Positions 1-64,000 of a stretch of 64,000 nt of DNA are shown here, one piece after another; the first letter of the stretch is position 1; each line of letters starts with the position of its first letter. Origin of the DNA: Desulfobacterales bacterium (GTDB lineage Bacteria; Desulfobacterota; Desulfobacteria; Desulfobacterales; SpSt-501); contig JALOOU010000014.1 in the NCBI GenBank assembly GCA_025454255.1, forward strand, positions 20,186-84,185. Reading direction: 5' to 3'. The position numbers and the translations under genes were made by a program. The notes below the pieces were generated by a model. The model was given only the letters and a program-made list of their open reading frames with translations. It was not told the DNA's origin and did no database searches.

Positions 1-1
1 C

Positions 2-2587
2 ATCGTGCGCTCCCGTCAGATGGCGGGCTATGATGCGGTCTACGTCCCCGGCTGGGACTGCCACGGCCTGCCGATCGAGCACAACGTGGACAAGGAGCTG
101 GGGGAGAAGAAGAACCGCCTGTCCAAGCCCCAGGTGCGCAGGCTCTGCCGGGCCTACGCCGAGCGGTTCATCGACATCCAGCGCGAGGAGTTCAAGCGCC
201 TGGGCGTCATGGGGGACTGGGAGAACCCCTACCTGACCATGAACCACGAATACGAGGCGGTGATCGCCCGGGAGTGCATGCGGTTTGCCCTGAGCGGGGG
301 GCTGGTGCGCAGCAGAAAGCCCATTTATTGGTGCGCCACCTGCCAGACGGCCCTGGCGGAGGCCGAGATCGAATACCAGGACGAGACCACGGCCTCCATC
401 TACGTCAAGTTCGCCCTGACGGACGACCTCGGCGCGGACTACCCGGAGCTGGCCGGCCGCGCGGTCGCCGTCGTCATCTGGACGACCACGCCCTGGACCC
501 TGCCGGCCAACCTGGCGGTGGCCCTGCACCCGGAGTTCGAATACGTCGCGGTGGATGCGGGGCCGCAGGGGGTGCTCATCATGGCCCGCGAGCTGGTCGC
601 GGGCTGCATGCGGCGCTTCGGTATCGAGCGCTACACGGAGCTGGCCCGAATAGACCCGGTGCGGCTCGAGCGCAAACGCTGCGCGCACCCGCTCTACGCG
701 CGCGACTCGCTCATCGTTTTGGGCCGCCACGTGACGCTCGACGCCGGCACCGGCTGCGTGCACACCGCGCCCGGGCACGGCCGCGAGGACTACGAGGTCG
801 GGCTGGAGTACGGCCTTGAGCCCTACTCGCCGGTCGACGACCGGGGCTGCTTCACGGACGAGGTCGAGCTCTTCGCAGGCCGCTCGGTCTTCGCGGCCAA
901 CCCGCACATCAGCGCGCAGCTGCAGCGCCGCGGCGCCCTGGTGAACGAGAGCCGCTTCGAGCACTCCTATCCGCACTGCTGGCGCTGCAAGGAGCCGGTG
1001 ATCTACCGGGCGACCCCCCAGTGGTTCATCCCCATGGACAAGACCGGGCTGCGCCGGCGCACCCTCGATGAGATCGGCCGGGTGGCCTGGATCCCCGCCT
1101 GGGGGCGGGAGCGCATCACCGGCATGATCGAGAACCGCCCCGACTGGTGCGTCTCGCGCCAGCGCGCCTGGGGGGTGCCCATCACGGTGCTCACCTGCGA
1201 GCGCTGCGAGGCGCTGGTGATCTCCCCCGAGATCGCCGAGCGGATCGCGCGCATGTTCGCCGAGCACGGCGCCGACATCTGGTTCGAAAAGAGCGCCGCC
1301 GACATCCTGCCGGCGGGCACGCGCTGCGGCCAGTGCGGCCACGACCGCTTCGTCAAGGAGGAGGACATCCTGGACGTCTGGTTCGACTCCGGGGTGAGCC
1401 ATGCGGCCGTGCTGGAGGTGCGCCCGGAGCTGCGCTGGCCGGCCGATCTCTACCTCGAGGGCAGCGACCAGCACCGCGGCTGGTTCCACAGCTCGCTGTT
1501 GACCGCCGTGGGCACACGGGGGCGGGCGCCATACCGCTCCGTGCTCACCCACGGGTTCGTGGTGGATGCCGACGGCCGCAAGATGTCCAAGTCGCTCGGC
1601 AACGTCGTCGCCCCGCGCGAGGTGATCGACCGCTACGGCGCGGAGATCCTGCGGCTGTGGGTGTCCGCCTCGGACTACCAGGAGGACATCCGCATCTCGG
1701 AGGGCATCCTGGCCCAGCTGAGCGACGCCTACCGGCGCATCCGCAACACCAGCCGCTTCATCCTCGGGAACCTCTACGATTTCGATCCGGCCCGGGACCG
1801 GCCGGCGCCCGCCGAGATGCGGGAGATCGACCGGTTCATCCTGCACCGGCTGCAGGTGCTGCTGGAGAAGATCCGGAAGGCCTACGAGCGCTACGAGTAC
1901 CACACCATCTACCATGGGCTTTATCAATTCTGCACCGTGGACCTCTCGGCCCTCTATCTCGACATCCTGAAGGACCGGCTCTACACCTCGCCGGCCCGAT
2001 CGCGCGAGCGCAGAAGCGCCCAGGCCGCGATGCACCTTCTGTTGGACGCCATGGCCCGGGTGATGGCCCCGATCCTGCCCTTCACGGCCGAGGAGATCTG
2101 GCAGCACCTGCCCGCTGCGTCCGACAAGGCCGCGAGCATCCATCTGGTCCGGTTCCCGGAGCCGGATGCCGGCTTCATCGACGAGGCCCTGGCCGCGCGC
2201 TGGGAGAGCCTGTTGAAGGTGCGGGCCGAAGTGACCAAGGCGCTCGAGGCGGCGCGGGTGCAGAAGCAGATCGGCCATGCGCTGGATGCGGCCGTGACCG
2301 TCGCGGCCGGGCCGGAGCTCTATGCCGAACTGGCCCCCTTCGCGGCGGAGCTGCGCTCCATCCTGATCGTCTCCGCGGCCGAGCTGGTGCCCGCTGCGGC
2401 GCTCGCGGGGGCGATCGAGAGCACCGAGGTTCCCGGCCTGAAGGTGCAGGTCCGGCCGGCGCCCGGAGCCAAGTGCGAACGCTGCTGGGTGCATGCCCCA
2501 TCGGTGGGGGAGAGCGCCGATCACCCCACGATCTGCGGCCGCTGCCGGGATGCCTTGGCCCGGATGGGGGCGGCCGGCCCCGCATGA
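2..2587 (+). CDS. ileS: Isoleucyl-tRNA synthetase, 5' end outside window
   Basis: GWDCHGLPIE (HIGH region) and KMSKSLGN (KMSKS) motifs, C-terminal CERCW...CGRC zinc site; open at left edge. Confidence 0.97.
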   Translation: MVRSRQMAGYDAVYVPGWDCHGLPIEHNVDKELGEKKNRLSKPQVRRLCRAYAERFIDIQREEFKRLGVMGDWENPYLTMNHEYEAVIARECMRFALSGGLVRSRKPIYWCATCQTALAEAEIEYQDETTASIYVKFALTDDLGADYPELAGRAVAVVIWTTTPWTLPANLAVALHPEFEYVAVDAGPQGVLIMARELVAGCMRRFGIERYTELARIDPVRLERKRCAHPLYARDSLIVLGRHVTLDAGTGCVHTAPGHGREDYEVGLEYGLEPYSPVDDRGCFTDEVELFAGRSVFAANPHISAQLQRRGALVNESRFEHSYPHCWRCKEPVIYRATPQWFIPMDKTGLRRRTLDEIGRVAWIPAWGRERITGMIENRPDWCVSRQRAWGVPITVLTCERCEALVISPEIAERIARMFAEHGADIWFEKSAADILPAGTRCGQCGHDRFVKEEDILDVWFDSGVSHAAVLEVRPELRWPADLYLEGSDQHRGWFHSSLLTAVGTRGRAPYRSVLTHGFVVDADGRKMSKSLGNVVAPREVIDRYGAEILRLWVSASDYQEDIRISEGILAQLSDAYRRIRNTSRFILGNLYDFDPARDRPAPAEMREIDRFILHRLQVLLEKIRKAYERYEYHTIYHGLYQFCTVDLSALYLDILKDRLYTSPARSRERRSAQAAMHLLLDAMARVMAPILPFTAEEIWQHLPAASDKAASIHLVRFPEPDAGFIDEALAARWESLLKVRAEVTKALEAARVQKQIGHALDAAVTVAAGPELYAELAPFAAELRSILIVSAAELVPAAALAGAIESTEVPGLKVQVRPAPGAKCERCWVHAPSVGESADHPTICGRCRDALARMGAAGPA

Positions 2588-3069
2588 CGGCCGCCAAGCT
2601 CAAATTCCTGGCCCTGGTGGCCGGCGGGGTGCTGGTCCTGGACCAGCTGACCAAGGCCTGGGTCCTGAAGCACCTGGCCCTGGGCGCGAGCCTGACGCTC
2701 ATTCCCGGCTTTTTCGACCTCACCCACGTCCACAACCCGGGGGGGGCCTTCGGCTTTCTGGCCACGATGGGCCCCGTGGTGCGGGCCATCGTCTTCATCG
2801 CCGCCTCGGCGCTCGCCGCCGGCGTCATCCTGTGGTTGTATCTGCAGACCCCGACCCGGCAGCGGCTGGCTGCGTTCGGGCTGGCGCTCGTCTTCGGGGG
2901 CGCCCTCGGCAACCTCATCGACCGGATCCGGTTCGGGGTGGTGATCGATTTTTTCGATGTCTACATCGGGCGGATGCACTGGCCCGCGTTCAATGTGGCC
3001 GACAGCGCCATCACCGTGGGTGTTTGCATCTTTGCCGCCCACCTGATTTTTGCGAAACCCTCGGCGTGA
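2584..3069 (+). CDS. lspA: Lipoprotein signal peptidase (signal peptidase II)
   Basis: HNPGGAFGF, GGALGNLIDR and VVIDFFD...FNVADSAI motifs; ATG overlaps ileS stop (ATGA). Confidence 0.96.
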   Translation: MTAAKLKFLALVAGGVLVLDQLTKAWVLKHLALGASLTLIPGFFDLTHVHNPGGAFGFLATMGPVVRAIVFIAASALAAGVILWLYLQTPTRQRLAAFGLALVFGGALGNLIDRIRFGVVIDFFDVYIGRMHWPAFNVADSAITVGVCIFAAHLIFAKPSA

Positions 3070-3114
3070 CCGGCGGCCGCTGCGCTCACGGCGCAGGGCG
3101 CCCCCTGGGGGACC

Positions 3115-4575
3115 ATGGCCGAAATCACCCACAACGAGCTCCGCTCCCACCTTCGGGGGCTTGACCCCGCCGCGGGCAACGCCCCGCCTGCTGTGGTGTT
3201 GATCCACGGTGAGGAGCGCATCGTGCAAGGGGCACTCGATCGCATCCTGGAGCGGCTGCTGCCGGAGGCCCGCGGGAGCCTCAATTACGAGCCCTTCGAC
3301 GGCGCCACCGCCGATATGGGCGATGTGCTCGCCCGCATGAACACCTTCTCCCTGACCCCCGGCGCCAAGGTGGTGGTGCTCAAGGCGGCGCGCATCTTCC
3401 ACTCCAAGGAGGACGCGGCGCGTCTGCTCTCCCAGGCGCGCAAGGCCCACGCCGAGGACGACCTGCCGCGCGCGGCCCGCGGCCTGCTCTCCGCCCTGAG
3501 CCAGTTGGGCCTGACGTTCGCGGAGGCCCGCCGGCCCGAGCGCGCGGTTCTCCTGCCGGCGGGCGCCGACGGCGCCGAGGAGGACGGCTGGGTCGACGCC
3601 GTCTTAGCCTACTGCGGCGAGAACGGCCTGAGCATCCCGCCCGCCGCAGACTCCGCCGGGATGCTGCAGCGGGCGGTCGCAAAGGGCTTCCCGCGCGGCA
3701 ACCACCTGATCATCACCACCGACGGCGCCGACCGCCGGCGGTCCGTCTACGGCGCCCTGAACGCTGCCGGCCTGATCGTGGACTGCTCCGTCCCCACGGG
3801 CGAGGGCCGAGCCGACCGGCAGGCCCAGGAGGCGGTCCTCTCCGATCACGTGCGGGCGGCCCTGGCCCCGCACGGCAAGGTGCTGGAGCCGGCCGCGTTT
3901 CAGGCGCTCTGCGAGATGACCGGGTTCAACCTCGGCATCTTCGCCAACAACCTGGAGATCCTCATCGACTACGCGGGGGAGCGCCGGGAGATAACGGCCG
4001 GGGACGTGGCAGCGGTCCTGGCGCGGACCAAAAAAGACCCTATCTTCGAGTTCACCAACGCCCTGACCGAGCGCCATCTCGACCACGCCCTGTTTTTCCT
4101 CGGCACGCTGCTTGACGGCGAGATCCACCCGCTGCAGGCGCTGGCGGCCATGGCCAACCAGGTGCGCAAGCTGCTCGCGGTCAAGGAGTTCACCGCGAGC
4201 CCTGAGGGTGCGCTCTGGCAGCGCGGGTGCAGCTTCCCGCTCTTCCAGAAAACCGTCCTGCCGGCTGTCGTCCGCCGCGACCAGGAGTTTCTGGCCCGGC
4301 TCGAAGCGTGGGAGGAGGCCGCCGCCGCACCCCCGGCGGAAGGCAAGAAAAAGAAGAAGCCCCGGGCGGCCTCCGACCTGGTGCTGGCCCGCAACCCGGG
4401 CAATGCCTACCCGGTCTACATGCTCTTTAAAAAGGCGCAGGGCTTCCGTCGGGAGCAGCTGCTGGCGGTGATCCGGCGGCTCAGCGCGGCCGATGCCGAG
4501 CTCAAATCCTCCCCGCTTCATCCGCGGTTGATTTTGGAGCGGGTGGTGTGGCAGATATGTGACACGCACGGGTGA
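3115..4575 (+). CDS. holA: DNA polymerase III delta subunit
   Basis: HolA-like N-terminal (VVLIHGEERIV), TGFNLGIFANNLEILIDYAG and DPIFEFTNAL regions. Confidence 0.8.
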   Translation: MAEITHNELRSHLRGLDPAAGNAPPAVVLIHGEERIVQGALDRILERLLPEARGSLNYEPFDGATADMGDVLARMNTFSLTPGAKVVVLKAARIFHSKEDAARLLSQARKAHAEDDLPRAARGLLSALSQLGLTFAEARRPERAVLLPAGADGAEEDGWVDAVLAYCGENGLSIPPAADSAGMLQRAVAKGFPRGNHLIITTDGADRRRSVYGALNAAGLIVDCSVPTGEGRADRQAQEAVLSDHVRAALAPHGKVLEPAAFQALCEMTGFNLGIFANNLEILIDYAGERREITAGDVAAVLARTKKDPIFEFTNALTERHLDHALFFLGTLLDGEIHPLQALAAMANQVRKLLAVKEFTASPEGALWQRGCSFPLFQKTVLPAVVRRDQEFLARLEAWEEAAAAPPAEGKKKKKPRAASDLVLARNPGNAYPVYMLFKKAQGFRREQLLAVIRRLSAADAELKSSPLHPRLILERVVWQICDTHG

Positions 4576-4790
4576 CGATGGGCTTTATCCGCAACCAGGA
4601 AGAAAAGCTTGCCGCGCGGTTTCTGCGGTGGCAATACCAAAAGCAGGGCCTGGCGGCGCCGGCCGAGGAGCAGATCCGGCGCCATGCGGCGCAGATCGTC
4701 GCCGAGGCCCACCGCATCGGCCGCCTGCGCGGCGGCAATCTGCTCGAGATCATGCAGGAGCTGGTGGCCGATCTCTTGAAGAAAAAATAG
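4572..4790 (+). CDS. Small conserved hypothetical protein
   Basis: 72-codon ORF; GTG overlaps holA stop (GTGA). Confidence 0.6.
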   Translation: MTMGFIRNQEEKLAARFLRWQYQKQGLAAPAEEQIRRHAAQIVAEAHRIGRLRGGNLLEIMQELVADLLKKK

Positions 4791-4831
4791 ACCGGTCGGA
4801 CCCCCATCCCACAGACGACCAGGAGGAACCG

Positions 4832-5095
4832 ATGAGCACGAGCTGGAAAGAGAAGCTGTCCTGCGCCACCCAATGCCACCGCTGCAGCCGCAAGCTGGCC
4901 CCGAAAGACCAGCGGATCCTCTCGGTCTACGACCACGAGCCGATCTGCCTGCCATGCAAGCACTCCGAGGAAAAGCGCCCCGACTACGAAGCCGCCTCCA
5001 AGGAGGCGATCGGACAGTGCCTGATGGACGTCGAGGTCGCCTACGGCGACCCCGGCGGCTACTGCTACCACCACTTCTACCCGTTCACCTGCTGA
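4832..5095 (+). CDS. Small Cys-rich protein with two CxxC pairs
   Basis: ATG with AGGAGGAACC RBS; CHRC...CLPC motifs. Confidence 0.7.
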   Translation: MSTSWKEKLSCATQCHRCSRKLAPKDQRILSVYDHEPICLPCKHSEEKRPDYEAASKEAIGQCLMDVEVAYGDPGGYCYHHFYPFTC

Positions 5096-5143
5096 GGGCG
5101 GGCGGGCAATGTTGCATCGTCTCATGCGGGACAAGGAGGATGC

Positions 5144-5911
5144 GTGCGTGGAAACCCCTTTGAACTGACATCAAAGGTGGCCCTGGTGACGGGCGCCGGG
5201 CGGGGCATCGGGCGGGCCTGCGCCCTGGCCCTGGCGCAGGCGGGCGCCGATGTGGCCCTGGTCGCGCGCAGCCGGCCGGAGCTCGAGACTGTCGCCGATG
5301 AGATCGGCCGGATGGGCCGCAAGGCCTTCGTCCGTCCGCAGGACGTGACCCGGGTCGACCAGCTGCCGGCGGCGATGGAGGCGGTCGTGGCGCACCTGGG
5401 CGGGATCGACATCCTGGTGAACAACGCCGGCATGAACATCCCCCAGGCGGCACTCGAGGTCACGCCCGAGGCGTGGGACCGGGTCATCGATCTCAACCTG
5501 AGGGCCGCCTTCTTCACGGCGCAGGCGGCGGGCCGCGTCATGGTGCGGCAGGGCCGCGGCGGACGCATCATCAACCTGACCTCCCAGACCGGCAGCGTGG
5601 GGTTGCTGAAACGCGCCGCCTACTGCGCCAGCAAGGGGGCGCTCAACCTGGTGACGAAGGTCCTGGCCCTGGAGTGGGCCGCCCACAACATTCTGGTCAA
5701 CGCGGTGGCGCCGACATTCATCGAGACCGACTTCTCGCGCGGCTTTTTATCCGACCCGGCCTTCCGCGAGTATGCCTTGTCCAAAAACCTGCTCAAGCGG
5801 TTCGGGACGCCCGAGGACGTGACGGGGGCGGTGGTGTACCTGGCCTCGCCGGCCGCCTCCCTGGTCACCGGCCATATCCTTTTCGTGGACGCCGGCTGGA
5901 CGGCGCACTGA
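5144..5911 (+). CDS. SDR family oxidoreductase
   Basis: TGAGRGIG, NNAG, YCASK motifs; GTG start. Confidence 0.92.
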   Translation: MRGNPFELTSKVALVTGAGRGIGRACALALAQAGADVALVARSRPELETVADEIGRMGRKAFVRPQDVTRVDQLPAAMEAVVAHLGGIDILVNNAGMNIPQAALEVTPEAWDRVIDLNLRAAFFTAQAAGRVMVRQGRGGRIINLTSQTGSVGLLKRAAYCASKGALNLVTKVLALEWAAHNILVNAVAPTFIETDFSRGFLSDPAFREYALSKNLLKRFGTPEDVTGAVVYLASPAASLVTGHILFVDAGWTAH

Positions 5912-5978
5912 CCGCCGCCGGCCGCAAGGCTTTCGTCAACCGGGGCGCGGACCCCGCTCTGAAAGAGGAGATCTGCAG

Positions 5979-7286
5979 ATGGCGCGCTATCTCAAGCAGG
6001 CCAAGCAACGGCCCAAGGAAGATCTGACCCGCGTGCGCGAAACGGTCCGGGAGATCATCGACAGGGTCCGCTGCGAGGGGGAGGCGGGGGTGCGGCACTA
6101 CTCCGCCAAATTCGACAACTGGTCGCCCAAAAGCTTCAAGGTGGACAGCGCGGAGATCGCGGCGGTCAAATCCCGGCTGCCCGCGACGATGGTGGCGGAC
6201 ATCGATTTCTGCCAGACGCAGATCCGCAACTTCGCCTCCGAGCAGATGAAGCGGCTCTCCGACTTCGAGATCCAGACCCTGCCCGGGGTCTTCCTGGGCC
6301 AGAAAATCATCCCCGTGGCCTCCTCCGGCGCCTATGTCCCGGGCGGCCGCTACCCCATGCTGGCCTCGGCGCACATGACGGTGATCACCCCCAAGGTGGC
6401 CGGGGTGAAGCGGGTGGTGGCGTGCTCGCCTCCGGTCAACGGGCAGGGGATGTACCCGGCGACCCTCTACGCGATGGTTGCGGCCGGGGCCGACGAGGTC
6501 TACTGCATGGGCGGGGTCCAGGCCCTGGCGGCGATGGCCTACGGCATGGAGGGGCTTGCGCCCGTGGATGTCGTGGTCGGCGCGGGCAACCAGTTCGTGG
6601 CCGAGGCCAAGCGCCAGCTCTTCGGGGAGGTGGGCATCGACCTGTTGGCCGGCCCCACCGAAATTTTAATCATCGCCGACGGGTCGGCCGACCCGGTCAT
6701 CCTGGCCGCGGATCTCCTCGGCCAGGCCGAGCACGACCCGAACTCCCGGCAGTGCCTGATTTCGCTCTCCACGCCGGTGGCCGAGGCGACGATCCGGGAG
6801 CTGGAGCGGCAGCTGGCGACCCTGCCCACGCGGGAGGTGGCCGGGCGCTCGTGGGGCGATTACGGCGAGGTCGTGGTGGTGGACTCCCCCGAGGAGGCGG
6901 CGGACTTGTCCGATGCCTGGGCGCCGGAGCACCTGGAGGTCCAGACCGAGGATTGGCGGTTTTTCCTGGGGCGCTGCCGGAACTACGGCTCCATGTTCTG
7001 CGGCGAGGAGACCACGGTCTCCTACGGCGACAAGACCATCGGCACCAACCATGTCCTGCCGACCCTGCGGGCCGCCCGCTACACCGGCGGGCTGTCGGTC
7101 CACAAGTTCGTCAAGGTCGTCACCTACCAGCACGCCACCCGCGAGGGGTCGCTGGAGATCGCCCGGGTCTGCGAACGGGCCTGCAACTACGAGAACATGC
7201 TGGCCCACGGCCTGAGCTGCCGGGTCCGGATCGACAAATACGCTAGAAATCCCACTGCACCGGGTTGTCGTCGAGCAGACCCGTGA
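5979..7286 (+). CDS. Histidinol dehydrogenase-family protein, possibly HpsN-like (sulfopropanediol/hydroxyacid dehydrogenase)
   Basis: QAEHDPNSRQ, APEHLEV and GTNHVLPTLRAARYTGGLSVHKF motifs; diverges from housekeeping HisD at GTNHVLPTxxAAR. Confidence 0.85.
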   Translation: MARYLKQAKQRPKEDLTRVRETVREIIDRVRCEGEAGVRHYSAKFDNWSPKSFKVDSAEIAAVKSRLPATMVADIDFCQTQIRNFASEQMKRLSDFEIQTLPGVFLGQKIIPVASSGAYVPGGRYPMLASAHMTVITPKVAGVKRVVACSPPVNGQGMYPATLYAMVAAGADEVYCMGGVQALAAMAYGMEGLAPVDVVVGAGNQFVAEAKRQLFGEVGIDLLAGPTEILIIADGSADPVILAADLLGQAEHDPNSRQCLISLSTPVAEATIRELERQLATLPTREVAGRSWGDYGEVVVVDSPEEAADLSDAWAPEHLEVQTEDWRFFLGRCRNYGSMFCGEETTVSYGDKTIGTNHVLPTLRAARYTGGLSVHKFVKVVTYQHATREGSLEIARVCERACNYENMLAHGLSCRVRIDKYARNPTAPGCRRADP

Positions 7287-8205
7287 CCGGACGGCTGAGG
7301 GCCTCCATTGCGGCCAGTTCGGAGGTGCTGAGCTCCACCTGCATGGCGCCGGCATTCTCGGCCGCCTGGGCCGGGCTGCGCGCCCCGGCAATGGCGCAGG
7401 TGTCGGGGTGCGACAGGACCCAGGCCAGCGCCAGCTGCGCCAGGCTCACCCCGCGGCGTCGGGCGATCGGCCCCAACCCCTCCACGGCCTTGAGCACCTG
7501 CGGGTAGATGTCCGGCTGGAAGAGCCGGTGCCCCCGGCGATGGTCGCCCTTTTCGAATGTCGGCGCCGCCCCGAACCGGCCCGCCAGGATGCCCTGGGCC
7601 ATGGGCGAGTAGGCCAGCACCGTGATGTCGTTGGCGGCGCAGTAGGGCAGGGCATCCCGTTCCGCCTGCCGCCAGAGCAGGGAGTACGGGGGCTGCAGGC
7701 TGTCGATCCGGCCATAGCGGGCGGCCTCCTCCAGCTGGGCCCGCGAAAAATTGGAGACCCCGACGGCCCGTATCTTCCCCTGCGCCTTCAGATCGGTCAT
7801 GGCGCGCATCGTCTCCTCGATGGGCACCTGGCGGCTGCCGAAAGAGCCCGCGGGCCAGTGGATCTGATAGAGGTCGATCACGTCGGTGTTGAGGTTCTTG
7901 AGGGAGCGATGGCAGGCTGCGATCACCTGGTCGTACTGCAGGTGATTGGAGAAGACCTTCGTCATCAGCACCACCCGGTCGCGGATCCCGGCGGTGGCGG
8001 CGGCGAGAATGCGCTCGGAGTGCCCCTTGCCGTACATCTCGGCCGTGTCGAAAGCGCTGATGCCGGCATCCACCGCGGCGCGGACGCTCTTTTTTATCTC
8101 CGCATCGTCGATCCCCGCCCACATCTCCTTGCCGGCCTGCCACATGCCCATGACGACGGGTGAAATCATAATGTCAGACGTTCCCAGGCGCAGTGCTTTT
8201 TGCAT
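7243..8205 (-). CDS. Aldo/keto reductase
   Basis: FDTAEMYGKGHSE, DLYQIHWP, GVSNFS motifs. Confidence 0.93.
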   Translation of the reverse strand: MQKALRLGTSDIMISPVVMGMWQAGKEMWAGIDDAEIKKSVRAAVDAGISAFDTAEMYGKGHSERILAAATAGIRDRVVLMTKVFSNHLQYDQVIAACHRSLKNLNTDVIDLYQIHWPAGSFGSRQVPIEETMRAMTDLKAQGKIRAVGVSNFSRAQLEEAARYGRIDSLQPPYSLLWRQAERDALPYCAANDITVLAYSPMAQGILAGRFGAAPTFEKGDHRRGHRLFQPDIYPQVLKAVEGLGPIARRRGVSLAQLALAWVLSHPDTCAIAGARSPAQAAENAGAMQVELSTSELAAMEALSRPVTGLLDDNPVQWDF

Positions 8206-8353
8206 CCGTCACTCCTCCCTATCGAAATCCGGCCGGCCCGCTCCGGCGGTGCAGTGGTTAAAGGGCTTTTTTCCTGAATGAATCGCTTCCTGTGGATCGA
8301 TAGTAGGGTCGCTTCGGCCGAAACACAAGCGGCGAGCCGATACGGCCGGCCGA

Positions 8354-8382
8354 TTGACAGTGACCGGCCGGGGACATATACC
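8354..8382 (+). promoter_or_regulatory. Candidate sigma70 promoter TTGACA-17-TATACC
   Basis: Consensus -35, 17-bp spacer, 4/6 -10; 25 bp upstream of ATG at 8407. Confidence 0.55.
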
Positions 8383-8406
8383 CTGGGACATCAAGCGAGG
8401 CCGACC

Positions 8407-9405
8407 ATGTATCTTGCATCTGTGACCGAAGGCGGCAGGAAGCAATTCTACATTCGCGAGTCCTTCCTGGGCGGGGGCGTCTGCCGGCACCGTGACCTGT
8501 TCAAGCTGGGTCCGACCCCCGGCCGCTTCATCGTCTACCCCGGCGGGAACTCGTTTTACGTCGACGAGGCGGTGGAGGAGGCCATCCGCGGCCACGGCAT
8601 CGAGACGAACCAGGAGGAGCTGGAGGAGATCTTCTGGCCCTTCGTCGACCCCGAGATCCGCCGCAAGCTGGAGCCGTTTAGAAGGCAGGAGCGCAGGCTC
8701 AAAGACGAGCGTGAGGTCAAGGAAGCCCCCCACCCGGGGCGCCTGCACCTCTTCGACAAGCGCCGCCTTCATTTTCTGAAGTTCGGCCGCATGGAGCAGC
8801 GGTCCCTGGACCACCTCCCGGCCTCGGCCGTCCGGCTGCTGCAAAACAAGTCGCGCGACGAGATCGAGCAGCGCTTCCTGCAGATGGAGAGCGCTCTGCG
8901 GCCGCGCGAGATCAAGGCCTACTGCTACGTCATCTTCGATTTGCAGAAGTTCTTCACCCAGCGTTTTGCCAAGGATAGCCCCGAGCTTCTGAACCAGGAC
9001 GAGGTCGACCGCTGTTTCGTGGAGGAGCTCTGCGCGCTCGATGCGGACGCCTCGTTCTGGCCCGGGATACCGTCCGCCGGCCGCCTGCACGACTATCTCG
9101 TGCGCTACGTCCTGATGTTCTTCGACCACGACTACGGCGCCCGTTCGCTGGCCGAGGAGTACCTGCGCGATTTCATGAACCGCCACCGTGAGCACCGGCC
9201 GCCGGAGTCGGTCGCCGTCAGCATGGAGGAGGCCGGCCGCATCTTCGGCAAGGGCCGCGAGGCGCTGAAGCGGCTGACGCGCCGGGACCTCGGACGCCTC
9301 TACCGCAGCCGGGCTCAGGAGCTGCACCCGGACAAGGGCGGCAGCCACGAGAGCTTTCTGCGCCTGACGGCGGCCTACCACCGGCTGCTGCGCACCAAGA
9401 AGTGA
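8407..9405 (+). CDS. C-terminal J-domain protein
   Basis: C-terminal RRDLGRLYRSRAQELHPDKGGSHESFLRLTAAYHRLL with HPD motif; N-terminal region unassigned. Confidence 0.75.
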   Translation: MYLASVTEGGRKQFYIRESFLGGGVCRHRDLFKLGPTPGRFIVYPGGNSFYVDEAVEEAIRGHGIETNQEELEEIFWPFVDPEIRRKLEPFRRQERRLKDEREVKEAPHPGRLHLFDKRRLHFLKFGRMEQRSLDHLPASAVRLLQNKSRDEIEQRFLQMESALRPREIKAYCYVIFDLQKFFTQRFAKDSPELLNQDEVDRCFVEELCALDADASFWPGIPSAGRLHDYLVRYVLMFFDHDYGARSLAEEYLRDFMNRHREHRPPESVAVSMEEAGRIFGKGREALKRLTRRDLGRLYRSRAQELHPDKGGSHESFLRLTAAYHRLLRTKK

Positions 9406-9481
9406 TGGCCGCCGAGTCGGCGGGGCCTATGCCCGCGGTGCGCCGCGCACGTGCTTTCAAACCCTTACACAGGGAGGGACA

Positions 9482-10630
9482 ATGTTCGACTTCGACGAGG
9501 TGATCGACCGGCGCGGCACGGCCAGCGAGAAGTGGGAAAAATACCGCGGGCGGGAGGTCATTCCCATGTGGGTGGCGGACATGGATTTCCGCTCCCCGCC
9601 GGCGGTCGTCGAGGCCCTGCACCGCCGCGTCGCCCACGGCGTGTTCGGCTACACCGGCCCGCCGCCGGAGCTGGTCGCGGCCACGGTCGGCATGCTGGAG
9701 CGCGACCATGGCTGGCGGGTCGATCCGGACTGGATCGTCTGGCTTCCGGGGCTGGTGTGCGGCCTGAACGTCACCTGCCGGGCCGTCGGGGACGACGGGG
9801 ACGAGGTGGCCACCCTGACCCCCGTCTACCCGCCGTTTCTCTCCGCCCCCCAACACGCGGGACGCGGAGTGGTGCGGGTGCCGCTGCGCGAGGAGTCAAA
9901 CCGCTGGGGCATCGACTTCGACCGCCTGGAGGCGGCGCTCACCCCGCGAACTCGAATGTTCATGCTCTGCAACCCCCACAACCCGGTCGGCCGCGTCTTC
10001 GATCGCGCGGAACTGCAGCAGTTGGCCCAGCTGTGCCTGCGCCGCGAGCTGGTGATCTGCGCGGATGAAATCCACTGCGGATTGCTGCTCGACCCCGACA
10101 AACGCCACATCCCGATGGCCGCCCTCGGCCCCGAGGTGGCCGCGCGCACCATCACCCTGATGTCGCCCAGCAAGACCTTCAACCTGGCAGGCTTGGGGTG
10201 CGCGTTTGCCGTCATCCCCTCGGCGGAGCTGCGCGGACGCTTTCGGCAGGCCAAGGCCGGGATCGTGCCGATGCTCAACCCCTTCGGCTATCTGGCAGCG
10301 GCCGTGGCCTACCGGGAGTGCGAAGGCTGGCGGCGGGCCCTGATCGATTATCTCAGAGGCAACCGCGACCTGCTGGCCGGCGCCCTGAGCCGAATGCCCG
10401 GAGGGCTCGCCATGGCGCCGGTGGAGGGGACCTATCTGGCCTGGATCGATGTGCGCCCGGCAAACCTCGAGAACCCGGTGGGCTTTTTCGAAGAGGCCGG
10501 CGTGGGGCTACAGGACGGGCGCGATTTCGACGGGAAAGGGTTCGTGCGCCTGAACTTCGGCTGCCCGCGGGGGCTTCTGGGCGATGCCCTCGCGCGCATG
10601 CACCGGGCGCTCGCAACGCGCGTTGCGTGA
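9482..10630 (+). CDS. MalY/PatB-type PLP aminotransferase / C-S beta-lyase
   Basis: MWVADMDFRSPP, CNPHNPVGRV, SPSKTFNLAGL motifs. Confidence 0.92.
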   Translation: MFDFDEVIDRRGTASEKWEKYRGREVIPMWVADMDFRSPPAVVEALHRRVAHGVFGYTGPPPELVAATVGMLERDHGWRVDPDWIVWLPGLVCGLNVTCRAVGDDGDEVATLTPVYPPFLSAPQHAGRGVVRVPLREESNRWGIDFDRLEAALTPRTRMFMLCNPHNPVGRVFDRAELQQLAQLCLRRELVICADEIHCGLLLDPDKRHIPMAALGPEVAARTITLMSPSKTFNLAGLGCAFAVIPSAELRGRFRQAKAGIVPMLNPFGYLAAAVAYRECEGWRRALIDYLRGNRDLLAGALSRMPGGLAMAPVEGTYLAWIDVRPANLENPVGFFEEAGVGLQDGRDFDGKGFVRLNFGCPRGLLGDALARMHRALATRVA

Positions 10631-10665
10631 CGAAGGGGGGGCGCGTCCGCGGGCGGCGCTCCACT

Positions 10666-10935
10666 TTATGGTTCAGGCGGAGCCTGTTTTCGGCGCCGGG
10701 CGCCCGCAGCTTTTGGGGGAGCCGGTTTGGCGGCGGCTTTCGCCTCCCGCATCTGCTTTTCCCACTGCCGGCGCCTCTGAATGCGGTCCTGGAACTGGAT
10801 GGAGGTGCGGGCCTCTTCGCCGCTTGCCCAACGGATCACCATGTCGCTTTTCTCGATCGACATGACCGTAAAGAGCCCTTTTTCGTTCTCGTACGTCTCT
10901 CCGACCACAAACTCGAATTCGGCGGGTGGATACAT
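10666..10935 (-). CDS. Small conserved hypothetical protein
   Basis: MYPPAEFEFVVGETYENEKGLFTVMSI; GGGAGG RBS. Confidence 0.6.
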   Translation of the reverse strand: MYPPAEFEFVVGETYENEKGLFTVMSIEKSDMVIRWASGEEARTSIQFQDRIQRRRQWEKQMREAKAAAKPAPPKAAGARRRKQAPPEP

Positions 10936-11007
10936 TTTGCCTCCCTCAGGTACCGGTTGTCCTCGCGCCCGGCGGTCCATGTGCGTGCCCCAACGGCAAA
11001 CGGCAAG

Positions 11008-11042
11008 AAAAAAACCACCGCACGTTGAACCGTGTGGTGGTT
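11008..11042 (-). terminator. Rho-independent terminator
   Basis: 12-bp stem AACCACCACACGG / CCGTGCGGTGGTT region with 6-nt loop, followed by T-run on minus strand. Confidence 0.75.
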
Positions 11043-11121
11043 GGGCCCTACGCTGCAGAAGGGTGTTGCGCCGACTCGATCGGTGGCCGCTTCCCGCTGG
11101 GTTCGGTGGCGAGACTCGTTT
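11008..11121 (-). ncRNA. Putative small RNA or leader/attenuator, ~114 nt
   Basis: Preceded by TTGACA-17-TAGGTT (11156..11128, minus) and ended by a strong terminator; no coding potential seen. Confidence 0.4.
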
Positions 11122-11347
11122 GCATTCAACCTATGCCCTGTGCGTGGCCGTGTCAACACAATTATCCTCGATTAGCTGGGGTGCAACCCGCCGCCGCCGA
11201 TCAGCAGCGGCGGCGCTTTGGGCGCAAGGCGTTGTGCAGCGGATGCGCCAGCTTTCCCTATGGCTGCGCGATGGGGATCCCCCCGAGGATGACCGTTCGG
11301 GGCGGCGACGCCCCTCGCCACGGCGGACCGCCGTGTCAGGATTTGAC

Positions 11348-11536
11348 TCAGCTTTTTTTCGAAAGGGAACAGCCGCCCCCGGTCGGGGGCGCTGCGCTCT
11401 CCTTTGTGCCCGCGGCGCGCTCCACGTTTGGGCTCTTGCAGGTGGGGCAGGCCACCGGTTTGCGCGCTTGGCTCCAGGAAAGAAAAAGATCGAACGTATC
11501 GCCGCAGTGCCTGCAGCTAAAGCTCAGCAAGGGCAT
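11348..11536 (-). CDS. FmdB-like zinc-ribbon protein
   Basis: MPLLSFSCRHCGDTF...VACPTCKSPNV. Confidence 0.75.
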   Translation of the reverse strand: MPLLSFSCRHCGDTFDLFLSWSQARKPVACPTCKSPNVERAAGTKESAAPPTGGGCSLSKKS

Positions 11537-11623
11537 GGGTCCTCCGGTACGTTGTACCTCCGCGGCCGGGCGCGGCGGCCCTGCGGCCAAAGCAAAAAGC
11601 GGTCGGCCCTGGCATCCGAGCCG

Positions 11624-12004
11624 TCAGCGGCCCGCTAGAATCAAATCGGCCATCTTGAAAATGGTGGTGCCCTCCTGGAGGGCACCACCGAAAACATTCG
11701 TTCCTTTATGCGTGAGCGATCCGTGCAGATGCACCCGGATCTCGTTTCCACGCCGTTTCACATCGCCGCCGATGCCGTTTATTTCGAAGAGCCCCTCGAA
11801 TTCGGTTTTACCCAGTTGCGGCGGGATATCGGCTGTCGTCGGATAGACGGCCACGACCGTGGTGCACGACCCGACGCACGACACCACATAGGCTTCCTGC
11901 AGCTTCTCCCGCTCCAGAAACTCTTTCAACGAGCGATGCAACACCGCGCCGGGGCCCAATGAGAGGCGATACCATTTAAGGTCTGTCAACCGCTCTATCT
12001 CCAT
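11624..12004 (-). CDS. PPC/DUF296-domain protein
   Basis: SLGPGAVLHRSLKEFLEREKLQEAYVVSCVGS...HLHGSLTHKGTNVFGGAL. Confidence 0.8.
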   Translation of the reverse strand: MEIERLTDLKWYRLSLGPGAVLHRSLKEFLEREKLQEAYVVSCVGSCTTVVAVYPTTADIPPQLGKTEFEGLFEINGIGGDVKRRGNEIRVHLHGSLTHKGTNVFGGALQEGTTIFKMADLILAGR

Positions 12005-12017
12005 CGGCAGCCTCCGT

Positions 12018-12944
12018 CTAGCGAATACCGTACTTGCGTTTGAGGTCGAAGCGCTCGATCACCGCCTCCATGGCCTTGCGGGTCTCGGGGGACACATCCG
12101 GAATCGGTGCGCGGCAATAGCCGGCCGGCAAACCCAGCAAGCGCACCATCGCCTTGGTGGCCACCGGATTGGGGGCTGAATAGACCGCCTCCATCAGGGG
12201 CAGAAGTTCGAAATAAAGGGCCCGGCAGCGCTCCACCTGCTCCCAGCTTCTCCACGGTTTGGACATTTCGGCTATTTCGCGCGGCGCCACATTGCCGGTC
12301 ACATTCGCCGTTCCGCTGCCGCCGAGCGCCAGGGTGGGAATCGTCAAGGCATACGCGGGCGAGTCGCAGCAGAGCAGTTGAATGCGCCCGCCGGTCCCCT
12401 CCATGACGGCCGCCAATTGGGAAACATCCGGCATCGCCTCCTTGTCGGCCACCAGGTTGGGGCACTCTTCCGCGAGGCGGATAATCGTCTCCGGGTTGAT
12501 GTTGACCACCACGCGGGCGGGATTGTTGTAGAGCGCGACCGAAATCTCCACCGCGTCGCAGACGGTTTTCAGGTACAGATAGACCGCGTTTTGAGGAGGC
12601 GTCACATAGGGGGGCGGGACGATGACGATGCCGTCGGCGTCATGCTCCTGCGCATAGCGCGCCAAATCCACAGTGGCCTCGGTCGATCCCATGGTGACCC
12701 CGAAGAAGACGGGGATTTTCCCGCTGCAATACGGCCCCAATTCGCGAATGATCCCCTTGCGCTCCTCCAGGGTAAGGGTGGTGGGCTCTCCCGTGGACCC
12801 CATGATCAACACAGCGGATGTATGGTTGGCCGATTGGAAATCGATGAGACGCTTGTAGCCGTCCATGTCCACTTTCCCCTGGGGCGTGAAGGGGGTGATG
12901 ATGGCGACCCAGGACCCCTCGGGTCTGATCAGTTCTCTGCTCAT
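12018..12944 (-). CDS. DapA/NAL-family aldolase-like protein
   Basis: GSTGEPTTLTLEER, YNNPARVVVNI, DKEAMPD motifs. Confidence 0.9.
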   Translation of the reverse strand: MSRELIRPEGSWVAIITPFTPQGKVDMDGYKRLIDFQSANHTSAVLIMGSTGEPTTLTLEERKGIIRELGPYCSGKIPVFFGVTMGSTEATVDLARYAQEHDADGIVIVPPPYVTPPQNAVYLYLKTVCDAVEISVALYNNPARVVVNINPETIIRLAEECPNLVADKEAMPDVSQLAAVMEGTGGRIQLLCCDSPAYALTIPTLALGGSGTANVTGNVAPREIAEMSKPWRSWEQVERCRALYFELLPLMEAVYSAPNPVATKAMVRLLGLPAGYCRAPIPDVSPETRKAMEAVIERFDLKRKYGIR

Positions 12945-12978
12945 CCGAGCACCTCCTTGTCGTGATGGCCGGGTGGCC

Positions 12979-14862
12979 TCAAGCGACCGCCGCGCGGGCG
13001 GATTTTTTCCGACGGGCCGATACCAAAGCGCCGCCGGCCAAAAGAGTGAAACCGACGAGCCCTCCGAGATTGCTGGCCAATCCGGGTGTAATCAGAAGAA
13101 TGGCGCAACCAAAGAGGGCGGCGCGAAACAGCCGGCCGAGCTTTGCAAACAGCCAGCCCTGAAAGGAAGCCGAGAGCGCGATGACGCCGACCATGGCCGT
13201 GCCGAACTCGAAGAGGATGCCGGGCCACGCCCCCTGCATGAGAAGGCTGCTGTCGAATATGAACACAAAAGGGATGAAGAACGCCACAAAACAGAGCTTG
13301 ACTGCTGCAAAACCGATTTTGATGATATCTTCCTGGGCGATTTCCGCAGCGGCGTAAACGGCGATGGCCACCGGCGGGGTCACCATGGAGAGCACGCCGA
13401 AATAAAAGACGAAAAAATGGGCCGGCAACACGTCGAAACCCAACTGGACCAGGGAGGGAACGCCCAGCGTCGCCACGATGATATAGGCCACCGTTGTGGG
13501 GGTTCCCATCCCCATGATGATGGATGCGATCATCACCAGCATGAGCGCCACGATAACATGGCCGCCGGATGAGCGGATGATAATCGAGCTGATGTTCAGA
13601 CCGATGCCCGTCATGGTCACCACGCCGATGATGATTCCGGCGGCGGCGCAGGCGGTCGCGATCAGGACCGTGCGCTCCGCGCTTTCTTTGAGCGCCGCGA
13701 GAATCCGCCGCAGGTTCATGCGCGTTTTTTTTGAGAAGAAGGTGACCAGGATCGTGCTTGCAGTTGCTGCAAACGCGGCGAGGAAAGGGGTGTATCCCAG
13801 GATCATGGCGGCCAAAAGCACCAGGATCGGCAAGAGCAGGTAACTGCGCTTGAACGCCTGCCGCATCAGCGGCAACTCCGACGGCTCGAGCCCTTTCAAG
13901 CCCTTTTGCGCCGCTTCGAAATCGATCATGAAAATCAGGGACGAAAAATAGAGCAGTGACGGGATCAGGGCGGCCGCGCAGATCTTGAGATAGGGTATTC
14001 CCAGAATATCGGCCATCAAAAAGGCGGCTGCGCCCATGATCGGGGGCATGAGCTGGCCGCCGGTGCTGGCGGAGGCCTCGACCGCTCCGGCAAACGACGC
14101 CGAATAGCCGAGGCGTTTCATCAGCGGAATGGTAAACGTTCCCGTGGCATAGACATTGGCAGCTGCCGAGCCGGAGATGGAGCCGAAAAAGGCGCTCGTC
14201 AGCACCGCTATTTTAGCGGGCCCGCCGCGGTACCGACCCGCCAGGGCGCGGCCCATGTCCATGATCACATCGCCTGCGCCGGTTTTTTCCAAAAAGGTGC
14301 CGAAGATGATGAAAATGATGATATAGGTCGAGGCTACGCCGACCGGCAGCGAGTAGATCCCATTGAGCCCGAAGCTCATGTAGTCGATGACATCGACGAC
14401 CGTAAACCCTTTATGGGCCAGCATATGCGGCATATAGGGCCCTAAAAAGGCGTAGGCGAGCGCCGCCACGGTGACCGCCGACAGGACCCAGCCGACCACG
14501 CGGCGGGTGAGCTCCAGGATCAGAATCACCCCGGCCCCCCCGGCGACGAGCTGCCAGGCGCTGAGCGGGTCCACCATGCTCAGCCGCTCCGCATTGACCT
14601 CATGCCCGGCAGCCACCGTGCCGAAGCAGACCAGGCAGATCAACGCCAGGGCGATGTCCGGCCACGAAGCGCCCCCCGGCTGCTTGCGACCCCGGGACGA
14701 ATACATCGCAAAACCGAGCGCCATGGCGAAGGTGACGAAGACCGGCCGGTGCAGGTAGGCGACCGGCATGCCGAAGGCGGTGGTCCACAGGTGGTAGGCC
14801 GAAAAGGCCACGCATCCGGCGGCGGCGGCATGCCGGATCACCGCTGATTTTTTTTCGCCCAT
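12979..14862 (-). CDS. TRAP transporter fused permease (TAXI-associated)
   Basis: Multi-TM; GSISGSAAANVYATGTFTIPLMKRLGYSASFAGAVEASASTGGQLMPPIMG. Confidence 0.95.
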   Translation of the reverse strand: MGEKKSAVIRHAAAAGCVAFSAYHLWTTAFGMPVAYLHRPVFVTFAMALGFAMYSSRGRKQPGGASWPDIALALICLVCFGTVAAGHEVNAERLSMVDPLSAWQLVAGGAGVILILELTRRVVGWVLSAVTVAALAYAFLGPYMPHMLAHKGFTVVDVIDYMSFGLNGIYSLPVGVASTYIIIFIIFGTFLEKTGAGDVIMDMGRALAGRYRGGPAKIAVLTSAFFGSISGSAAANVYATGTFTIPLMKRLGYSASFAGAVEASASTGGQLMPPIMGAAAFLMADILGIPYLKICAAALIPSLLYFSSLIFMIDFEAAQKGLKGLEPSELPLMRQAFKRSYLLLPILVLLAAMILGYTPFLAAFAATASTILVTFFSKKTRMNLRRILAALKESAERTVLIATACAAAGIIIGVVTMTGIGLNISSIIIRSSGGHVIVALMLVMIASIIMGMGTPTTVAYIIVATLGVPSLVQLGFDVLPAHFFVFYFGVLSMVTPPVAIAVYAAAEIAQEDIIKIGFAAVKLCFVAFFIPFVFIFDSSLLMQGAWPGILFEFGTAMVGVIALSASFQGWLFAKLGRLFRAALFGCAILLITPGLASNLGGLVGFTLLAGGALVSARRKKSARAAVA

Positions 14863-14873
14863 AGCCCCGTTTT

Positions 14874-15854
14874 CTATTTCATGACGCCCCGTTCGCGGTA
14901 GTATTTCTCGGCCCCCGGGTGGAGCGGGCCGCCCACATTCTGCCACGCGGTTGCCGGGTCGTAGCTGCCGTAGGTTTGATGAATGCTGCGGACCCGGTCC
15001 CTGTTTTCGCTGAGCGATTTCGTGAACGCGTGGACCTGGGCCTCCGGCAGCGAGGCCTGCGCAACGACGATGACCGCCTCGGCCATGTGCGGGGTGTCCT
15101 TCTCCACAAAGTAGTATTTATCCTTGGGCAGATTGATCTTCACATAGTTGTGGTCGGTTTTTAGCTGGTCCAGCACAGCGGGGGCGATCGGCAGCATCCT
15201 CATTTTGGTGGTCGTGGCGAGCTCCACGATCGCCGACACCATCGGGCCGATCCAGGCATCGGCGTGGCCGTCCTTGATGAGGTTGGAGGCCTCGGCGTAG
15301 GAGACGAACGAAACCGAGCCCCCCCACGCCTTGATGTCGTCGAAGGTCATTCCGTATTTGGCGAGCATCCGTTCGGCGGCCACCGACGGCGAGGACCCCT
15401 TGGTCGTGGTCAGGATGCGGATGCCGCGCTTCTTCGACTTGATCTCCTCGATGGAGGCGATGGGGCTCTCCTGCTTCACCAGGAAAAAGCTCATGGGTAT
15501 GTCCGCCAGAAAGGCCACCGCGCGCAGATTTTCCATTTTTCCCTTTTCCGCGTAGGCCCCCTTGCCGTTGAGCGCCTCAGCGTAGAGGCTGGCCATCGTC
15601 AAGCCCACGTCGGCCTTGCCCATGTTCACCTTGGCGATGTTTTCGACGGCGCCGCCCGTGGTGACGGTCACAATGGCCTGGGGGTATATCTGTTTGGCCA
15701 TCTCCCCCATGGCGCCGCCAAGGGAGTACCAGTCGCCCCCCATGGGCCCGGAAGTGACGTTGAAGGTTTTGACATCGGCGGCGTGCGCGGTCCCTGCGGC
15801 GGCCGCCGCCAGCAGAACCAGCAGATACAACGGCAGGCTTCTTTTTGCAGCCAT
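14874..15854 (-). CDS. TAXI-family TRAP transporter solute-binding protein
   Basis: Signal peptide; FNVTSGPMGGDWYSLGGAMGEMAKQIYP...VTTGGAVENI. Confidence 0.93.
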   Translation of the reverse strand: MAAKRSLPLYLLVLLAAAAAGTAHAADVKTFNVTSGPMGGDWYSLGGAMGEMAKQIYPQAIVTVTTGGAVENIAKVNMGKADVGLTMASLYAEALNGKGAYAEKGKMENLRAVAFLADIPMSFFLVKQESPIASIEEIKSKKRGIRILTTTKGSSPSVAAERMLAKYGMTFDDIKAWGGSVSFVSYAEASNLIKDGHADAWIGPMVSAIVELATTTKMRMLPIAPAVLDQLKTDHNYVKINLPKDKYYFVEKDTPHMAEAVIVVAQASLPEAQVHAFTKSLSENRDRVRSIHQTYGSYDPATAWQNVGGPLHPGAEKYYRERGVMK

Positions 15855-16044
15855 CTTGATCTCCTTTCTTTATGGGTGGGCTCGTAAAAAGTCCCCGCCA
15901 CAGACGACGTTGAAAAAAGCCCACGATCAAGGCGCGCGGCGTCCGTGTTGCGAGGCGGTTCCCGCCAAGACGGGAGCCTATCGACCATCCCGCCAGGGCG
16001 GGGCCTTCGGCCGTTGGGCGGAGTCGTGAAACCAGTTCTCGTCA

Positions 16045-16539
16045 TTACTGCTTGTAGCCGATCGCGCGCAGCAGCCCTTTGCGCTTCTGGATGTCCGCTT
16101 CGGTTTCGATGCCCTTGGACGCGAACCCGTCGATGACCCCCAAAATACCCCGACCCTGGTCGGTCTCCCCGATCACCACCTGCAGCGGGTTGGCGGTGGC
16201 GCAGAAGATGCGGCAGACTTCGGGCAGGTTGCGGATGGCGTTGAGCACATTGATCGGGTACATCTGCTTCATGAAGACGATAAAGCTGTGGCCGGCGGCC
16301 AGGGCGAAGGCGTTTTTCGTGGCCAGCGCCACCAGCTCCGGGTCGGTGCCGCTGTGGCGCACCAGGCAGACGTCGGAGGCCTCGCAGAAGGCCAGGCCGA
16401 ACTGGGCGCCGGGCACCGTCGACACCATGGCCTCGTGCATGTCCTCCACGGTCTTGATGAAGTGCGACTGCCCTAATATCAGGTTCAGCTGGTTGGGGTT
16501 GTCGATTGTGACGATTTTGATATCCATTTTGATATCCAT
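16045..16539 (-). CDS. Adenosine-specific kinase-like family (PF04008-type)
   Basis: GLAFCEASDVCLVRHSGTDPEL...GHSFIVFMKQMYPINVLNAI...GRGILGVIDG; AGGAGG RBS. Confidence 0.85.
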   Translation of the reverse strand: MDIKMDIKIVTIDNPNQLNLILGQSHFIKTVEDMHEAMVSTVPGAQFGLAFCEASDVCLVRHSGTDPELVALATKNAFALAAGHSFIVFMKQMYPINVLNAIRNLPEVCRIFCATANPLQVVIGETDQGRGILGVIDGFASKGIETEADIQKRKGLLRAIGYKQ

Positions 16540-16555
16540 GGGTTCCTCCTCCGTG

Positions 16556-17566
16556 TTAGCCCCCGATCGACCGCATCTGACAGCACACATGCGCCGGCTC
16601 GCCCACGGACAGGTGGTGGTCCGAGGGCTTGCATTGAATGGTCTTAAAGAAGATCTCCGCCAGATCGTCGTCGCTGCAGCCGCTGCGCATCGGCCCCTTG
16701 AGGTCCTCCTGGCAGTCGGACATGAGGCAGGGCCGCAGCTGGCCGTTGGCGGTGAGCCGCAGCCGGTTGCACCGGTCGCAGAAATGGCGGCTGATGGCTG
16801 AGATAAAGCCGATTTCGCCGCGGGCTCCCTCGATGCGGAAGCGGCGGGCCGGGCCGTCGTGCTCGGAGCGGGGCACGGGGATGAGCGTCCCCAAGGCTGC
16901 GATGCGCCGCATGATCTCGGGCGCGAGCAGGGTGGGCTTGCCCGCGAAGTGGGAGCGGCCGATCGGCATGAATTCGATGAAGCGCACGTGGAAGGGGTGG
17001 TCCCAGCAGAGCCGCGCCAGGTCGATCAGTTCGTCGTCGTTGACGCCGTGCAGTACCACGGCATTGAGCTTGATGGGCTGAAACCCGAGGGACTCCGCGG
17101 CCAGAATCCCTTCCCAGACCCGGCCGAAGAAGTCCCTGCCGGTGATGGCCCGGTAGCGCTCGGGCCGAAGGGTGTCGAGGCTGACGTTCAGCCGCGTGAC
17201 GCCGGCGCTGCGGATGCGCTCGACGGTCTCCGTGAGCAGGACCCCGTTGGTGGTCAGCGAAATATCGCGCAAACCGGGCACGGCGGCCAGTTCGGCCAGA
17301 AAATCGCAGACGCCCCTGCGGACCAGCGGCTCGCCGCCCGTCACCCGCACCTTGGTGATCCCCAGGCGCACCGCCACCCGGACGATGCGCAGGATCTCCT
17401 CGTAGCGCAGGATGGCGGCGTGGGCCAGGCGCGGGACGGCCTCTTCCGGCAGGCAGTAGCCGCAGGCCAGGTTGCAACGATCCGTGATGGACACGCGCAG
17501 ATAGTTCAGGTGGCGGTTGCAGGCATCGACCAGGCGGGTGGGCGGGCGTTGGTTCATGGGATCCAT
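16556..17566 (-). CDS. moaA: GTP 3',8-cyclase (molybdenum cofactor biosynthesis)
   Basis: Radical SAM CNLACGYC, VRVTGGEPLVR, CDRCNRLRLTANGQLRPCL. Confidence 0.96.
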   Translation of the reverse strand: MDPMNQRPPTRLVDACNRHLNYLRVSITDRCNLACGYCLPEEAVPRLAHAAILRYEEILRIVRVAVRLGITKVRVTGGEPLVRRGVCDFLAELAAVPGLRDISLTTNGVLLTETVERIRSAGVTRLNVSLDTLRPERYRAITGRDFFGRVWEGILAAESLGFQPIKLNAVVLHGVNDDELIDLARLCWDHPFHVRFIEFMPIGRSHFAGKPTLLAPEIMRRIAALGTLIPVPRSEHDGPARRFRIEGARGEIGFISAISRHFCDRCNRLRLTANGQLRPCLMSDCQEDLKGPMRSGCSDDDLAEIFFKTIQCKPSDHHLSVGEPAHVCCQMRSIGG

Positions 17567-17576
17567 GCGGGCGGGG

Positions 17577-17912
17577 CTACTCGAACTGTTTCAAACCGGC
17601 AGCCACGGTGTCGGTGATCGGGATGATCGAGGAGAAGTTGCTTACATCGAATATCTCGCGGACATAGGCGGTGAGCGCACTCAGCACCACTTTGCCGTTG
17701 GCGGCCTGCAGCCCCTTGACGGTGAGTAGGATGACCCGCAGGCCGGCGCTGCTGATGTAGTCCAGCCCGCCGAGGTCGAAGAGCAGACGGGTGTTGCCCT
17801 GCTCCATCAGCCCCTTGATCGTCCTTTCGGCCAGCGGGGCCGACTCCGCATCCAACCGCCCCGATAGTTTGACGCAAACCACCCCGTTGGTCTCATGATG
17901 AGCGATGTCCAT
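17577..17912 (-). CDS. STAS-domain anti-sigma factor antagonist
   Basis: LLFDLGGLDYISSAGLRVILLTVKGLQ. Confidence 0.88.
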   Translation of the reverse strand: MDIAHHETNGVVCVKLSGRLDAESAPLAERTIKGLMEQGNTRLLFDLGGLDYISSAGLRVILLTVKGLQAANGKVVLSALTAYVREIFDVSNFSSIIPITDTVAAGLKQFE

Positions 17913-18061
17913 CTGCCCCCTCCCGCCGAAAATGCCGTGGCCCAAGCGATGCAAGAGATCTATCTCAGCTGCGGCCGTATTTCAAGGGCGCCGCGCGGCT
18001 CGGCGCATCCCTGCGCGGGGAGCCCCGAGAGGCAGTGTGCGGGGGATGACGGCAGCGCGCT

Positions 18062-19087
18062 TCAGCCGGCCGCCTCGCGGGCGCCGCTGAAATGTGCGAC
18101 GATGGCGGCGCAAAGCCCCGGGATGGTGTACTCCGCGGCGACGAGGCCCACCTCGAATCCGAGCTGCCGGGCGGTTTCGGCTGTGACCGGCCCGATGCAG
18201 GCGGCGGGCAGGCCGGATGCGAGCTCGGCCGCACGGTCCGGGGGCAGCAGCGCCTTGAAATTCTTTACGGTCGAGGAGCTGGTGAAGGTCACCAGATCGA
18301 TGTCGCGCTGGCTCAGGTGTTCGACCAGCTGCGCGGCGTCGGCCGATGCCCGGCGGGTCTGGTAGGCGGCCACCTCCTGCACGACGGCTCCCATGGCGGC
18401 CAGCGCCACGGGCAGTGTCGGGCGCGCCTCCTGGGCGCGCGGCAGCAGGATGTGCCGGCCGCGGATGTCATGGGCCCGGAAGGCGGCGATGACAGACTCG
18501 GCCACGTAGGCCTCCGGGACCAGGTCGCTCGACAGCCCGAAGGACCTGAGCCGTTCGGCGGTGGCCGGCCCGATGGCCGCGGTGCGGATTCGGCCCAGGG
18601 CGCGCACGTCTTTGCCGGAACGGAAGAGGCGGTCGAAAAAACGGCTCACCCCGTTGACGCTGGTGAAGATGATCCAGTCGACGTCCGCCAGCCCCGCGAT
18701 GGCCGCATCCAGCGGACCGCTGTCGTCGGGGGGGGCCGTCTCGATCGTGGGGCACTCCAGGCAGTCCGCGCCTAAATTTGAAAGGCTGCGCACCAGATCG
18801 CTCGCCTGCTCGCGCGAGCGGGTCACAACGATGCGCCGGCCCAAGAGCGGCCGGCGCTGTTCGAACCACTGGAGCTTGCCCCGCAGGCCGACGACCTCCC
18901 CGACCACGATGATGGCCGGCGCCGTGAGGCCCGCTTTTTCGACTCTGTCGGCGATGTCCGCCAGCGTGCCGCTGACCGTCACCTGGGCCGGGGTGGTCCC
19001 CCAGCGCACCGCGGCCACGGGGGTCTGCGGCGAGCGGCCGTTGGCGGTGAGTTCGCGCACGATGTTCGGCAGGTTCTTCACCCCCAT
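18062..19087 (-). CDS. hemD: Uroporphyrinogen-III synthase with CobA C-terminal tail: 3' part of an interrupted cobA-hemD fusion
   Basis: Begins [35 protein letters not shown] (SUMT C-terminal region), then [16 protein letters not shown]...FTSVNGV (HemD); out of frame with the 5' part because of a 47-bp duplication. Confidence 0.88.
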
Positions 19088-19158
19088 GAAGAAGACCAGC
19101 GTTCCGATGCCTTCGGCAGGTTCTTCACCCCCATGAAGAAGACCAGCGTTCCGATGCC
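19065..19158. repeat. Perfect 47-bp tandem duplication (19065-19111 and 19112-19158)
   Basis: Both copies read ttcggcaggttcttcacccccatgaagaagaccagcgttccgatgcc; 47 mod 3 = 2. Confidence 0.97.
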
Positions 19159-19650
19159 GCGGGCCAGGGCGGACCAGTCGATGTTCGACTCCGGCTTGGT
19201 CGGGTCCTCGTGGCCGGTGACGAAGGCGATCGTGGCCGTGAGCCGGCGGTGGCTGAGAGGGATGCCGGCGTAGGCGGAGGCCGCCACGGCCGAGGTGACG
19301 CCGGGCACGACCTCGAACGGGATGCCGGCCTCCACCAGCACCTCCGCCTCCTCGCCGCCGCGGCCGAAGACGAAGGGGTCGCCCCCCTTGAGGCGGGTGA
19401 CCACCTTGGCCTCGCGCGCCTTGCGCAGGATCAAGGCGTTGATCTCATCCTGGGGCAGGGTGTGGTCGCCGCCCTTCTTGCCGACGTAGATCAGCTCCGC
19501 GCCCGCAGCGGCGTGTTTGAGGAGCGCGGGCGCGGCCAGGTAGTCGTAGATCACGACGTCGGCCTTGGCCAGGCACTCCAACCCCTTGAGGGTCATGAGC
19601 CCGGGATCGCCGGGCCCGGCTCCAACCAGATAGACGATCGGTGGTTTCAT
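19078..19650 (-). CDS. cobA: Uroporphyrinogen-III C-methyltransferase, 5' part of interrupted cobA-hemD fusion
   Basis: [56 protein letters not shown]. Confidence 0.92.
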
Positions 19651-19651
19651 G

Positions 19652-20584
19652 TCACACGGATCCGGAGGTGAGTTTGGCGAGCAGGGCGTCGGCGCCGCGG
19701 CTGAGGAGGCTCTCCGCAAGCGCGGTGCCCAGCTGGGCGGCCGACAGCGCCGGCCCCGAGAGCCGCTGCCGGATCAGGCAGCTGCCGTCCACGTCGGCGA
19801 CCAGGCCCTCCAGCTGGAAGCGATCCCCATCCACCGTGCCGTGGCCGGCGATCGGCACCTGGCAGCCGCCTTCCAGGCGCTGCAGAAAAGCCCTTTCGCC
19901 GCTGACGGCCGCATGGGTGGCGGGGTGGTCGATCGCGGCGACCATGGGGCCGATGCGCGGATCGCCCCGGCGGATTTCGATGCACAGGGCCCCCTGGCCG
20001 ACCGCCGGAAGCATGAGCGCGGGGTCCAGGTACTCGCTGATGCGGTGTTCCAACCCCAGCCGCCGCACCCCGGCGGCGGCCAGCACGATGGCGGCCAGCC
20101 CTTCCGCCTCCAGCTTGCGCAGCCGGGTGTCCAGATTGCCCCGCAGGGCGGCGATTCCGACCTCCGGCCGCCGGTGGCGCAGTTGGGCCGCGCGGCGCAG
20201 GCTGGAGGTGCCGATGATGCTGCCGGGCGCAAGCTCCATCAAGCCTCTGCCGTCGCGGGAGATCAGCACATCCAACGGGCTCTCCCGTTGGGGGACGGCT
20301 CCGATGGCGAGCCCATCGGGCAGCTCCGCCGGCATGTCCTTCATGCTATGGACGGCGATGTCCACCCGCCCGGCCAACAGCGCCTCCTCGATCTCCTTCA
20401 CAAACAGCCCCTTGCCGCCGACCTTGGCCAGCGGCACGTCCAGGATCTTGTCGCCCTGGGTCTTGATGGTGTGCAGCACGACGGCGGTGCCCGGAAAGTG
20501 CGCCTGCAGCGCGCTGCGGACCCAGTCGGCCTGCCACAGGGCCAGAGGACTTCCGCGGGTGCCGATGACGACCGGCTGGGGCAT
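19652..20584 (-). CDS. hemC: Hydroxymethylbilane synthase
   Basis: [58 protein letters not shown]. Confidence 0.97.
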
Positions 20585-20814
20585 CAGTGTTTGCACCCGG
20601 CGCAACTGGATGCGTGGCAGCCGCCGCAGGCGGAGGACCCGGCGGCCTGCTTGACGGTTTGCCCGCCGCCGCCCTTGCTGACGAACCCGCAGGCGGACAT
20701 CAGCCGGCGCACTTTTTTGCTGCGGCAGGCCGCGCATTCGGGCGTGTCGCTGCCGATCACCAGGCACTCGAACTCCGCACCGCATTTTTCGCAGTGATAC
20801 TCATAGATGGGCAT
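20584..20814 (-). CDS. FmdB-like zinc-ribbon protein with Cys-rich C-terminus
   Basis: MPIYEYHCEKCGAEFE...CAACRSKKV...CGGCHASSCAGC; stop overlaps hemC ATG. Confidence 0.85.
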   Translation of the reverse strand: MPIYEYHCEKCGAEFECLVIGSDTPECAACRSKKVRRLMSACGFVSKGGGGQTVKQAAGSSACGGCHASSCAGCKH

Positions 20815-21011
20815 GCTGCAAGGATCTCCTTTGTCAAAGCTGGCAGCCGCCAGCCGAACGCCCGCCGGCGCCCGGCTCCCGCTCTCAGGCAGCGGCCGCT
20901 GAGTGCGCAATAACCGCTTAAATTCAAAATACGACAGTTTGTCAATAGCGCCAAGGGGTCGGCGCGCGCGGCGGCCGGGAAGGGCGGGGGGCGCGTTTTT
21001 GCCGCGAACCC

Positions 21012-21971
21012 TCAGCCGGGGGCCTCGCGCAGCGCCTCGATGACGCCCGCGGCGATGAGCGGCAGCATGATCTCGTGGTGGCCCACCAGGTTGATGCCGG
21101 TGCCGCCGCGGACCGTGGGGCGGGAGACCACGTTCACCATCGGGCGGTAATGCCTCACGAAATCCAAATTTACCGCAGTGAAGGCGTCGACGCGAAAGCC
21201 CAGGTTGCGCGCGACGTTGAGGGCTTTCAGAAACACCTCGGGTAGGACCACGGCCGAGCCGGCGTTGATGAAGACGCCGCCTTCGAGGCGGGCGATCTGC
21301 GCGGCCAGCAGGCGGAAGTCCGCGTGCGAGGCGGCGCCGGTCCGGGCGGCGTCGAACCCCGGGTGCATGTGGATGACGTCGGTGCCGATGGCCACATGCA
21401 CGCTCACGGGCAGCCCCAGGCGCGCGCCGGCGGCCAGAATGCTCCGGCCTGCACCGGGAAAGCCGGCCGTCTGAACGGCCTCGCCGATGATTCGGCCCAG
21501 CCCCGCGCCCGGATCCGGCGCAGCGGCCAGCGCCCGGTTGAGAAAGCCGGATGTCTCCGCGGCCATTCCGAAGGAGCCCTCGTTCAAGGCCGGGCCGACA
21601 TCCTCCGAGGTCCGCCCGCTCATGGCCATCTCCACGTCGTGGATGATCCCCGCCCCGTTCATGGCGACCCCGGTGATCACCCGGCGCTCCATCAGGTCGA
21701 TCACGATCGGGCCGAGCCCGACCTTGACGACATGCGCGCCCATGGCGAAGACGACCGGTCGGTCGCTGCCGGCAGCCTCCGCCACGGCGGCGATGACCGT
21801 TTTGAGGTCGGCCGCGGCCAACATGCCCGGCAGCCGTTCCAGGAACGCGGCAAAGGAGCCGCCCGGCCGCCAGGGGCGGGCGGCGTCGGCGGCCGCCACC
21901 CGGCGCGGGATTTGTGCGCTGGGCGCCGTGCGCACCGCACTCAAATCCAGCGGTTCGAGCTCAGGTTTCAT
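21012..21971 (-). CDS. Conserved protein of unknown function
   Basis: Long ORF overlapping gmhA end; GGTGINLVGHHEIMLP; family not identified. Confidence 0.65.
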   Translation of the reverse strand: MKPELEPLDLSAVRTAPSAQIPRRVAAADAARPWRPGGSFAAFLERLPGMLAAADLKTVIAAVAEAAGSDRPVVFAMGAHVVKVGLGPIVIDLMERRVITGVAMNGAGIIHDVEMAMSGRTSEDVGPALNEGSFGMAAETSGFLNRALAAAPDPGAGLGRIIGEAVQTAGFPGAGRSILAAGARLGLPVSVHVAIGTDVIHMHPGFDAARTGAASHADFRLLAAQIARLEGGVFINAGSAVVLPEVFLKALNVARNLGFRVDAFTAVNLDFVRHYRPMVNVVSRPTVRGGTGINLVGHHEIMLPLIAAGVIEALREAPG

Positions 21972-22557
21972 GGGCGAACGCCTCCGGGAACAGGATCCGG
22001 TCTACCAGTTCGCACAGGATGTGGCCCATGGTGATGTGGGTTTCCTGGATGCGGGCGGTGACGGCCGAATCGACGGTGAGGAGGAGGTCGGCGGCCTCGG
22101 CGAGCCTGCCGCCGCGGCCGGTCATGCCGATGGTGGCGAGCCCCCGGCGCCGGGCGGCCAGAAGGGCCGCGACCACGTTGGGTGAGTTGCCGCTGGTGCT
22201 GATGGCCCAGGCCAGGTCGCCTTCCGCGCCGAGGGCGTTGATCTGCTTTGCGAAAACATCCTCGAAGCGGTAGTCGTTGCCGACGGCGGTGAGGATGGAG
22301 CTGTCCGTGGTCAAGGCCAGCGCGGCCAGCGGGGGGCGCTCGAGCCGGAAGCGGTTCACGAACTCCGCGGCAAGGTGCTGGGCGTCTGCGGCGCTGCCGC
22401 CGTTGCCGAAGATCAAAACTTTGCGGCCGGCCGCCATGACGGCGGCGATCATCTCGGCGCCGCGCCGCAGGCGCCCACTGTTTTCCGATATGGCGCCGCG
22501 CTTGACGCGCAGGCTCTCTTCCAGGATGTCGGTGATGATCCGGTCGGGGTCGATCAT
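21961..22557 (-). CDS. gmhA: SIS-domain phosphoheptose isomerase-like
   Basis: FGNGGSAADAQHLAAEFVNRF, STSGNSPNV, QETHITMGHILCELVD. Confidence 0.85.
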   Translation of the reverse strand: MIDPDRIITDILEESLRVKRGAISENSGRLRRGAEMIAAVMAAGRKVLIFGNGGSAADAQHLAAEFVNRFRLERPPLAALALTTDSSILTAVGNDYRFEDVFAKQINALGAEGDLAWAISTSGNSPNVVAALLAARRRGLATIGMTGRGGRLAEAADLLLTVDSAVTARIQETHITMGHILCELVDRILFPEAFAHET

Positions 22558-22572
22558 GCGCGGGGCTCCTCT

Positions 22573-23907
22573 TTACGTGGCCTCCCCCATCCGGGCGCGC
22601 ACGCGGCGGATCTCCTCGGCGGCGTCGAACCCTAAGCCGGCGGCGGCCTCGAACTGGGCCAGGGCCTCCGCGAGCCGGTTCTGCTTGAGGTGCAGCGCGC
22701 CCAGGCGGTGGTGGAACAGGGGGTTTTCCGGAGCGAGGATGACGCTCTCGCGGCAGAACACGAGGGAGATTTCAGGGTTTTCCCCCTTGCGGTCGAACAG
22801 CCAGCCTAAGCCGGAGAGGGCATGCGGGTCGCTGGGGTTGAACTGGAGCGCTTTTTTATAGGCGGCGATCGCCTTCTCCGGCAGGCTCAGCGCATCGTAG
22901 CAGTCGCCCAGGTGGCGATAGACCCCGCCGGATTTCGTGCGCAGGCGCGCGGCCCGCTCCAGAAGCTCGCGGGCGGCTTGCGGCCGGCCCAGTTCGAGCT
23001 GGAGGCTGCCGGCCTGGAAGAGGATTTCGAACACGTCGTGGCGCAGGGCCGCGGCCTTCTCCAGGTTCTCCAGGGCGGCTTCCCGGCGCCCGAGCAGCCG
23101 GTGCACCATGCCGGTGTTGTAGGCGGCCATGTAGTCGTTGGCGTCGAGCGCGGTGGCCGCCGCGAATTCGCCCAGCGCCGGCTCGTATTCGCCGCGCACG
23201 GCGTGGCAGACCCCCAGGCTGTTGTGCACGTTGACGTTGGCGGCGTCCAACGCGAGGGCCTGTTGGAACTCGCGGATGGCCGCCTCGGTGTCGCCGTGCT
23301 CGAAATGCCGGTCGCCGCTGATGTTCAGGCTGACCGCATCGAAGGCGACCCGTGCGCCCGGGCCGAAAAAGGCGGCATGGTCCAAGGCCTTGCGGGCGTT
23401 CTCGAGGGTTTCGTGAACCGCGTACCCCAGCGTGGGGTGCACGGCGACGCCGGCGGTGAGCGTCCGGCCGGTGCGGCCGCGGATTTTTTCCTGCAGCGAG
23501 CGGGCGGCGGCAAGCCCCTCCTCCGCCGTGTGGAGCGGCAGCAGGCCCGCCAGCAGCCCGCGATCCTCGACGCCCCAGAAGCCCTCGGCCTTGCGGCAAC
23601 GCCGGTCCAGCTCACGGGCCGCCTCCAGGTGTGCCTGCGGGTCGATGGCGGCGCGGTCGGCCTCGGGGCCCGGATCCGGGCGCAGGACAAGGGCGGCGAA
23701 GCGTGCGATCGTTTTCAACCGCCGGGTGCACGCCCCGCGCAGCCCGGTGCCCCAGAGCAGGTCGGGGAAATGGGGGCTCAGCCAGCCGCGGACCTCATCG
23801 CGGTCGAGCCCCAGCAGCGGGTCGAAGCGCCGCGCATCGGTCTGGGAGAGCAGGAAATGATCGCGCGAGCCTTCCCGGCGTGCAATTGTGCGTTTGCGTC
23901 TGGTCAT
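22573..23907 (-). CDS. TPR protein with degenerate GGDEF-like N-terminal region
   Basis: Several TPR units (NVHNSLGVCHAVRGEYEPALGEFAAA etc.); LTAGVAVHPTLGYAVHETLENARKALDHA resembles GGDEF C-terminal part, no GGDEF motif. Confidence 0.75.
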   Translation of the reverse strand: MTRRKRTIARREGSRDHFLLSQTDARRFDPLLGLDRDEVRGWLSPHFPDLLWGTGLRGACTRRLKTIARFAALVLRPDPGPEADRAAIDPQAHLEAARELDRRCRKAEGFWGVEDRGLLAGLLPLHTAEEGLAAARSLQEKIRGRTGRTLTAGVAVHPTLGYAVHETLENARKALDHAAFFGPGARVAFDAVSLNISGDRHFEHGDTEAAIREFQQALALDAANVNVHNSLGVCHAVRGEYEPALGEFAAATALDANDYMAAYNTGMVHRLLGRREAALENLEKAAALRHDVFEILFQAGSLQLELGRPQAARELLERAARLRTKSGGVYRHLGDCYDALSLPEKAIAAYKKALQFNPSDPHALSGLGWLFDRKGENPEISLVFCRESVILAPENPLFHHRLGALHLKQNRLAEALAQFEAAAGLGFDAAEEIRRVRARMGEAT

Positions 23908-23910
23908 CGC

Positions 23911-25347
23911 TCAGGTCGCGCCCAGCACCGATGAAATCGCCGCCGCGATGATCGCGAGCTCGTCCTCCTGGACCGTGCGCATGTCCATGACGAAGGCGTC
24001 GTCTTCGATGCGGCCGATGACGGGCGGATCGTTGCGGCGCAGCTTCGCCTCCAGTGCATTGGCCGACATGCCGGCGATGCGCAACTTCAGGCAGCGGCTC
24101 GGCAGCTCGAGCAGGGGCAGCGAGCCGCCGCCGGCCTTCGAGGAGAGCTGGACGGTGTCGGTCGAGAGCCGGGCGTCGGCCAGCGCCGCCAGCAGCCGGG
24201 TGAGGTCCCGGGCGCGGGCGGCGAGGGACTCCTCCGTCGCGGTGAGCATGCGCAGCGTGGGGATGGCCGTGAGTGCGCGCGGCTCGTCCCGGTAGAGGCG
24301 CAGGGTGCCCTCGAGGGCCGCCAAGGTGAGCTTGTCGATGCGCAAGGCGCGGTTGATCGGGTTTTTGCGGATGCGCTCGACCATGGCGGTGCGGCCGACG
24401 ATGATGCCGGCCTGGGGTCCGCCCAGCAGCTTGTCCCCGCTGAAGGTGACCACGTCCGCACCGCCGGCGACCGACTCCTGGACGGTCGGCTCCTTGCGCA
24501 GGCCGTATTTCGAAAAATCGACGAACGTGCCGCTGCCCAGGTCCTCCATGACCGGGACCCCGTGCCGGGACCCCAGCGCCGCCAGCTCGGCCAGCGGCAC
24601 CTGGGCGGTGAAGCCGATGATGCTGTAGTTGCTCCAATGCACTTTCAGGAGCAGCGCGGTCTGGGGGTCGATGGCGTCCTCGTAGTCGCGCAGGTGGGTG
24701 CGGTTGGTCGTGCCGACCTCCTTGAGGATCGCGCCGCTCTTGGCCATGACGTCCGGGATCCGGAACGACCCCCCGATTTCGACCAAGTCTCCGCGCGAAA
24801 CGACCACGCTGCGCCCCCGGGCGATGGTCTCCAGGCTGATGAGCACCGCCCCGGCATTGTTGTTGACCACCATGGCGTCCTCGGCGCCGGTGATCTCGCA
24901 CAGGAGGTCCCGCACCGCCGAGTAGCGCGAGCCGCGGCGGCCCGCGGCGAGGTCGTACTCGAGATTGGAGTAGCGCCCGGCCACCGCCAGCATGCGCTCC
25001 ACCGCCTCTTCGGCCAGCAGGGAGCGGCCGAGGTTGGTGTGGATCACGACGCCGGTTGCGTTCACCACGCGCCGCAGGTTGGGCATCATCGCCTGCCGGA
25101 CGGCCTGTTTGGCCCGCTCCATCAGGGGCCCGTCGGCAGGCCCCGGCGCACGCGCGCCGCCGTCGTTCGCCAGTATGCGGCGTCGCTCGGCCTCGATCGC
25201 GGCGCGGATCGAGGCGACCAGCACCGCTGCGGGCACCCGCGCGAAGGCCGGATCGGACCTGGCGGCCGCGAGCATCTCATCGACGGCCGGAAGTTCGCGC
25301 AGCCGTTTCTTCTGGAGGTCGTCGGGGGGCACGGGAGCGGCCTTCAC
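23911..25347 (-). CDS. selA: L-seryl-tRNA(Sec) selenium transferase
   Basis: LRELPAVDEML, NATGVVIHTNLGRSLL, VNNNAGAVL, TFSGDKLLGGPQAGIIVG; GTG start. Confidence 0.95.
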   Translation of the reverse strand: MKAAPVPPDDLQKKRLRELPAVDEMLAAARSDPAFARVPAAVLVASIRAAIEAERRRILANDGGARAPGPADGPLMERAKQAVRQAMMPNLRRVVNATGVVIHTNLGRSLLAEEAVERMLAVAGRYSNLEYDLAAGRRGSRYSAVRDLLCEITGAEDAMVVNNNAGAVLISLETIARGRSVVVSRGDLVEIGGSFRIPDVMAKSGAILKEVGTTNRTHLRDYEDAIDPQTALLLKVHWSNYSIIGFTAQVPLAELAALGSRHGVPVMEDLGSGTFVDFSKYGLRKEPTVQESVAGGADVVTFSGDKLLGGPQAGIIVGRTAMVERIRKNPINRALRIDKLTLAALEGTLRLYRDEPRALTAIPTLRMLTATEESLAARARDLTRLLAALADARLSTDTVQLSSKAGGGSLPLLELPSRCLKLRIAGMSANALEAKLRRNDPPVIGRIEDDAFVMDMRTVQEDELAIIAAAISSVLGAT

Positions 25348-26696
25348 GCCTGGAGCGCCTTTTCGGGAGAGGTGTCGAACACCTGCATCGGGATCAAATC
25401 CACCACCTGTTCCAGCTGCCCGCAGGCAAGGCCGATGGCGGCCAGGCGGGGCGCCAACAGGGCGGCGTTCAATTTTCCCAGCTGCAGCCCGGCGCGGAAG
25501 CAGGACATGAGAAAATTGGCCAGGAAGACGATGTGGGCCAGCGCCGGCTGCTGCAAGGCCCGCTCCGGGACGTGGTGATGGCGGATGGACTCTGCGAGCG
25601 AGTCCGGAAGCGACCAGCGCTGCGCCAGGCGCAGGCCGATTTCGGCGTGGTCGAGCCCGAACACCTCGCGTTCGGCCTGCGTGAAATCCAGCGCTTGATC
25701 CTCGGACAGGCGGCGGTAGAACTGCGGGGCGGCGCGGCTGAGGAGCTGGTCCAGCGCCACCTTGCCGATGTCGTGCAGCAGCCCGGCCGTGTAGGCCAGC
25801 GCCGGGTTGGCGCGGCCGGTGAGGTGGGCCAGTTTTTCCGCCACCACGGCGGTGCCCACGGCGTGGTGGAAGAGCCCGCCTTTGCACAGGGAGTAGCCCC
25901 TGCTCGGCTGGTCGAAGAACCCGTCGACGGCCGCGGTGACCACGTATCGCATCAGCAGGTTCACCCCCAGGTACATGAGCGCATGCTCAAGGGAATCGAT
26001 GCGGTTTCGGCTGGCAAACATCACCGAGTTGGCCAGCTGGAGCGTGCGGGCGCTGAGAACCTGGTCCTTGCGGATCTCGCCGGTGAGGATGCGAAGGTCG
26101 ACTTCCTGCTGCGCATCGGCCAGCTGCATGATTTTCAAGGCGACCTGGGGGATCGGAAGCAGCCGCTCGAGGCCCTGGTCGATCTCTGCGGTCTCCGGAA
26201 GGGGGACCGGGGCGGGGGCCTCTTCGAAAACCGGGTCGCTGGCTGCGACGCTGCAGCTCAAGGTGCGCATGTCCAGGCTCAGGCGGGTCCCCGACATCCC
26301 GCCGGTATCGACCCTGGCAAGGGCGATGCCCTCCTGCTGCAGGAGGGCTTGGGCGATGTCGGCCGTGCGGCCGCCGATGTTGAGACTGATGTCCAGCGCG
26401 CCCACGGGGCCGACCAGTGCGCCGCCGGCGATGGTGGCCTTGAGCCGCTCCGGCCGGGCGCCGGTTTCGCACAGCGCCTTCAAAAAAAGCGGCAGCCCGG
26501 TGGAGGCGTATTTCTCGGGCTGAAAGGCCCCGCCGAGGCTCACCGGCTGCGGCAGCAGAAAATGGGCCATGCCGCCGATGCCGTGCGTTTCGTCCACCAG
26601 GGCGATGCCGACGCATGTGGCCAGATAGGCCTCTAAAACCAGCGGCTGCCTGGCGCCGACGAAAAAGCTGCCCGCACTGACGTGGCGATGTTCCAT
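25344..26696 (-). CDS. CheD-HDOD fusion protein
   Basis: N-term LVLEAYLATCVGIALVDETHGIGGMAHFLLP (CheD Cys/His); C-term LLPIPQVALKIMQLAD...LLHDIGKVAL (HDOD). Confidence 0.82.
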   Translation of the reverse strand: MEHRHVSAGSFFVGARQPLVLEAYLATCVGIALVDETHGIGGMAHFLLPQPVSLGGAFQPEKYASTGLPLFLKALCETGARPERLKATIAGGALVGPVGALDISLNIGGRTADIAQALLQQEGIALARVDTGGMSGTRLSLDMRTLSCSVAASDPVFEEAPAPVPLPETAEIDQGLERLLPIPQVALKIMQLADAQQEVDLRILTGEIRKDQVLSARTLQLANSVMFASRNRIDSLEHALMYLGVNLLMRYVVTAAVDGFFDQPSRGYSLCKGGLFHHAVGTAVVAEKLAHLTGRANPALAYTAGLLHDIGKVALDQLLSRAAPQFYRRLSEDQALDFTQAEREVFGLDHAEIGLRLAQRWSLPDSLAESIRHHHVPERALQQPALAHIVFLANFLMSCFRAGLQLGKLNAALLAPRLAAIGLACGQLEQVVDLIPMQVFDTSPEKALQA

Positions 26697-26881
26697 GGAG
26701 GAGGGTGAAGGTTAGAGTATGATCGTGTGACGACCGGCAAAAAGTACCACGCCGCGCTTGAGGATTCAACGCTTTTCTCCGAAAATTCTTTCTGCCGGCC
26801 GCTATTTGGGGTATGCTGTGCAACATGCATCCCGGCGACGGGGCCCGGGCATGCTGACCCACAACAAAGGAGTTGCATCGG

Positions 26882-27934
26882 ATGCAGGCCATTCTGGTCA
26901 CCGGCGGCTGCGGGTTCATCGGCTCGAATTTCATCCGCTACCTTTTGACCGAAAGCGGCTATGAGGGGCGGGTGGTCAACCTCGACAAGCTCACCTACGC
27001 CGGCAACCCGGAGAACCTGGAAGAGATCGCGCGGCAGGCCGGGCAGCGCTACCGCTTCGCCAAGGGCGACATCTGCGACCCGGCCGCGGTCCGCGCCATT
27101 TTTCAGCGCGAACGCATCGACGCCGTCTGCCATTTCGCCGCCGAATCCCACGTGGACCGTTCGATCGTCGGACCGGGCGCCTTCATCGAAACCAACGTCC
27201 AGGGCACCTTCACGCTGCTGGAGGTCGCGCGCGAGTTTGCCGCAGACGTGAAGCTGTTTCACCACGTGAGCACCGATGAGGTCTACGGGTCGTTGGGGCC
27301 GGTCGGCTATTTCACCGAGGAGACGGCCTACCGGCCCAACAGCCCCTACTCCGCCTCCAAGGCCGCCTCGGACCATCTGGTGCGGGCCTACCACCACACC
27401 TACGGGCTGCCGGTGACCGTATCCAACTGCTCCAACAATTACGGCCCCTACCAGTTCCCGGAGAAGCTGATTCCGCTGATGATCCTGAATGCGGCCGAGG
27501 GCAAGCCGCTGCCGGTTTACGGGGAGGGGCGCAACGTGCGCGACTGGCTGCACGTGGCCGACCACTGCCGGGCGGTGTGGGCGGTGATGCAGCGCGGCAG
27601 AAGAGGGCAGACCTACAACATCGGCGGCCGCTGCGAGCGGGTCAACATAGACACGGTGACCCTCATCTGCGACCTGGTCGACGAGATGCTGCCCGACCCG
27701 GGCGCCGGGCCGCGCCGACGGCTGATCACCTTCGTCAAGGACCGGCCGGGCCACGACCTGCGCTACGCCATCGACTGCCGCAAGATCGAAACCGAGCTGG
27801 GCTGGCAGCCGCGGGAAACCTTCGAGAGCGGGCTGCGCCAGACGATCCAATGGTACCTCGATCATCGCGAATGGGTGGAGCGGGTTCGCAGCGGGGAGTA
27901 CCAGCGCTGGGTGAAGCTGCACTACGGTGCCTGA
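26882..27934 (+). CDS. rfbB: dTDP-glucose 4,6-dehydratase
   Basis: [65 protein letters not shown]. Confidence 0.95.
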
Positions 27935-28048
27935 CGCTGCGAGAAGGCTACGTTCCGCGTTGCGCTTCAGCTCGCCAGTGCTGCGGCGTACGAAAGTACG
28001 CCTCGCACTGCGAGCTTCGCGCGCCTTGAACGTGGCCTTCTCGCAGCG
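27935..28048. repeat. 114-bp nested imperfect palindrome (REP/MITE-like)
   Basis: Outer arms cgctgcgagaaggctacgtt / aacgtggccttctcgcagcg (1 mismatch), centre ggcgtac-gaaa-gtacgcc; begins directly after rfbB stop. Confidence 0.8.
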
Positions 28049-28121
28049 CCAGGAAAGTTGCGCGATGCGTGAAAATGGGATTATGATCGATGTTCGAACT
28101 CCAAGCACCATCGGACAGGCG

Positions 28122-28892
28122 ATGATGAAAGACCCCTGCAAACACCCCAAAGACTACATCATCTTCCCGCTGGACGTGCCCTCGGAGAGCGAAGCGCAGC
28201 GCTGCGTGGAGCTGCTGGCCGATGCAGTGGGCATGTTCAAGGTCGGGCTCGAGGTGTTCATCCGCTGCGGCCCGGCCATCGTCCGCTTCATCCATTCCGC
28301 CGGGGCCGCCGGGGTCTTTCTGGACCTGAAGCTGCACGACATACCGGCCACGGTGTCGCGGGCCATGGCCGGGGTGGCGGAGCTGGGCGTGCGCCTGGCC
28401 ACGGTGCACTGCGGCGAAACCCCGCGCATGATGGAGGCCGCCGTGGCTGCCAGCCGCGGCCGCGTCGGCGTCCTCGGCATCACGGTGCTGACCAGCGTGA
28501 CGGCCGCGGAGCTCGCCGCTTCAAGCGGGCGGCCGGAGCAGGCGGGCGACCTGGAGGGTGTGGTGCGGCAGCGGGCGCGGATGGCCCGGCAGGCCGGCTG
28601 CGCCGGGGTCGTCTGCTCGGGCCTGGAGGCGGGTGCGATCAAGGCGGAATTCGGCCGGGATTTCATCACCGTGACCCCGGGCATCCGCCCGCTGTGGGCG
28701 GCCGGGGCGGCCGACGACCAGCGGCGGGTCACCACCCCGGCCGAGGCGGTGCGCTGCGGGTCGGACTACATCGTCATCGGCCGGCCCATCCGAGATGCGA
28801 AGGACCCGCGGGATGCCGCGCGCCGCATCGCCGATGAGATCGCCGCTGCCGCCGGCCGTCGCGGCGCCGCACTGCCTGCGGTCGGTTCCTAG
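28122..28892 (+). CDS. pyrF: Orotidine 5'-phosphate decarboxylase
   Basis: IIFPLDVPSE, VFLDLKLHDIPATV, TPGIRP, DYIVIGRPI. Confidence 0.94.
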   Translation: MMKDPCKHPKDYIIFPLDVPSESEAQRCVELLADAVGMFKVGLEVFIRCGPAIVRFIHSAGAAGVFLDLKLHDIPATVSRAMAGVAELGVRLATVHCGETPRMMEAAVAASRGRVGVLGITVLTSVTAAELAASSGRPEQAGDLEGVVRQRARMARQAGCAGVVCSGLEAGAIKAEFGRDFITVTPGIRPLWAAGAADDQRRVTTPAEAVRCGSDYIVIGRPIRDAKDPRDAARRIADEIAAAAGRRGAALPAVGS

Positions 28893-28922
28893 ACGGGCGC
28901 ACCCGCAAAGACCCGGCGCCGC

Positions 28923-29600
28923 TCACTCCTTCCAGCGGTCGATGTCGATGATCCCCACCTTGGCGGCGTAGCGGATCAGCTCGAAGCTGCTGTGCACCCC
29001 CAGTTTGCGCATGATGCTAGTGCGGTGGTTCTCGACGGTTTTGGGGCTGATGAACAAGCGCTCGCCGATCGTCCGCAGCGATTGGCCCTCGGCCAGCAGC
29101 GCCAGGATCTCCTGCTCGCGGACGGTCAGGGACTCGTAGTCCGGATCCCGCGTGGAGCGCGGGGCGACGTTCAGGCCCGCCAGCTTCTGGACCACCTTCT
29201 GGGACATCGCCGAGTCCATGAAATACTCACCCCGCAGGACGAACTCGATGGCCTGCAGCAGCCGTTCGGCGGCCGACTCCTTGGTCACGAAGCCGGTCGC
29301 CCCGGCCTGGAAGGCCTTGACGATGTAGTCGACCTTGGAGTGCATCGTGACCATCATCACGCGGGTCTGGGGCAGGCGTTTGCGCAGCTGACGGGTCAGT
29401 TCAATGCCGGTCTGGTCCGGCAGGGAGATGTCCACCAAGACGAGCTTCGGCCGCAGCGCGGCGGCCAATTGCAGGGCCTCGTCGCCGCGGCCGGCCTCCC
29501 CGACGACCTCGTATGCCGGGTTGCGGGAGATGATGGCTTTAAGCCCCTCCCGAAACAACGCGTGGTCGTCGACGATCAGGATGCTCTGCCTGCCGGCCAT
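28923..29600 (-). CDS. NarL/FixJ-family response regulator
   Basis: ILIVDDHALFREGLKAII; LTVREQEILALLAEGQSLRTIGERLFISPKTVENHRTSIMRKLG. Confidence 0.95.
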   Translation of the reverse strand: MAGRQSILIVDDHALFREGLKAIISRNPAYEVVGEAGRGDEALQLAAALRPKLVLVDISLPDQTGIELTRQLRKRLPQTRVMMVTMHSKVDYIVKAFQAGATGFVTKESAAERLLQAIEFVLRGEYFMDSAMSQKVVQKLAGLNVAPRSTRDPDYESLTVREQEILALLAEGQSLRTIGERLFISPKTVENHRTSIMRKLGVHSSFELIRYAAKVGIIDIDRWKE

Positions 29601-29604
29601 GCGA

Positions 29605-30945
29605 TCACCCCCTGCGCGGCAACTTGATGAGGATGCGGGTCCCCCGTCCCGGCGTGGAGGCCACGATCATGACGCCGCCGAGCAGCGCGGTTCGCTCCTG
29701 CAGGCTGCGCAGCCCCATGCGTTTTTCGGAATCCATCTCCCGCGCGCGCTTTTCGACGTCGAAGCCGATGCCGTTGTCCTCGATTCTCAGAAGGATGTTC
29801 GGGTGCGCCGCCGTCAGCTTGACGACGGCCTCGGTCGCCGCGGCGTGTTTGTAGATGTTGTTTAACCCCTCCTGGAGCATGCGGTAGAGATTGATCTGGG
29901 TGTCAACGTCGAGCGTGAGCGCCTCGATGCCGGCGAACCGGTAATCCACGTGGATGCCCGTTTTTTCGAAAAACTCATCGCACACCGTGGCCATGGCCGG
30001 CACGATCCCCATCTCATCGAGCCCCGGAGGGCGCAGGTCGTAGGCCAGGTCGCGGATGGCGCGGATCGAACGGTCGAGCAGTCCGGAGAGGGCGCCCACC
30101 TTGGCACCCGTCCCGGCAGCGGCCGGAGGGAGGCCGTCGAAGAGGGTTTCCAGCGATAGCCGGATCGTGGAGAGGTCCTGGCCCACCCGATCGTGCAGCT
30201 CCCGCGATATCAGGCAGCGCTCGTCTTCCTGGGTTTGCATAAGCTTGCGGGTCAGCGTCCGGATCTGGGTTTCGGAGCGCTGGCGTTCGCGCAGATGCCC
30301 GATCCAGCTGTTCAGCTTGACGACCGCCGGGTCGGCGGCCGCGACCGTTCGCGGCGGCATGTGATAGAAGTTGTCGTAGAGTTCGGTGCCGATGGCTGCC
30401 AGCGGGTGGGCCTCGAGCACGCCCAGCAGCAGCGGCGCGTCGAAACGGCGCCGATCGTATTGGCAAAGGGCGAGGCAGCCGCTGCCGGGCAGCCAGGCGT
30501 CGAGCGCCGACTCGGCTTCGACCAGCCGCTCGGGGCCGGGCTGTTCCGCGAACCGCCGGCTCATTTCGATTGCGATTCTAAGGCCGCTGTAGCCTTGCGC
30601 GCGCGCCGGCCCGATCTCGGCCTGCACCCGTGCGGCCATCCCTTTCAGGTCCACGGCGCCCCCGCGCCGGGCGAAGCGCTCCGCCGGCAGAATCCGGATC
30701 TGGCCGCTTTGCTCGCGGGGGCCCACCTGGACCCCGTCCGCATCGAGGTAGGCCCGGATCTGTTCGGCGCCATGGGCCTCGGTCAGGCAGAGCAGTTTTT
30801 CATGGCGTTCGAGGCCGTGGCGCATGAAGGCGGCGGTCAGGGCCCGGTGCTCCTGCTCGGATTCGAACAAGAAGCAGACGTGCGCCCCGGGGCGAAGCCC
30901 CCAGAGCCTCTGCTCCCACTCGGAATTCTGCCGGTGTGCGCTCAT
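29605..30945 (-). CDS. MEDS-domain sensor histidine kinase (HisKA_3)
   Basis: N-term HVCFLFESEQEHRALTAAFMRHGLERHEKLLCLTE; ISRELHDRVGQDLSTIRL; EDNGIGFD. Confidence 0.87.
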   Translation of the reverse strand: MSAHRQNSEWEQRLWGLRPGAHVCFLFESEQEHRALTAAFMRHGLERHEKLLCLTEAHGAEQIRAYLDADGVQVGPREQSGQIRILPAERFARRGGAVDLKGMAARVQAEIGPARAQGYSGLRIAIEMSRRFAEQPGPERLVEAESALDAWLPGSGCLALCQYDRRRFDAPLLLGVLEAHPLAAIGTELYDNFYHMPPRTVAAADPAVVKLNSWIGHLRERQRSETQIRTLTRKLMQTQEDERCLISRELHDRVGQDLSTIRLSLETLFDGLPPAAAGTGAKVGALSGLLDRSIRAIRDLAYDLRPPGLDEMGIVPAMATVCDEFFEKTGIHVDYRFAGIEALTLDVDTQINLYRMLQEGLNNIYKHAAATEAVVKLTAAHPNILLRIEDNGIGFDVEKRAREMDSEKRMGLRSLQERTALLGGVMIVASTPGRGTRILIKLPRRG

Positions 30946-31014
30946 CTGCTCCCCGTCATCTCGGTGGGGGCCCTGCTGCCGCCCATGCCGCTCGACGGGC
31001 AGAGCCGGTTGTGG

Positions 31015-31530
31015 CTAGCGGTGCGCCGCCGTGACCGCGGCGAGGATCTCCGCCACCGCTGCGGCGATCGAGCGCCCCAGCGCCTCGGTCTTCTCCCGCG
31101 AGACGGGCAGGACCGTGGCGGAAAGGGAGTCGACCGTCTCCGCGTCGATGTCGGTCATCTTGGTGACCAGGAAGGCGTCGATCTCGGCGTCTTCGAACCT
31201 CATCCCGCAGGCGCCGACCGCGCCGAGAAACTCGCCGTTCAATCGGATCGGCACGACCAGCTTGACCATGCCGGCGTCGCACTCCTCGACTACCGGTTCG
31301 CCGGCGCGCATGGCCTGCGCCGCGATGTTCATGTGGGCCGGCGCGCAGATGAAGCTCTGGCCCTTGTCGGTCTCCTTGATGGCCGGACAGAGCCGGTTGG
31401 CCCAGTTCTTGACCGGCGTGATGCGGTAGCCCCGGATGTCGAAGACGTTGGCATCCATGCCGGTGCGCGCGTGGATCTCCCGTTCGAGTTCGATCCAGCG
31501 CTCCAGGGGGGCGACGTCCGTCAGCTTCAT
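31015..31530 (-). CDS. Standalone PocR-type sensory domain protein
   Basis: DIRGYRITPVKNWANRLCPAIKETDKGQSFICAPAHMNIAAQAMRAGEPVVEECDAGMVKLVVPI. Confidence 0.78.
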   Translation of the reverse strand: MKLTDVAPLERWIELEREIHARTGMDANVFDIRGYRITPVKNWANRLCPAIKETDKGQSFICAPAHMNIAAQAMRAGEPVVEECDAGMVKLVVPIRLNGEFLGAVGACGMRFEDAEIDAFLVTKMTDIDAETVDSLSATVLPVSREKTEALGRSIAAAVAEILAAVTAAHR

Positions 31531-32549
31531 GTCGGGTCCTTTCCGTTCGGTTTGAGCCAGGCCGCGAGCCGGCGCAGGCCCTCCGCCGTCGAGACGGCCG
31601 GCGCGTATCCCAGGTCGCGGCGGGCGGCGGAAATGTCGAACCAGTGGGCCCGGGCCAGGGCGTCGGCGACAAACCGGGTCAGCGGGGGGTCGCCCGAAAG
31701 GCGCAGCCCGCTGTAGATCAGCTCGCAGGCCCAGCCGATCAGCCATGCGCTGCGGTGGGAGATGCGGCCCTTCACCGGGCCTCGGCCGGCCGCCCGGAGG
31801 ATGGCGTCGATCATGTCCCAGGCCGGGATCGGTTCGCCCTGGCTGATGAAGTAGACCCGGCCCGAGAGCCCGGGGGCCTGCCGGAGGCGGTCGGCGGCGA
31901 GCAGGTGCGCCGCCGCGGCGTTGTCGATGTAGGTGGTGTCGACCAAATTTTTGCCGTCGCCGATGCGCCGGAGGCGGTGGGCGCGCGCCAGGATGCGCGG
32001 CACGAAGTGCGGGTCGTGCGGGCCCCAGATCTCGTGGGGCCGCAGCACGACGGCCGGCAGCCCCCCGGCCGCGGCGCGCAGGACCTGCTGCTCGGCAAGG
32101 GCCTTGGTTTCGGCATAGGGCGAGTGCCAGCGCGCCGGATAGGGTGCGGATTCATCGACTCCCTCCAAGTCGCGGCCGTCGAAAAGGACGCTGGGGGTGC
32201 TCGTGTGGATCAGCCGCTGCACCCCGCAGCGGCGGCAGGCCGCGATCACGTTGGCGGTGCCGGTGACGTTGGTGCGCCGATATTCGTCGGGCGGCCCCCA
32301 GGGCGGAGGTTTGGCGGCGGTGTGGTGGACGACGTCCACCCCCCGGCAGGCGCGCGCGAGGGCGTCCCCATCGGCGATATCCCCCCGGATGTGGGCGACG
32401 CCCAGCCGGGCGAGGCGCGGGTGCTCCGCGCGCGAAAAGCTGATCACCCGGTCGCCGCGGGCGGCCAGCCGGCGCGCGACCGCCGAGCCGAGGAAGCCCC
32501 CGCCGCCGGTGACCAGCGCCGTTTCAGGTGCGTGCGGGGGCATCGGCAT
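31527..32549 (-). CDS. oleD: NAD(P)H-dependent 2-alkyl-3-ketoacid reductase (OleD-like)
   Basis: TGGGGFLGSAVARRL, TSTPSVLFDGRDLEGVDES, YAETK; position at end of oleABCD. Confidence 0.88.
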   Translation of the reverse strand: MPMPPHAPETALVTGGGGFLGSAVARRLAARGDRVISFSRAEHPRLARLGVAHIRGDIADGDALARACRGVDVVHHTAAKPPPWGPPDEYRRTNVTGTANVIAACRRCGVQRLIHTSTPSVLFDGRDLEGVDESAPYPARWHSPYAETKALAEQQVLRAAAGGLPAVVLRPHEIWGPHDPHFVPRILARAHRLRRIGDGKNLVDTTYIDNAAAAHLLAADRLRQAPGLSGRVYFISQGEPIPAWDMIDAILRAAGRGPVKGRISHRSAWLIGWACELIYSGLRLSGDPPLTRFVADALARAHWFDISAARRDLGYAPAVSTAEGLRRLAAWLKPNGKDPT

Positions 32550-34257
32550 GCAGACGCTCCGTTTCCCGCAGGCGGCGAAGATCGGCCGGGCCGATTTTTT
32601 TGCGGGCCCAGTCGGCCAGCTGCTCGCGGAAGATTTTGGCGTTGTGGCGGATGTCCACCGGGAATCTGCGGCGGAAGAGCACGACCCGGATGGGCTGCGT
32701 GATCTCGTGCTCCTTGGCCAGCGCCAGCAATTCGGCTTTGAGTTTCCGGCGGCTGCGGCGGCGCTCCGCCGGCAGAAGCTCGATGCAGATCACCGGCACC
32801 TGGTGCGGGGGGGGGCCGACGCCGACCAGGGCGCTGCGCAGCACCGCCGGGTGGCGGTTGAAGATGCTCTCGCAGGGGATGGTGTAGAGGGTCCCGCCGG
32901 GGGTGATCACCCGGTGGCTCTTGCGCCCGCAGAACCAGATGCGCTCCTTGCGGTCGACCCAGCCCAGGTCCCCCATGCGGTGCCAGACCTCCCCGTCCTG
33001 GGGGATTTTCGCCAGGCGGTCGGCCGCGGGGTTTTCGAAATAGCGCCGGCTGACCAGGCCCCCCCGGACGGCGATCTCGCCGATCTCCCCAGGGGGCAGC
33101 ACGAGCTCCTGCGACCACTGCCGGATCGGTTCGTCGCTGACGGCGATGATGCGCACGGCGACGTCGTTGATCGGGCGGCCGACGCAGATGCCGAAACCCT
33201 GATCGGTGAGCGGCCGGGTCTCGGCGAGGATCTCCCGGGCGGTGATCGAGGTGACGGGCACGGCCTCGGTGGCGCCATAGGGGGTTTCGATCCGGGCGTC
33301 CGCGGTCAGCAGATCGGCGAAGCGCTCAAGGGTGCGCGGCGGAACCGGCGCTCCGGCGCAGATGACGCGCTTGAGGGAGTGCAGCCGGATCCCCTTGCCG
33401 CCGCCGTAGGCCCCCAGGCGCTGGAGCAGGGCGGGGGATGCGAACATGTTGGTGACGCCGTGGTTCGCGACGGCCTCAAAGATGCGCTCCGGGTTGGCGC
33501 GGGCGGGCCGGGTGGGGTCCATCTCCGGGATCACCGCCGTGACCCCCAAGGCGGGGTAGAAAAGCGCGAACAGCGGAAAGGTGGAGAGGTCGATCTCGTC
33601 GTCGTCGAAGGCGAGATGGCGGCGGATCTGGTCGAGCTGGGCGTCGAAGTTGCCGTGGGTGTAGACCGCGCCCTTGGCCGGCCCGGTGCTGCCGGTGGTG
33701 AAGAGGATGGCGGCCGGCTCGTCGGCCCGGGTGCGGGCCGTCTCGAAGGGGGGCAGACAGCGGGCGCGCAGCTGCCGCAGCGTGGGGCCGCCCCAGAACC
33801 AGCGGCGTCCCACCGTGATCCGGGTGCGCACGGATCGGAAGTGCCTGGCGCAAAGCACCCGCACCGCATGCGCAAGGGGGATGCCGATGAAGGCCTGGGG
33901 CCGCGTGGAGCGGTAGCAGGCGAGCAGACGGCGGATCCCCATGCCCGGGTCGACGACGACCGGGACCGCGCCCAGCTTGAACAGGGCGAAGACCAGCACG
34001 AAGAATTCGATGCTCGGGCGCACCATCAGGATCGTGCGCGTGCCGCGGTCGATGCCGGCTTCCTTCAGCCCGTAGGCCACGACTCCGGACTCCCGCTCCA
34101 GCTGGTCGAAGGTGAGGTGGGCGTAAGCCGTCCGGCCGTAGCGGTCGCGGCCGGCCGGGCACACCACGGCCCGCCGCATGGGCCGGTGGCGGGCGGCGTG
34201 CGTCAGGTGGTCGGCCACGTTGACGGCGTCGGTTGTCGGGCGGGGGGTCTCCTCCAT
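32524..34257 (-). CDS. oleC: Beta-lactone synthetase (AMP-ligase superfamily, OleC-like)
   Basis: LFTTGSTGPAKGAVYTHGNF, TPYGATEAVPV, WHRMGDLGWVDRKERIWFCGR; position between oleB and oleD. Confidence 0.9.
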   Translation of the reverse strand: MEETPRPTTDAVNVADHLTHAARHRPMRRAVVCPAGRDRYGRTAYAHLTFDQLERESGVVAYGLKEAGIDRGTRTILMVRPSIEFFVLVFALFKLGAVPVVVDPGMGIRRLLACYRSTRPQAFIGIPLAHAVRVLCARHFRSVRTRITVGRRWFWGGPTLRQLRARCLPPFETARTRADEPAAILFTTGSTGPAKGAVYTHGNFDAQLDQIRRHLAFDDDEIDLSTFPLFALFYPALGVTAVIPEMDPTRPARANPERIFEAVANHGVTNMFASPALLQRLGAYGGGKGIRLHSLKRVICAGAPVPPRTLERFADLLTADARIETPYGATEAVPVTSITAREILAETRPLTDQGFGICVGRPINDVAVRIIAVSDEPIRQWSQELVLPPGEIGEIAVRGGLVSRRYFENPAADRLAKIPQDGEVWHRMGDLGWVDRKERIWFCGRKSHRVITPGGTLYTIPCESIFNRHPAVLRSALVGVGPPPHQVPVICIELLPAERRRSRRKLKAELLALAKEHEITQPIRVVLFRRRFPVDIRHNAKIFREQLADWARKKIGPADLRRLRETERLHADAPART

Positions 34258-34296
34258 GGCAGGGTGAAACCTACACCAATCCGCCGCGGTTTTCAA

Positions 34297-35199
34297 TCAG
34301 GGCAGCCGGTGGCGCTTCAGGAAATCGAGGACCAGCGGCACGATCGCATCCGCGGCATCCTCCAGAACGTAGTGGCCGGCCTGCGCGAAGAGATGGGCTT
34401 CGGCTCCGGGGAAGCGGCGCCGCCACTCGCGGTAGTAGTCGGCGTCGAAGACGAAGTCCTTCGCTCCCCAGCAGATCAGCATCGGCGTTGCGGCCAGCGT
34501 CGGCAGCCCTTCGTCCACGCGGCGCACGATGGCATAGCTGGGATCGCGCGCCGTGAGCGGGATGTCGCGGACGAATTCCAGGGTGGCCGTGCGGCCGGCG
34601 CGGCAGCGGGTGGGGGCCAGCAGCCCGCGGCGCACTGCGGGCGCCAGTCGTTTGGCCGAGGCCGTCAGCAGCGCGCCGCGGGCGAACAGGTTGAACCGCA
34701 GGATCGCCGGGCCGCTGATGCGGGACGTCCGGCGGATGAAGGCGAGCACCGTGGGCAGCGGTTTATCGGCCGGCTTGCGGAAGGCGGCCGTGTTCAGGAC
34801 GATGAGCCGGCCGATGCGCTCGGGGTGCCGCAGGGCGTAGGCGGCGCCGATCATGCCGCCCCAGTCGTGCAGGACGAGGGTGATCCTCTCCCGGACGCCG
34901 ATCGCTTCGAGCAGCCGCTCGAGGTCCTCGATGCGGTTGCTCAGACGGAAGGGGTAGTCGCCGGCGGCGGGCATCTCGGAGAGGCCGCAGCCGATGTGGT
35001 CCGGGGCGACGGCGCGGCGGTCGACCGAAACGGCCTTGATCAGCTCGCGAAAGTAAAACGACCACGTGGGGTTGCCGTGCAGCATGACCACCGGCTCGCC
35101 GGTGCCTTCGTCCACGTAGTGCATGCGGCGGCCGTTGACCTCCTGGAACCGTGAGGCGAAGGGGTAGAGATGGCGGAAGGGGGCGAGGTCGATCTTCAC
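34297..35199 (-). CDS. oleB: Alpha/beta hydrolase, beta-lactone decarboxylase (OleB-like)
   Basis: Haloalkane dehalogenase-like VLHDWGGMIG nucleophile Asp, HGNPTWSFYFREL, QAGHYVLED; GTG overlaps oleA stop. Confidence 0.9.
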   Translation of the reverse strand: MKIDLAPFRHLYPFASRFQEVNGRRMHYVDEGTGEPVVMLHGNPTWSFYFRELIKAVSVDRRAVAPDHIGCGLSEMPAAGDYPFRLSNRIEDLERLLEAIGVRERITLVLHDWGGMIGAAYALRHPERIGRLIVLNTAAFRKPADKPLPTVLAFIRRTSRISGPAILRFNLFARGALLTASAKRLAPAVRRGLLAPTRCRAGRTATLEFVRDIPLTARDPSYAIVRRVDEGLPTLAATPMLICWGAKDFVFDADYYREWRRRFPGAEAHLFAQAGHYVLEDAADAIVPLVLDFLKRHRLP

Positions 35200-36236
35200 C
35201 AGCGCACGCCCAGCATCAGGCAGTTGAGCCCGCTGCCGATGCCCAGCAGGCCCACCGAGTCCCCCGGCGCGAGGAAGCCGCGCTCCTCGGCGATGGCCGC
35301 GGTGATCGGCAGCGACACCGTGCCGATGTTGCCGAGGTGGCGGAAGGTGGTGAAGTCGCGTTCGGCGGGCACCCCGATGGCCTCCAGGAGGGCGCGCTGG
35401 TGGGCGGCGCCGACCTGGTGGCAGATGATCTTTTCGGGTTGGTCCGGGCCGAGCGCCAGCGACCGGCGGAATTCGCCGAAGGTCTCGACGCCTAAGGCCA
35501 CGCCGTGCTGCAGCACCCTGGTCGAGTCCGTCTCGGCCATGTGGTTCGCGCCGGCAGGGATTCCGGTGGCGGGGCCCCAGGTGCAGAGGCGGTGGTGCTC
35601 GGGGGCGCTGCGGGCCACGCCTCCGAGCAGCCGGCGCCCCTCGGGGGCGAGGGCGGCGTCCGCCAGCAGCACGCCGACAGCGCCCGAGCCGCCGGTCAGG
35701 GTGGCGATCGTCTTGCGCAGCACCTCCATGCTCTTCTCGCGCAGCAGCCGCTCGACGGTCAGGTCGACGATTTCGCGCGCCGATTCGCAGGCCACCACCA
35801 GCCCGGCCTCGACCTGGCCGAGCTCGATGGCGTTGGCGACCTGCACCATCCCGTTCAGGACCCCCAGGCAGGCGTTGGAGACGTCATACACCTGGCAGCC
35901 CGGCGGCAACTTCAGCGCATCGGCCACGGCGCAGGCGGTGGCCGGCTCCAAATTTTCGCGGCAGACCGCCGCGTAGATCAGCATTCCGACCCGTTCGCGG
36001 GGCACCCCGGAGGCCTGCAGCGCCTTGCGGCCGGCGCGGGCCGCGCCCGCGGAGAGCGCCGCCCCGGGGCTCCAGTAGCGGCGCTCCTGGATGCCGGTGA
36101 TCGCCTCCAGCTGGCCGCGTTGAAGGCGCAGCGCAGCGTAGAGCGGCGCGAGGCGCTGCTCCAGGTCTGCGGAGGTGACGACGTCCGGCGGCAGTTCGTA
36201 GCCGAAGGCGGCGATGGATACGCGTGAGTAGTTCAT
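35196..36236 (-). CDS. oleA: Thiolase-fold head-to-head condensing enzyme (OleA-like)
   Basis: YDVSNACLGVLNGMV Cys, ICHQVGAAH His, GNIGTVSLP Asn, ENLEPATACAVA (OleA-type Glu). Confidence 0.9.
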   Translation of the reverse strand: MNYSRVSIAAFGYELPPDVVTSADLEQRLAPLYAALRLQRGQLEAITGIQERRYWSPGAALSAGAARAGRKALQASGVPRERVGMLIYAAVCRENLEPATACAVADALKLPPGCQVYDVSNACLGVLNGMVQVANAIELGQVEAGLVVACESAREIVDLTVERLLREKSMEVLRKTIATLTGGSGAVGVLLADAALAPEGRRLLGGVARSAPEHHRLCTWGPATGIPAGANHMAETDSTRVLQHGVALGVETFGEFRRSLALGPDQPEKIICHQVGAAHQRALLEAIGVPAERDFTTFRHLGNIGTVSLPITAAIAEERGFLAPGDSVGLLGIGSGLNCLMLGVRW

Positions 36237-36389
36237 GGCTGCTGTCGACGGTTCATAGGCAACGGGGCCGGCCGTGTCAACGGTTATTGCAGCGGCGCCG
36301 GGTCCGCCCGCCAGCGGCGCGGTGCGGCCGCCCCGGTGGCGCGGCGGCGGTGGACGGGTCCCGATGCGGGCCTGTCGCGGGTTGCCGCT

Positions 36390-39300
36390 TTAGTCGTGTA
36401 CGGGCACGAGCCGGATCCCGAAGCCATCCATGCGGTAGATGGGAAGCCCGTCCACCCGGAGGATGCCGGATGCCTCCAGCCCCGGCTGCGGGGTCGGTTG
36501 CACGGCGGTGATGGATGCCTCGACCGTGACCCTGCGGCTGGACGGCAGGATCTGTCCCCGGTAGGTCCAGCGATGGGGCTTTCCGGTTTGAGGCGCAAAG
36601 CGGTGCGAATCGACGAGCCCGGGCCAGCGCTGCCGGGCGGCGAACTTCAGCAGCTGGAGGAAGCTTTCGATCCCCAGGGAGCCGGGGCAGACCGGGTCCT
36701 GGTAAAAGTGGGCCTTGAAAAACCACTCCTCCGGAGCGACCCTTTTGAAACCGCGCACGAATCCCAGCCCGGCCGGCCCGCCGTGCGGCAGGTGCCGGTC
36801 GATGCCGTCGAGCATGCGCAAGGCGCCGGCGGGCATCGCCAGGGGCGGGGCGGGGCTTGCGCCCGGATCGTCGGGGGTGAGCGGGGCCTCGGCGGCAAAA
36901 AGAACGGGCTGCCGCTGCTCCTCTCCGGCCGGCGCGGCGGCCGTTCCGGGCGCCTCGCGCAGGCCCTCCTGCCGTTGCAGGGCGGCGGGCGTGAAAAACC
37001 CGAAGTAGGTCGAGCCCTCGTAGACCGGGCCCGTGCGGCTCGAGATCTCGAATTCGAAATGCTCGATGATCATGTCCGGCACCTCGGAGATCTGGCGCAT
37101 GCGCACGCGCGTCCGCAGGGTGCCGTCGTCGGGGCCGTGGTCGCGATGCAGCAGCGCCTGCCCGCCGAGGTTGCGGAAATGGAGCGGTTTATCGCTTTTC
37201 AGCGCCGAGCCCATGAAGGCCGCCAGCCAGCCGCAGGGCTGCAGGGCCGCCTCGAGCAGGACGCAGTAGGGGACCGATCGGCTGCGGTCGGCCCGGATGT
37301 ACCAGGCGTCGGGCGGCACGTCGAGTTCGGCCGTGACCCACCCGCCCGGCTGAAGCTCCCAGGCCGGGGGCTCGACCGCGGTGATGCGGTCGATGAAGAG
37401 GTAGGGCGGGGCGGGCAGCCGGGCGATGAAGCGCTCCGCGTCGAACGGCCGATAGGCATCGCCGAAGGCGCGGGAGGGGCGGCCGCGGGCGAACTCCAGC
37501 AGATGGCTGCGCGCGAAGCGGGCCGGGGCGGCGGGCGGTGCCGTCGCGGCGGGCGCCGGCCGTCGCCGCCGCCAGAAGGCCTCGATCTGCTGCCGGTCGG
37601 CGCCGGCCAGCTGCAGGGACATGCCGGTGAAGCGCACGATCTGGCGGCCGTCGGCCAGCATATCGGCGTCGGCCAGGGCATAGGGCTGCGGTCCGTAGCC
37701 GAGCTCCTTGATGTCCACCTGGTAGACGACGCGGCGAGTGCGGGGGGTCACCGGCCCGCGGCACTTGAGGGCGGCGCGCACGCCCGGCAGCGGGGCGTAG
37801 CGGGCGTCCGGGGCATCGGTGACCCATCCCAGCCGCTGCACGAAGACCCGCAGGGCGTGGGCGCAGCACTCGTACATCAGAGTGCCCGGCATCACCCGGT
37901 CGTCCACGAAGTGGCAGGTCAGAAACCAGGCGTCGGGCCGGATGTCGGCCTCGGCCCGGATGCGGCCGATCCCGTAGCGGCCGCCGGCGGGGTCGAACTC
38001 GAGCACCCGGTCGATCAGTTTCATGCGGCCGCCGGCAAGCCGGAGGGCCTCGGGCAGTTGAACGCCGTCGAACGCCCGGCCGAAACAGGCCGCAAGGTCG
38101 CCGCGGCGCAGGGCCTCCAGGGCCGCTTCATCGTAGGCCCCGGGCGACAGGGGCACGGGGTCGGCCCAGTCCGGCGGCCTGCGGCCGGCGGAGGGCCGGA
38201 GCTCCTCTCCGGCCAGGATGATGCCGCCCGAGGCCTCGACCTCCTCCGGGGTGAAGAACCCTGCGCACCCGTCGGTCATGGTGATGAGCGGCGCCCCATC
38301 GATTTCGCCTCGGAAGCGGAAGAGAAAAAGATAGGTTTCGCCCTGGCGCAGGAATTTTTCGATCGTGATGTCGTAGCGGATGGTTTCGCCGGGCCGCGGC
38401 AGGTCGCGGTGGAACTCCACCGTCGCATCCAGCAGCCGATAGGTGCGGCGGCCGCGCACGATCTTGTCGATGCCGAGATAGGCGCACAGGAAGAGGTCGG
38501 CCTGGCCGGCCTCCACCGCGATGCACACCGGCGCCCGGCCGCCGTCGAGGTACCAGGCGCCCGGGAGCACGTCATGCTCGGTCACCACCCGGCCGGGGCC
38601 CAGAACCCCCTTTTCGCCGCGGACCTCGAGAATGCGGTCCACCAGCATCAGCGGCTCGTCCGGCAGACGCACCCGGGCTGCAAACCCGTCCACCTCGGCA
38701 AACTCCGGCCCCAGCACCTTGGCCGCCGAGCCGCGGGCGAATTCGAGGCATTGGCTGCGGTCGAAGGCCGGCCCCTTCGCCGGGGCGGGGGGGCGGCCTG
38801 CCGCTGCCTCTCCGCCGCCCGCCGCCGCCAGGAGCCCGGCGTGGACCTTCAGGGCCTCGGCGTAGCGGCGGGTGATGTCGCCGGAGATCTCGAGAAATGC
38901 CTGATGGGCGCGGGCGGTGGCCTGGCTCGCGTGGGCCAGTCCGTCGATCAGGCCGGCTCCCGGCGCCCCTGCCGGGGCCGGCGGAGCGGCGGCCGGGCGG
39001 CCGGCGGCGGGGGGTGCCGCCGGCCGGGGCGCCGGAGGCACGTGGAGCGGTTTTCCCGCCACGGAAACTCGGATCGAATCGGCCCGCTGCGGGGGCGGCT
39101 GGAGTTGGCCGGGGCGGGCCGCCGCCGGCGGGAGCGCAACGGCCTGGCCGGCGCTCTCCAGAACGACGTGCATGCAGTTGCCTTCGTCGCTGAGGCAGGC
39201 GGCGAGTGCGCGGCGGGGGGCGGCGCCGCGCCGAAGCGGCTTCGGGACGCCGGTGGTGGACGGCGCGCGCGGGGCCGTCGCGCCGTGGTAGAGGCTCAGG

Positions 39301-41861
39301 GCGGCCTTCACGACCGAAACCAACCCGGCTGCCGCACCGGTGTGGCCGCAGACCGGCTTGGCCGATCCCGGCGGATCGCCGTCGGCCATTGCCCGTGCAA
39401 AGCGGCCGAGCAACTCGGACTCGAGGGCGTCCTCGGCCGGGATCCCGCTGCCGTGGGCCTCGATCGCGTCGATGCCGGAGGGGTCGACGCCGGCCTCCGC
39501 CAGTGCGGCTTCCAGCGATCTGCGGTAGGCATCGCGGCTGGCGGTTTCGGAGTCGATGCCGCCGCCGCCGGCGGCGCCGACCCCGCGCACCACGGCGTAG
39601 ACCCGGTCCCCGTCGGCCAGCGCCCGGTCGAGGCGCTTGAGCACGAGGGCCACCGCCCCCTCGCCCGGCAGGGTGCCCTCGCTGGCCGGATCGAACGGGC
39701 GCAGCCGGCCGCCGGCCGAAAACGGACGCAGCGCCCGATGGAGGGCGACGGCGCGCAGATCGCCGCACAGGTCCACGGCCCCGGCCAGCGCCCAGTCCAG
39801 CTCATCGGCCTGCAGCGCGCGCAGCGCCTTCTCGAGCGCGCGCACGCCGGATGCCTCTGCGGCCGAAAGCGTGAAGCTGGGCCCGCCCAAACGGAACTCG
39901 CGTGCGATGCGGCTTGCCGCCATGCTGCCCAGGGCGCCCAGCACCCGGCTGGCGGTGAGCGGCGGGCTGCAGGCGTCCTGGGCGCGGGCGATCCAGTCGA
40001 GCGTCTCCGGGGCAGCTGCGCAGTCGCGGCGCGGCTCCGCCCGGCGCGCATCGAGCAGCCAGCGCAGGTGGAAGTTGGTGGCCTCGAAGTCGAAATCGAT
40101 GCCGATCAGCGCCCCCGCGCGGGGGCGCTCCCGGCGCAGTTCGAGTCCGGCGTCCTGCAGCGCGTCGGCGGCGACGTTGAGCATGAGCAGCTGCTGGGGC
40201 AGGATGTCGGGGATCTCCCGCGGCGGGATGCGGAACCGGCCGGACGGAACGATAAAGGCATCCTGGAACCCGCCCGCAAGCGGCTGAAGGTCCGGCAGGA
40301 GCCGGTCGCAGTCCTTCCACCGGCCGGCCGGCCGTTGGCGGATCAGCGGCGTTGCTGCGAAGAGCGCCTCGCGCAATGCGGCCAGCGAATCGGCCCCGCC
40401 CAGACAGGCCGCCATGCCCACGATGGCCACCGCCGGCGGGCCGGCACCGGGGATGCCCGCGACCGGAAAAGGGGCGTTCGGCGTCCGGGCGGGTGCGCCG
40501 CGCGCGGCGGCGGAGCCGCTCGTCTGCCACTCCTCGAGCAGCAGATGGGCGTTGATCCCGCCGAAGCCGAACGCGCTGACGGCCGCCCGGCGCGGGGTCT
40601 GTGGGGTTCGCCGCGGCCAGGGTTCGGCCTCGAGCGGGACCCTGAACGGCCCCCCGTGCAGCGGGCTGTGGGGCGGCGCCTGCCGGAAGTGCAGGGTCGG
40701 CGGCAGGGTGGCGTGCTCAAACCCCAGCAGGGTTCTGATCGCGGCCGCCGCTCCCGCCGCCGTCAGGAGGTGGCCGATCATCGACTTGACCGACCCCAGG
40801 GCGCACTGGCCCGGCGCCCAGCCGGCATCGGCCCACAACCGCCGCAGGCTCTCCAGCTCGACGGCATCGCCTACCGGGGTTCCGGCGCCGTGGCATTCGA
40901 TATAATCGACGTCCGCCGGCGACCACCCCGCCGCGGCGTAGGCCGCGGCCATGGCGCGCAGCTGCCCCTCGCTGTCGGGGGCCAGCAGGTTGCCGCGCAG
41001 GTCGTTGGAGAGGCCGATGCCGCGGATGAGCCCGAGGATCGGGTCCCGCTCGGCGAGTGCGTCCGGCAGGCGCTTCAGGGCGAGGAGCCCCGCCCCTTCG
41101 CCGACGACCAGGCCGTCGGCGCTGCGGTCGAACGGGGCGCAGCGGCCGCTGGGCGAAAGCGCCCTCAGCTGGCTGAAGCCGACCTGGGTGAAGAGGCAGT
41201 CCGGCCGGGAGAGCCCGCCGGCGAGCATCGCATCCGCCCGTCCCGCGGCCAGCTCGTCGCAGGCGAGCTTTATGGCGTAGAGCGAAGAGGCGCAGGCGGC
41301 ATCCAGGGTCAGGCTGCCGGCGCCCAGCCCCCAGGCCTTGGCCAAAACGGCGGCGGGCAGTCCCGCCACGCGGGCGGCGAGACTGGGGCCGCGGCCTCCG
41401 GAGACAGCCGGCGGCCGCGGCGGATCCGCCTCCAACAGGCGGCCGAGCAGCTCGCGCGTGAAGCGCGAGGAGGCCTCCGTGGGCAGGACCAGGGCGGCCA
41501 GAACCACGCCGGTCCGCTCCCGATTGAGGCGCGGGGGGGCCGGCCCTGCAAGGATCTGCCGGCTGGCCTGGAGCAGCACGTGGTAGAGCGGGTCCAGCTG
41601 CCGCAAAAGGTGCGGGTCGATCGCCAGCCCCTCGGGGTCGAAGCTGAACTCCGGCAGCAGGCAGCAGCGGGCGGAGACGGCCTTGTCCGGCTGGAGCTCG
41701 GCGCGGACCATCTGCTCGGGGGGGGCGATCCAGCGGGTGCGGGGCACATCGGCCGCGGCATCCCTTTTGGAGCAGATGTTGGCCCAGAGGCGGCCGGGGT
41801 CGAGCGCTCCCGGGAAAAGCCCGGCCATGCCGACCACGGCGATGGGGGTCGCAGGGCTCAT
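36390..41861 (-). CDS. PfaC-like multidomain synthase: KS-CLF-DH-DH
   Basis: 1823 codons; KS DAACASSLYAIKLA; second KS-like domain with TLSAAEASG (no Cys) = CLF; FabA-type HFVDDRVMPG and HFYQDPVCPG, each preceded by a pseudo-hot-dog region; ATG overlaps bcsC-like stop. Confidence 0.9.
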   Translation of the reverse strand: MSPATPIAVVGMAGLFPGALDPGRLWANICSKRDAAADVPRTRWIAPPEQMVRAELQPDKAVSARCCLLPEFSFDPEGLAIDPHLLRQLDPLYHVLLQASRQILAGPAPPRLNRERTGVVLAALVLPTEASSRFTRELLGRLLEADPPRPPAVSGGRGPSLAARVAGLPAAVLAKAWGLGAGSLTLDAACASSLYAIKLACDELAAGRADAMLAGGLSRPDCLFTQVGFSQLRALSPSGRCAPFDRSADGLVVGEGAGLLALKRLPDALAERDPILGLIRGIGLSNDLRGNLLAPDSEGQLRAMAAAYAAAGWSPADVDYIECHGAGTPVGDAVELESLRRLWADAGWAPGQCALGSVKSMIGHLLTAAGAAAAIRTLLGFEHATLPPTLHFRQAPPHSPLHGGPFRVPLEAEPWPRRTPQTPRRAAVSAFGFGGINAHLLLEEWQTSGSAAARGAPARTPNAPFPVAGIPGAGPPAVAIVGMAACLGGADSLAALREALFAATPLIRQRPAGRWKDCDRLLPDLQPLAGGFQDAFIVPSGRFRIPPREIPDILPQQLLMLNVAADALQDAGLELRRERPRAGALIGIDFDFEATNFHLRWLLDARRAEPRRDCAAAPETLDWIARAQDACSPPLTASRVLGALGSMAASRIAREFRLGGPSFTLSAAEASGVRALEKALRALQADELDWALAGAVDLCGDLRAVALHRALRPFSAGGRLRPFDPASEGTLPGEGAVALVLKRLDRALADGDRVYAVVRGVGAAGGGGIDSETASRDAYRRSLEAALAEAGVDPSGIDAIEAHGSGIPAEDALESELLGRFARAMADGDPPGSAKPVCGHTGAAAGLVSVVKAALSLYHGATAPRAPSTTGVPKPLRRGAAPRRALAACLSDEGNCMHVVLESAGQAVALPPAAARPGQLQPPPQRADSIRVSVAGKPLHVPPAPRPAAPPAAGRPAAAPPAPAGAPGAGLIDGLAHASQATARAHQAFLEISGDITRRYAEALKVHAGLLAAAGGGEAAAGRPPAPAKGPAFDRSQCLEFARGSAAKVLGPEFAEVDGFAARVRLPDEPLMLVDRILEVRGEKGVLGPGRVVTEHDVLPGAWYLDGGRAPVCIAVEAGQADLFLCAYLGIDKIVRGRRTYRLLDATVEFHRDLPRPGETIRYDITIEKFLRQGETYLFLFRFRGEIDGAPLITMTDGCAGFFTPEEVEASGGIILAGEELRPSAGRRPPDWADPVPLSPGAYDEAALEALRRGDLAACFGRAFDGVQLPEALRLAGGRMKLIDRVLEFDPAGGRYGIGRIRAEADIRPDAWFLTCHFVDDRVMPGTLMYECCAHALRVFVQRLGWVTDAPDARYAPLPGVRAALKCRGPVTPRTRRVVYQVDIKELGYGPQPYALADADMLADGRQIVRFTGMSLQLAGADRQQIEAFWRRRRPAPAATAPPAAPARFARSHLLEFARGRPSRAFGDAYRPFDAERFIARLPAPPYLFIDRITAVEPPAWELQPGGWVTAELDVPPDAWYIRADRSRSVPYCVLLEAALQPCGWLAAFMGSALKSDKPLHFRNLGGQALLHRDHGPDDGTLRTRVRMRQISEVPDMIIEHFEFEISSRTGPVYEGSTYFGFFTPAALQRQEGLREAPGTAAAPAGEEQRQPVLFAAEAPLTPDDPGASPAPPLAMPAGALRMLDGIDRHLPHGGPAGLGFVRGFKRVAPEEWFFKAHFYQDPVCPGSLGIESFLQLLKFAARQRWPGLVDSHRFAPQTGKPHRWTYRGQILPSSRRVTVEASITAVQPTPQPGLEASGILRVDGLPIYRMDGFGIRLVPVHD

Positions 41862-44638
41862 CGGCCGAACTCGCGGAAAAAATCCCTGCGCTGCCAGAGC
41901 CGGTGCTGCGGTTCGAAGAAAATCTGGAGGCCGGCGCCGACCACCCATTCGGTGGCGTCGGAGCTGTTGTCGATCCCGGCAAATCCGCCGGCGGCCAGAT
42001 GCGGGGTCACCAGGTGCATGCCCTGCAGCTTCAGGCTGACGCCGATCTTGTTGTCGCTGTCGGCCGCGTACTTGCCGTTGGCTTCGGCGGCGGCGGCGGG
42101 GGTGAAGCCGGCCGTATCGCCGCTGAAGAGCGGGTAGAAGGGGCTGGCGTCGAGACGCTGGTGCAGCCAGCCGGTCGCGGCCTGGACGTCGACCCATGCG
42201 TTGCGGCACAGGGCGGTGCGGTAGCGCACGAACGGCCCCACCATGGTCATCAGCTCCGGGCTGTAGTAGCCCCCGTGGCCGAAGGTGTGAAAATCGCTGT
42301 TGCGGTGAAAATGCCGCGCGGTGGCGAAGAGGCCGGCGCTGAGTTCGTCCGCGCCGCGCCACCAGGTCCGGCCGACGGCCGTGTCGAGCTGAACGGAGTA
42401 GTTGTCCCAGACCCGCTCCCCCCGGTAGGCGTCGAAGCCGGCCGACCCGCTCACCCACCAGCGGTTTCCCAGCGGCCAGCTCGTGCCGGCCTCGATGCCG
42501 TTGCGGGTCACCCGGCCCCAATCGTCCCGGCTGTAGGGGTCCTGCTGGCCGACATAGGAGAGGATCGAATCCTTCACCGGCAGCCGGTGCGCCTGCACAT
42601 AACCGCTCGGCGCGCTGAGCCGGGCGCTGAAGGTGGGCGTGGGGTCGACCGGCCCGCCGAGGGGCGTTGCGCCGGCCTGAACCCGCAGGTGCAGACGGCC
42701 CTCCATCTCGACGCCGACCTGCGGCTGCACCCCGAACACCGAATCCTCGAGATCGCGCTGCGGGGGCAGGCCGTTCAGGCTCTGGTAATAGCGGCCGGCG
42801 CGCGGGGGGGAGGGCCCCGCGTCGCCTTTGAGCCAGGTGGGGGTCAGCGTGGCAAACCACGAGGTGCCCAGCGGCGTCGGCACCACCAGGGTCAACGGCA
42901 GCGCAGTTTCCGCCAGGTCGCTGTATCTTCCGCTGCTTTGCTTGTTGCGGTGGTAGAGAAAGGCCTCGACGCGCGGCGAGTCGGCGTGGGTGTAGCACCG
43001 GCCGGGGCCCGGGTCCAGCTGGGCGGCCGTGACCGGCGCCCCGCGGTCGAAGAAAAAGCCGCCGGCGGCGGCCCGGAGCGTCGGGTCCGGGTCCCGCGCC
43101 AGGCGGGCGGCCAGATCATAGCCCGCCTGCTCGTCGCCGGCGGCGCCGTAGATGCCCAGCAGCCCCCCGGCCAGGCCTGCGCCGGGGCTGCGGGCGAAGG
43201 CCGCCTCCATCAGCGGCCGGGCGTCGCCGTGCCGCCCCTGTTCGTAGCGCGCCCAGGCGAGCAGCTCGCCGGCGGCCGGGTCCGCCGGGTCCAGGGCCAG
43301 GAGCTTCTCCGCCGCAGCGGCGGCGCGGTCCCAATCCTGCGCCGCGGCGGCGGCACCGGCCTGCCGGCGGTAGACCAGCGTTCGGAGCGCACGGGTATCG
43401 GCATCCTCGGGGATCCCCCCCTGGTCGAGGGGCGCGAGGGCGGTATCCAGCCGGCCGGCGTTCAGCCGGGCATAGCCCTGGCCCAGCGCGAACTGCTTGT
43501 TGCCGGGCTCACGCGCCAGCAGCTGCGCGAAGATGCGGTCGGCCTCTTCGAACCCGCCCCGGTTCAGCGCATCCCAGGCCAGTGCGGCCAGGGCGTCGCG
43601 GTCCTCGGGGGCATGCTCCAGGACGGCCCGCGCGGCGGCAGCCCGCTCCGGGGAGTCCGCCGGGAGCTCCGCCAGCCGGCGCCTGAGGAGGTCGGCCTCG
43701 ATTCGGCTGAACGCGGCCCGCTCATCCGCGGGACGGCCTTCAAACATCGGCGCCTGCCGCTGCATCAGCTCCATCGCCTCGTCCGGGGCCAGCGCGGCGG
43801 CCAGATCGCTCAGGATCCCCGCCCGCAGCGCCGGCGGCAGGTCGCATGCGAGCAGGCGGCGCTGGAGCGCTGCGGCCGGAGGGCCTTCGCCGGCCGCGCG
43901 CAGCTTGAGACCGACCGCGTGGAACAGATCCGGCCGCAGGCACCGTTTCAGAGCCTCCTCATGGGTTGCGAGAAACGCGCGCAGCGCGGCCGCGTCGGCC
44001 TCCTCGGCCAGGGCGGCGTGGTCCGCGGCCAGGTGCGCTTCGAGCAGGCGGCGCTCCCATGCGCGGCGCCGGTCGGGGGGGGGCTGCGCGATTTGGCGGC
44101 GGGCCTCCTCCCAGCGGCCGGAGCGGATCAGGAGATCGACCAGGGCCGGCCGGGTCTCGGGCAACCGGTAGCGGTCGCGGACGAGGGCGGAGAGGTGCGC
44201 GGCGGCCTGATCGATCTTGCCGAGACGCGCCAGCGTGTAGGCCAGCCCCAGCCGGGCGTTCATGGCATCCTCGGGGGGGGGGGAGGCGAGCAGGGTCGCA
44301 AAAAGCCCGGCGGCGGCGCTGTAGCGCCCCGCTGAATAGTGCTGCCACGCGCGGGAGAGGTCCGAGGGCGGCGCGTCGGACCCGAAACCGGCCTGCGGCA
44401 TCCTGTCGGCCTCCAGGATCTCGGCGTCCGGCGGCGTGGCATAGACCCAGTCCGGATCGACGAGGTCGACGCGGCTGTCGTCCGGGCGGGTGGTGACCAT
44501 CTCCTCGGAGCGGGACTGGCGCACCGCCTGGTCATGGACGGCCGCTTCGCGTTCCAGCGCCAGCGTCTGGCCGACTCCTTCCACGGCCGGGATCAGCCAG
44601 AGTGCGAGAGCGCACAGTGAGACGAGGCAGCACCTCAT
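41858..44638 (-). CDS. bcsC: BcsC-like cellulose export TPR/outer-membrane protein
   Basis: Signal peptide, TPR region, C-terminal GHGGYYSPELM beta-barrel motif; overlaps bcsZ stop (ATGA). Confidence 0.88.
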   Translation of the reverse strand: MRCCLVSLCALALWLIPAVEGVGQTLALEREAAVHDQAVRQSRSEEMVTTRPDDSRVDLVDPDWVYATPPDAEILEADRMPQAGFGSDAPPSDLSRAWQHYSAGRYSAAAGLFATLLASPPPEDAMNARLGLAYTLARLGKIDQAAAHLSALVRDRYRLPETRPALVDLLIRSGRWEEARRQIAQPPPDRRRAWERRLLEAHLAADHAALAEEADAAALRAFLATHEEALKRCLRPDLFHAVGLKLRAAGEGPPAAALQRRLLACDLPPALRAGILSDLAAALAPDEAMELMQRQAPMFEGRPADERAAFSRIEADLLRRRLAELPADSPERAAAARAVLEHAPEDRDALAALAWDALNRGGFEEADRIFAQLLAREPGNKQFALGQGYARLNAGRLDTALAPLDQGGIPEDADTRALRTLVYRRQAGAAAAAQDWDRAAAAAEKLLALDPADPAAGELLAWARYEQGRHGDARPLMEAAFARSPGAGLAGGLLGIYGAAGDEQAGYDLAARLARDPDPTLRAAAGGFFFDRGAPVTAAQLDPGPGRCYTHADSPRVEAFLYHRNKQSSGRYSDLAETALPLTLVVPTPLGTSWFATLTPTWLKGDAGPSPPRAGRYYQSLNGLPPQRDLEDSVFGVQPQVGVEMEGRLHLRVQAGATPLGGPVDPTPTFSARLSAPSGYVQAHRLPVKDSILSYVGQQDPYSRDDWGRVTRNGIEAGTSWPLGNRWWVSGSAGFDAYRGERVWDNYSVQLDTAVGRTWWRGADELSAGLFATARHFHRNSDFHTFGHGGYYSPELMTMVGPFVRYRTALCRNAWVDVQAATGWLHQRLDASPFYPLFSGDTAGFTPAAAAEANGKYAADSDNKIGVSLKLQGMHLVTPHLAAGGFAGIDNSSDATEWVVGAGLQIFFEPQHRLWQRRDFFREFGR

Positions 44639-45696
44639 GGCCGGTCCAGTTTGATTCGGGCTAGCAGAAAGAGCGCGTGCGAGTAGTAGTTGGTCGTCTC
44701 GGATCCGATTTTGTTCCATGCGTCCTGTTGGAGCCTGCGCGCCAGGCTCTCCTTGCCGAGGCGCTCGGCGCAGGCCGCCATGACGGCGTAGAACCCGGCC
44801 GGCGCCTCCTCCGTCGCAACGAACCCGTCGATCAGGTCGACCCGGCTGGGGAGGTAGCCGGAGCGTTCCACGAACTCCAGGTACGGCGCGTACGCCTGCA
44901 GGCGGTCCGTGCGGCCGCCCCAGAGAAGATAGAGCGGGACCCGGATGGCCTCGAAGCCGAAGTGGCGGCTTTTCTCGGTGTGCACGGAGGCCCTGCCGTT
45001 CTGGAGCAAGACCCAGTCCGCCGGCAGCCCGAAGCGGGAAAAGGTCGCCAGGTCGAGCAGCCGCTCGCTGTCGGCGGCGATACGTTCCCAGAACTTCTTT
45101 TCCTCCGCCTGGGCGAACCGGGAAAACGCCGGCAGCACCAGGTAGCCCGGGTTGAACACGAATCCGGCATCGGCCTCGAAGCCGAAATAGGCCGGCGCGA
45201 TCAGCTGCAGCCCGTTCCGGGCCACGGCCAGCTGGGTGCGCAGGTCGCGCACGATCCGCAGGGCGGATTGCCTGAACGGCGGGTGATTCCAGCGCGCCGC
45301 GGCTTCCAGCAGGGCCAAGGCGATCAGCAGATCGCCGTCGCTGGCGTTGTTGTAGTCGATGACCGCCCATTCGCCGTTGGGGCGCTTGCCCCACGACCAG
45401 GCGAAGAGCGCATCGCGCCGGACCTGGAGGTTCTCGCTGGTCCACTTCCACAGCCGGTCGAACGCCGGGCGATCCTCGTGGGTCAGGGCCAGCATCAGCC
45501 CGTAGCCCTGTCCCTCCGAGTGGCTGATGGCGTCATGGAAGCGGTCGATGATGCGCCCGTCGTCTGAAACGAAGGCCTGCTTGAAGGCCTGCCAGTCCTG
45601 CGCTGCGGAGGGGCCGGCCCCGATGAGCGCCAGCAGGCAGAGCAGGTGCAGGCGGCGCAGCGCCGGCGCCGGCCGTTTGGGGGCGTCATCACGCAT
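44635..45696 (-). CDS. bcsZ: GH8 endoglucanase BcsZ
   Basis: ISHSEGQGYGLMLAL, DYNNASDGDLLIALALLEAA, VPLYLLWGG. Confidence 0.93.
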   Translation of the reverse strand: MRDDAPKRPAPALRRLHLLCLLALIGAGPSAAQDWQAFKQAFVSDDGRIIDRFHDAISHSEGQGYGLMLALTHEDRPAFDRLWKWTSENLQVRRDALFAWSWGKRPNGEWAVIDYNNASDGDLLIALALLEAAARWNHPPFRQSALRIVRDLRTQLAVARNGLQLIAPAYFGFEADAGFVFNPGYLVLPAFSRFAQAEEKKFWERIAADSERLLDLATFSRFGLPADWVLLQNGRASVHTEKSRHFGFEAIRVPLYLLWGGRTDRLQAYAPYLEFVERSGYLPSRVDLIDGFVATEEAPAGFYAVMAACAERLGKESLARRLQQDAWNKIGSETTNYYSHALFLLARIKLDRP

Positions 45697-47938
45697 GCGA
45701 GCGCTCGAGCCGGCGCCGGCGCCGATGCTTCACCATTTGGTAGACCACCAGGCTGAGAAGCAGCAGGAGCACCAGCAGCAAAATCAGCGCCAGGACGGGG
45801 TTCGTGTTGATGAAGTTCTGCATCCCCGGCAGGTGGCCGGGGCTGCCCAGGTAGTAGCTGGGCCCGATCAGGCTCGCGCTGGCCGTGGCCTCGGGCCGCT
45901 GCAGGTTGAGGAGCACCAGGTCCCCGTCGGCGGCGGCCTGCACGGCCGGCTGCCAAAGCGCCCGGCTCGCGGCGAGCAGATCCGCGGCGGAGTCGGCGGT
46001 GAGCAGAAGGACCGTGCGCTCCGCGCTCTCCGGGTGCCGGAATTGCATCAGCGCCGCCCGGCCGGGTCCCAGGTTCCCGCTGAAATCTCCCTGAACCGCG
46101 CTCGCCGTGCGCAGGTCCGCGAGGCTGCGGGGGGTCTCCTGCGCCGGTTCGGCGGCCTGGGTCCAAAACCGGGTCGGCTCGGCCGGCCGCGGGAGGGGCC
46201 GGTCCAGCTGGGGCAGCGATATCTGCAGGGGGGCGATGCCGGCAATCGGCGCCCGGCTGAGCAGCTCCCTGGGCAGGTTCTGAAAACGTCCGGCCAGGAT
46301 GAGGTCCTTGGGCGCCGCCGGCTTGTCGCCTCCGAGCACCCACGATAACCCGAAGGGCGGGTAGCCGATCTTCTGGGCGCCCAGCGCGACGAGGTTCAGG
46401 GCGGCGCCGGCGGCGGCGTAGCTGGTGTCGGTCAAAGCGACGGCGGCCTCCCGCATGTCCGGCCAGCGCCCCACCGGGAAGGCGTCCTGGAAGAAGACCC
46501 CGAGTTGGGGCATTTTGATCCAGTGCGGGGCGTCCGGCAGCATGAGCTTGGAATCGCCGAAGATCGTCAGGCGCAGATTCTCGGTCTGGATCAGGGTGCA
46601 CTTGTCGGTGTGCAGGGGCGTTAGCACCGCCTCGAAGCTCAGCTGGTTGGCGCCCGGTTTGAAGGCGGCCAGAGGGATGTCCACCCGGTAGTCGCGGAAG
46701 TAGTCGCCCCGCGGGTTGTCCAGGCGGACGCCCGAGACGAACTTGCCGTTCAGGCGGATGTTCAGGACCGAGTCCGAACGCATCATGGCATTGTAGGCCA
46801 TGTGCAGGATGATGCTGGCGAACTTGTTGGGCGAAAAGTAGAGGTCGGACGGCAGCCGCAGGTCTAAATTCAAACGCGGGGCGGCGATGCCCCTGAACTC
46901 CGCGGTCGCGGCCCCAAGGCTGGCGAAGGTGTAGGTTTCATCCGCGGCGAGGCCGCGCTGGATCATGCGCGGCTCGATGTCGGGCAGACGCAGGTTCGAG
47001 ACGCGCGTCGCCGGGGAGCCGGGAAGCGGGTAGGAGAGCGCGGCGAACGCCTGGGCGGCGGTGAGCAGATCGGCTTCATCCTTTCCGGTGACGACCACCA
47101 GGGCGCAGCCGGGGTTGGGCTCCCACGCCGCCTGTCCGGTGGGGCCGATTTTCTTCTCCGGCAAAGGCTGGATGGCGATGACCGGGCCCTCTTCCAGCTG
47201 CATGGGTTCGGGCAAAAGGGCCTGCAGGTCGCGGTGGAGGGCGATCAGGACGTTGTCGACGCCGGGGCTGAGGCTGTTTGCCAAGGCCGTCTCGGGCACC
47301 CGGTACTCATAGCGCAGACCGATCCCCGAGGCGACCAGCGCCGCGGCCTGAAGATGGTTCGGGCTCAGGGCGGAGACGACCAGGTTGACCCGGGTGTCGA
47401 AGATGTTGCGCGGGTCGAACAGGAAATCGTTGATGGCCGACACCCGGCCGGGCACGCCGACCTGCTCCAGCTCGAAGCTGAAGTAGGCGTCGTTGAGTTT
47501 GAGCCAGGTCCAGAGCTCCGGAGAGAAGGGGTCCTCGCACTCGTCGATCGTGTAGTGCTGGGCCACCCAGAAGCTGCAGGAGTTGTAGCCGGTCTTGAAA
47601 ACCGAACCGGGCACCGGGACGACCACCTCGCCCTGGGGGGCGTCCGGGTTGAGCCGGATCTGGGCCAGCGGCTGATCGTTGATCATGAACACCAGCCGGG
47701 AGTTCAAGGGGATGAGGGCGGTCGAGTTCACATAGGCAAAGTGCAGGCTCGCCTTCTTGACCTGCCAGCGCTCGGGGATCGGCAGGCTGAAAGTGTAGTT
47801 GTCCATCGAGCCGCGCAGGCGGTAGTCCTGCACGGGGGCCACTTTGCGCAGCGGGATCTGCAGGGTGGCCGCCGACGCCGAGGCGTGAAACAGGGCCGTG
47901 AAGAGCAAGAACAGGGATAACGCCTTCATTGCGTGCAT
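45689..47938 (-). CDS. bcsB: Cellulose synthase periplasmic subunit
   Basis: Signal peptide; DYTF-like VQDYRLRGSMDNYTFSLPIP; C-terminal TM segment; position after bcsA. Confidence 0.92.
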   Translation of the reverse strand: MHAMKALSLFLLFTALFHASASAATLQIPLRKVAPVQDYRLRGSMDNYTFSLPIPERWQVKKASLHFAYVNSTALIPLNSRLVFMINDQPLAQIRLNPDAPQGEVVVPVPGSVFKTGYNSCSFWVAQHYTIDECEDPFSPELWTWLKLNDAYFSFELEQVGVPGRVSAINDFLFDPRNIFDTRVNLVVSALSPNHLQAAALVASGIGLRYEYRVPETALANSLSPGVDNVLIALHRDLQALLPEPMQLEEGPVIAIQPLPEKKIGPTGQAAWEPNPGCALVVVTGKDEADLLTAAQAFAALSYPLPGSPATRVSNLRLPDIEPRMIQRGLAADETYTFASLGAATAEFRGIAAPRLNLDLRLPSDLYFSPNKFASIILHMAYNAMMRSDSVLNIRLNGKFVSGVRLDNPRGDYFRDYRVDIPLAAFKPGANQLSFEAVLTPLHTDKCTLIQTENLRLTIFGDSKLMLPDAPHWIKMPQLGVFFQDAFPVGRWPDMREAAVALTDTSYAAAGAALNLVALGAQKIGYPPFGLSWVLGGDKPAAPKDLILAGRFQNLPRELLSRAPIAGIAPLQISLPQLDRPLPRPAEPTRFWTQAAEPAQETPRSLADLRTASAVQGDFSGNLGPGRAALMQFRHPESAERTVLLLTADSAADLLAASRALWQPAVQAAADGDLVLLNLQRPEATASASLIGPSYYLGSPGHLPGMQNFINTNPVLALILLLVLLLLLSLVVYQMVKHRRRRRLERSHA

Positions 47939-47940
47939 GG

Positions 47941-50307
47941 TTAGATCCTCTTGCCGATCCATTTGATGGAGTTGATGAAATTCAATCCGAGGCCCGCGCA
48001 GACCGTCGCGGCAAGCCGCACGATGCCGACCAGGTTGCGCAGGGAGCCCCTCACGCCGATCCCCAGGATGATCAGAAAGCCCTTCAGAGAGTTGACGGTT
48101 CGGCCCAGTTTCGCATCGTAGAAATATTTCCAGCGGCCGCTGTCGCCGTAGACGAAGTCGACGATGCGGGCATAGGCCTGCTCGTCGGGGTGCTCGAACT
48201 CGCAGCCCAGGATCAGGCCGGCTTCGCGGCGCTCCCGGCGGCGGACGCTCACGGGCAGGACGTGCAGGCGCCCCTCGCTGTCGCAGGCCTCCAGGATCAG
48301 GCGCTCTCCGGGGAGCCGGGCCCCCGCCTCGGTCATCACCCGCACCCCCGCGGTCGAAAGGTCGACCAGGGTGGCTGCCGTCGGGGCCTTGGACCCCGGC
48401 GCCCGCACCGTGACCGGCTCCCGGGTTTCGTAGCGGTGCGCCCGGCGGATTTGGCGCCGCTCCCACACGACCCCCAGGCAGCAGAGGATCAGCACCATGT
48501 TGAAGGTGTTCCAGGCCAGGCAGACGAACACCGTGTCGGCGAGCAGCGGGGCGGTGACCAGCTCCTTGAGGCCGGCCGGGTAGGCCAGCGCGGCGAAGAC
48601 CAGCATGATATAGAACGGCACCGAAAGGGGCGTCAAGGCGTCTTTGCGCGCTGAAATGGTTTTGGGAGTGACGCGGAACGTGGGCTTGCGCGGGTGGGCG
48701 AAGACCGAGAGCACCGCCGGGGCGAGGAAAATGCTCTGGATGGTTTCGTAGAGTTCTGAAAAAAAAGGGTGACGCAGACGGCCGAAAAGATAGTTCGTCA
48801 CGTAGTAGGAGGCCAAGAGATGCGGAATGGCGTAGATCGCCACCTGGGACAGGGAGGCGTTGTAGATCCGCAGCCCGAAGAACAGAAACAGCAGCGGGGA
48901 GACGAAGAAGATGATCCGGGCCAGGCCGAACAGCCAGAAGAAGCAGGAGTTGAAGTAGCAGATCCGCTGACCCAGGCTCAGCCCCTTTTTGAACAACGGG
49001 TTTTTCAGCACGAAAATCTGCATCATGCCCTGCGCCCAGCGGCTGCGCTGGATGATGAAGTGGTCGAAGGATTCGGGCGACAGCCCCATGATCATGGGCT
49101 TGTTCAGATAGACGCTGCGATAGCCGCGCGCGTGCAGCTCCATGGCGGTCTCGGCGTCCTCGGTGATCGTGTCGCCGGCCACCCCGCCGATCTCCTCCAG
49201 GCACCGGCGCCGCAGCAGAGCGGCCGAGCCGCAGAAGAAAGAGGAGTTCCAGAAGTCGAGCCCCAAGTGGATGGCTCCGTAGAACATCTCGTTTTCCGTC
49301 GGGCTGCGGCGCCGGGTGTCCAGATTTTTCTCCACCGGCGTCGGGTTGATGAAGAAATGAGGGGTCTGCACCAGAAACAGCCGCTCGTCCTCCAGAAAAA
49401 AGCCGACGGTGCTCTGAAGGAAGTCCCGGGTCGGGACATGGTCGCAGTCCAGAACGAGCACCAGCTCCCCGCGGCTGCGATGGAACCCGTTGTTGATGCA
49501 GCCGGCCTTCCCCGAGAGTTCAGCCGTCTCGTCGCAGCCGCAGTTGCGCAATCCACCGTTGATGTTGCCGGCTTTGGCCCGGGTGTTGTCCTCCCGGGTC
49601 AGGTAGTGGACTCCCAAACGGGCCGCCAGGCCCTTTAGCGATTCGGCCCGCGCGCGGGCCGCCGCCGCTTGAAGCGGGTTGGGGTCGTTCAATTTGGAGA
49701 TGGTGCCGCCGTCGTCCAGCAGGTAGATGGCGAGCCGGTCGGGGGGATAGTCCAGCTGCGTGCAGGCCGCGAGGGTGACGTGCACCACCTCCACGGGTTC
49801 GTTGTAGGTCGGGATGAACACATCCACCGTGGGCAGCCGCGCGGGGTCGGAGGGAAGCGGGGGCGCCTTGCGGGCCAGGGGGGAGATGTTCACGATCATC
49901 CCCATCGAGTGGATCAGGATCCCATACGTTTCGGCCAGATAAAGCAAGGTCATGAAGGTGAAGTCCCAGCCGCCCTGATAGCTCAACGTTTCGGTGGTGC
50001 GGAACATCCAGTACCGCCACGACAGGAATGCGCCCAACAGGATGACCGTGATGCGGCTGACATCCGGATTGAAACGCTTGGACCATCCGGACAGGTACAA
50101 CACCACCAGGACCGTCAGGCTCATGAGGACCTGGTTGTCGAAGGAGAGGTGGATGGCGGAGCCTATGGCGGCAAAGCACATGAGCAGGCTGAAGGCGATC
50201 CAGTGCATCGTGCCCGGAGTCCGGTCGCCGGTCGGGTCGGCGGCCAGGGGGTGCGGCCGCTCGCTGTGATCGGTGGAGGATCTCGCGCTCATGGGTCGCT
50301 TTATCAT
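47941..50307 (-). CDS. bcsA: Cellulose synthase catalytic subunit with PilZ domain
   Basis: DVFIPTYNEP, DCDHVP, TEDAETAM, QRSRWAQGM (QxxRW); C-terminal RRAHRYETREPV...DLSTAGVRV PilZ. Confidence 0.96.
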   Translation of the reverse strand: MIKRPMSARSSTDHSERPHPLAADPTGDRTPGTMHWIAFSLLMCFAAIGSAIHLSFDNQVLMSLTVLVVLYLSGWSKRFNPDVSRITVILLGAFLSWRYWMFRTTETLSYQGGWDFTFMTLLYLAETYGILIHSMGMIVNISPLARKAPPLPSDPARLPTVDVFIPTYNEPVEVVHVTLAACTQLDYPPDRLAIYLLDDGGTISKLNDPNPLQAAAARARAESLKGLAARLGVHYLTREDNTRAKAGNINGGLRNCGCDETAELSGKAGCINNGFHRSRGELVLVLDCDHVPTRDFLQSTVGFFLEDERLFLVQTPHFFINPTPVEKNLDTRRRSPTENEMFYGAIHLGLDFWNSSFFCGSAALLRRRCLEEIGGVAGDTITEDAETAMELHARGYRSVYLNKPMIMGLSPESFDHFIIQRSRWAQGMMQIFVLKNPLFKKGLSLGQRICYFNSCFFWLFGLARIIFFVSPLLFLFFGLRIYNASLSQVAIYAIPHLLASYYVTNYLFGRLRHPFFSELYETIQSIFLAPAVLSVFAHPRKPTFRVTPKTISARKDALTPLSVPFYIMLVFAALAYPAGLKELVTAPLLADTVFVCLAWNTFNMVLILCCLGVVWERRQIRRAHRYETREPVTVRAPGSKAPTAATLVDLSTAGVRVMTEAGARLPGERLILEACDSEGRLHVLPVSVRRRERREAGLILGCEFEHPDEQAYARIVDFVYGDSGRWKYFYDAKLGRTVNSLKGFLIILGIGVRGSLRNLVGIVRLAATVCAGLGLNFINSIKWIGKRI

Positions 50308-50423
50308 GCAGCTGCGCGGCCGGTTCCAAACGCCCCGGTCGGCGGGATTGAGTCGGTCTGGAAACAGGCGGCCCATAAATCCGATTGGGCCGGGTTTCGG
50401 ATCGATTTTGAGATGTTACACCT

Positions 50424-50429
50424 ATTATA
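50424..50429 (-). promoter_or_regulatory. Candidate -10 element (TATAAT) upstream of bcsA
   Basis: Perfect TATAAT on minus strand in an AT-richer stretch between divergent bcsA and Mrp gene; no convincing -35. Confidence 0.3.
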
Positions 50430-50664
50430 GCGAATATTTTACCCAAAGGCCACAAAATTATGAAGCCGGAGCGCCGCCGGGATCCCCCGCGCCGTGCTGC
50501 GTGTAGATCTCTTTTTCTCCACATAAGCCGACCCGTCCTGAGGCCATGGCCGGCTGCTGAAATCACCGGCAGGCCGCTGCGGCCTTGACATGAGCGAATG
50601 CGGTGGTAGTCTCTACCGCCTGAACAGGCAACTATATGCGGACCACTTTTGGGAGGCAATTGGA

Positions 50665-51510
50665 ATGGTTGACATCATGAGTGAGGTGCCCAGGACCCCG
50701 CAGCAGGTGAAAGCGGAGCAGGATCTATCGCTCAAAAATTCACTGGGCATGATCAATAACAAGATCATGGTGATGAGCGGCAAGGGCGGTGTGGGAAAAA
50801 CCAGCACGGCGGTCAACCTTTCGATCGCCCTGGCGCACAAGGGGTTTCAGGTCGGTATCATGGATGTCGATCTTCACGGCCCGGATGTGCCGCGGATGCT
50901 CGGTCTGAACGGGATGCCGGATGTGAACTCGAATCGAAAGCTGGCCCCGCTGAAGCACTCCGAGCGGCTGGCCGCCATTTCCATGGAGTCTTTTCTGCCC
51001 AAGAAAGACGATGCCGTCATCTGGCGCGGCCCCTTGAAGTTCTCCGCCATCCGGCAGTTCATCGCCGATGTGGAGTGGGGCCGGCTCGATTTTCTGGTGA
51101 TCGACTCTCCGCCCGGCACCGGCGACGAGCCCCTCACCGTCGCCCAGCAGATTCCGGACGCCCGCGCTATCATCGTCACCACGCCGCAGGAGGTCGCACT
51201 GGCGGACGTGCGCAAATCCATTAATTTCTGCCGGACCGTCAACCTCGATGTTTTCGGCCTCGTTGAAAACATGAGCGGGCTGGCCTGCCCGCACTGTGGA
51301 GGGAATATCGATCTTTTCGGCGCCGGCGGGGGGGAGCGCACGGCGTTGGAGATGGGGGTGCGCTTTCTCGGGAAGATCCCGATCGACCCGCGCATGGTCG
51401 CCTGCGGGGACTCGGGCCAGTGCTTCCAGCAGGTGCATGCCGGCTCGCCGGTGACGCTTGCTTTCAGCACGATCGCGGATGCCGTGGCCGGTCTGGCGGA
51501 GCGGCGCTGA
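50665..51510 (+). CDS. Mrp/ApbC/NBP35-family ATPase
   Basis: MSGKGGVGKTSTAVNLSIALA, DVDLHGPDVPRMLGL, DSPPGTGDEPLTV, LACPHCGG. Confidence 0.94.
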   Translation: MVDIMSEVPRTPQQVKAEQDLSLKNSLGMINNKIMVMSGKGGVGKTSTAVNLSIALAHKGFQVGIMDVDLHGPDVPRMLGLNGMPDVNSNRKLAPLKHSERLAAISMESFLPKKDDAVIWRGPLKFSAIRQFIADVEWGRLDFLVIDSPPGTGDEPLTVAQQIPDARAIIVTTPQEVALADVRKSINFCRTVNLDVFGLVENMSGLACPHCGGNIDLFGAGGGERTALEMGVRFLGKIPIDPRMVACGDSGQCFQQVHAGSPVTLAFSTIADAVAGLAERR

Positions 51511-51579
51511 CGGTTCGCGCGCGGATCGCGATGGGCTCCTCCCCCCGCAGCGCCTTCCGCCCTTCGCGGCTCCCCCTGT

Positions 51580-52515
51580 TTATTTGAGCGCCGCCGTCAT
51601 CTGCTCGGCGGACCCGACCACGTAGTGGGAGAGGTCCCGCGGTGTGGGCTTGCGCGGGTCGCTCCAGTCGTAGAACCCCTTGCCGGTAGCCGCGCCGAAC
51701 TCGCCGTTCTTCACCATCCGCACCAAAATCAGCGGCGGGTAGAGCCGCGGATCGCTGGAGGCCTGCAGCATTTCTAGGGCCACCCGCAGCATCGTGGGGG
51801 CGCTGATGAAGTCGTGCAGTTTGAAAACGCCTTGGGGGTGGCCAAGGCTCGTGTTCAGGCCGACATCGCCGTCTTCCACCCGGATTTTTCCCTGCTCGAG
51901 GAGCCGCACCGCGTCGAGCGCCATCGGCACCAGCAGGCGGTTGACCCAGAAGCCCGGGATGTTGGGCGCCAGAAACGGCGCTTTTTTCATTTCCAGGAGA
52001 GCGCGTCGGGTGAACTCGACGGTCTCAGCGGATGTTTTGGCGCCCGGCACCACCTCGACGCCCGGCATCATCGGCACCGGGTTGAACCCGTGCGTGATGA
52101 TGGAGCGCTCCGGCCGTCCGCCGGCCTCGGCCAGCTGGTTGATGTCCAGGCTGCTGGTGTTGGACCAAAAAATCACCTTTTCCGGCAGCTGCGGCAGCAG
52201 CTCTCCCAGCACCCGGCGCTTGAGCTGCAGATCCTCGAAGATGACCTCGAGCAGCACATCGCACGCGGACGCGGCGGCGATGAAGGCCGCCCGCTCCGTG
52301 TGGGTCCGGATGCGGCCGCCGACGGCCGCGGCGAGGCCCGGCTCGGCGAGTTTGAAGCGCCGGGCCGTTTTTTCGGCCAGCTCGACGCAGGCGCCGACGG
52401 TGCCGGCTAGCATGTCGGGGTCGGCGTCGGTGCAGTGGACCTCGTGGCCGGCCATGGCGCATTGCGTGATCCAGCCGCGCCCCATGACCCCCGTGCCGAT
52501 GACGGCGATCTTCAT
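51580..52515 (-). CDS. 3-hydroxyacyl-CoA dehydrogenase family protein
   Basis: IGTGVMGRGWI, SNTSSLDINQLAEA, HGFNPVPMMPGVEVVPG. Confidence 0.92.
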   Translation of the reverse strand: MKIAVIGTGVMGRGWITQCAMAGHEVHCTDADPDMLAGTVGACVELAEKTARRFKLAEPGLAAAVGGRIRTHTERAAFIAAASACDVLLEVIFEDLQLKRRVLGELLPQLPEKVIFWSNTSSLDINQLAEAGGRPERSIITHGFNPVPMMPGVEVVPGAKTSAETVEFTRRALLEMKKAPFLAPNIPGFWVNRLLVPMALDAVRLLEQGKIRVEDGDVGLNTSLGHPQGVFKLHDFISAPTMLRVALEMLQASSDPRLYPPLILVRMVKNGEFGAATGKGFYDWSDPRKPTPRDLSHYVVGSAEQMTAALK

Positions 52516-52546
52516 GAGTGACCTCCCTGGGTGGTTTTGATTTCAG

Positions 52547-53737
52547 TCATCGAGCGTCTCCGCCGCGTCGGGCCTGTTCGGCTGCGCGCAGGAATCCGCT
52601 GCGTGAATCCCGGATCGTCTGGTCCGGCACCGCAAACGAAATGCGGAAATAGCCGGGGGTCCCGAAGGCGCGCCCCGGGCTGACCAGGATGCGTTCGGCC
52701 TTCAGGATCTCCGTGAAGCGGACATCGTCGGGGATCGGGCTCTGGGGAAAAAGGTAGAAGGCGCCTTCGGGCCGGTTGAATTCGTAGCCCGCGGCCGCAA
52801 GGATCTCGCAGAGCATGTCCCGCCGCCGGCGGTAGACGGAGACATCCACCGCCGCCCCCAGCACGCGGGCGACGGCCTGCTGGAGCAGGCCGGGGGCGTT
52901 GACGACGTGCATGGAATTGGCGGTGCTGCCGGCGGCCACGATCGCCCCGGCGTCCTCGGCCTCCGGGTGCACGGCGAAATAGCCGATCCGCTCCCCGGCC
53001 AGGCTCAGCTCCTTCGAGAAGGAGTTCACCACGATGGTGTGGGGGTAGGCCTTCATCACCGGGGGGACGAGGGTTCCGAAGGTGATGGTGCGGTAGGGCT
53101 CGTCGCAGACCAGGTAGATGCGCCGGCCGAAGCGGGCGCTCGCCTTCTCCAGCACCCGGCCCAGGGCGTCGATCTCGGCCGCCGAATAGATGGCGCCGGT
53201 GGGGTTGTTCGGGGAGTTGATCAGCACCACGCGGGTCTGCCGGGTCAGGGCCCGGTTGACGGCGTCGGGATCCAGATGAAAGCGCCGATCGGTCGGCGCC
53301 GTTTTAAGAGTTGCATCCACCAGGAAGGCGTAGCTGCCGTAGCCCAGAAAATAGGGGGCGGGGGTCAGGATCTCCTCGCCGGGGTTGACCAGCGCCCGGA
53401 AGACGGCGTTCAGGGCGCCCGCCGCGCCGACCGTCATGACGATCATCTCCGGCCGGGCCGGCACGCTGTGCTCGGCGGAGAGCCGCCGGGCCAGCGCCTC
53501 GCGCAGCGGCGGGTGCCCGGCGACCGGCGCGTAGCCGAACGAGAGGGTCTCTGACTGCGCCAGCTCCCGCAGCGCGGCGCGCAACTCGGCCGGGGGGGGG
53601 AGATCGGGGTTGCCCAATGAGAAGTCGTAGACGTTGTCGGCGCCGTGCCGCTCCTTGAGCCGGCGGCCCTCCTCGAACATGTCCTTGACGACGGCAAACT
53701 CCGCCACCCGGCGCACCATTCGGTCTGCAATCGGCAT
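52547..53737 (-). CDS. PLP-dependent class I aminotransferase
   Basis: NSPNNPTGAIYSAAEI, NSFSKELSLAGERIGY. Confidence 0.93.
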   Translation of the reverse strand: MPIADRMVRRVAEFAVVKDMFEEGRRLKERHGADNVYDFSLGNPDLPPPAELRAALRELAQSETLSFGYAPVAGHPPLREALARRLSAEHSVPARPEMIVMTVGAAGALNAVFRALVNPGEEILTPAPYFLGYGSYAFLVDATLKTAPTDRRFHLDPDAVNRALTRQTRVVLINSPNNPTGAIYSAAEIDALGRVLEKASARFGRRIYLVCDEPYRTITFGTLVPPVMKAYPHTIVVNSFSKELSLAGERIGYFAVHPEAEDAGAIVAAGSTANSMHVVNAPGLLQQAVARVLGAAVDVSVYRRRRDMLCEILAAAGYEFNRPEGAFYLFPQSPIPDDVRFTEILKAERILVSPGRAFGTPGYFRISFAVPDQTIRDSRSGFLRAAEQARRGGDAR

Positions 53738-53960
53738 CTCTTCCTCCCCGTGTGGGTTGTGCCCCGGCTCTCCGGCATCCGGGGTGAGGAATCCGGAGAG
53801 CGCGCCGCGACTATACGAGGTTCGCATGCGAGGGTCAAGCTCCGCGGCGGGAGGCCGCCGGGGCGGGCGCTAAATTTTTTGCTTCAAATATGCCCGGCTT
53901 GATTGTATCCTGCCGCAGAGCTGGAGCCCTTTGAATCGAGCTCGCATGGGAGGTGGACCT

Positions 53961-55877
53961 ATGCCGTTCGCATACACCGGAAAAATTCTGCACGTGGACC
54001 TCACGCACCGCAAGGTGGAGATCGAGGAGCCCGGGGAGGTCTTTTATCGCAGTTACCTGGGGGGCCGGGGCATCGGCTACCACTACCTCATGCGGGAGGT
54101 GCCGCCGCACGCGGATGCGCTGGCGCCGGAGAACCTGCTGGTGCTGGCCACCGGGGTGATGACCGGGTCGCCGATCGCCGCCTCCTGCCGGTTTGCCGCG
54201 GTCGGCAAATCCCCGCTGACCGGAACCGCCGGCGAGTCCGAGGCCGCCGGCTTCTTCGGCCCCGAGCTCAAAAAGGCCGGCTTCGACGCGGTCGTTCTCA
54301 GGGGGCGGGCGGACGCCCCGGTCTATCTCTGGGTGACCGACGGCCGGGCCGAGATCCGGGATGCGCGCCCCATCGCCCTGCAGGGTGCGCGCGAGGTCGA
54401 GGACGCCATCCGCGCGGAGCTGGGCAGCGACAAGATCCGGGTGGCCCAGACCGGGCCGGCCGGTATGCGGCAGGTGCGCTTCGCCAACATCACCAACAAC
54501 CTCGGCCACTTCAACGGCCGCGGCGGCTTCGGCGCCGTGATGGGGGCCAAGAACATCCGGGCCGTGGCCGCCCTCGGAAACGGCGCCATCGAATACCGCG
54601 ACCCCGAGTTCCTGCGCCGGACCGCCACCGAATACGCCAAGAGCTTCCGGCAGAACCCGGTGGGCGATGCGCTCTACGTCTACGGCACCACCGCCTTCCC
54701 GGAGATCTTGTCGGCCGCCGGCGGGCTGCCGGTGAACAACTTTCGCGCCAGCGCCCTCGCGGACGCCGCCCCTTTGGGCGGCGAGACCTACAATGCGCTG
54801 CTGCTCAAGAAACGCAAGGGCTGCCATGCCTGCCCCATCATGTGCAAGCGGGTCATCGCCCTGGACGACCCGGTCTACGGCGTCGATTCGCGCTACGGCG
54901 GGCCCGAGTACGAGACCATCGCCGCCTTGGGGTCCAACCTGAACATCACGGACCTGCGCGTCGTGGCCAAGGGCAACGAGATCTGCGACCGCTACTGCAT
55001 GGACACCATTTCGGCCGGCATGACCATCGCCTTCGCCTGCGAGTGTTTCGAGAAAGGCCTCATCACCGCGGTCGACACCGGCGGCCTGGAGCTGCGCTTC
55101 GGAGACCCCGGGCTGCTCTTGAGGCTCTTGGAGATGATCGCTCACCGGGAGGGCTTCGGCGATGCGCTGGCCGAGGGCTCGGCCCGGCTGGCCGAACGCT
55201 GGGGGCTGTCCGATTCCCCCTTTTGCATGTGCGTCAAGGGCCAGGAGCTTGCCCTGCACGACCCGCGCATCAAGGCCGGGGTGGGGTTGAGCTATGCGCT
55301 GAGCACCTACGGGGCGGACCACATGAACGCCCCGCACGACCCCTCCTTCGTGGACGAAGCCTCCTTTTCCTTCCGCTCGGCCCAGGCGCTGGGGATCTAC
55401 CGGCCGATGCCCGCCACCAGCCTCGCCGGCGAAAAGGTGCGCGCGTTCACCGCCCTCGAAAAATACTGGCGGATGCTCGATGCGCTCGGCCTGTGCGTCT
55501 TCGGCTTTGCGCCGCGCGGGGTCATGCCGATCGAGGCGCTGGAGGCGTGCATCCGGGCGGCCACCGGATGGAATGCGAGCCTCTACGAGCTCATGCGGGC
55601 GGCGGAACGCTCCTCCATCCTGGCGCGCGCCTTCAACAGCCGGGAGGGGTTTTCGATCAAGGAAGACCGTATCCCCGCCCGTCTCTTCGACCCCAAGCCC
55701 AACGGCCCCCGGGCCGGGGAGCAGGCCTTCTCCCCCGAGGAGTTCCAGAGGGCGGTTGAGCTCTATTACACCATCGTCGGCTGCGATCCCCGCACCGGGC
55801 GGCCGCTGCCCGGCAAGCTGGCCGAGCTCGACCTCGAGTGGGTGGCGGCGCTGTTGGGAGCGCCCCAGGCCGTGTGA
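53961..55877 (+). CDS. Tungsten-dependent aldehyde:ferredoxin oxidoreductase family
   Basis: RSYLGGRGIGYHYL, GHFNGRGGFGAVMGAKNIRAV, KGCHACPIMCKR. Confidence 0.95.
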   Translation: MPFAYTGKILHVDLTHRKVEIEEPGEVFYRSYLGGRGIGYHYLMREVPPHADALAPENLLVLATGVMTGSPIAASCRFAAVGKSPLTGTAGESEAAGFFGPELKKAGFDAVVLRGRADAPVYLWVTDGRAEIRDARPIALQGAREVEDAIRAELGSDKIRVAQTGPAGMRQVRFANITNNLGHFNGRGGFGAVMGAKNIRAVAALGNGAIEYRDPEFLRRTATEYAKSFRQNPVGDALYVYGTTAFPEILSAAGGLPVNNFRASALADAAPLGGETYNALLLKKRKGCHACPIMCKRVIALDDPVYGVDSRYGGPEYETIAALGSNLNITDLRVVAKGNEICDRYCMDTISAGMTIAFACECFEKGLITAVDTGGLELRFGDPGLLLRLLEMIAHREGFGDALAEGSARLAERWGLSDSPFCMCVKGQELALHDPRIKAGVGLSYALSTYGADHMNAPHDPSFVDEASFSFRSAQALGIYRPMPATSLAGEKVRAFTALEKYWRMLDALGLCVFGFAPRGVMPIEALEACIRAATGWNASLYELMRAAERSSILARAFNSREGFSIKEDRIPARLFDPKPNGPRAGEQAFSPEEFQRAVELYYTIVGCDPRTGRPLPGKLAELDLEWVAALLGAPQAV

Positions 55878-56052
55878 TCCGCGCGGCACGCCGCCTGCGG
55901 CAGCGCTTCGTCAGCGAGCAAGTTCAGATGTTGCGGGAGCGGCTTCCAGCCGCGATCCGATCTCGCCCCTGCCCGGGCGGGGCGCCCACGGGAAAAAGCC
56001 GAACGTACGCGAGAGCCGCAGGCGGCTAAAAGTGTGCGAGCACCGGACCCTT

Positions 56053-56087
56053 AACACCCAACACTAAACACCAAACACTGAACACCA
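56053..56087. repeat. Five-unit heptanucleotide repeat AACACYN
   Basis: aacaccc aacacta aacacca aacactg aacacca, directly upstream of yvcK. Confidence 0.85.
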
Positions 56088-56102
56088 ACCATCCGCACGC
56101 CT

Positions 56103-57113
56103 ATGGACGCCAAACCCATCAAGCTTTTGACTCTCGGCGGCGGCAGCGGGCAGTTCGCGCTGCTCTCCGGCCTGCGCGATCTGGAGCAGATCGACATCAC
56201 GGCCGTGGTGTCGATGGTCGACAGCGGCGGCAGCACCGGCCGGTTGCGCGATGAATTCGGCATACTGCCGCCGGGGGACATCCTCAAGTGCATCGTGGCC
56301 CTCTCCCCGCATCGGGACATGGCCCGCGGGCTGCTGCTCAAGCGCTTCATCGAAGACCGGCGCCTGAAGGGCCACAATGCCGGCAACCTGCTGCTGACCA
56401 TGCTCTCGCGCTACACCGAGAGCTTCCCGGCAGGGGTCCAGGCCCTGGCGGAGATTCTGGACGTGCGCGGACGGATCCTGCCGGTGACCGTCGACCAGGC
56501 CACCCTGGTGGCCGAGCTCACCGACGGCACGCGCATCTTCGGCGAAAAGGCCATCGACGTGCCGCGCGGGACGCAGCGCGAGAAAATCCGGGATGTGTTT
56601 CTGGTGCCCCACCACAGCGAGTCGATCTCGGTCTACCCGCCGGTGATCGATGCCGCCTGGTGGGCCGATTACATCGTCATCGGACCGGGCGATCTGTTCA
56701 CGAGCATCATCGCCGGCCTGATCGTCCCCGGGGTGAAGGAGGCCTTCCAGAAAAGCCGCGCCAAGATCCTCTTCGTTCTCAACATCATGACCAAGTTCGG
56801 CGAAACTCACAATTTCAGCGGGTGGGATTTCGTGTCGCGCCTGGAGAGCTTCTTGGGGCGGTCGGTCGACGGGGTGCTCTGCAACACAGCGCTGCCCGAT
56901 CCGTCGGTTCTGTCGAACTACGGCGCCCAGAAGGCCGAGCTGGTGAAGGTGGACCCGCAGGAGCGCTGCTGGGGGCGCCGGCGCATCTACGCGGCCGACC
57001 TGCTCGACACCTCCGGGGGCATCGTGCGCCACGACTCCAAGAAGCTCGCGGGCCTGCTCAAACGCATTATCGACGATCCGGCGACGGGTCGCAGGCGAGA
57101 GGAGGGGGAATGA
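56103..57113 (+). CDS. yvcK: YvcK/CofD-family gluconeogenesis factor
   Basis: LTLGGGSGQFALLSGL, VDSGGSTGRLRDEFGILPPGDI, GHNAGNLLLT, GPGDLFTSII. Confidence 0.93.
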   Translation: MDAKPIKLLTLGGGSGQFALLSGLRDLEQIDITAVVSMVDSGGSTGRLRDEFGILPPGDILKCIVALSPHRDMARGLLLKRFIEDRRLKGHNAGNLLLTMLSRYTESFPAGVQALAEILDVRGRILPVTVDQATLVAELTDGTRIFGEKAIDVPRGTQREKIRDVFLVPHHSESISVYPPVIDAAWWADYIVIGPGDLFTSIIAGLIVPGVKEAFQKSRAKILFVLNIMTKFGETHNFSGWDFVSRLESFLGRSVDGVLCNTALPDPSVLSNYGAQKAELVKVDPQERCWGRRRIYAADLLDTSGGIVRHDSKKLAGLLKRIIDDPATGRRREEGE

Positions 57114-57922
57114 TGGAAGCGCCGATCCGCACCCGGACGATCACGACCCGCTATGAACTCAGCGGGGCCGCAAACCAACCCGTCGTGATGTTGAGCCACT
57201 CGCTCGGCGCGGACCTGTCGATGTGGGATCGCCAGCTGGCCGCTTTGCAGCCCGGCTTCCGGGTGCTGCGCTACGACACCCGCGGCCACGGCGGCAGCGA
57301 GGTGGCGCCTCCGCCCTACCGGCTGGAGGAGCTCGTGGAGGATGCGGTCGCCCTGCTGGATGCCCTCGAAATCCCCAGGGTGCATTTCGCCGGCATCTCC
57401 ATGGGCGGGATGATCGGGCAGGGCCTTGCCCTGGGCCATCCGCAGCGCCTGCTCAGCCTCTGCTTGTGCAGCACGGCCGCGGTCATGCCGGAGGCCGCCC
57501 AGCCGGTGATCCAGGAGCGCATCGATATCGCCCGGGCCGAGGGCATGCCGGCGCTGGTGGAGGGCACGCTGGCCCGCTGGTTCACCCCGACGTTTTTGAA
57601 AAGCCGGCCGCCCGAAGTGGACGCTATCGGGCGCCAGCTCCGCGCCACGCCGGTGGCCGGCTACGTGGGGTGCACCGAGGCCATCCGCAGGCTCGATTAC
57701 CTCGACCGGCTGCCGCGCATCGGCCTGCCCACGCTGATCGTTGTGGGCGCCGACGATCCCGGAACGCCTGTCTCCGCCTCGCAGGCCATTCACGAGCGCA
57801 TCCGCGGCTCCCGGCTCGCGGTGATCCCGCGGGCCATGCACCTCGCCAACATCGAGCATGCCGGGATATTCAACCGCACGCTGGTCGATTTTTTAAGCGG
57901 CATCGAGCCCGCAGCCCCCTGA
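57110..57922 (+). CDS. Alpha/beta hydrolase, 3-oxoadipate enol-lactonase-like
   Basis: LSHSLGADLSMWDRQLAAL, YDTRGHGGS, GISMGGMIGQ; ATG overlaps yvcK stop. Confidence 0.88.
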   Translation: MMEAPIRTRTITTRYELSGAANQPVVMLSHSLGADLSMWDRQLAALQPGFRVLRYDTRGHGGSEVAPPPYRLEELVEDAVALLDALEIPRVHFAGISMGGMIGQGLALGHPQRLLSLCLCSTAAVMPEAAQPVIQERIDIARAEGMPALVEGTLARWFTPTFLKSRPPEVDAIGRQLRATPVAGYVGCTEAIRRLDYLDRLPRIGLPTLIVVGADDPGTPVSASQAIHERIRGSRLAVIPRAMHLANIEHAGIFNRTLVDFLSGIEPAAP

Positions 57923-57990
57923 CGGGCTAAAGTCCGGCGGCGCGGCTGCCGATACCCTTAGGCTGGAGGAGCCGTTAGACGCATCCGACC

Positions 57991-58602
57991 ATGAACAGCA
58001 GCTACCAGTCCGAACAGTTGCAGGCGCTTTGCCTCGTGCACACGCACCTGGCGGCCATCCCCCGCTCCGAGCGCGATCGGCTGCAAGCGCAGATCGCCGA
58101 CTACATGGCGTTCCGGCGCCGCGTGGACGACTTTCTGGAGGCGGCTTTCGGCGCCGTCTGCAGCGCCACCTGCTACCGCAGCCGGCTTTCCGCCTGCTGC
58201 TCGCGGGAGGGGATCGTGACCTTCTTCGCCGACATGGTCATCAACCTGCTGCACTCCGAGCAGCGCGACAGCGACCGACTCTTCAAGGCGCTGCAGACCG
58301 AAAACACCGGCTTCAAATGCGTCTATCTCGGGCCGGCGGGCTGCCTGTGGCGGGTCAAGCCCATCGTGTGCCAGATGTTCCTGTGCGACCCGGCCAAGGC
58401 GAAAGTGTTCGGCTCCCGCCCCGATCTGGAAACGCAGTGGGCGGATTTCGAACGGGAACGCAAGCGGTTCACTTGGCCTGACCGCCCCGTGCTCTTCGAC
58501 CGGCTCGAGGCCTATTTCATCTCCATCGGCTGTTCCTCCCCCCTCATGTACCTGCACCAAAGCCCCGGACTGTTGCGCGTAAAGCGCCGCGCAGGGCTGT
58601 AA
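57991..58602 (+). CDS. Cys-rich conserved protein
   Basis: CSATCYRSRLSACCSREGIVTFFADM...CVYLGPAGCLWRVKPIVCQMFLC. Confidence 0.7.
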   Translation: MNSSYQSEQLQALCLVHTHLAAIPRSERDRLQAQIADYMAFRRRVDDFLEAAFGAVCSATCYRSRLSACCSREGIVTFFADMVINLLHSEQRDSDRLFKALQTENTGFKCVYLGPAGCLWRVKPIVCQMFLCDPAKAKVFGSRPDLETQWADFERERKRFTWPDRPVLFDRLEAYFISIGCSSPLMYLHQSPGLLRVKRRAGL

Positions 58603-58930
58603 CAGGCTGCGGATAAACGGCGTCCTAAGGCCCTGATCCAGCGTTGCGCGGCTCGCGGATCGATTGCATGCGCTTTCCAAATCAGCCGTGCGGCTTGGCT
58701 GGCGGCCCGACCCTTCTTCTTCCACTGCCCGATGAGGCGTGCCCGGCCGTCAGCGGCGTCTATCGGCCATGCCGTGGTTCCCACCCCTCACGCCCCCCCG
58801 GCGGTGATGGACCGCGCCTGCGGCGGGGGCATCGCTCCCGGCCAGGCCTGAACCGCAACCCACTGCGTCAGCCTCCCCATCCGCCCGCCATCGACGCGCC
58901 GAGCGCTGCCGGCGGGCTCGCTGCGGCGAT

Positions 58931-59020
58931 CTTTTTTTAAAGAAAAAATAAAAAAAATAATTTTATAAAAAAATTATTGAAATAATATTGCAATATATAA
59001 AGATTTAAATTAATATTGCT
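58931..59020. promoter_or_regulatory. AT-rich (~91% A+T) regulatory island with palindromic operator candidate
   Basis: 8 G/C in 90 nt; perfect palindrome ATATTGCAATAT at 58985-58996; TAATATTGC repeated at 58983 and 59011. Confidence 0.6.
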
Positions 59021-59023
59021 GGC

Positions 59024-59176
59024 ATGAAGCACAAGAAGACCTTCTCCACGCGGATCGACGACAACCTTCTCAAGGCGCTCAAGCACCTGGCGGTCGACAC
59101 GGACAAGTCGCTGGGCGAACTTCTGGAGGAGGCCATCCGGGAGCTGCTGCGGAAGTATGCCACGCCGAAACCATAG
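59024..59176 (+). CDS. Ribbon-helix-helix DNA-binding protein, 50 aa (absent from ORF track)
   Basis: MKHKKTFSTRIDDNLLKALKHLAVDTDKSLGELLEEAIRELLRKYATPKP, RHH/CopG-like. Confidence 0.75.
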   Translation: MKHKKTFSTRIDDNLLKALKHLAVDTDKSLGELLEEAIRELLRKYATPKP

Positions 59177-59191
59177 ACGGGAGGTTCAACT

Positions 59192-59440
59192 ATGCGGGCA
59201 AAAAAATCGGCATTGCGCGTTGCGGTGGAGTGTGACGAGGTGCCTTATCAGCCCGGCGAAGACGGGATCACCATGGAGTGCACCTGCCCCCGGTGCGGCT
59301 GCTGCCACCGCATGAAGCTGCTCTGGGCGGGTCGGGGAACCCCCAGAAAGTTCTGCCAGGCCTGCAAGGCCTATATCGCAACCTTGGAGACCTACGAGCT
59401 GCCTTGCATGCCTGTGTCGGTGAACCGCATGGTGGGGTGA
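59192..59440 (+). CDS. Small Cys-rich zinc-finger-like protein
   Basis: CTCPRCGCCHRMKLLW...FCQACKAYI; GGGAGG RBS; 15 nt after RHH stop. Confidence 0.65.
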   Translation: MRAKKSALRVAVECDEVPYQPGEDGITMECTCPRCGCCHRMKLLWAGRGTPRKFCQACKAYIATLETYELPCMPVSVNRMVG

Positions 59441-59609
59441 CCTGACGGACTCGGGGCGATTGCCCAGAAGATCGCGCCGCCGTGCGTCGATCTGGCCAAT
59501 TCCCTCGCGGGTGCGGGGCGTTGCTACCGCCGTTGGCGGCGGTTCGGTATTTTGAAAGAGATGGACCTTCCTGCTATACAACTAGAAAACCCAGCGCGAG
59601 ACTCGCGCC

Positions 59610-60092
59610 ATGATCGCAAAGGTGATCACGCGCAAACGGTCGGATGATATCCGCGCGACAGCCTCCGACCATCTTTACTGGATGACGAAAACCTCCGAGG
59701 AACGCTTCGAAGCGGTGGAAATCCCAAGACGGCCGTACCATCGAGGTTCAGCCAGTGAGATTCAGCCAGACTTCAGAAACCTGCTCGCGTTGTTCAACAC
59801 GCATAAAGCGGAATATCTGATCGCGGGCGGTTGCGCGCTGGCCTTCCATGGCGCACCGCGCTGCACCGGCGACCCCGATATTTTCATCAACTCCGGCGCG
59901 GATATAGCCCCCCATCGCATCCTTCCGACAGGCCCCTGCAGGCAGCGAGCAGGGCCGCCGCCGCGGGACACCAGGCCCGGGGCTGGCCCGGGCACCGCTG
60001 AGCGTCCGCGGCGAAATGCCTTCGGCCGAGGGGGGTGCTGCTTCCGACGGGCTCCCCGACCAGGGGGTTCGACGCTATGCGTGTGGAGGTGA
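59610..60092 (+). pseudogene. Decayed nucleotidyltransferase locus (in-frame fused remnant, C-terminus lost)
   Basis: DFRNLLALFNTHKAEYLIAGGCALAFHGAPRCTGDPDIFI is NTase-like but homology stops near 59905; upstream YWMTKTSEERFEAVEIPRRPYHRG looks like the end of a separate small protein. Confidence 0.6.
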
Positions 60093-61079
60093 GGGGCGGT
60101 CGCCCGGAGCCATCATGTCGGCGAGGCGGGTGCCGATGATCTCCTCGGCTTCGGCCATGATCCGGTCGAGCAGCTCCCGGCAGGTGGGGATGTCGCGGAT
60201 CAGCCCGATGCACTGGCCGGCGGCCCAGGTGGCCTTATCCACATCGCCGTCCTGCAGCATCTGCCGGCCCACCCGGCCGGAGACGTAGGGGATGAGCTCC
60301 TCGATGCGGGTGTTGCCCCGGCCTTCGATTTCAAGGACCTTTTCGGCGGCCCGGTTGTGCAGCACGCGCTCCGTGTTGCGCAGGCTGCGCATGATCAGGC
60401 GGGTGTCGGTCTCGCGGCGGCGGATCAGCGCCAGCTTCATGTTTTCGTGCACCGGCGCCTCGCGGGTGGCCACGAAGCGCGTGCCCATGTTGATGCCGTC
60501 CGCGCCCAGGGCGAGCGCCGCCGCCAGGCCGCGGCCGTCGGCGAATCCGCCGGATGCGATCAGGGGCAGGTCGACCGCGTCGCGAGCCAGCGGTACGAGG
60601 ATCAAGGTGGTGACGTCGTCCTCCCCGGGGTGGCCGGCGGCTTCGAACCCGTCGATGCTGATGGCGTCGCAGCCGATCGTTTCGGCCTTCAGCGCGTGGC
60701 GCACCGAGGTGCATTTGTGAACGACCTTGATGCCCGCGGATTTGATCTGCGGCATGTAAGGCTCCGGGTTGCGGCCGGCGGTTTCGATAAAACCTACCCG
60801 CTCCTCGACGCACACGCGGATGAGGGCCGGGTAGTCCGGCGGCCGCAGGGTCGGCAGAAAGGTCAGGTTGACGCCGAAGGGCTTGGCGGTCATCCGCCGG
60901 CAGCGGCGGATCTCCGCCCGCAGGCGTTCGGCGTCGGGGAAGGTGAGGGCGGTCATGAAGCCCATGCCGCCGGCGTTGGCCACCGCCGCGACCAGCTCGG
61001 CCGTGGCCACCCACATGAGCCCCCCCTGGACGATGGGGCGTTCGACGCCGAAGAATTCCGTGATCCGCGTTTTAAGCAT
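60075..61079 (-). CDS. Nitronate monooxygenase / enoyl-reductase-like FMN TIM-barrel protein
   Basis: RPIVQGGLMWVATAELVAAVANAGGMG, SIDGFEAAGHPGEDDVTT, IASGGFADGRGLAAALALGADGINMGTRF. Confidence 0.9.
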   Translation of the reverse strand: MLKTRITEFFGVERPIVQGGLMWVATAELVAAVANAGGMGFMTALTFPDAERLRAEIRRCRRMTAKPFGVNLTFLPTLRPPDYPALIRVCVEERVGFIETAGRNPEPYMPQIKSAGIKVVHKCTSVRHALKAETIGCDAISIDGFEAAGHPGEDDVTTLILVPLARDAVDLPLIASGGFADGRGLAAALALGADGINMGTRFVATREAPVHENMKLALIRRRETDTRLIMRSLRNTERVLHNRAAEKVLEIEGRGNTRIEELIPYVSGRVGRQMLQDGDVDKATWAAGQCIGLIRDIPTCRELLDRIMAEAEEIIGTRLADMMAPGDRPSPPHA

Positions 61080-61178
61080 CAGCCCCCCGCATCACTGCCA
61101 TCCCCGACGCAGACGCCGCCTGCGGTGCCACCGCCGGCGGCGATCAGCGAGTCTGCAGGGGTCCGCGACGGCGGGCGC

Positions 61179-63710
61179 CTAAAGGGTGCCCTCCGGCTTG
61201 AAGGCCCGGTTTAAAACCGGGTCCATCACCGCTTCGAAGCCGGTCAACCGGGCGACGACCTCGCCCTGCGCGTCCAGAAAGGTGAAGTCCCCGCGCATCT
61301 TTTTCCCGGCGGCATCCCGCACCTCGAGCACCACCGTAATCCCCTCGCTCGGGAAGGCCTGCCGGAACTGCCGGTAGGAGGAGGCGAGGCTGGGCAGGGA
61401 GACGCTGCCGCGCTGCTCGTAGCACCACAGGCTTGCCATCTGGAAGGCGGCGTCGAGCACGAGCGGGTCCGCCAGCCAGCTGTTGCGCAAGGGCGAGGCC
61501 ATCCACTGGACCGGGGCCGGAGCGCCGACGGCGTCGGCCACCATGCCGTCCGCGGTGCAGCAGCGGATCCCGCGCAGGCCCTGCAGCTGGCGTCCGTGGA
61601 AGAGGATTTTTTCGTAGATTTCAGCCGGCGAGCGCGGGTAGTGGTTGCAGGCCAGCGCATCGGGCAGACGATAGGCCGGCGGCGGCGCATAGTCCTCGGC
61701 CAGGATCGCCCTGGCCCTGGAGTGCAGGATCTCCTTGCCTTCGTCCATGCCGTTTCGCAGCTCGAGCTCGACCTCGAAGTGGCCGTTTTTGCGCAGGGCC
61801 TTCCCGGCCAGAAGGCGGACCCGCTTGGCCTTCCGTTCCAGCCGGATTCCGCTCATGATGCGCAGCTCCTCGAGTCCGTGCAGGATCAGGCCCGGGTTTT
61901 CGTGCAGCGCGCCGTGCCCGAAGAGCTCCGCGATCAGCGCCAGGGGCACGACCGGTTTGCCGTCGATGACATGGGAGCCGAGCACCGGGTAGGATGTCAG
62001 ATCGATCTGGCGCTCGAAAAGGATGCTGAGGGGCTGCCTCGGACTCGCGGCGGCCTGCATTGAGGCGGGGTTCAGGGTCCCGCCGATCACCACCTCGACC
62101 GGGGCGCCGGCCGGCCGGCCCAGCTCGCGGATCAGCGCGATAGCCCCTTCGGCGGCGGGCAGCAGCGTGACTCCCTGGCGTTCGAACTCGCGCTTGATGG
62201 AGGCCGTCACCATGCCGCATTCCCAGGGCCCCCAATTGATGGAGACCACGCGGCAGCCGGGCCGGTTGTCGGATTCGGCTTGGGCCAGCTTGTTCAACGC
62301 CTCATTGGCCATGGCGTAGTCGGCCTGGCCCCGGTTGCCGATGCGGGCGGTGACCGAGGAAAAAATGACGATGGCCTTGAGCTCGTCCGGTGCGCACGCC
62401 TCGAGCAGCGACCGGAACCCATCGAGTTTGGTCGTGAACACCCGCTCGAACTGCTCCATGTTCTTGGCGGCGATCAGCCGGTCCTCGAGCACGCCGGCGC
62501 CGTGGATCAGGCCGCGGATCGGCCCGAAGCGCGAGCGGGCGTCTGCCAGGGCGGCGCGGACCTGCCCGGCGTCACGCACATCGACGGCGTAATAGCGCAC
62601 GGAGGCCCCGGCCGACGCCATCGCCGCCAGCGAGTGCGAGACCTCCCGGTTCGCCAGAAGCTGCCGCAGGCGCCGTTCGACGTCGGCCGGCCGCACCGTT
62701 TGGCCGGTGAACTCGTGCTCGATCAGCGCCGCTTTGATCTCCGCCTCCGCTGCCAGGCCGTGCATCCACTCCGGCTCGGGGAAGGGTTCGGGCGAGCGGC
62801 CGAGCAGAACGAGGCCGGGGCGGACCCTGCGGGCCAGCTCCAGGGCGCAGGCGGCGGTGATGCCGCGCGCGCCGCCGCTGACCACGACGGCCTCCCCCGG
62901 CTGGAAGGGAAGCGCCCCCTCCGGATAGTCTTCCGCCGCAAGCACCGGCGTGCGGCAGCCGTTCGCGGCGAGGCCGGCCTCCAACGGGCCGCGGGTCATG
63001 GCGTGGGCGGCGACGGCCCGGGCCGCGGCGCGCAGATCCGTCCACTCCGGGTCGATGTCCAGGGCGCGGCAGATCACCTCCGGCCATTCGGCCGCGGCGG
63101 TTTTGGCCAGCCCGGCGAGTGCGCCTTGAACCGGGTTGGCCACGGCCCGGCCGCTGAAGCCGAAGGCGCCGTCCATGCGGGTCACTGTGGTGAAAAAGGC
63201 GCCCCCGCTCCGCGCGGATTCGGCCAGGTCCCCGGCAAGCCTTTGGGCGAGCTCGAAGCTGTTCTTCAGGTCCGCCTCCACAGCGGCCGGGGCCGGGTTC
63301 TGGACGATCACCAGGCCGGCTGCTGGCGGCAGATCCCTCCGGTGCTGCAGGATGTCGGTCGACACCAGGACGGCGTTGATCCCGAGCCGGCCGAACTCCG
63401 CCAGGAGGGCCTGCGAGAGCCCGGCGCGGTCGTCGGTCACAAAGACCTTGCGGCCCTTGGCAACGGCCACCTCCGCCGGGCCGGCCGCCGGGGCCTCCTG
63501 CAGGCGGACGACGCGGCGCTCGGCGGGCCGCCCGCCCGATGCGGCCGCGGCGAAACGGCACGAATCCGCCGCCGCGCCCGGCGACGGCGGCGCCTCCGGG
63601 GCCTGCGGCAGGGCCGGGGCGGGGGCGGCGCTGAGAAAGGCGATGATCTGGCCCAGCGTTTTGAGCCGCCCCATGTCCTCGGGGGCGACGGGCCGCAGGC
63701 CTCGAGGGTG
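61179..63710 (-). CDS. PfaA-like megasynthase C-terminal part (KR-DH), 5' boundary broken by frameshift
   Basis: [43 protein letters not shown] (KR); [23 protein letters not shown] and [10 protein letters not shown] (DH). Confidence 0.88.
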
Positions 63711-64000
63711 GAGAGGATTTCGACGCGCTTGATGGAGTCGATGCCGAGGTCGGTTTCGATGTCCATGTCGAGGCCGAGCATCTCCACGGGGTAGCCGGTC
63801 AGCTCGGCCACCACCGCCAGCAGCAGGGCTTGCAGATCGTGGCGGTCTCCGGTTGGAGGCGCGGGGCGGGCTTCCGGAGCCCCTGCGGGCGCCTCCGGGG
63901 TCTGCGGCAGGGCCGGGGCGGGGGCGGCGCTGAGAAAGGCGATGATCTGGCCCAGCGTTTTGAGCCGCCCCATGTCCTCGGGGGCGACGGGCCGCAGGCC
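63591..64000 (-). repeat. Tandem ACP-module repeat (111 bp matched: 63591-63701 vs 63890-64000), period 299 bp
   Basis: One mismatch in 111 bp; both encode (L)[31 protein letters not shown]-type linker. Confidence 0.93.
63705..64000 (-). CDS. PfaA-like megasynthase ACP module, continues beyond right edge
   Basis: [41 protein letters not shown], the LGIDS(I)KRVEIL ACP motif of Pfa-type synthases. Confidence 0.88.

Follow-up and report, generated by a model that had tools for sequence, protein, structure and literature searches.

The PfaA-like synthase gene and its surroundings

The window, by which we mean the whole stretch of 64,000 nucleotides that was analysed, is G000:C89:20186-84185. Contig C89 has a length of 84185 bases, and its last base is therefore base 64000 of the window. 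The minus strand, read inwards from this end, carries the ACP2, KR and DH portions of a PfaA-like synthase gene (Table 1). In the last 564 bases, the ACP2 frame runs out of register at a frame break and ends at the stop at 63437. The synthase is directly followed by a FabK/nitronate-monooxygenase-like gene, which occupies the same place in relatives G001 and G004. Between the PfaA-like gene and a PfaC-like gene further into the window lie bcsC-, bcsB- and cellulose-synthase-like genes, together with others.

Table 1. Positions, in window coordinates, of the split synthase and neighbouring genes
Feature	Position	Strand	Basis
Linker copy L1, after ACP1; first base is the contig end	63888..64000	-	sequence; contig end = window end (84185)
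ACP2 (PF00550), DLGIDSIK intact, C-terminal part out of frame	63698..63826	-	Pfam match to residues 59-101 of window:63437-64000:-, E 9.5e-8
Frame break CTCGAG/GCC, ACP2 into its 3' linker, 13 nt absent	63698..63706	-	sequence; comparison with the C164/C89 junction; spacing 86 vs 99 nt
Linker copy L2, after the frame break, in the KR frame	63589..63701	-	repeat comparison
Out-of-frame tail after ACP2 if the break is real, stop at 63437	63437..63700	-	ORF list; codon-position GC
KR-DH half, one uninterrupted frame; 831 aa from internal Met 63674	61179..63701	-	ORF; Pfam; TIGR02813 E 1.5e-96
KR	~62888-62220	-	Pfam KR E 8.5e-39
DH	~62033-61230	-	Pfam PS-DH E 7.6e-13
FabK/nitronate-monooxygenase-like gene	60075-61079	-	
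bcsC-, bcsB- and cellulose-synthase-like genes	41858-50376		
PfaC-like gene, 2202 aa, two KS domains, four FabA-like stretches	36390-42998	-	

Tandem ACPs are a hallmark of the PfaA-type synthases, and their number varies (PMC3098273, PMC4882568). The gene described here has at least two, ACP1 on a second contig, C164, and ACP2 on C89. Its domains follow the order KS-AT-ACP-KR-DH, with Pfam matches to KS, AT and PP-binding on C164 and to PP-binding, KR and PS-DH in the window, and synteny supports this order. Against TIGR02813, whose curated cut-off of 1010 applies to the whole protein, the separate pieces of the split gene score 931.5, 82.7 and 323.8. A linked PfaD gene is present on C164 (score 599, cut-off 449), and the PfaC-type KS-KS-FabA-like gene is linked within the window. 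The gene order XerD-PfaD-KS-AT of C164, in which the XerD-like recombinase was named by eye from the sequence, matches XerD-PfaD-KS-AT-KR-DH of G002 and others, and the succession of KR-DH and FabK-like enzyme on C89 matches the order in G001 and G004. The gene adds one more ordinary member to the PfaA-like family.

The contig junction and the frame break

A search of the same genome with the last 1500 bases of the window gave a single other match, the start of C164. Read into its contig end, C164 encodes the XerD-like recombinase, PfaD and KS-AT-ACP1, closing with ...ILSTLEERSP. The end of C164, ...CTCGAGGAGCGCAGCCCC, and the start of C89, GGCCTGCGG, abut in frame as STLEERSP/GLRPV. Given this in-frame join and the gene order shared with relatives, the predicted PfaA-like gene is split between the two contigs inside its ACP array. 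A third ACP copy on a further contig was not found in the own-genome search, which matched C89 and C164 only; any additional copies would therefore have to be collapsed in the assembly or missing from the bin.

The frame break is present in the deposited sequence, where ACP2 leaves its frame on the minus strand at window 63701/63700. The sequence-only reading had noted MGRLK sites at 63973 and 63674, 299 nt apart, and an in-frame read-through that is out of register, with the expected continuation after ACP2 in another frame; we find all of this on the minus strand. The junction consists of CTCGAG (63706-63701), then GCCTGCGG from 63700. The joined ends of C164 and C89, which serve as the reference for the other unit of the gene, read CTCGAG-GAGCGCAGCCCCG-GCCTGCGG and encode LEERSPGLRP. 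By this comparison the ACP2-linker junction is shorter by exactly 13 nt, in agreement with the earlier guess of a deletion of about that size; the deposited, short form is CTCGAGGCCTGCGG and the long form is CTCGAGGAGCGCAGCCCCGG. Three equivalent placements of a 13-nt deletion convert the joined C164/C89 junction into the observed one. The deletion is flanked by GG..GG (2 nt) and adjoined by the self-complementary GGCCTGCGGCC. A deletion between short GGCC repeats, as proposed in the earlier reading, is not supported and was rejected, as the alignment gives only the GG..GG bounds.

The surroundings of the break are highly repetitive. The linker copies L1 and L2 are identical at 112 of 113 bp, the first 99 bp exactly, the last 88 bp of ACP1 and ACP2 up to CTCGAGG are the same, and the ACP/linker stretch has about 75% G+C. 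The break thus lies among near-identical repeats where a contig ends, a position that the sequence-only reading could not show: the contigs part in one ACP-linker junction, and the 13 nt are lost at the matching place of the neighbouring unit. C89 begins at the very base where the exact identity of the linker copies sets in. Without a difference between the short and the intact junction there would be no such boundary, so the short junction was probably part of the assembly graph already, as would be expected if some reads or a strain variant really carried it; this calls for caution about an assembly error.

GC by codon position is 0.65/0.91/0.83 in the out-of-frame reading of the tail, as against 0.83/0.64/0.92 in the KR frame. 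Compared with G004, dN/dS values are 0.22/0.93 for KR-DH and 0.26/0.98 for KS-AT, in tests that are blind to a very recent deletion, and KR-DH has no internal stop. An old pseudogene was rejected on these grounds, since KR-DH and KS-AT have similar dN/dS and stops are absent; the ordinary values of KR-DH argue against an old pseudogene, but not against a recent one. Synteny and the conservation of KR-DH fit one intact gene.

ACP arrays in relatives

The gene was compared at 59 loci of Desulfobacterales and other deltaproteobacterial drafts, a set in which G033/L057 and G013/L063 may overlap with other entries. Most complete genes of relatives form a single open frame, some 2000-2700 aa long, with 1-5 ACPs, and the gene is in frame in G016 and G054, genomes assembled into one or two contigs. 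Automatic scoring of 102 units, from the D of DLGIDSIK to LKTL, gave a spacing of 99 nt in 100 cases, the exceptions being 86 nt in ACP2 of the window and 97 nt in G005; intact units with a deviating motif were missed by this scoring, and their 99-nt spacing was checked by eye. The comparison with relatives, which the sequence-only reading had called for, bears out its impression of a short unit: with a spacing so nearly invariant, the shortness of ACP2 is not a chance reading.

The ACP frame and the KR frame disagree at just three of the 59 loci, G000, G005 and L067. In G005, the Prado118 MAG of the same genus, 2 nt are missing between CTC and GAG, three bases from the position of the G000 break. 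The preceding unit of that array (L030:6210-6530, G005:C207) passes from CCCTC directly into the N-terminal linker of the next ACP, and this unit without a linker has a spacing of 222 where about 300 is usual. The break at L067:7560-8300 (Meg22_02_Bin_90) falls in a linker between ACPs, next to a short tandem duplication in which ATAAAAGCCCGGAAG is repeated. The only frame changes found outside an array are those in the KR-DH of L063:4965-7553 (GMC6.metabat2.104, on the same contig as G013:C8). Frame breaks thus number three in about 34 kb of array versus one (L063) in the flanking KS-AT and KR-DH regions, which total 281 kb (P ~0.005, with small numbers).

Contig ends are also concentrated in the arrays. 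A contig end lies at most 700 bp upstream of KR in 11 of 40 genomes, when 1.76 are expected from contig density (P 4e-7). Most of the ten KS-AT contigs inspected end inside or just after ACP1, and those of G003, G006, G010, G027 and G038 end within about a dozen codons of the point where C164 stops. The G006 bin holds two different PfaA-like KS-AT genes (L091 on C87 and L103 on C339), 75% and 64% identical to that of the window's genome; one of them may be a paralogue or contamination.

Origin of the break

The frame break is quite likely an artefact that arose when the tandem ACP array, GC-rich and made of near-identical units, was assembled or sequenced for a draft MAG. The true gene would then be a single PfaA-like frame without interruption, in the order KS-AT-ACP1-ACP2-KR-DH and perhaps with further ACPs after ACP2, spread over C164 and C89, and the missing 13 nt would be present in the organism. 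Near-identical ACP/linker units at about 75% G+C would be hard to resolve with short k-mers, and the assembler may have dropped the 13 nt while resolving the two linker copies. The matched positions of contig break and deletion, the enrichment of contig ends and the similar break in another draft make this the best explanation. The earlier reading had left the choice between a real mutation and an assembly error open; we favour the assembly error, given the contig end in the array, the near-identical repeats, the broken draft of the same genus, the contig-end enrichment and the single-frame relatives, and keep a real deletion as the lesser alternative.

Such a deletion, recent and either fixed or confined to one strain, would truncate the synthase after ACP2 and separate KR-DH from it, leaving a pseudogene or a partly functional gene. 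The GG..GG bounds with the adjoining GGCCTGCGGCC make a plausible slippage site, the position of the contig end, exactly at the linker-repeat boundary, suggests a graph in which the deleted junction was present, and the conservation of KR-DH is compatible with a recent event. However, the three broken array loci of 59 are all in draft genomes, two of them of the same genus with breaks almost at one codon, contig ends accumulate in the ACP array, and the gene is otherwise undamaged; we therefore regard a real deletion as unlikely. The near-coincidence of the breaks in two species could also be taken to mean that slippage really recurs at the ACP2-linker junction in the genus, a hotspot that reversibly switches the synthase between full-length and KR-DH-less forms, which we consider very improbable.

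Another reading is a real gene split, in which KR-DH would be made separately and act in trans, as ATG 63674 opens a frame of 831 aa with intact KR and DH. Nevertheless, relatives with an intact frame encode the same EDM residues (GAGGACATG-like sequence) within it, so that nothing at 63674 looks evolved as a start, and such a split is seen in no relative examined, save draft genomes with suspect arrays. Separate translation was rejected for want of an evolved start and has very little probability. Alternatively, programmed -1 frameshifting might connect the ACP and KR frames, since a -1 shift at GAG would enter the KR frame. However, an X XXY YYZ slippery heptamer is absent at CCCTCGAGGCC, and the RNA downstream of the break folds no better than shuffled sequences (z -0.48), which gives no sign of a stimulatory structure. 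Nearly all relatives are in one frame and need no shift, and even after a -1 shift ACP2 would be four residues short in a segment of invariant length. With slippery site and conservation lacking and the fold ordinary, programmed frameshifting was rejected, and its probability is close to nil.

The frame break is thus unlikely to be a feature of the organism's biology. Should it be an artefact, annotating the gene as broken would be wrong, and caution is due when ACPs are counted from draft genomes of the PfaA-like family, because contigs end in the array much more frequently than chance predicts. If it is real, it would be a natural KR-DH knock-out in a predicted lipid synthase of Desulfobacterales.

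Assembly errors account for many apparent pseudogenes of bacteria (Cooley and Wright 2024, PMC11017572). A literature search on frame errors of tandem repeats in polyketide synthases from metagenome-assembled genomes yielded nothing specific. The present case resembles the spurious pseudogenes described by Cooley and Wright, in that a conserved and otherwise intact gene is broken in a draft assembly, but differs in the link of its break to a tandem repeat and to the end of a contig. With the PfaA-type polyunsaturated fatty acid and secondary lipid synthases (TIGR02813), the gene shares the KS-AT-(ACP)n-KR-DH organization, near-identical tandem ACPs, an adjoining PfaD and a PfaC-type gene. In Desulfobacterales relatives such a synthase is usually one open frame, whereas here it extends over two contigs and carries the 13-nt break in the ACP2 linker.
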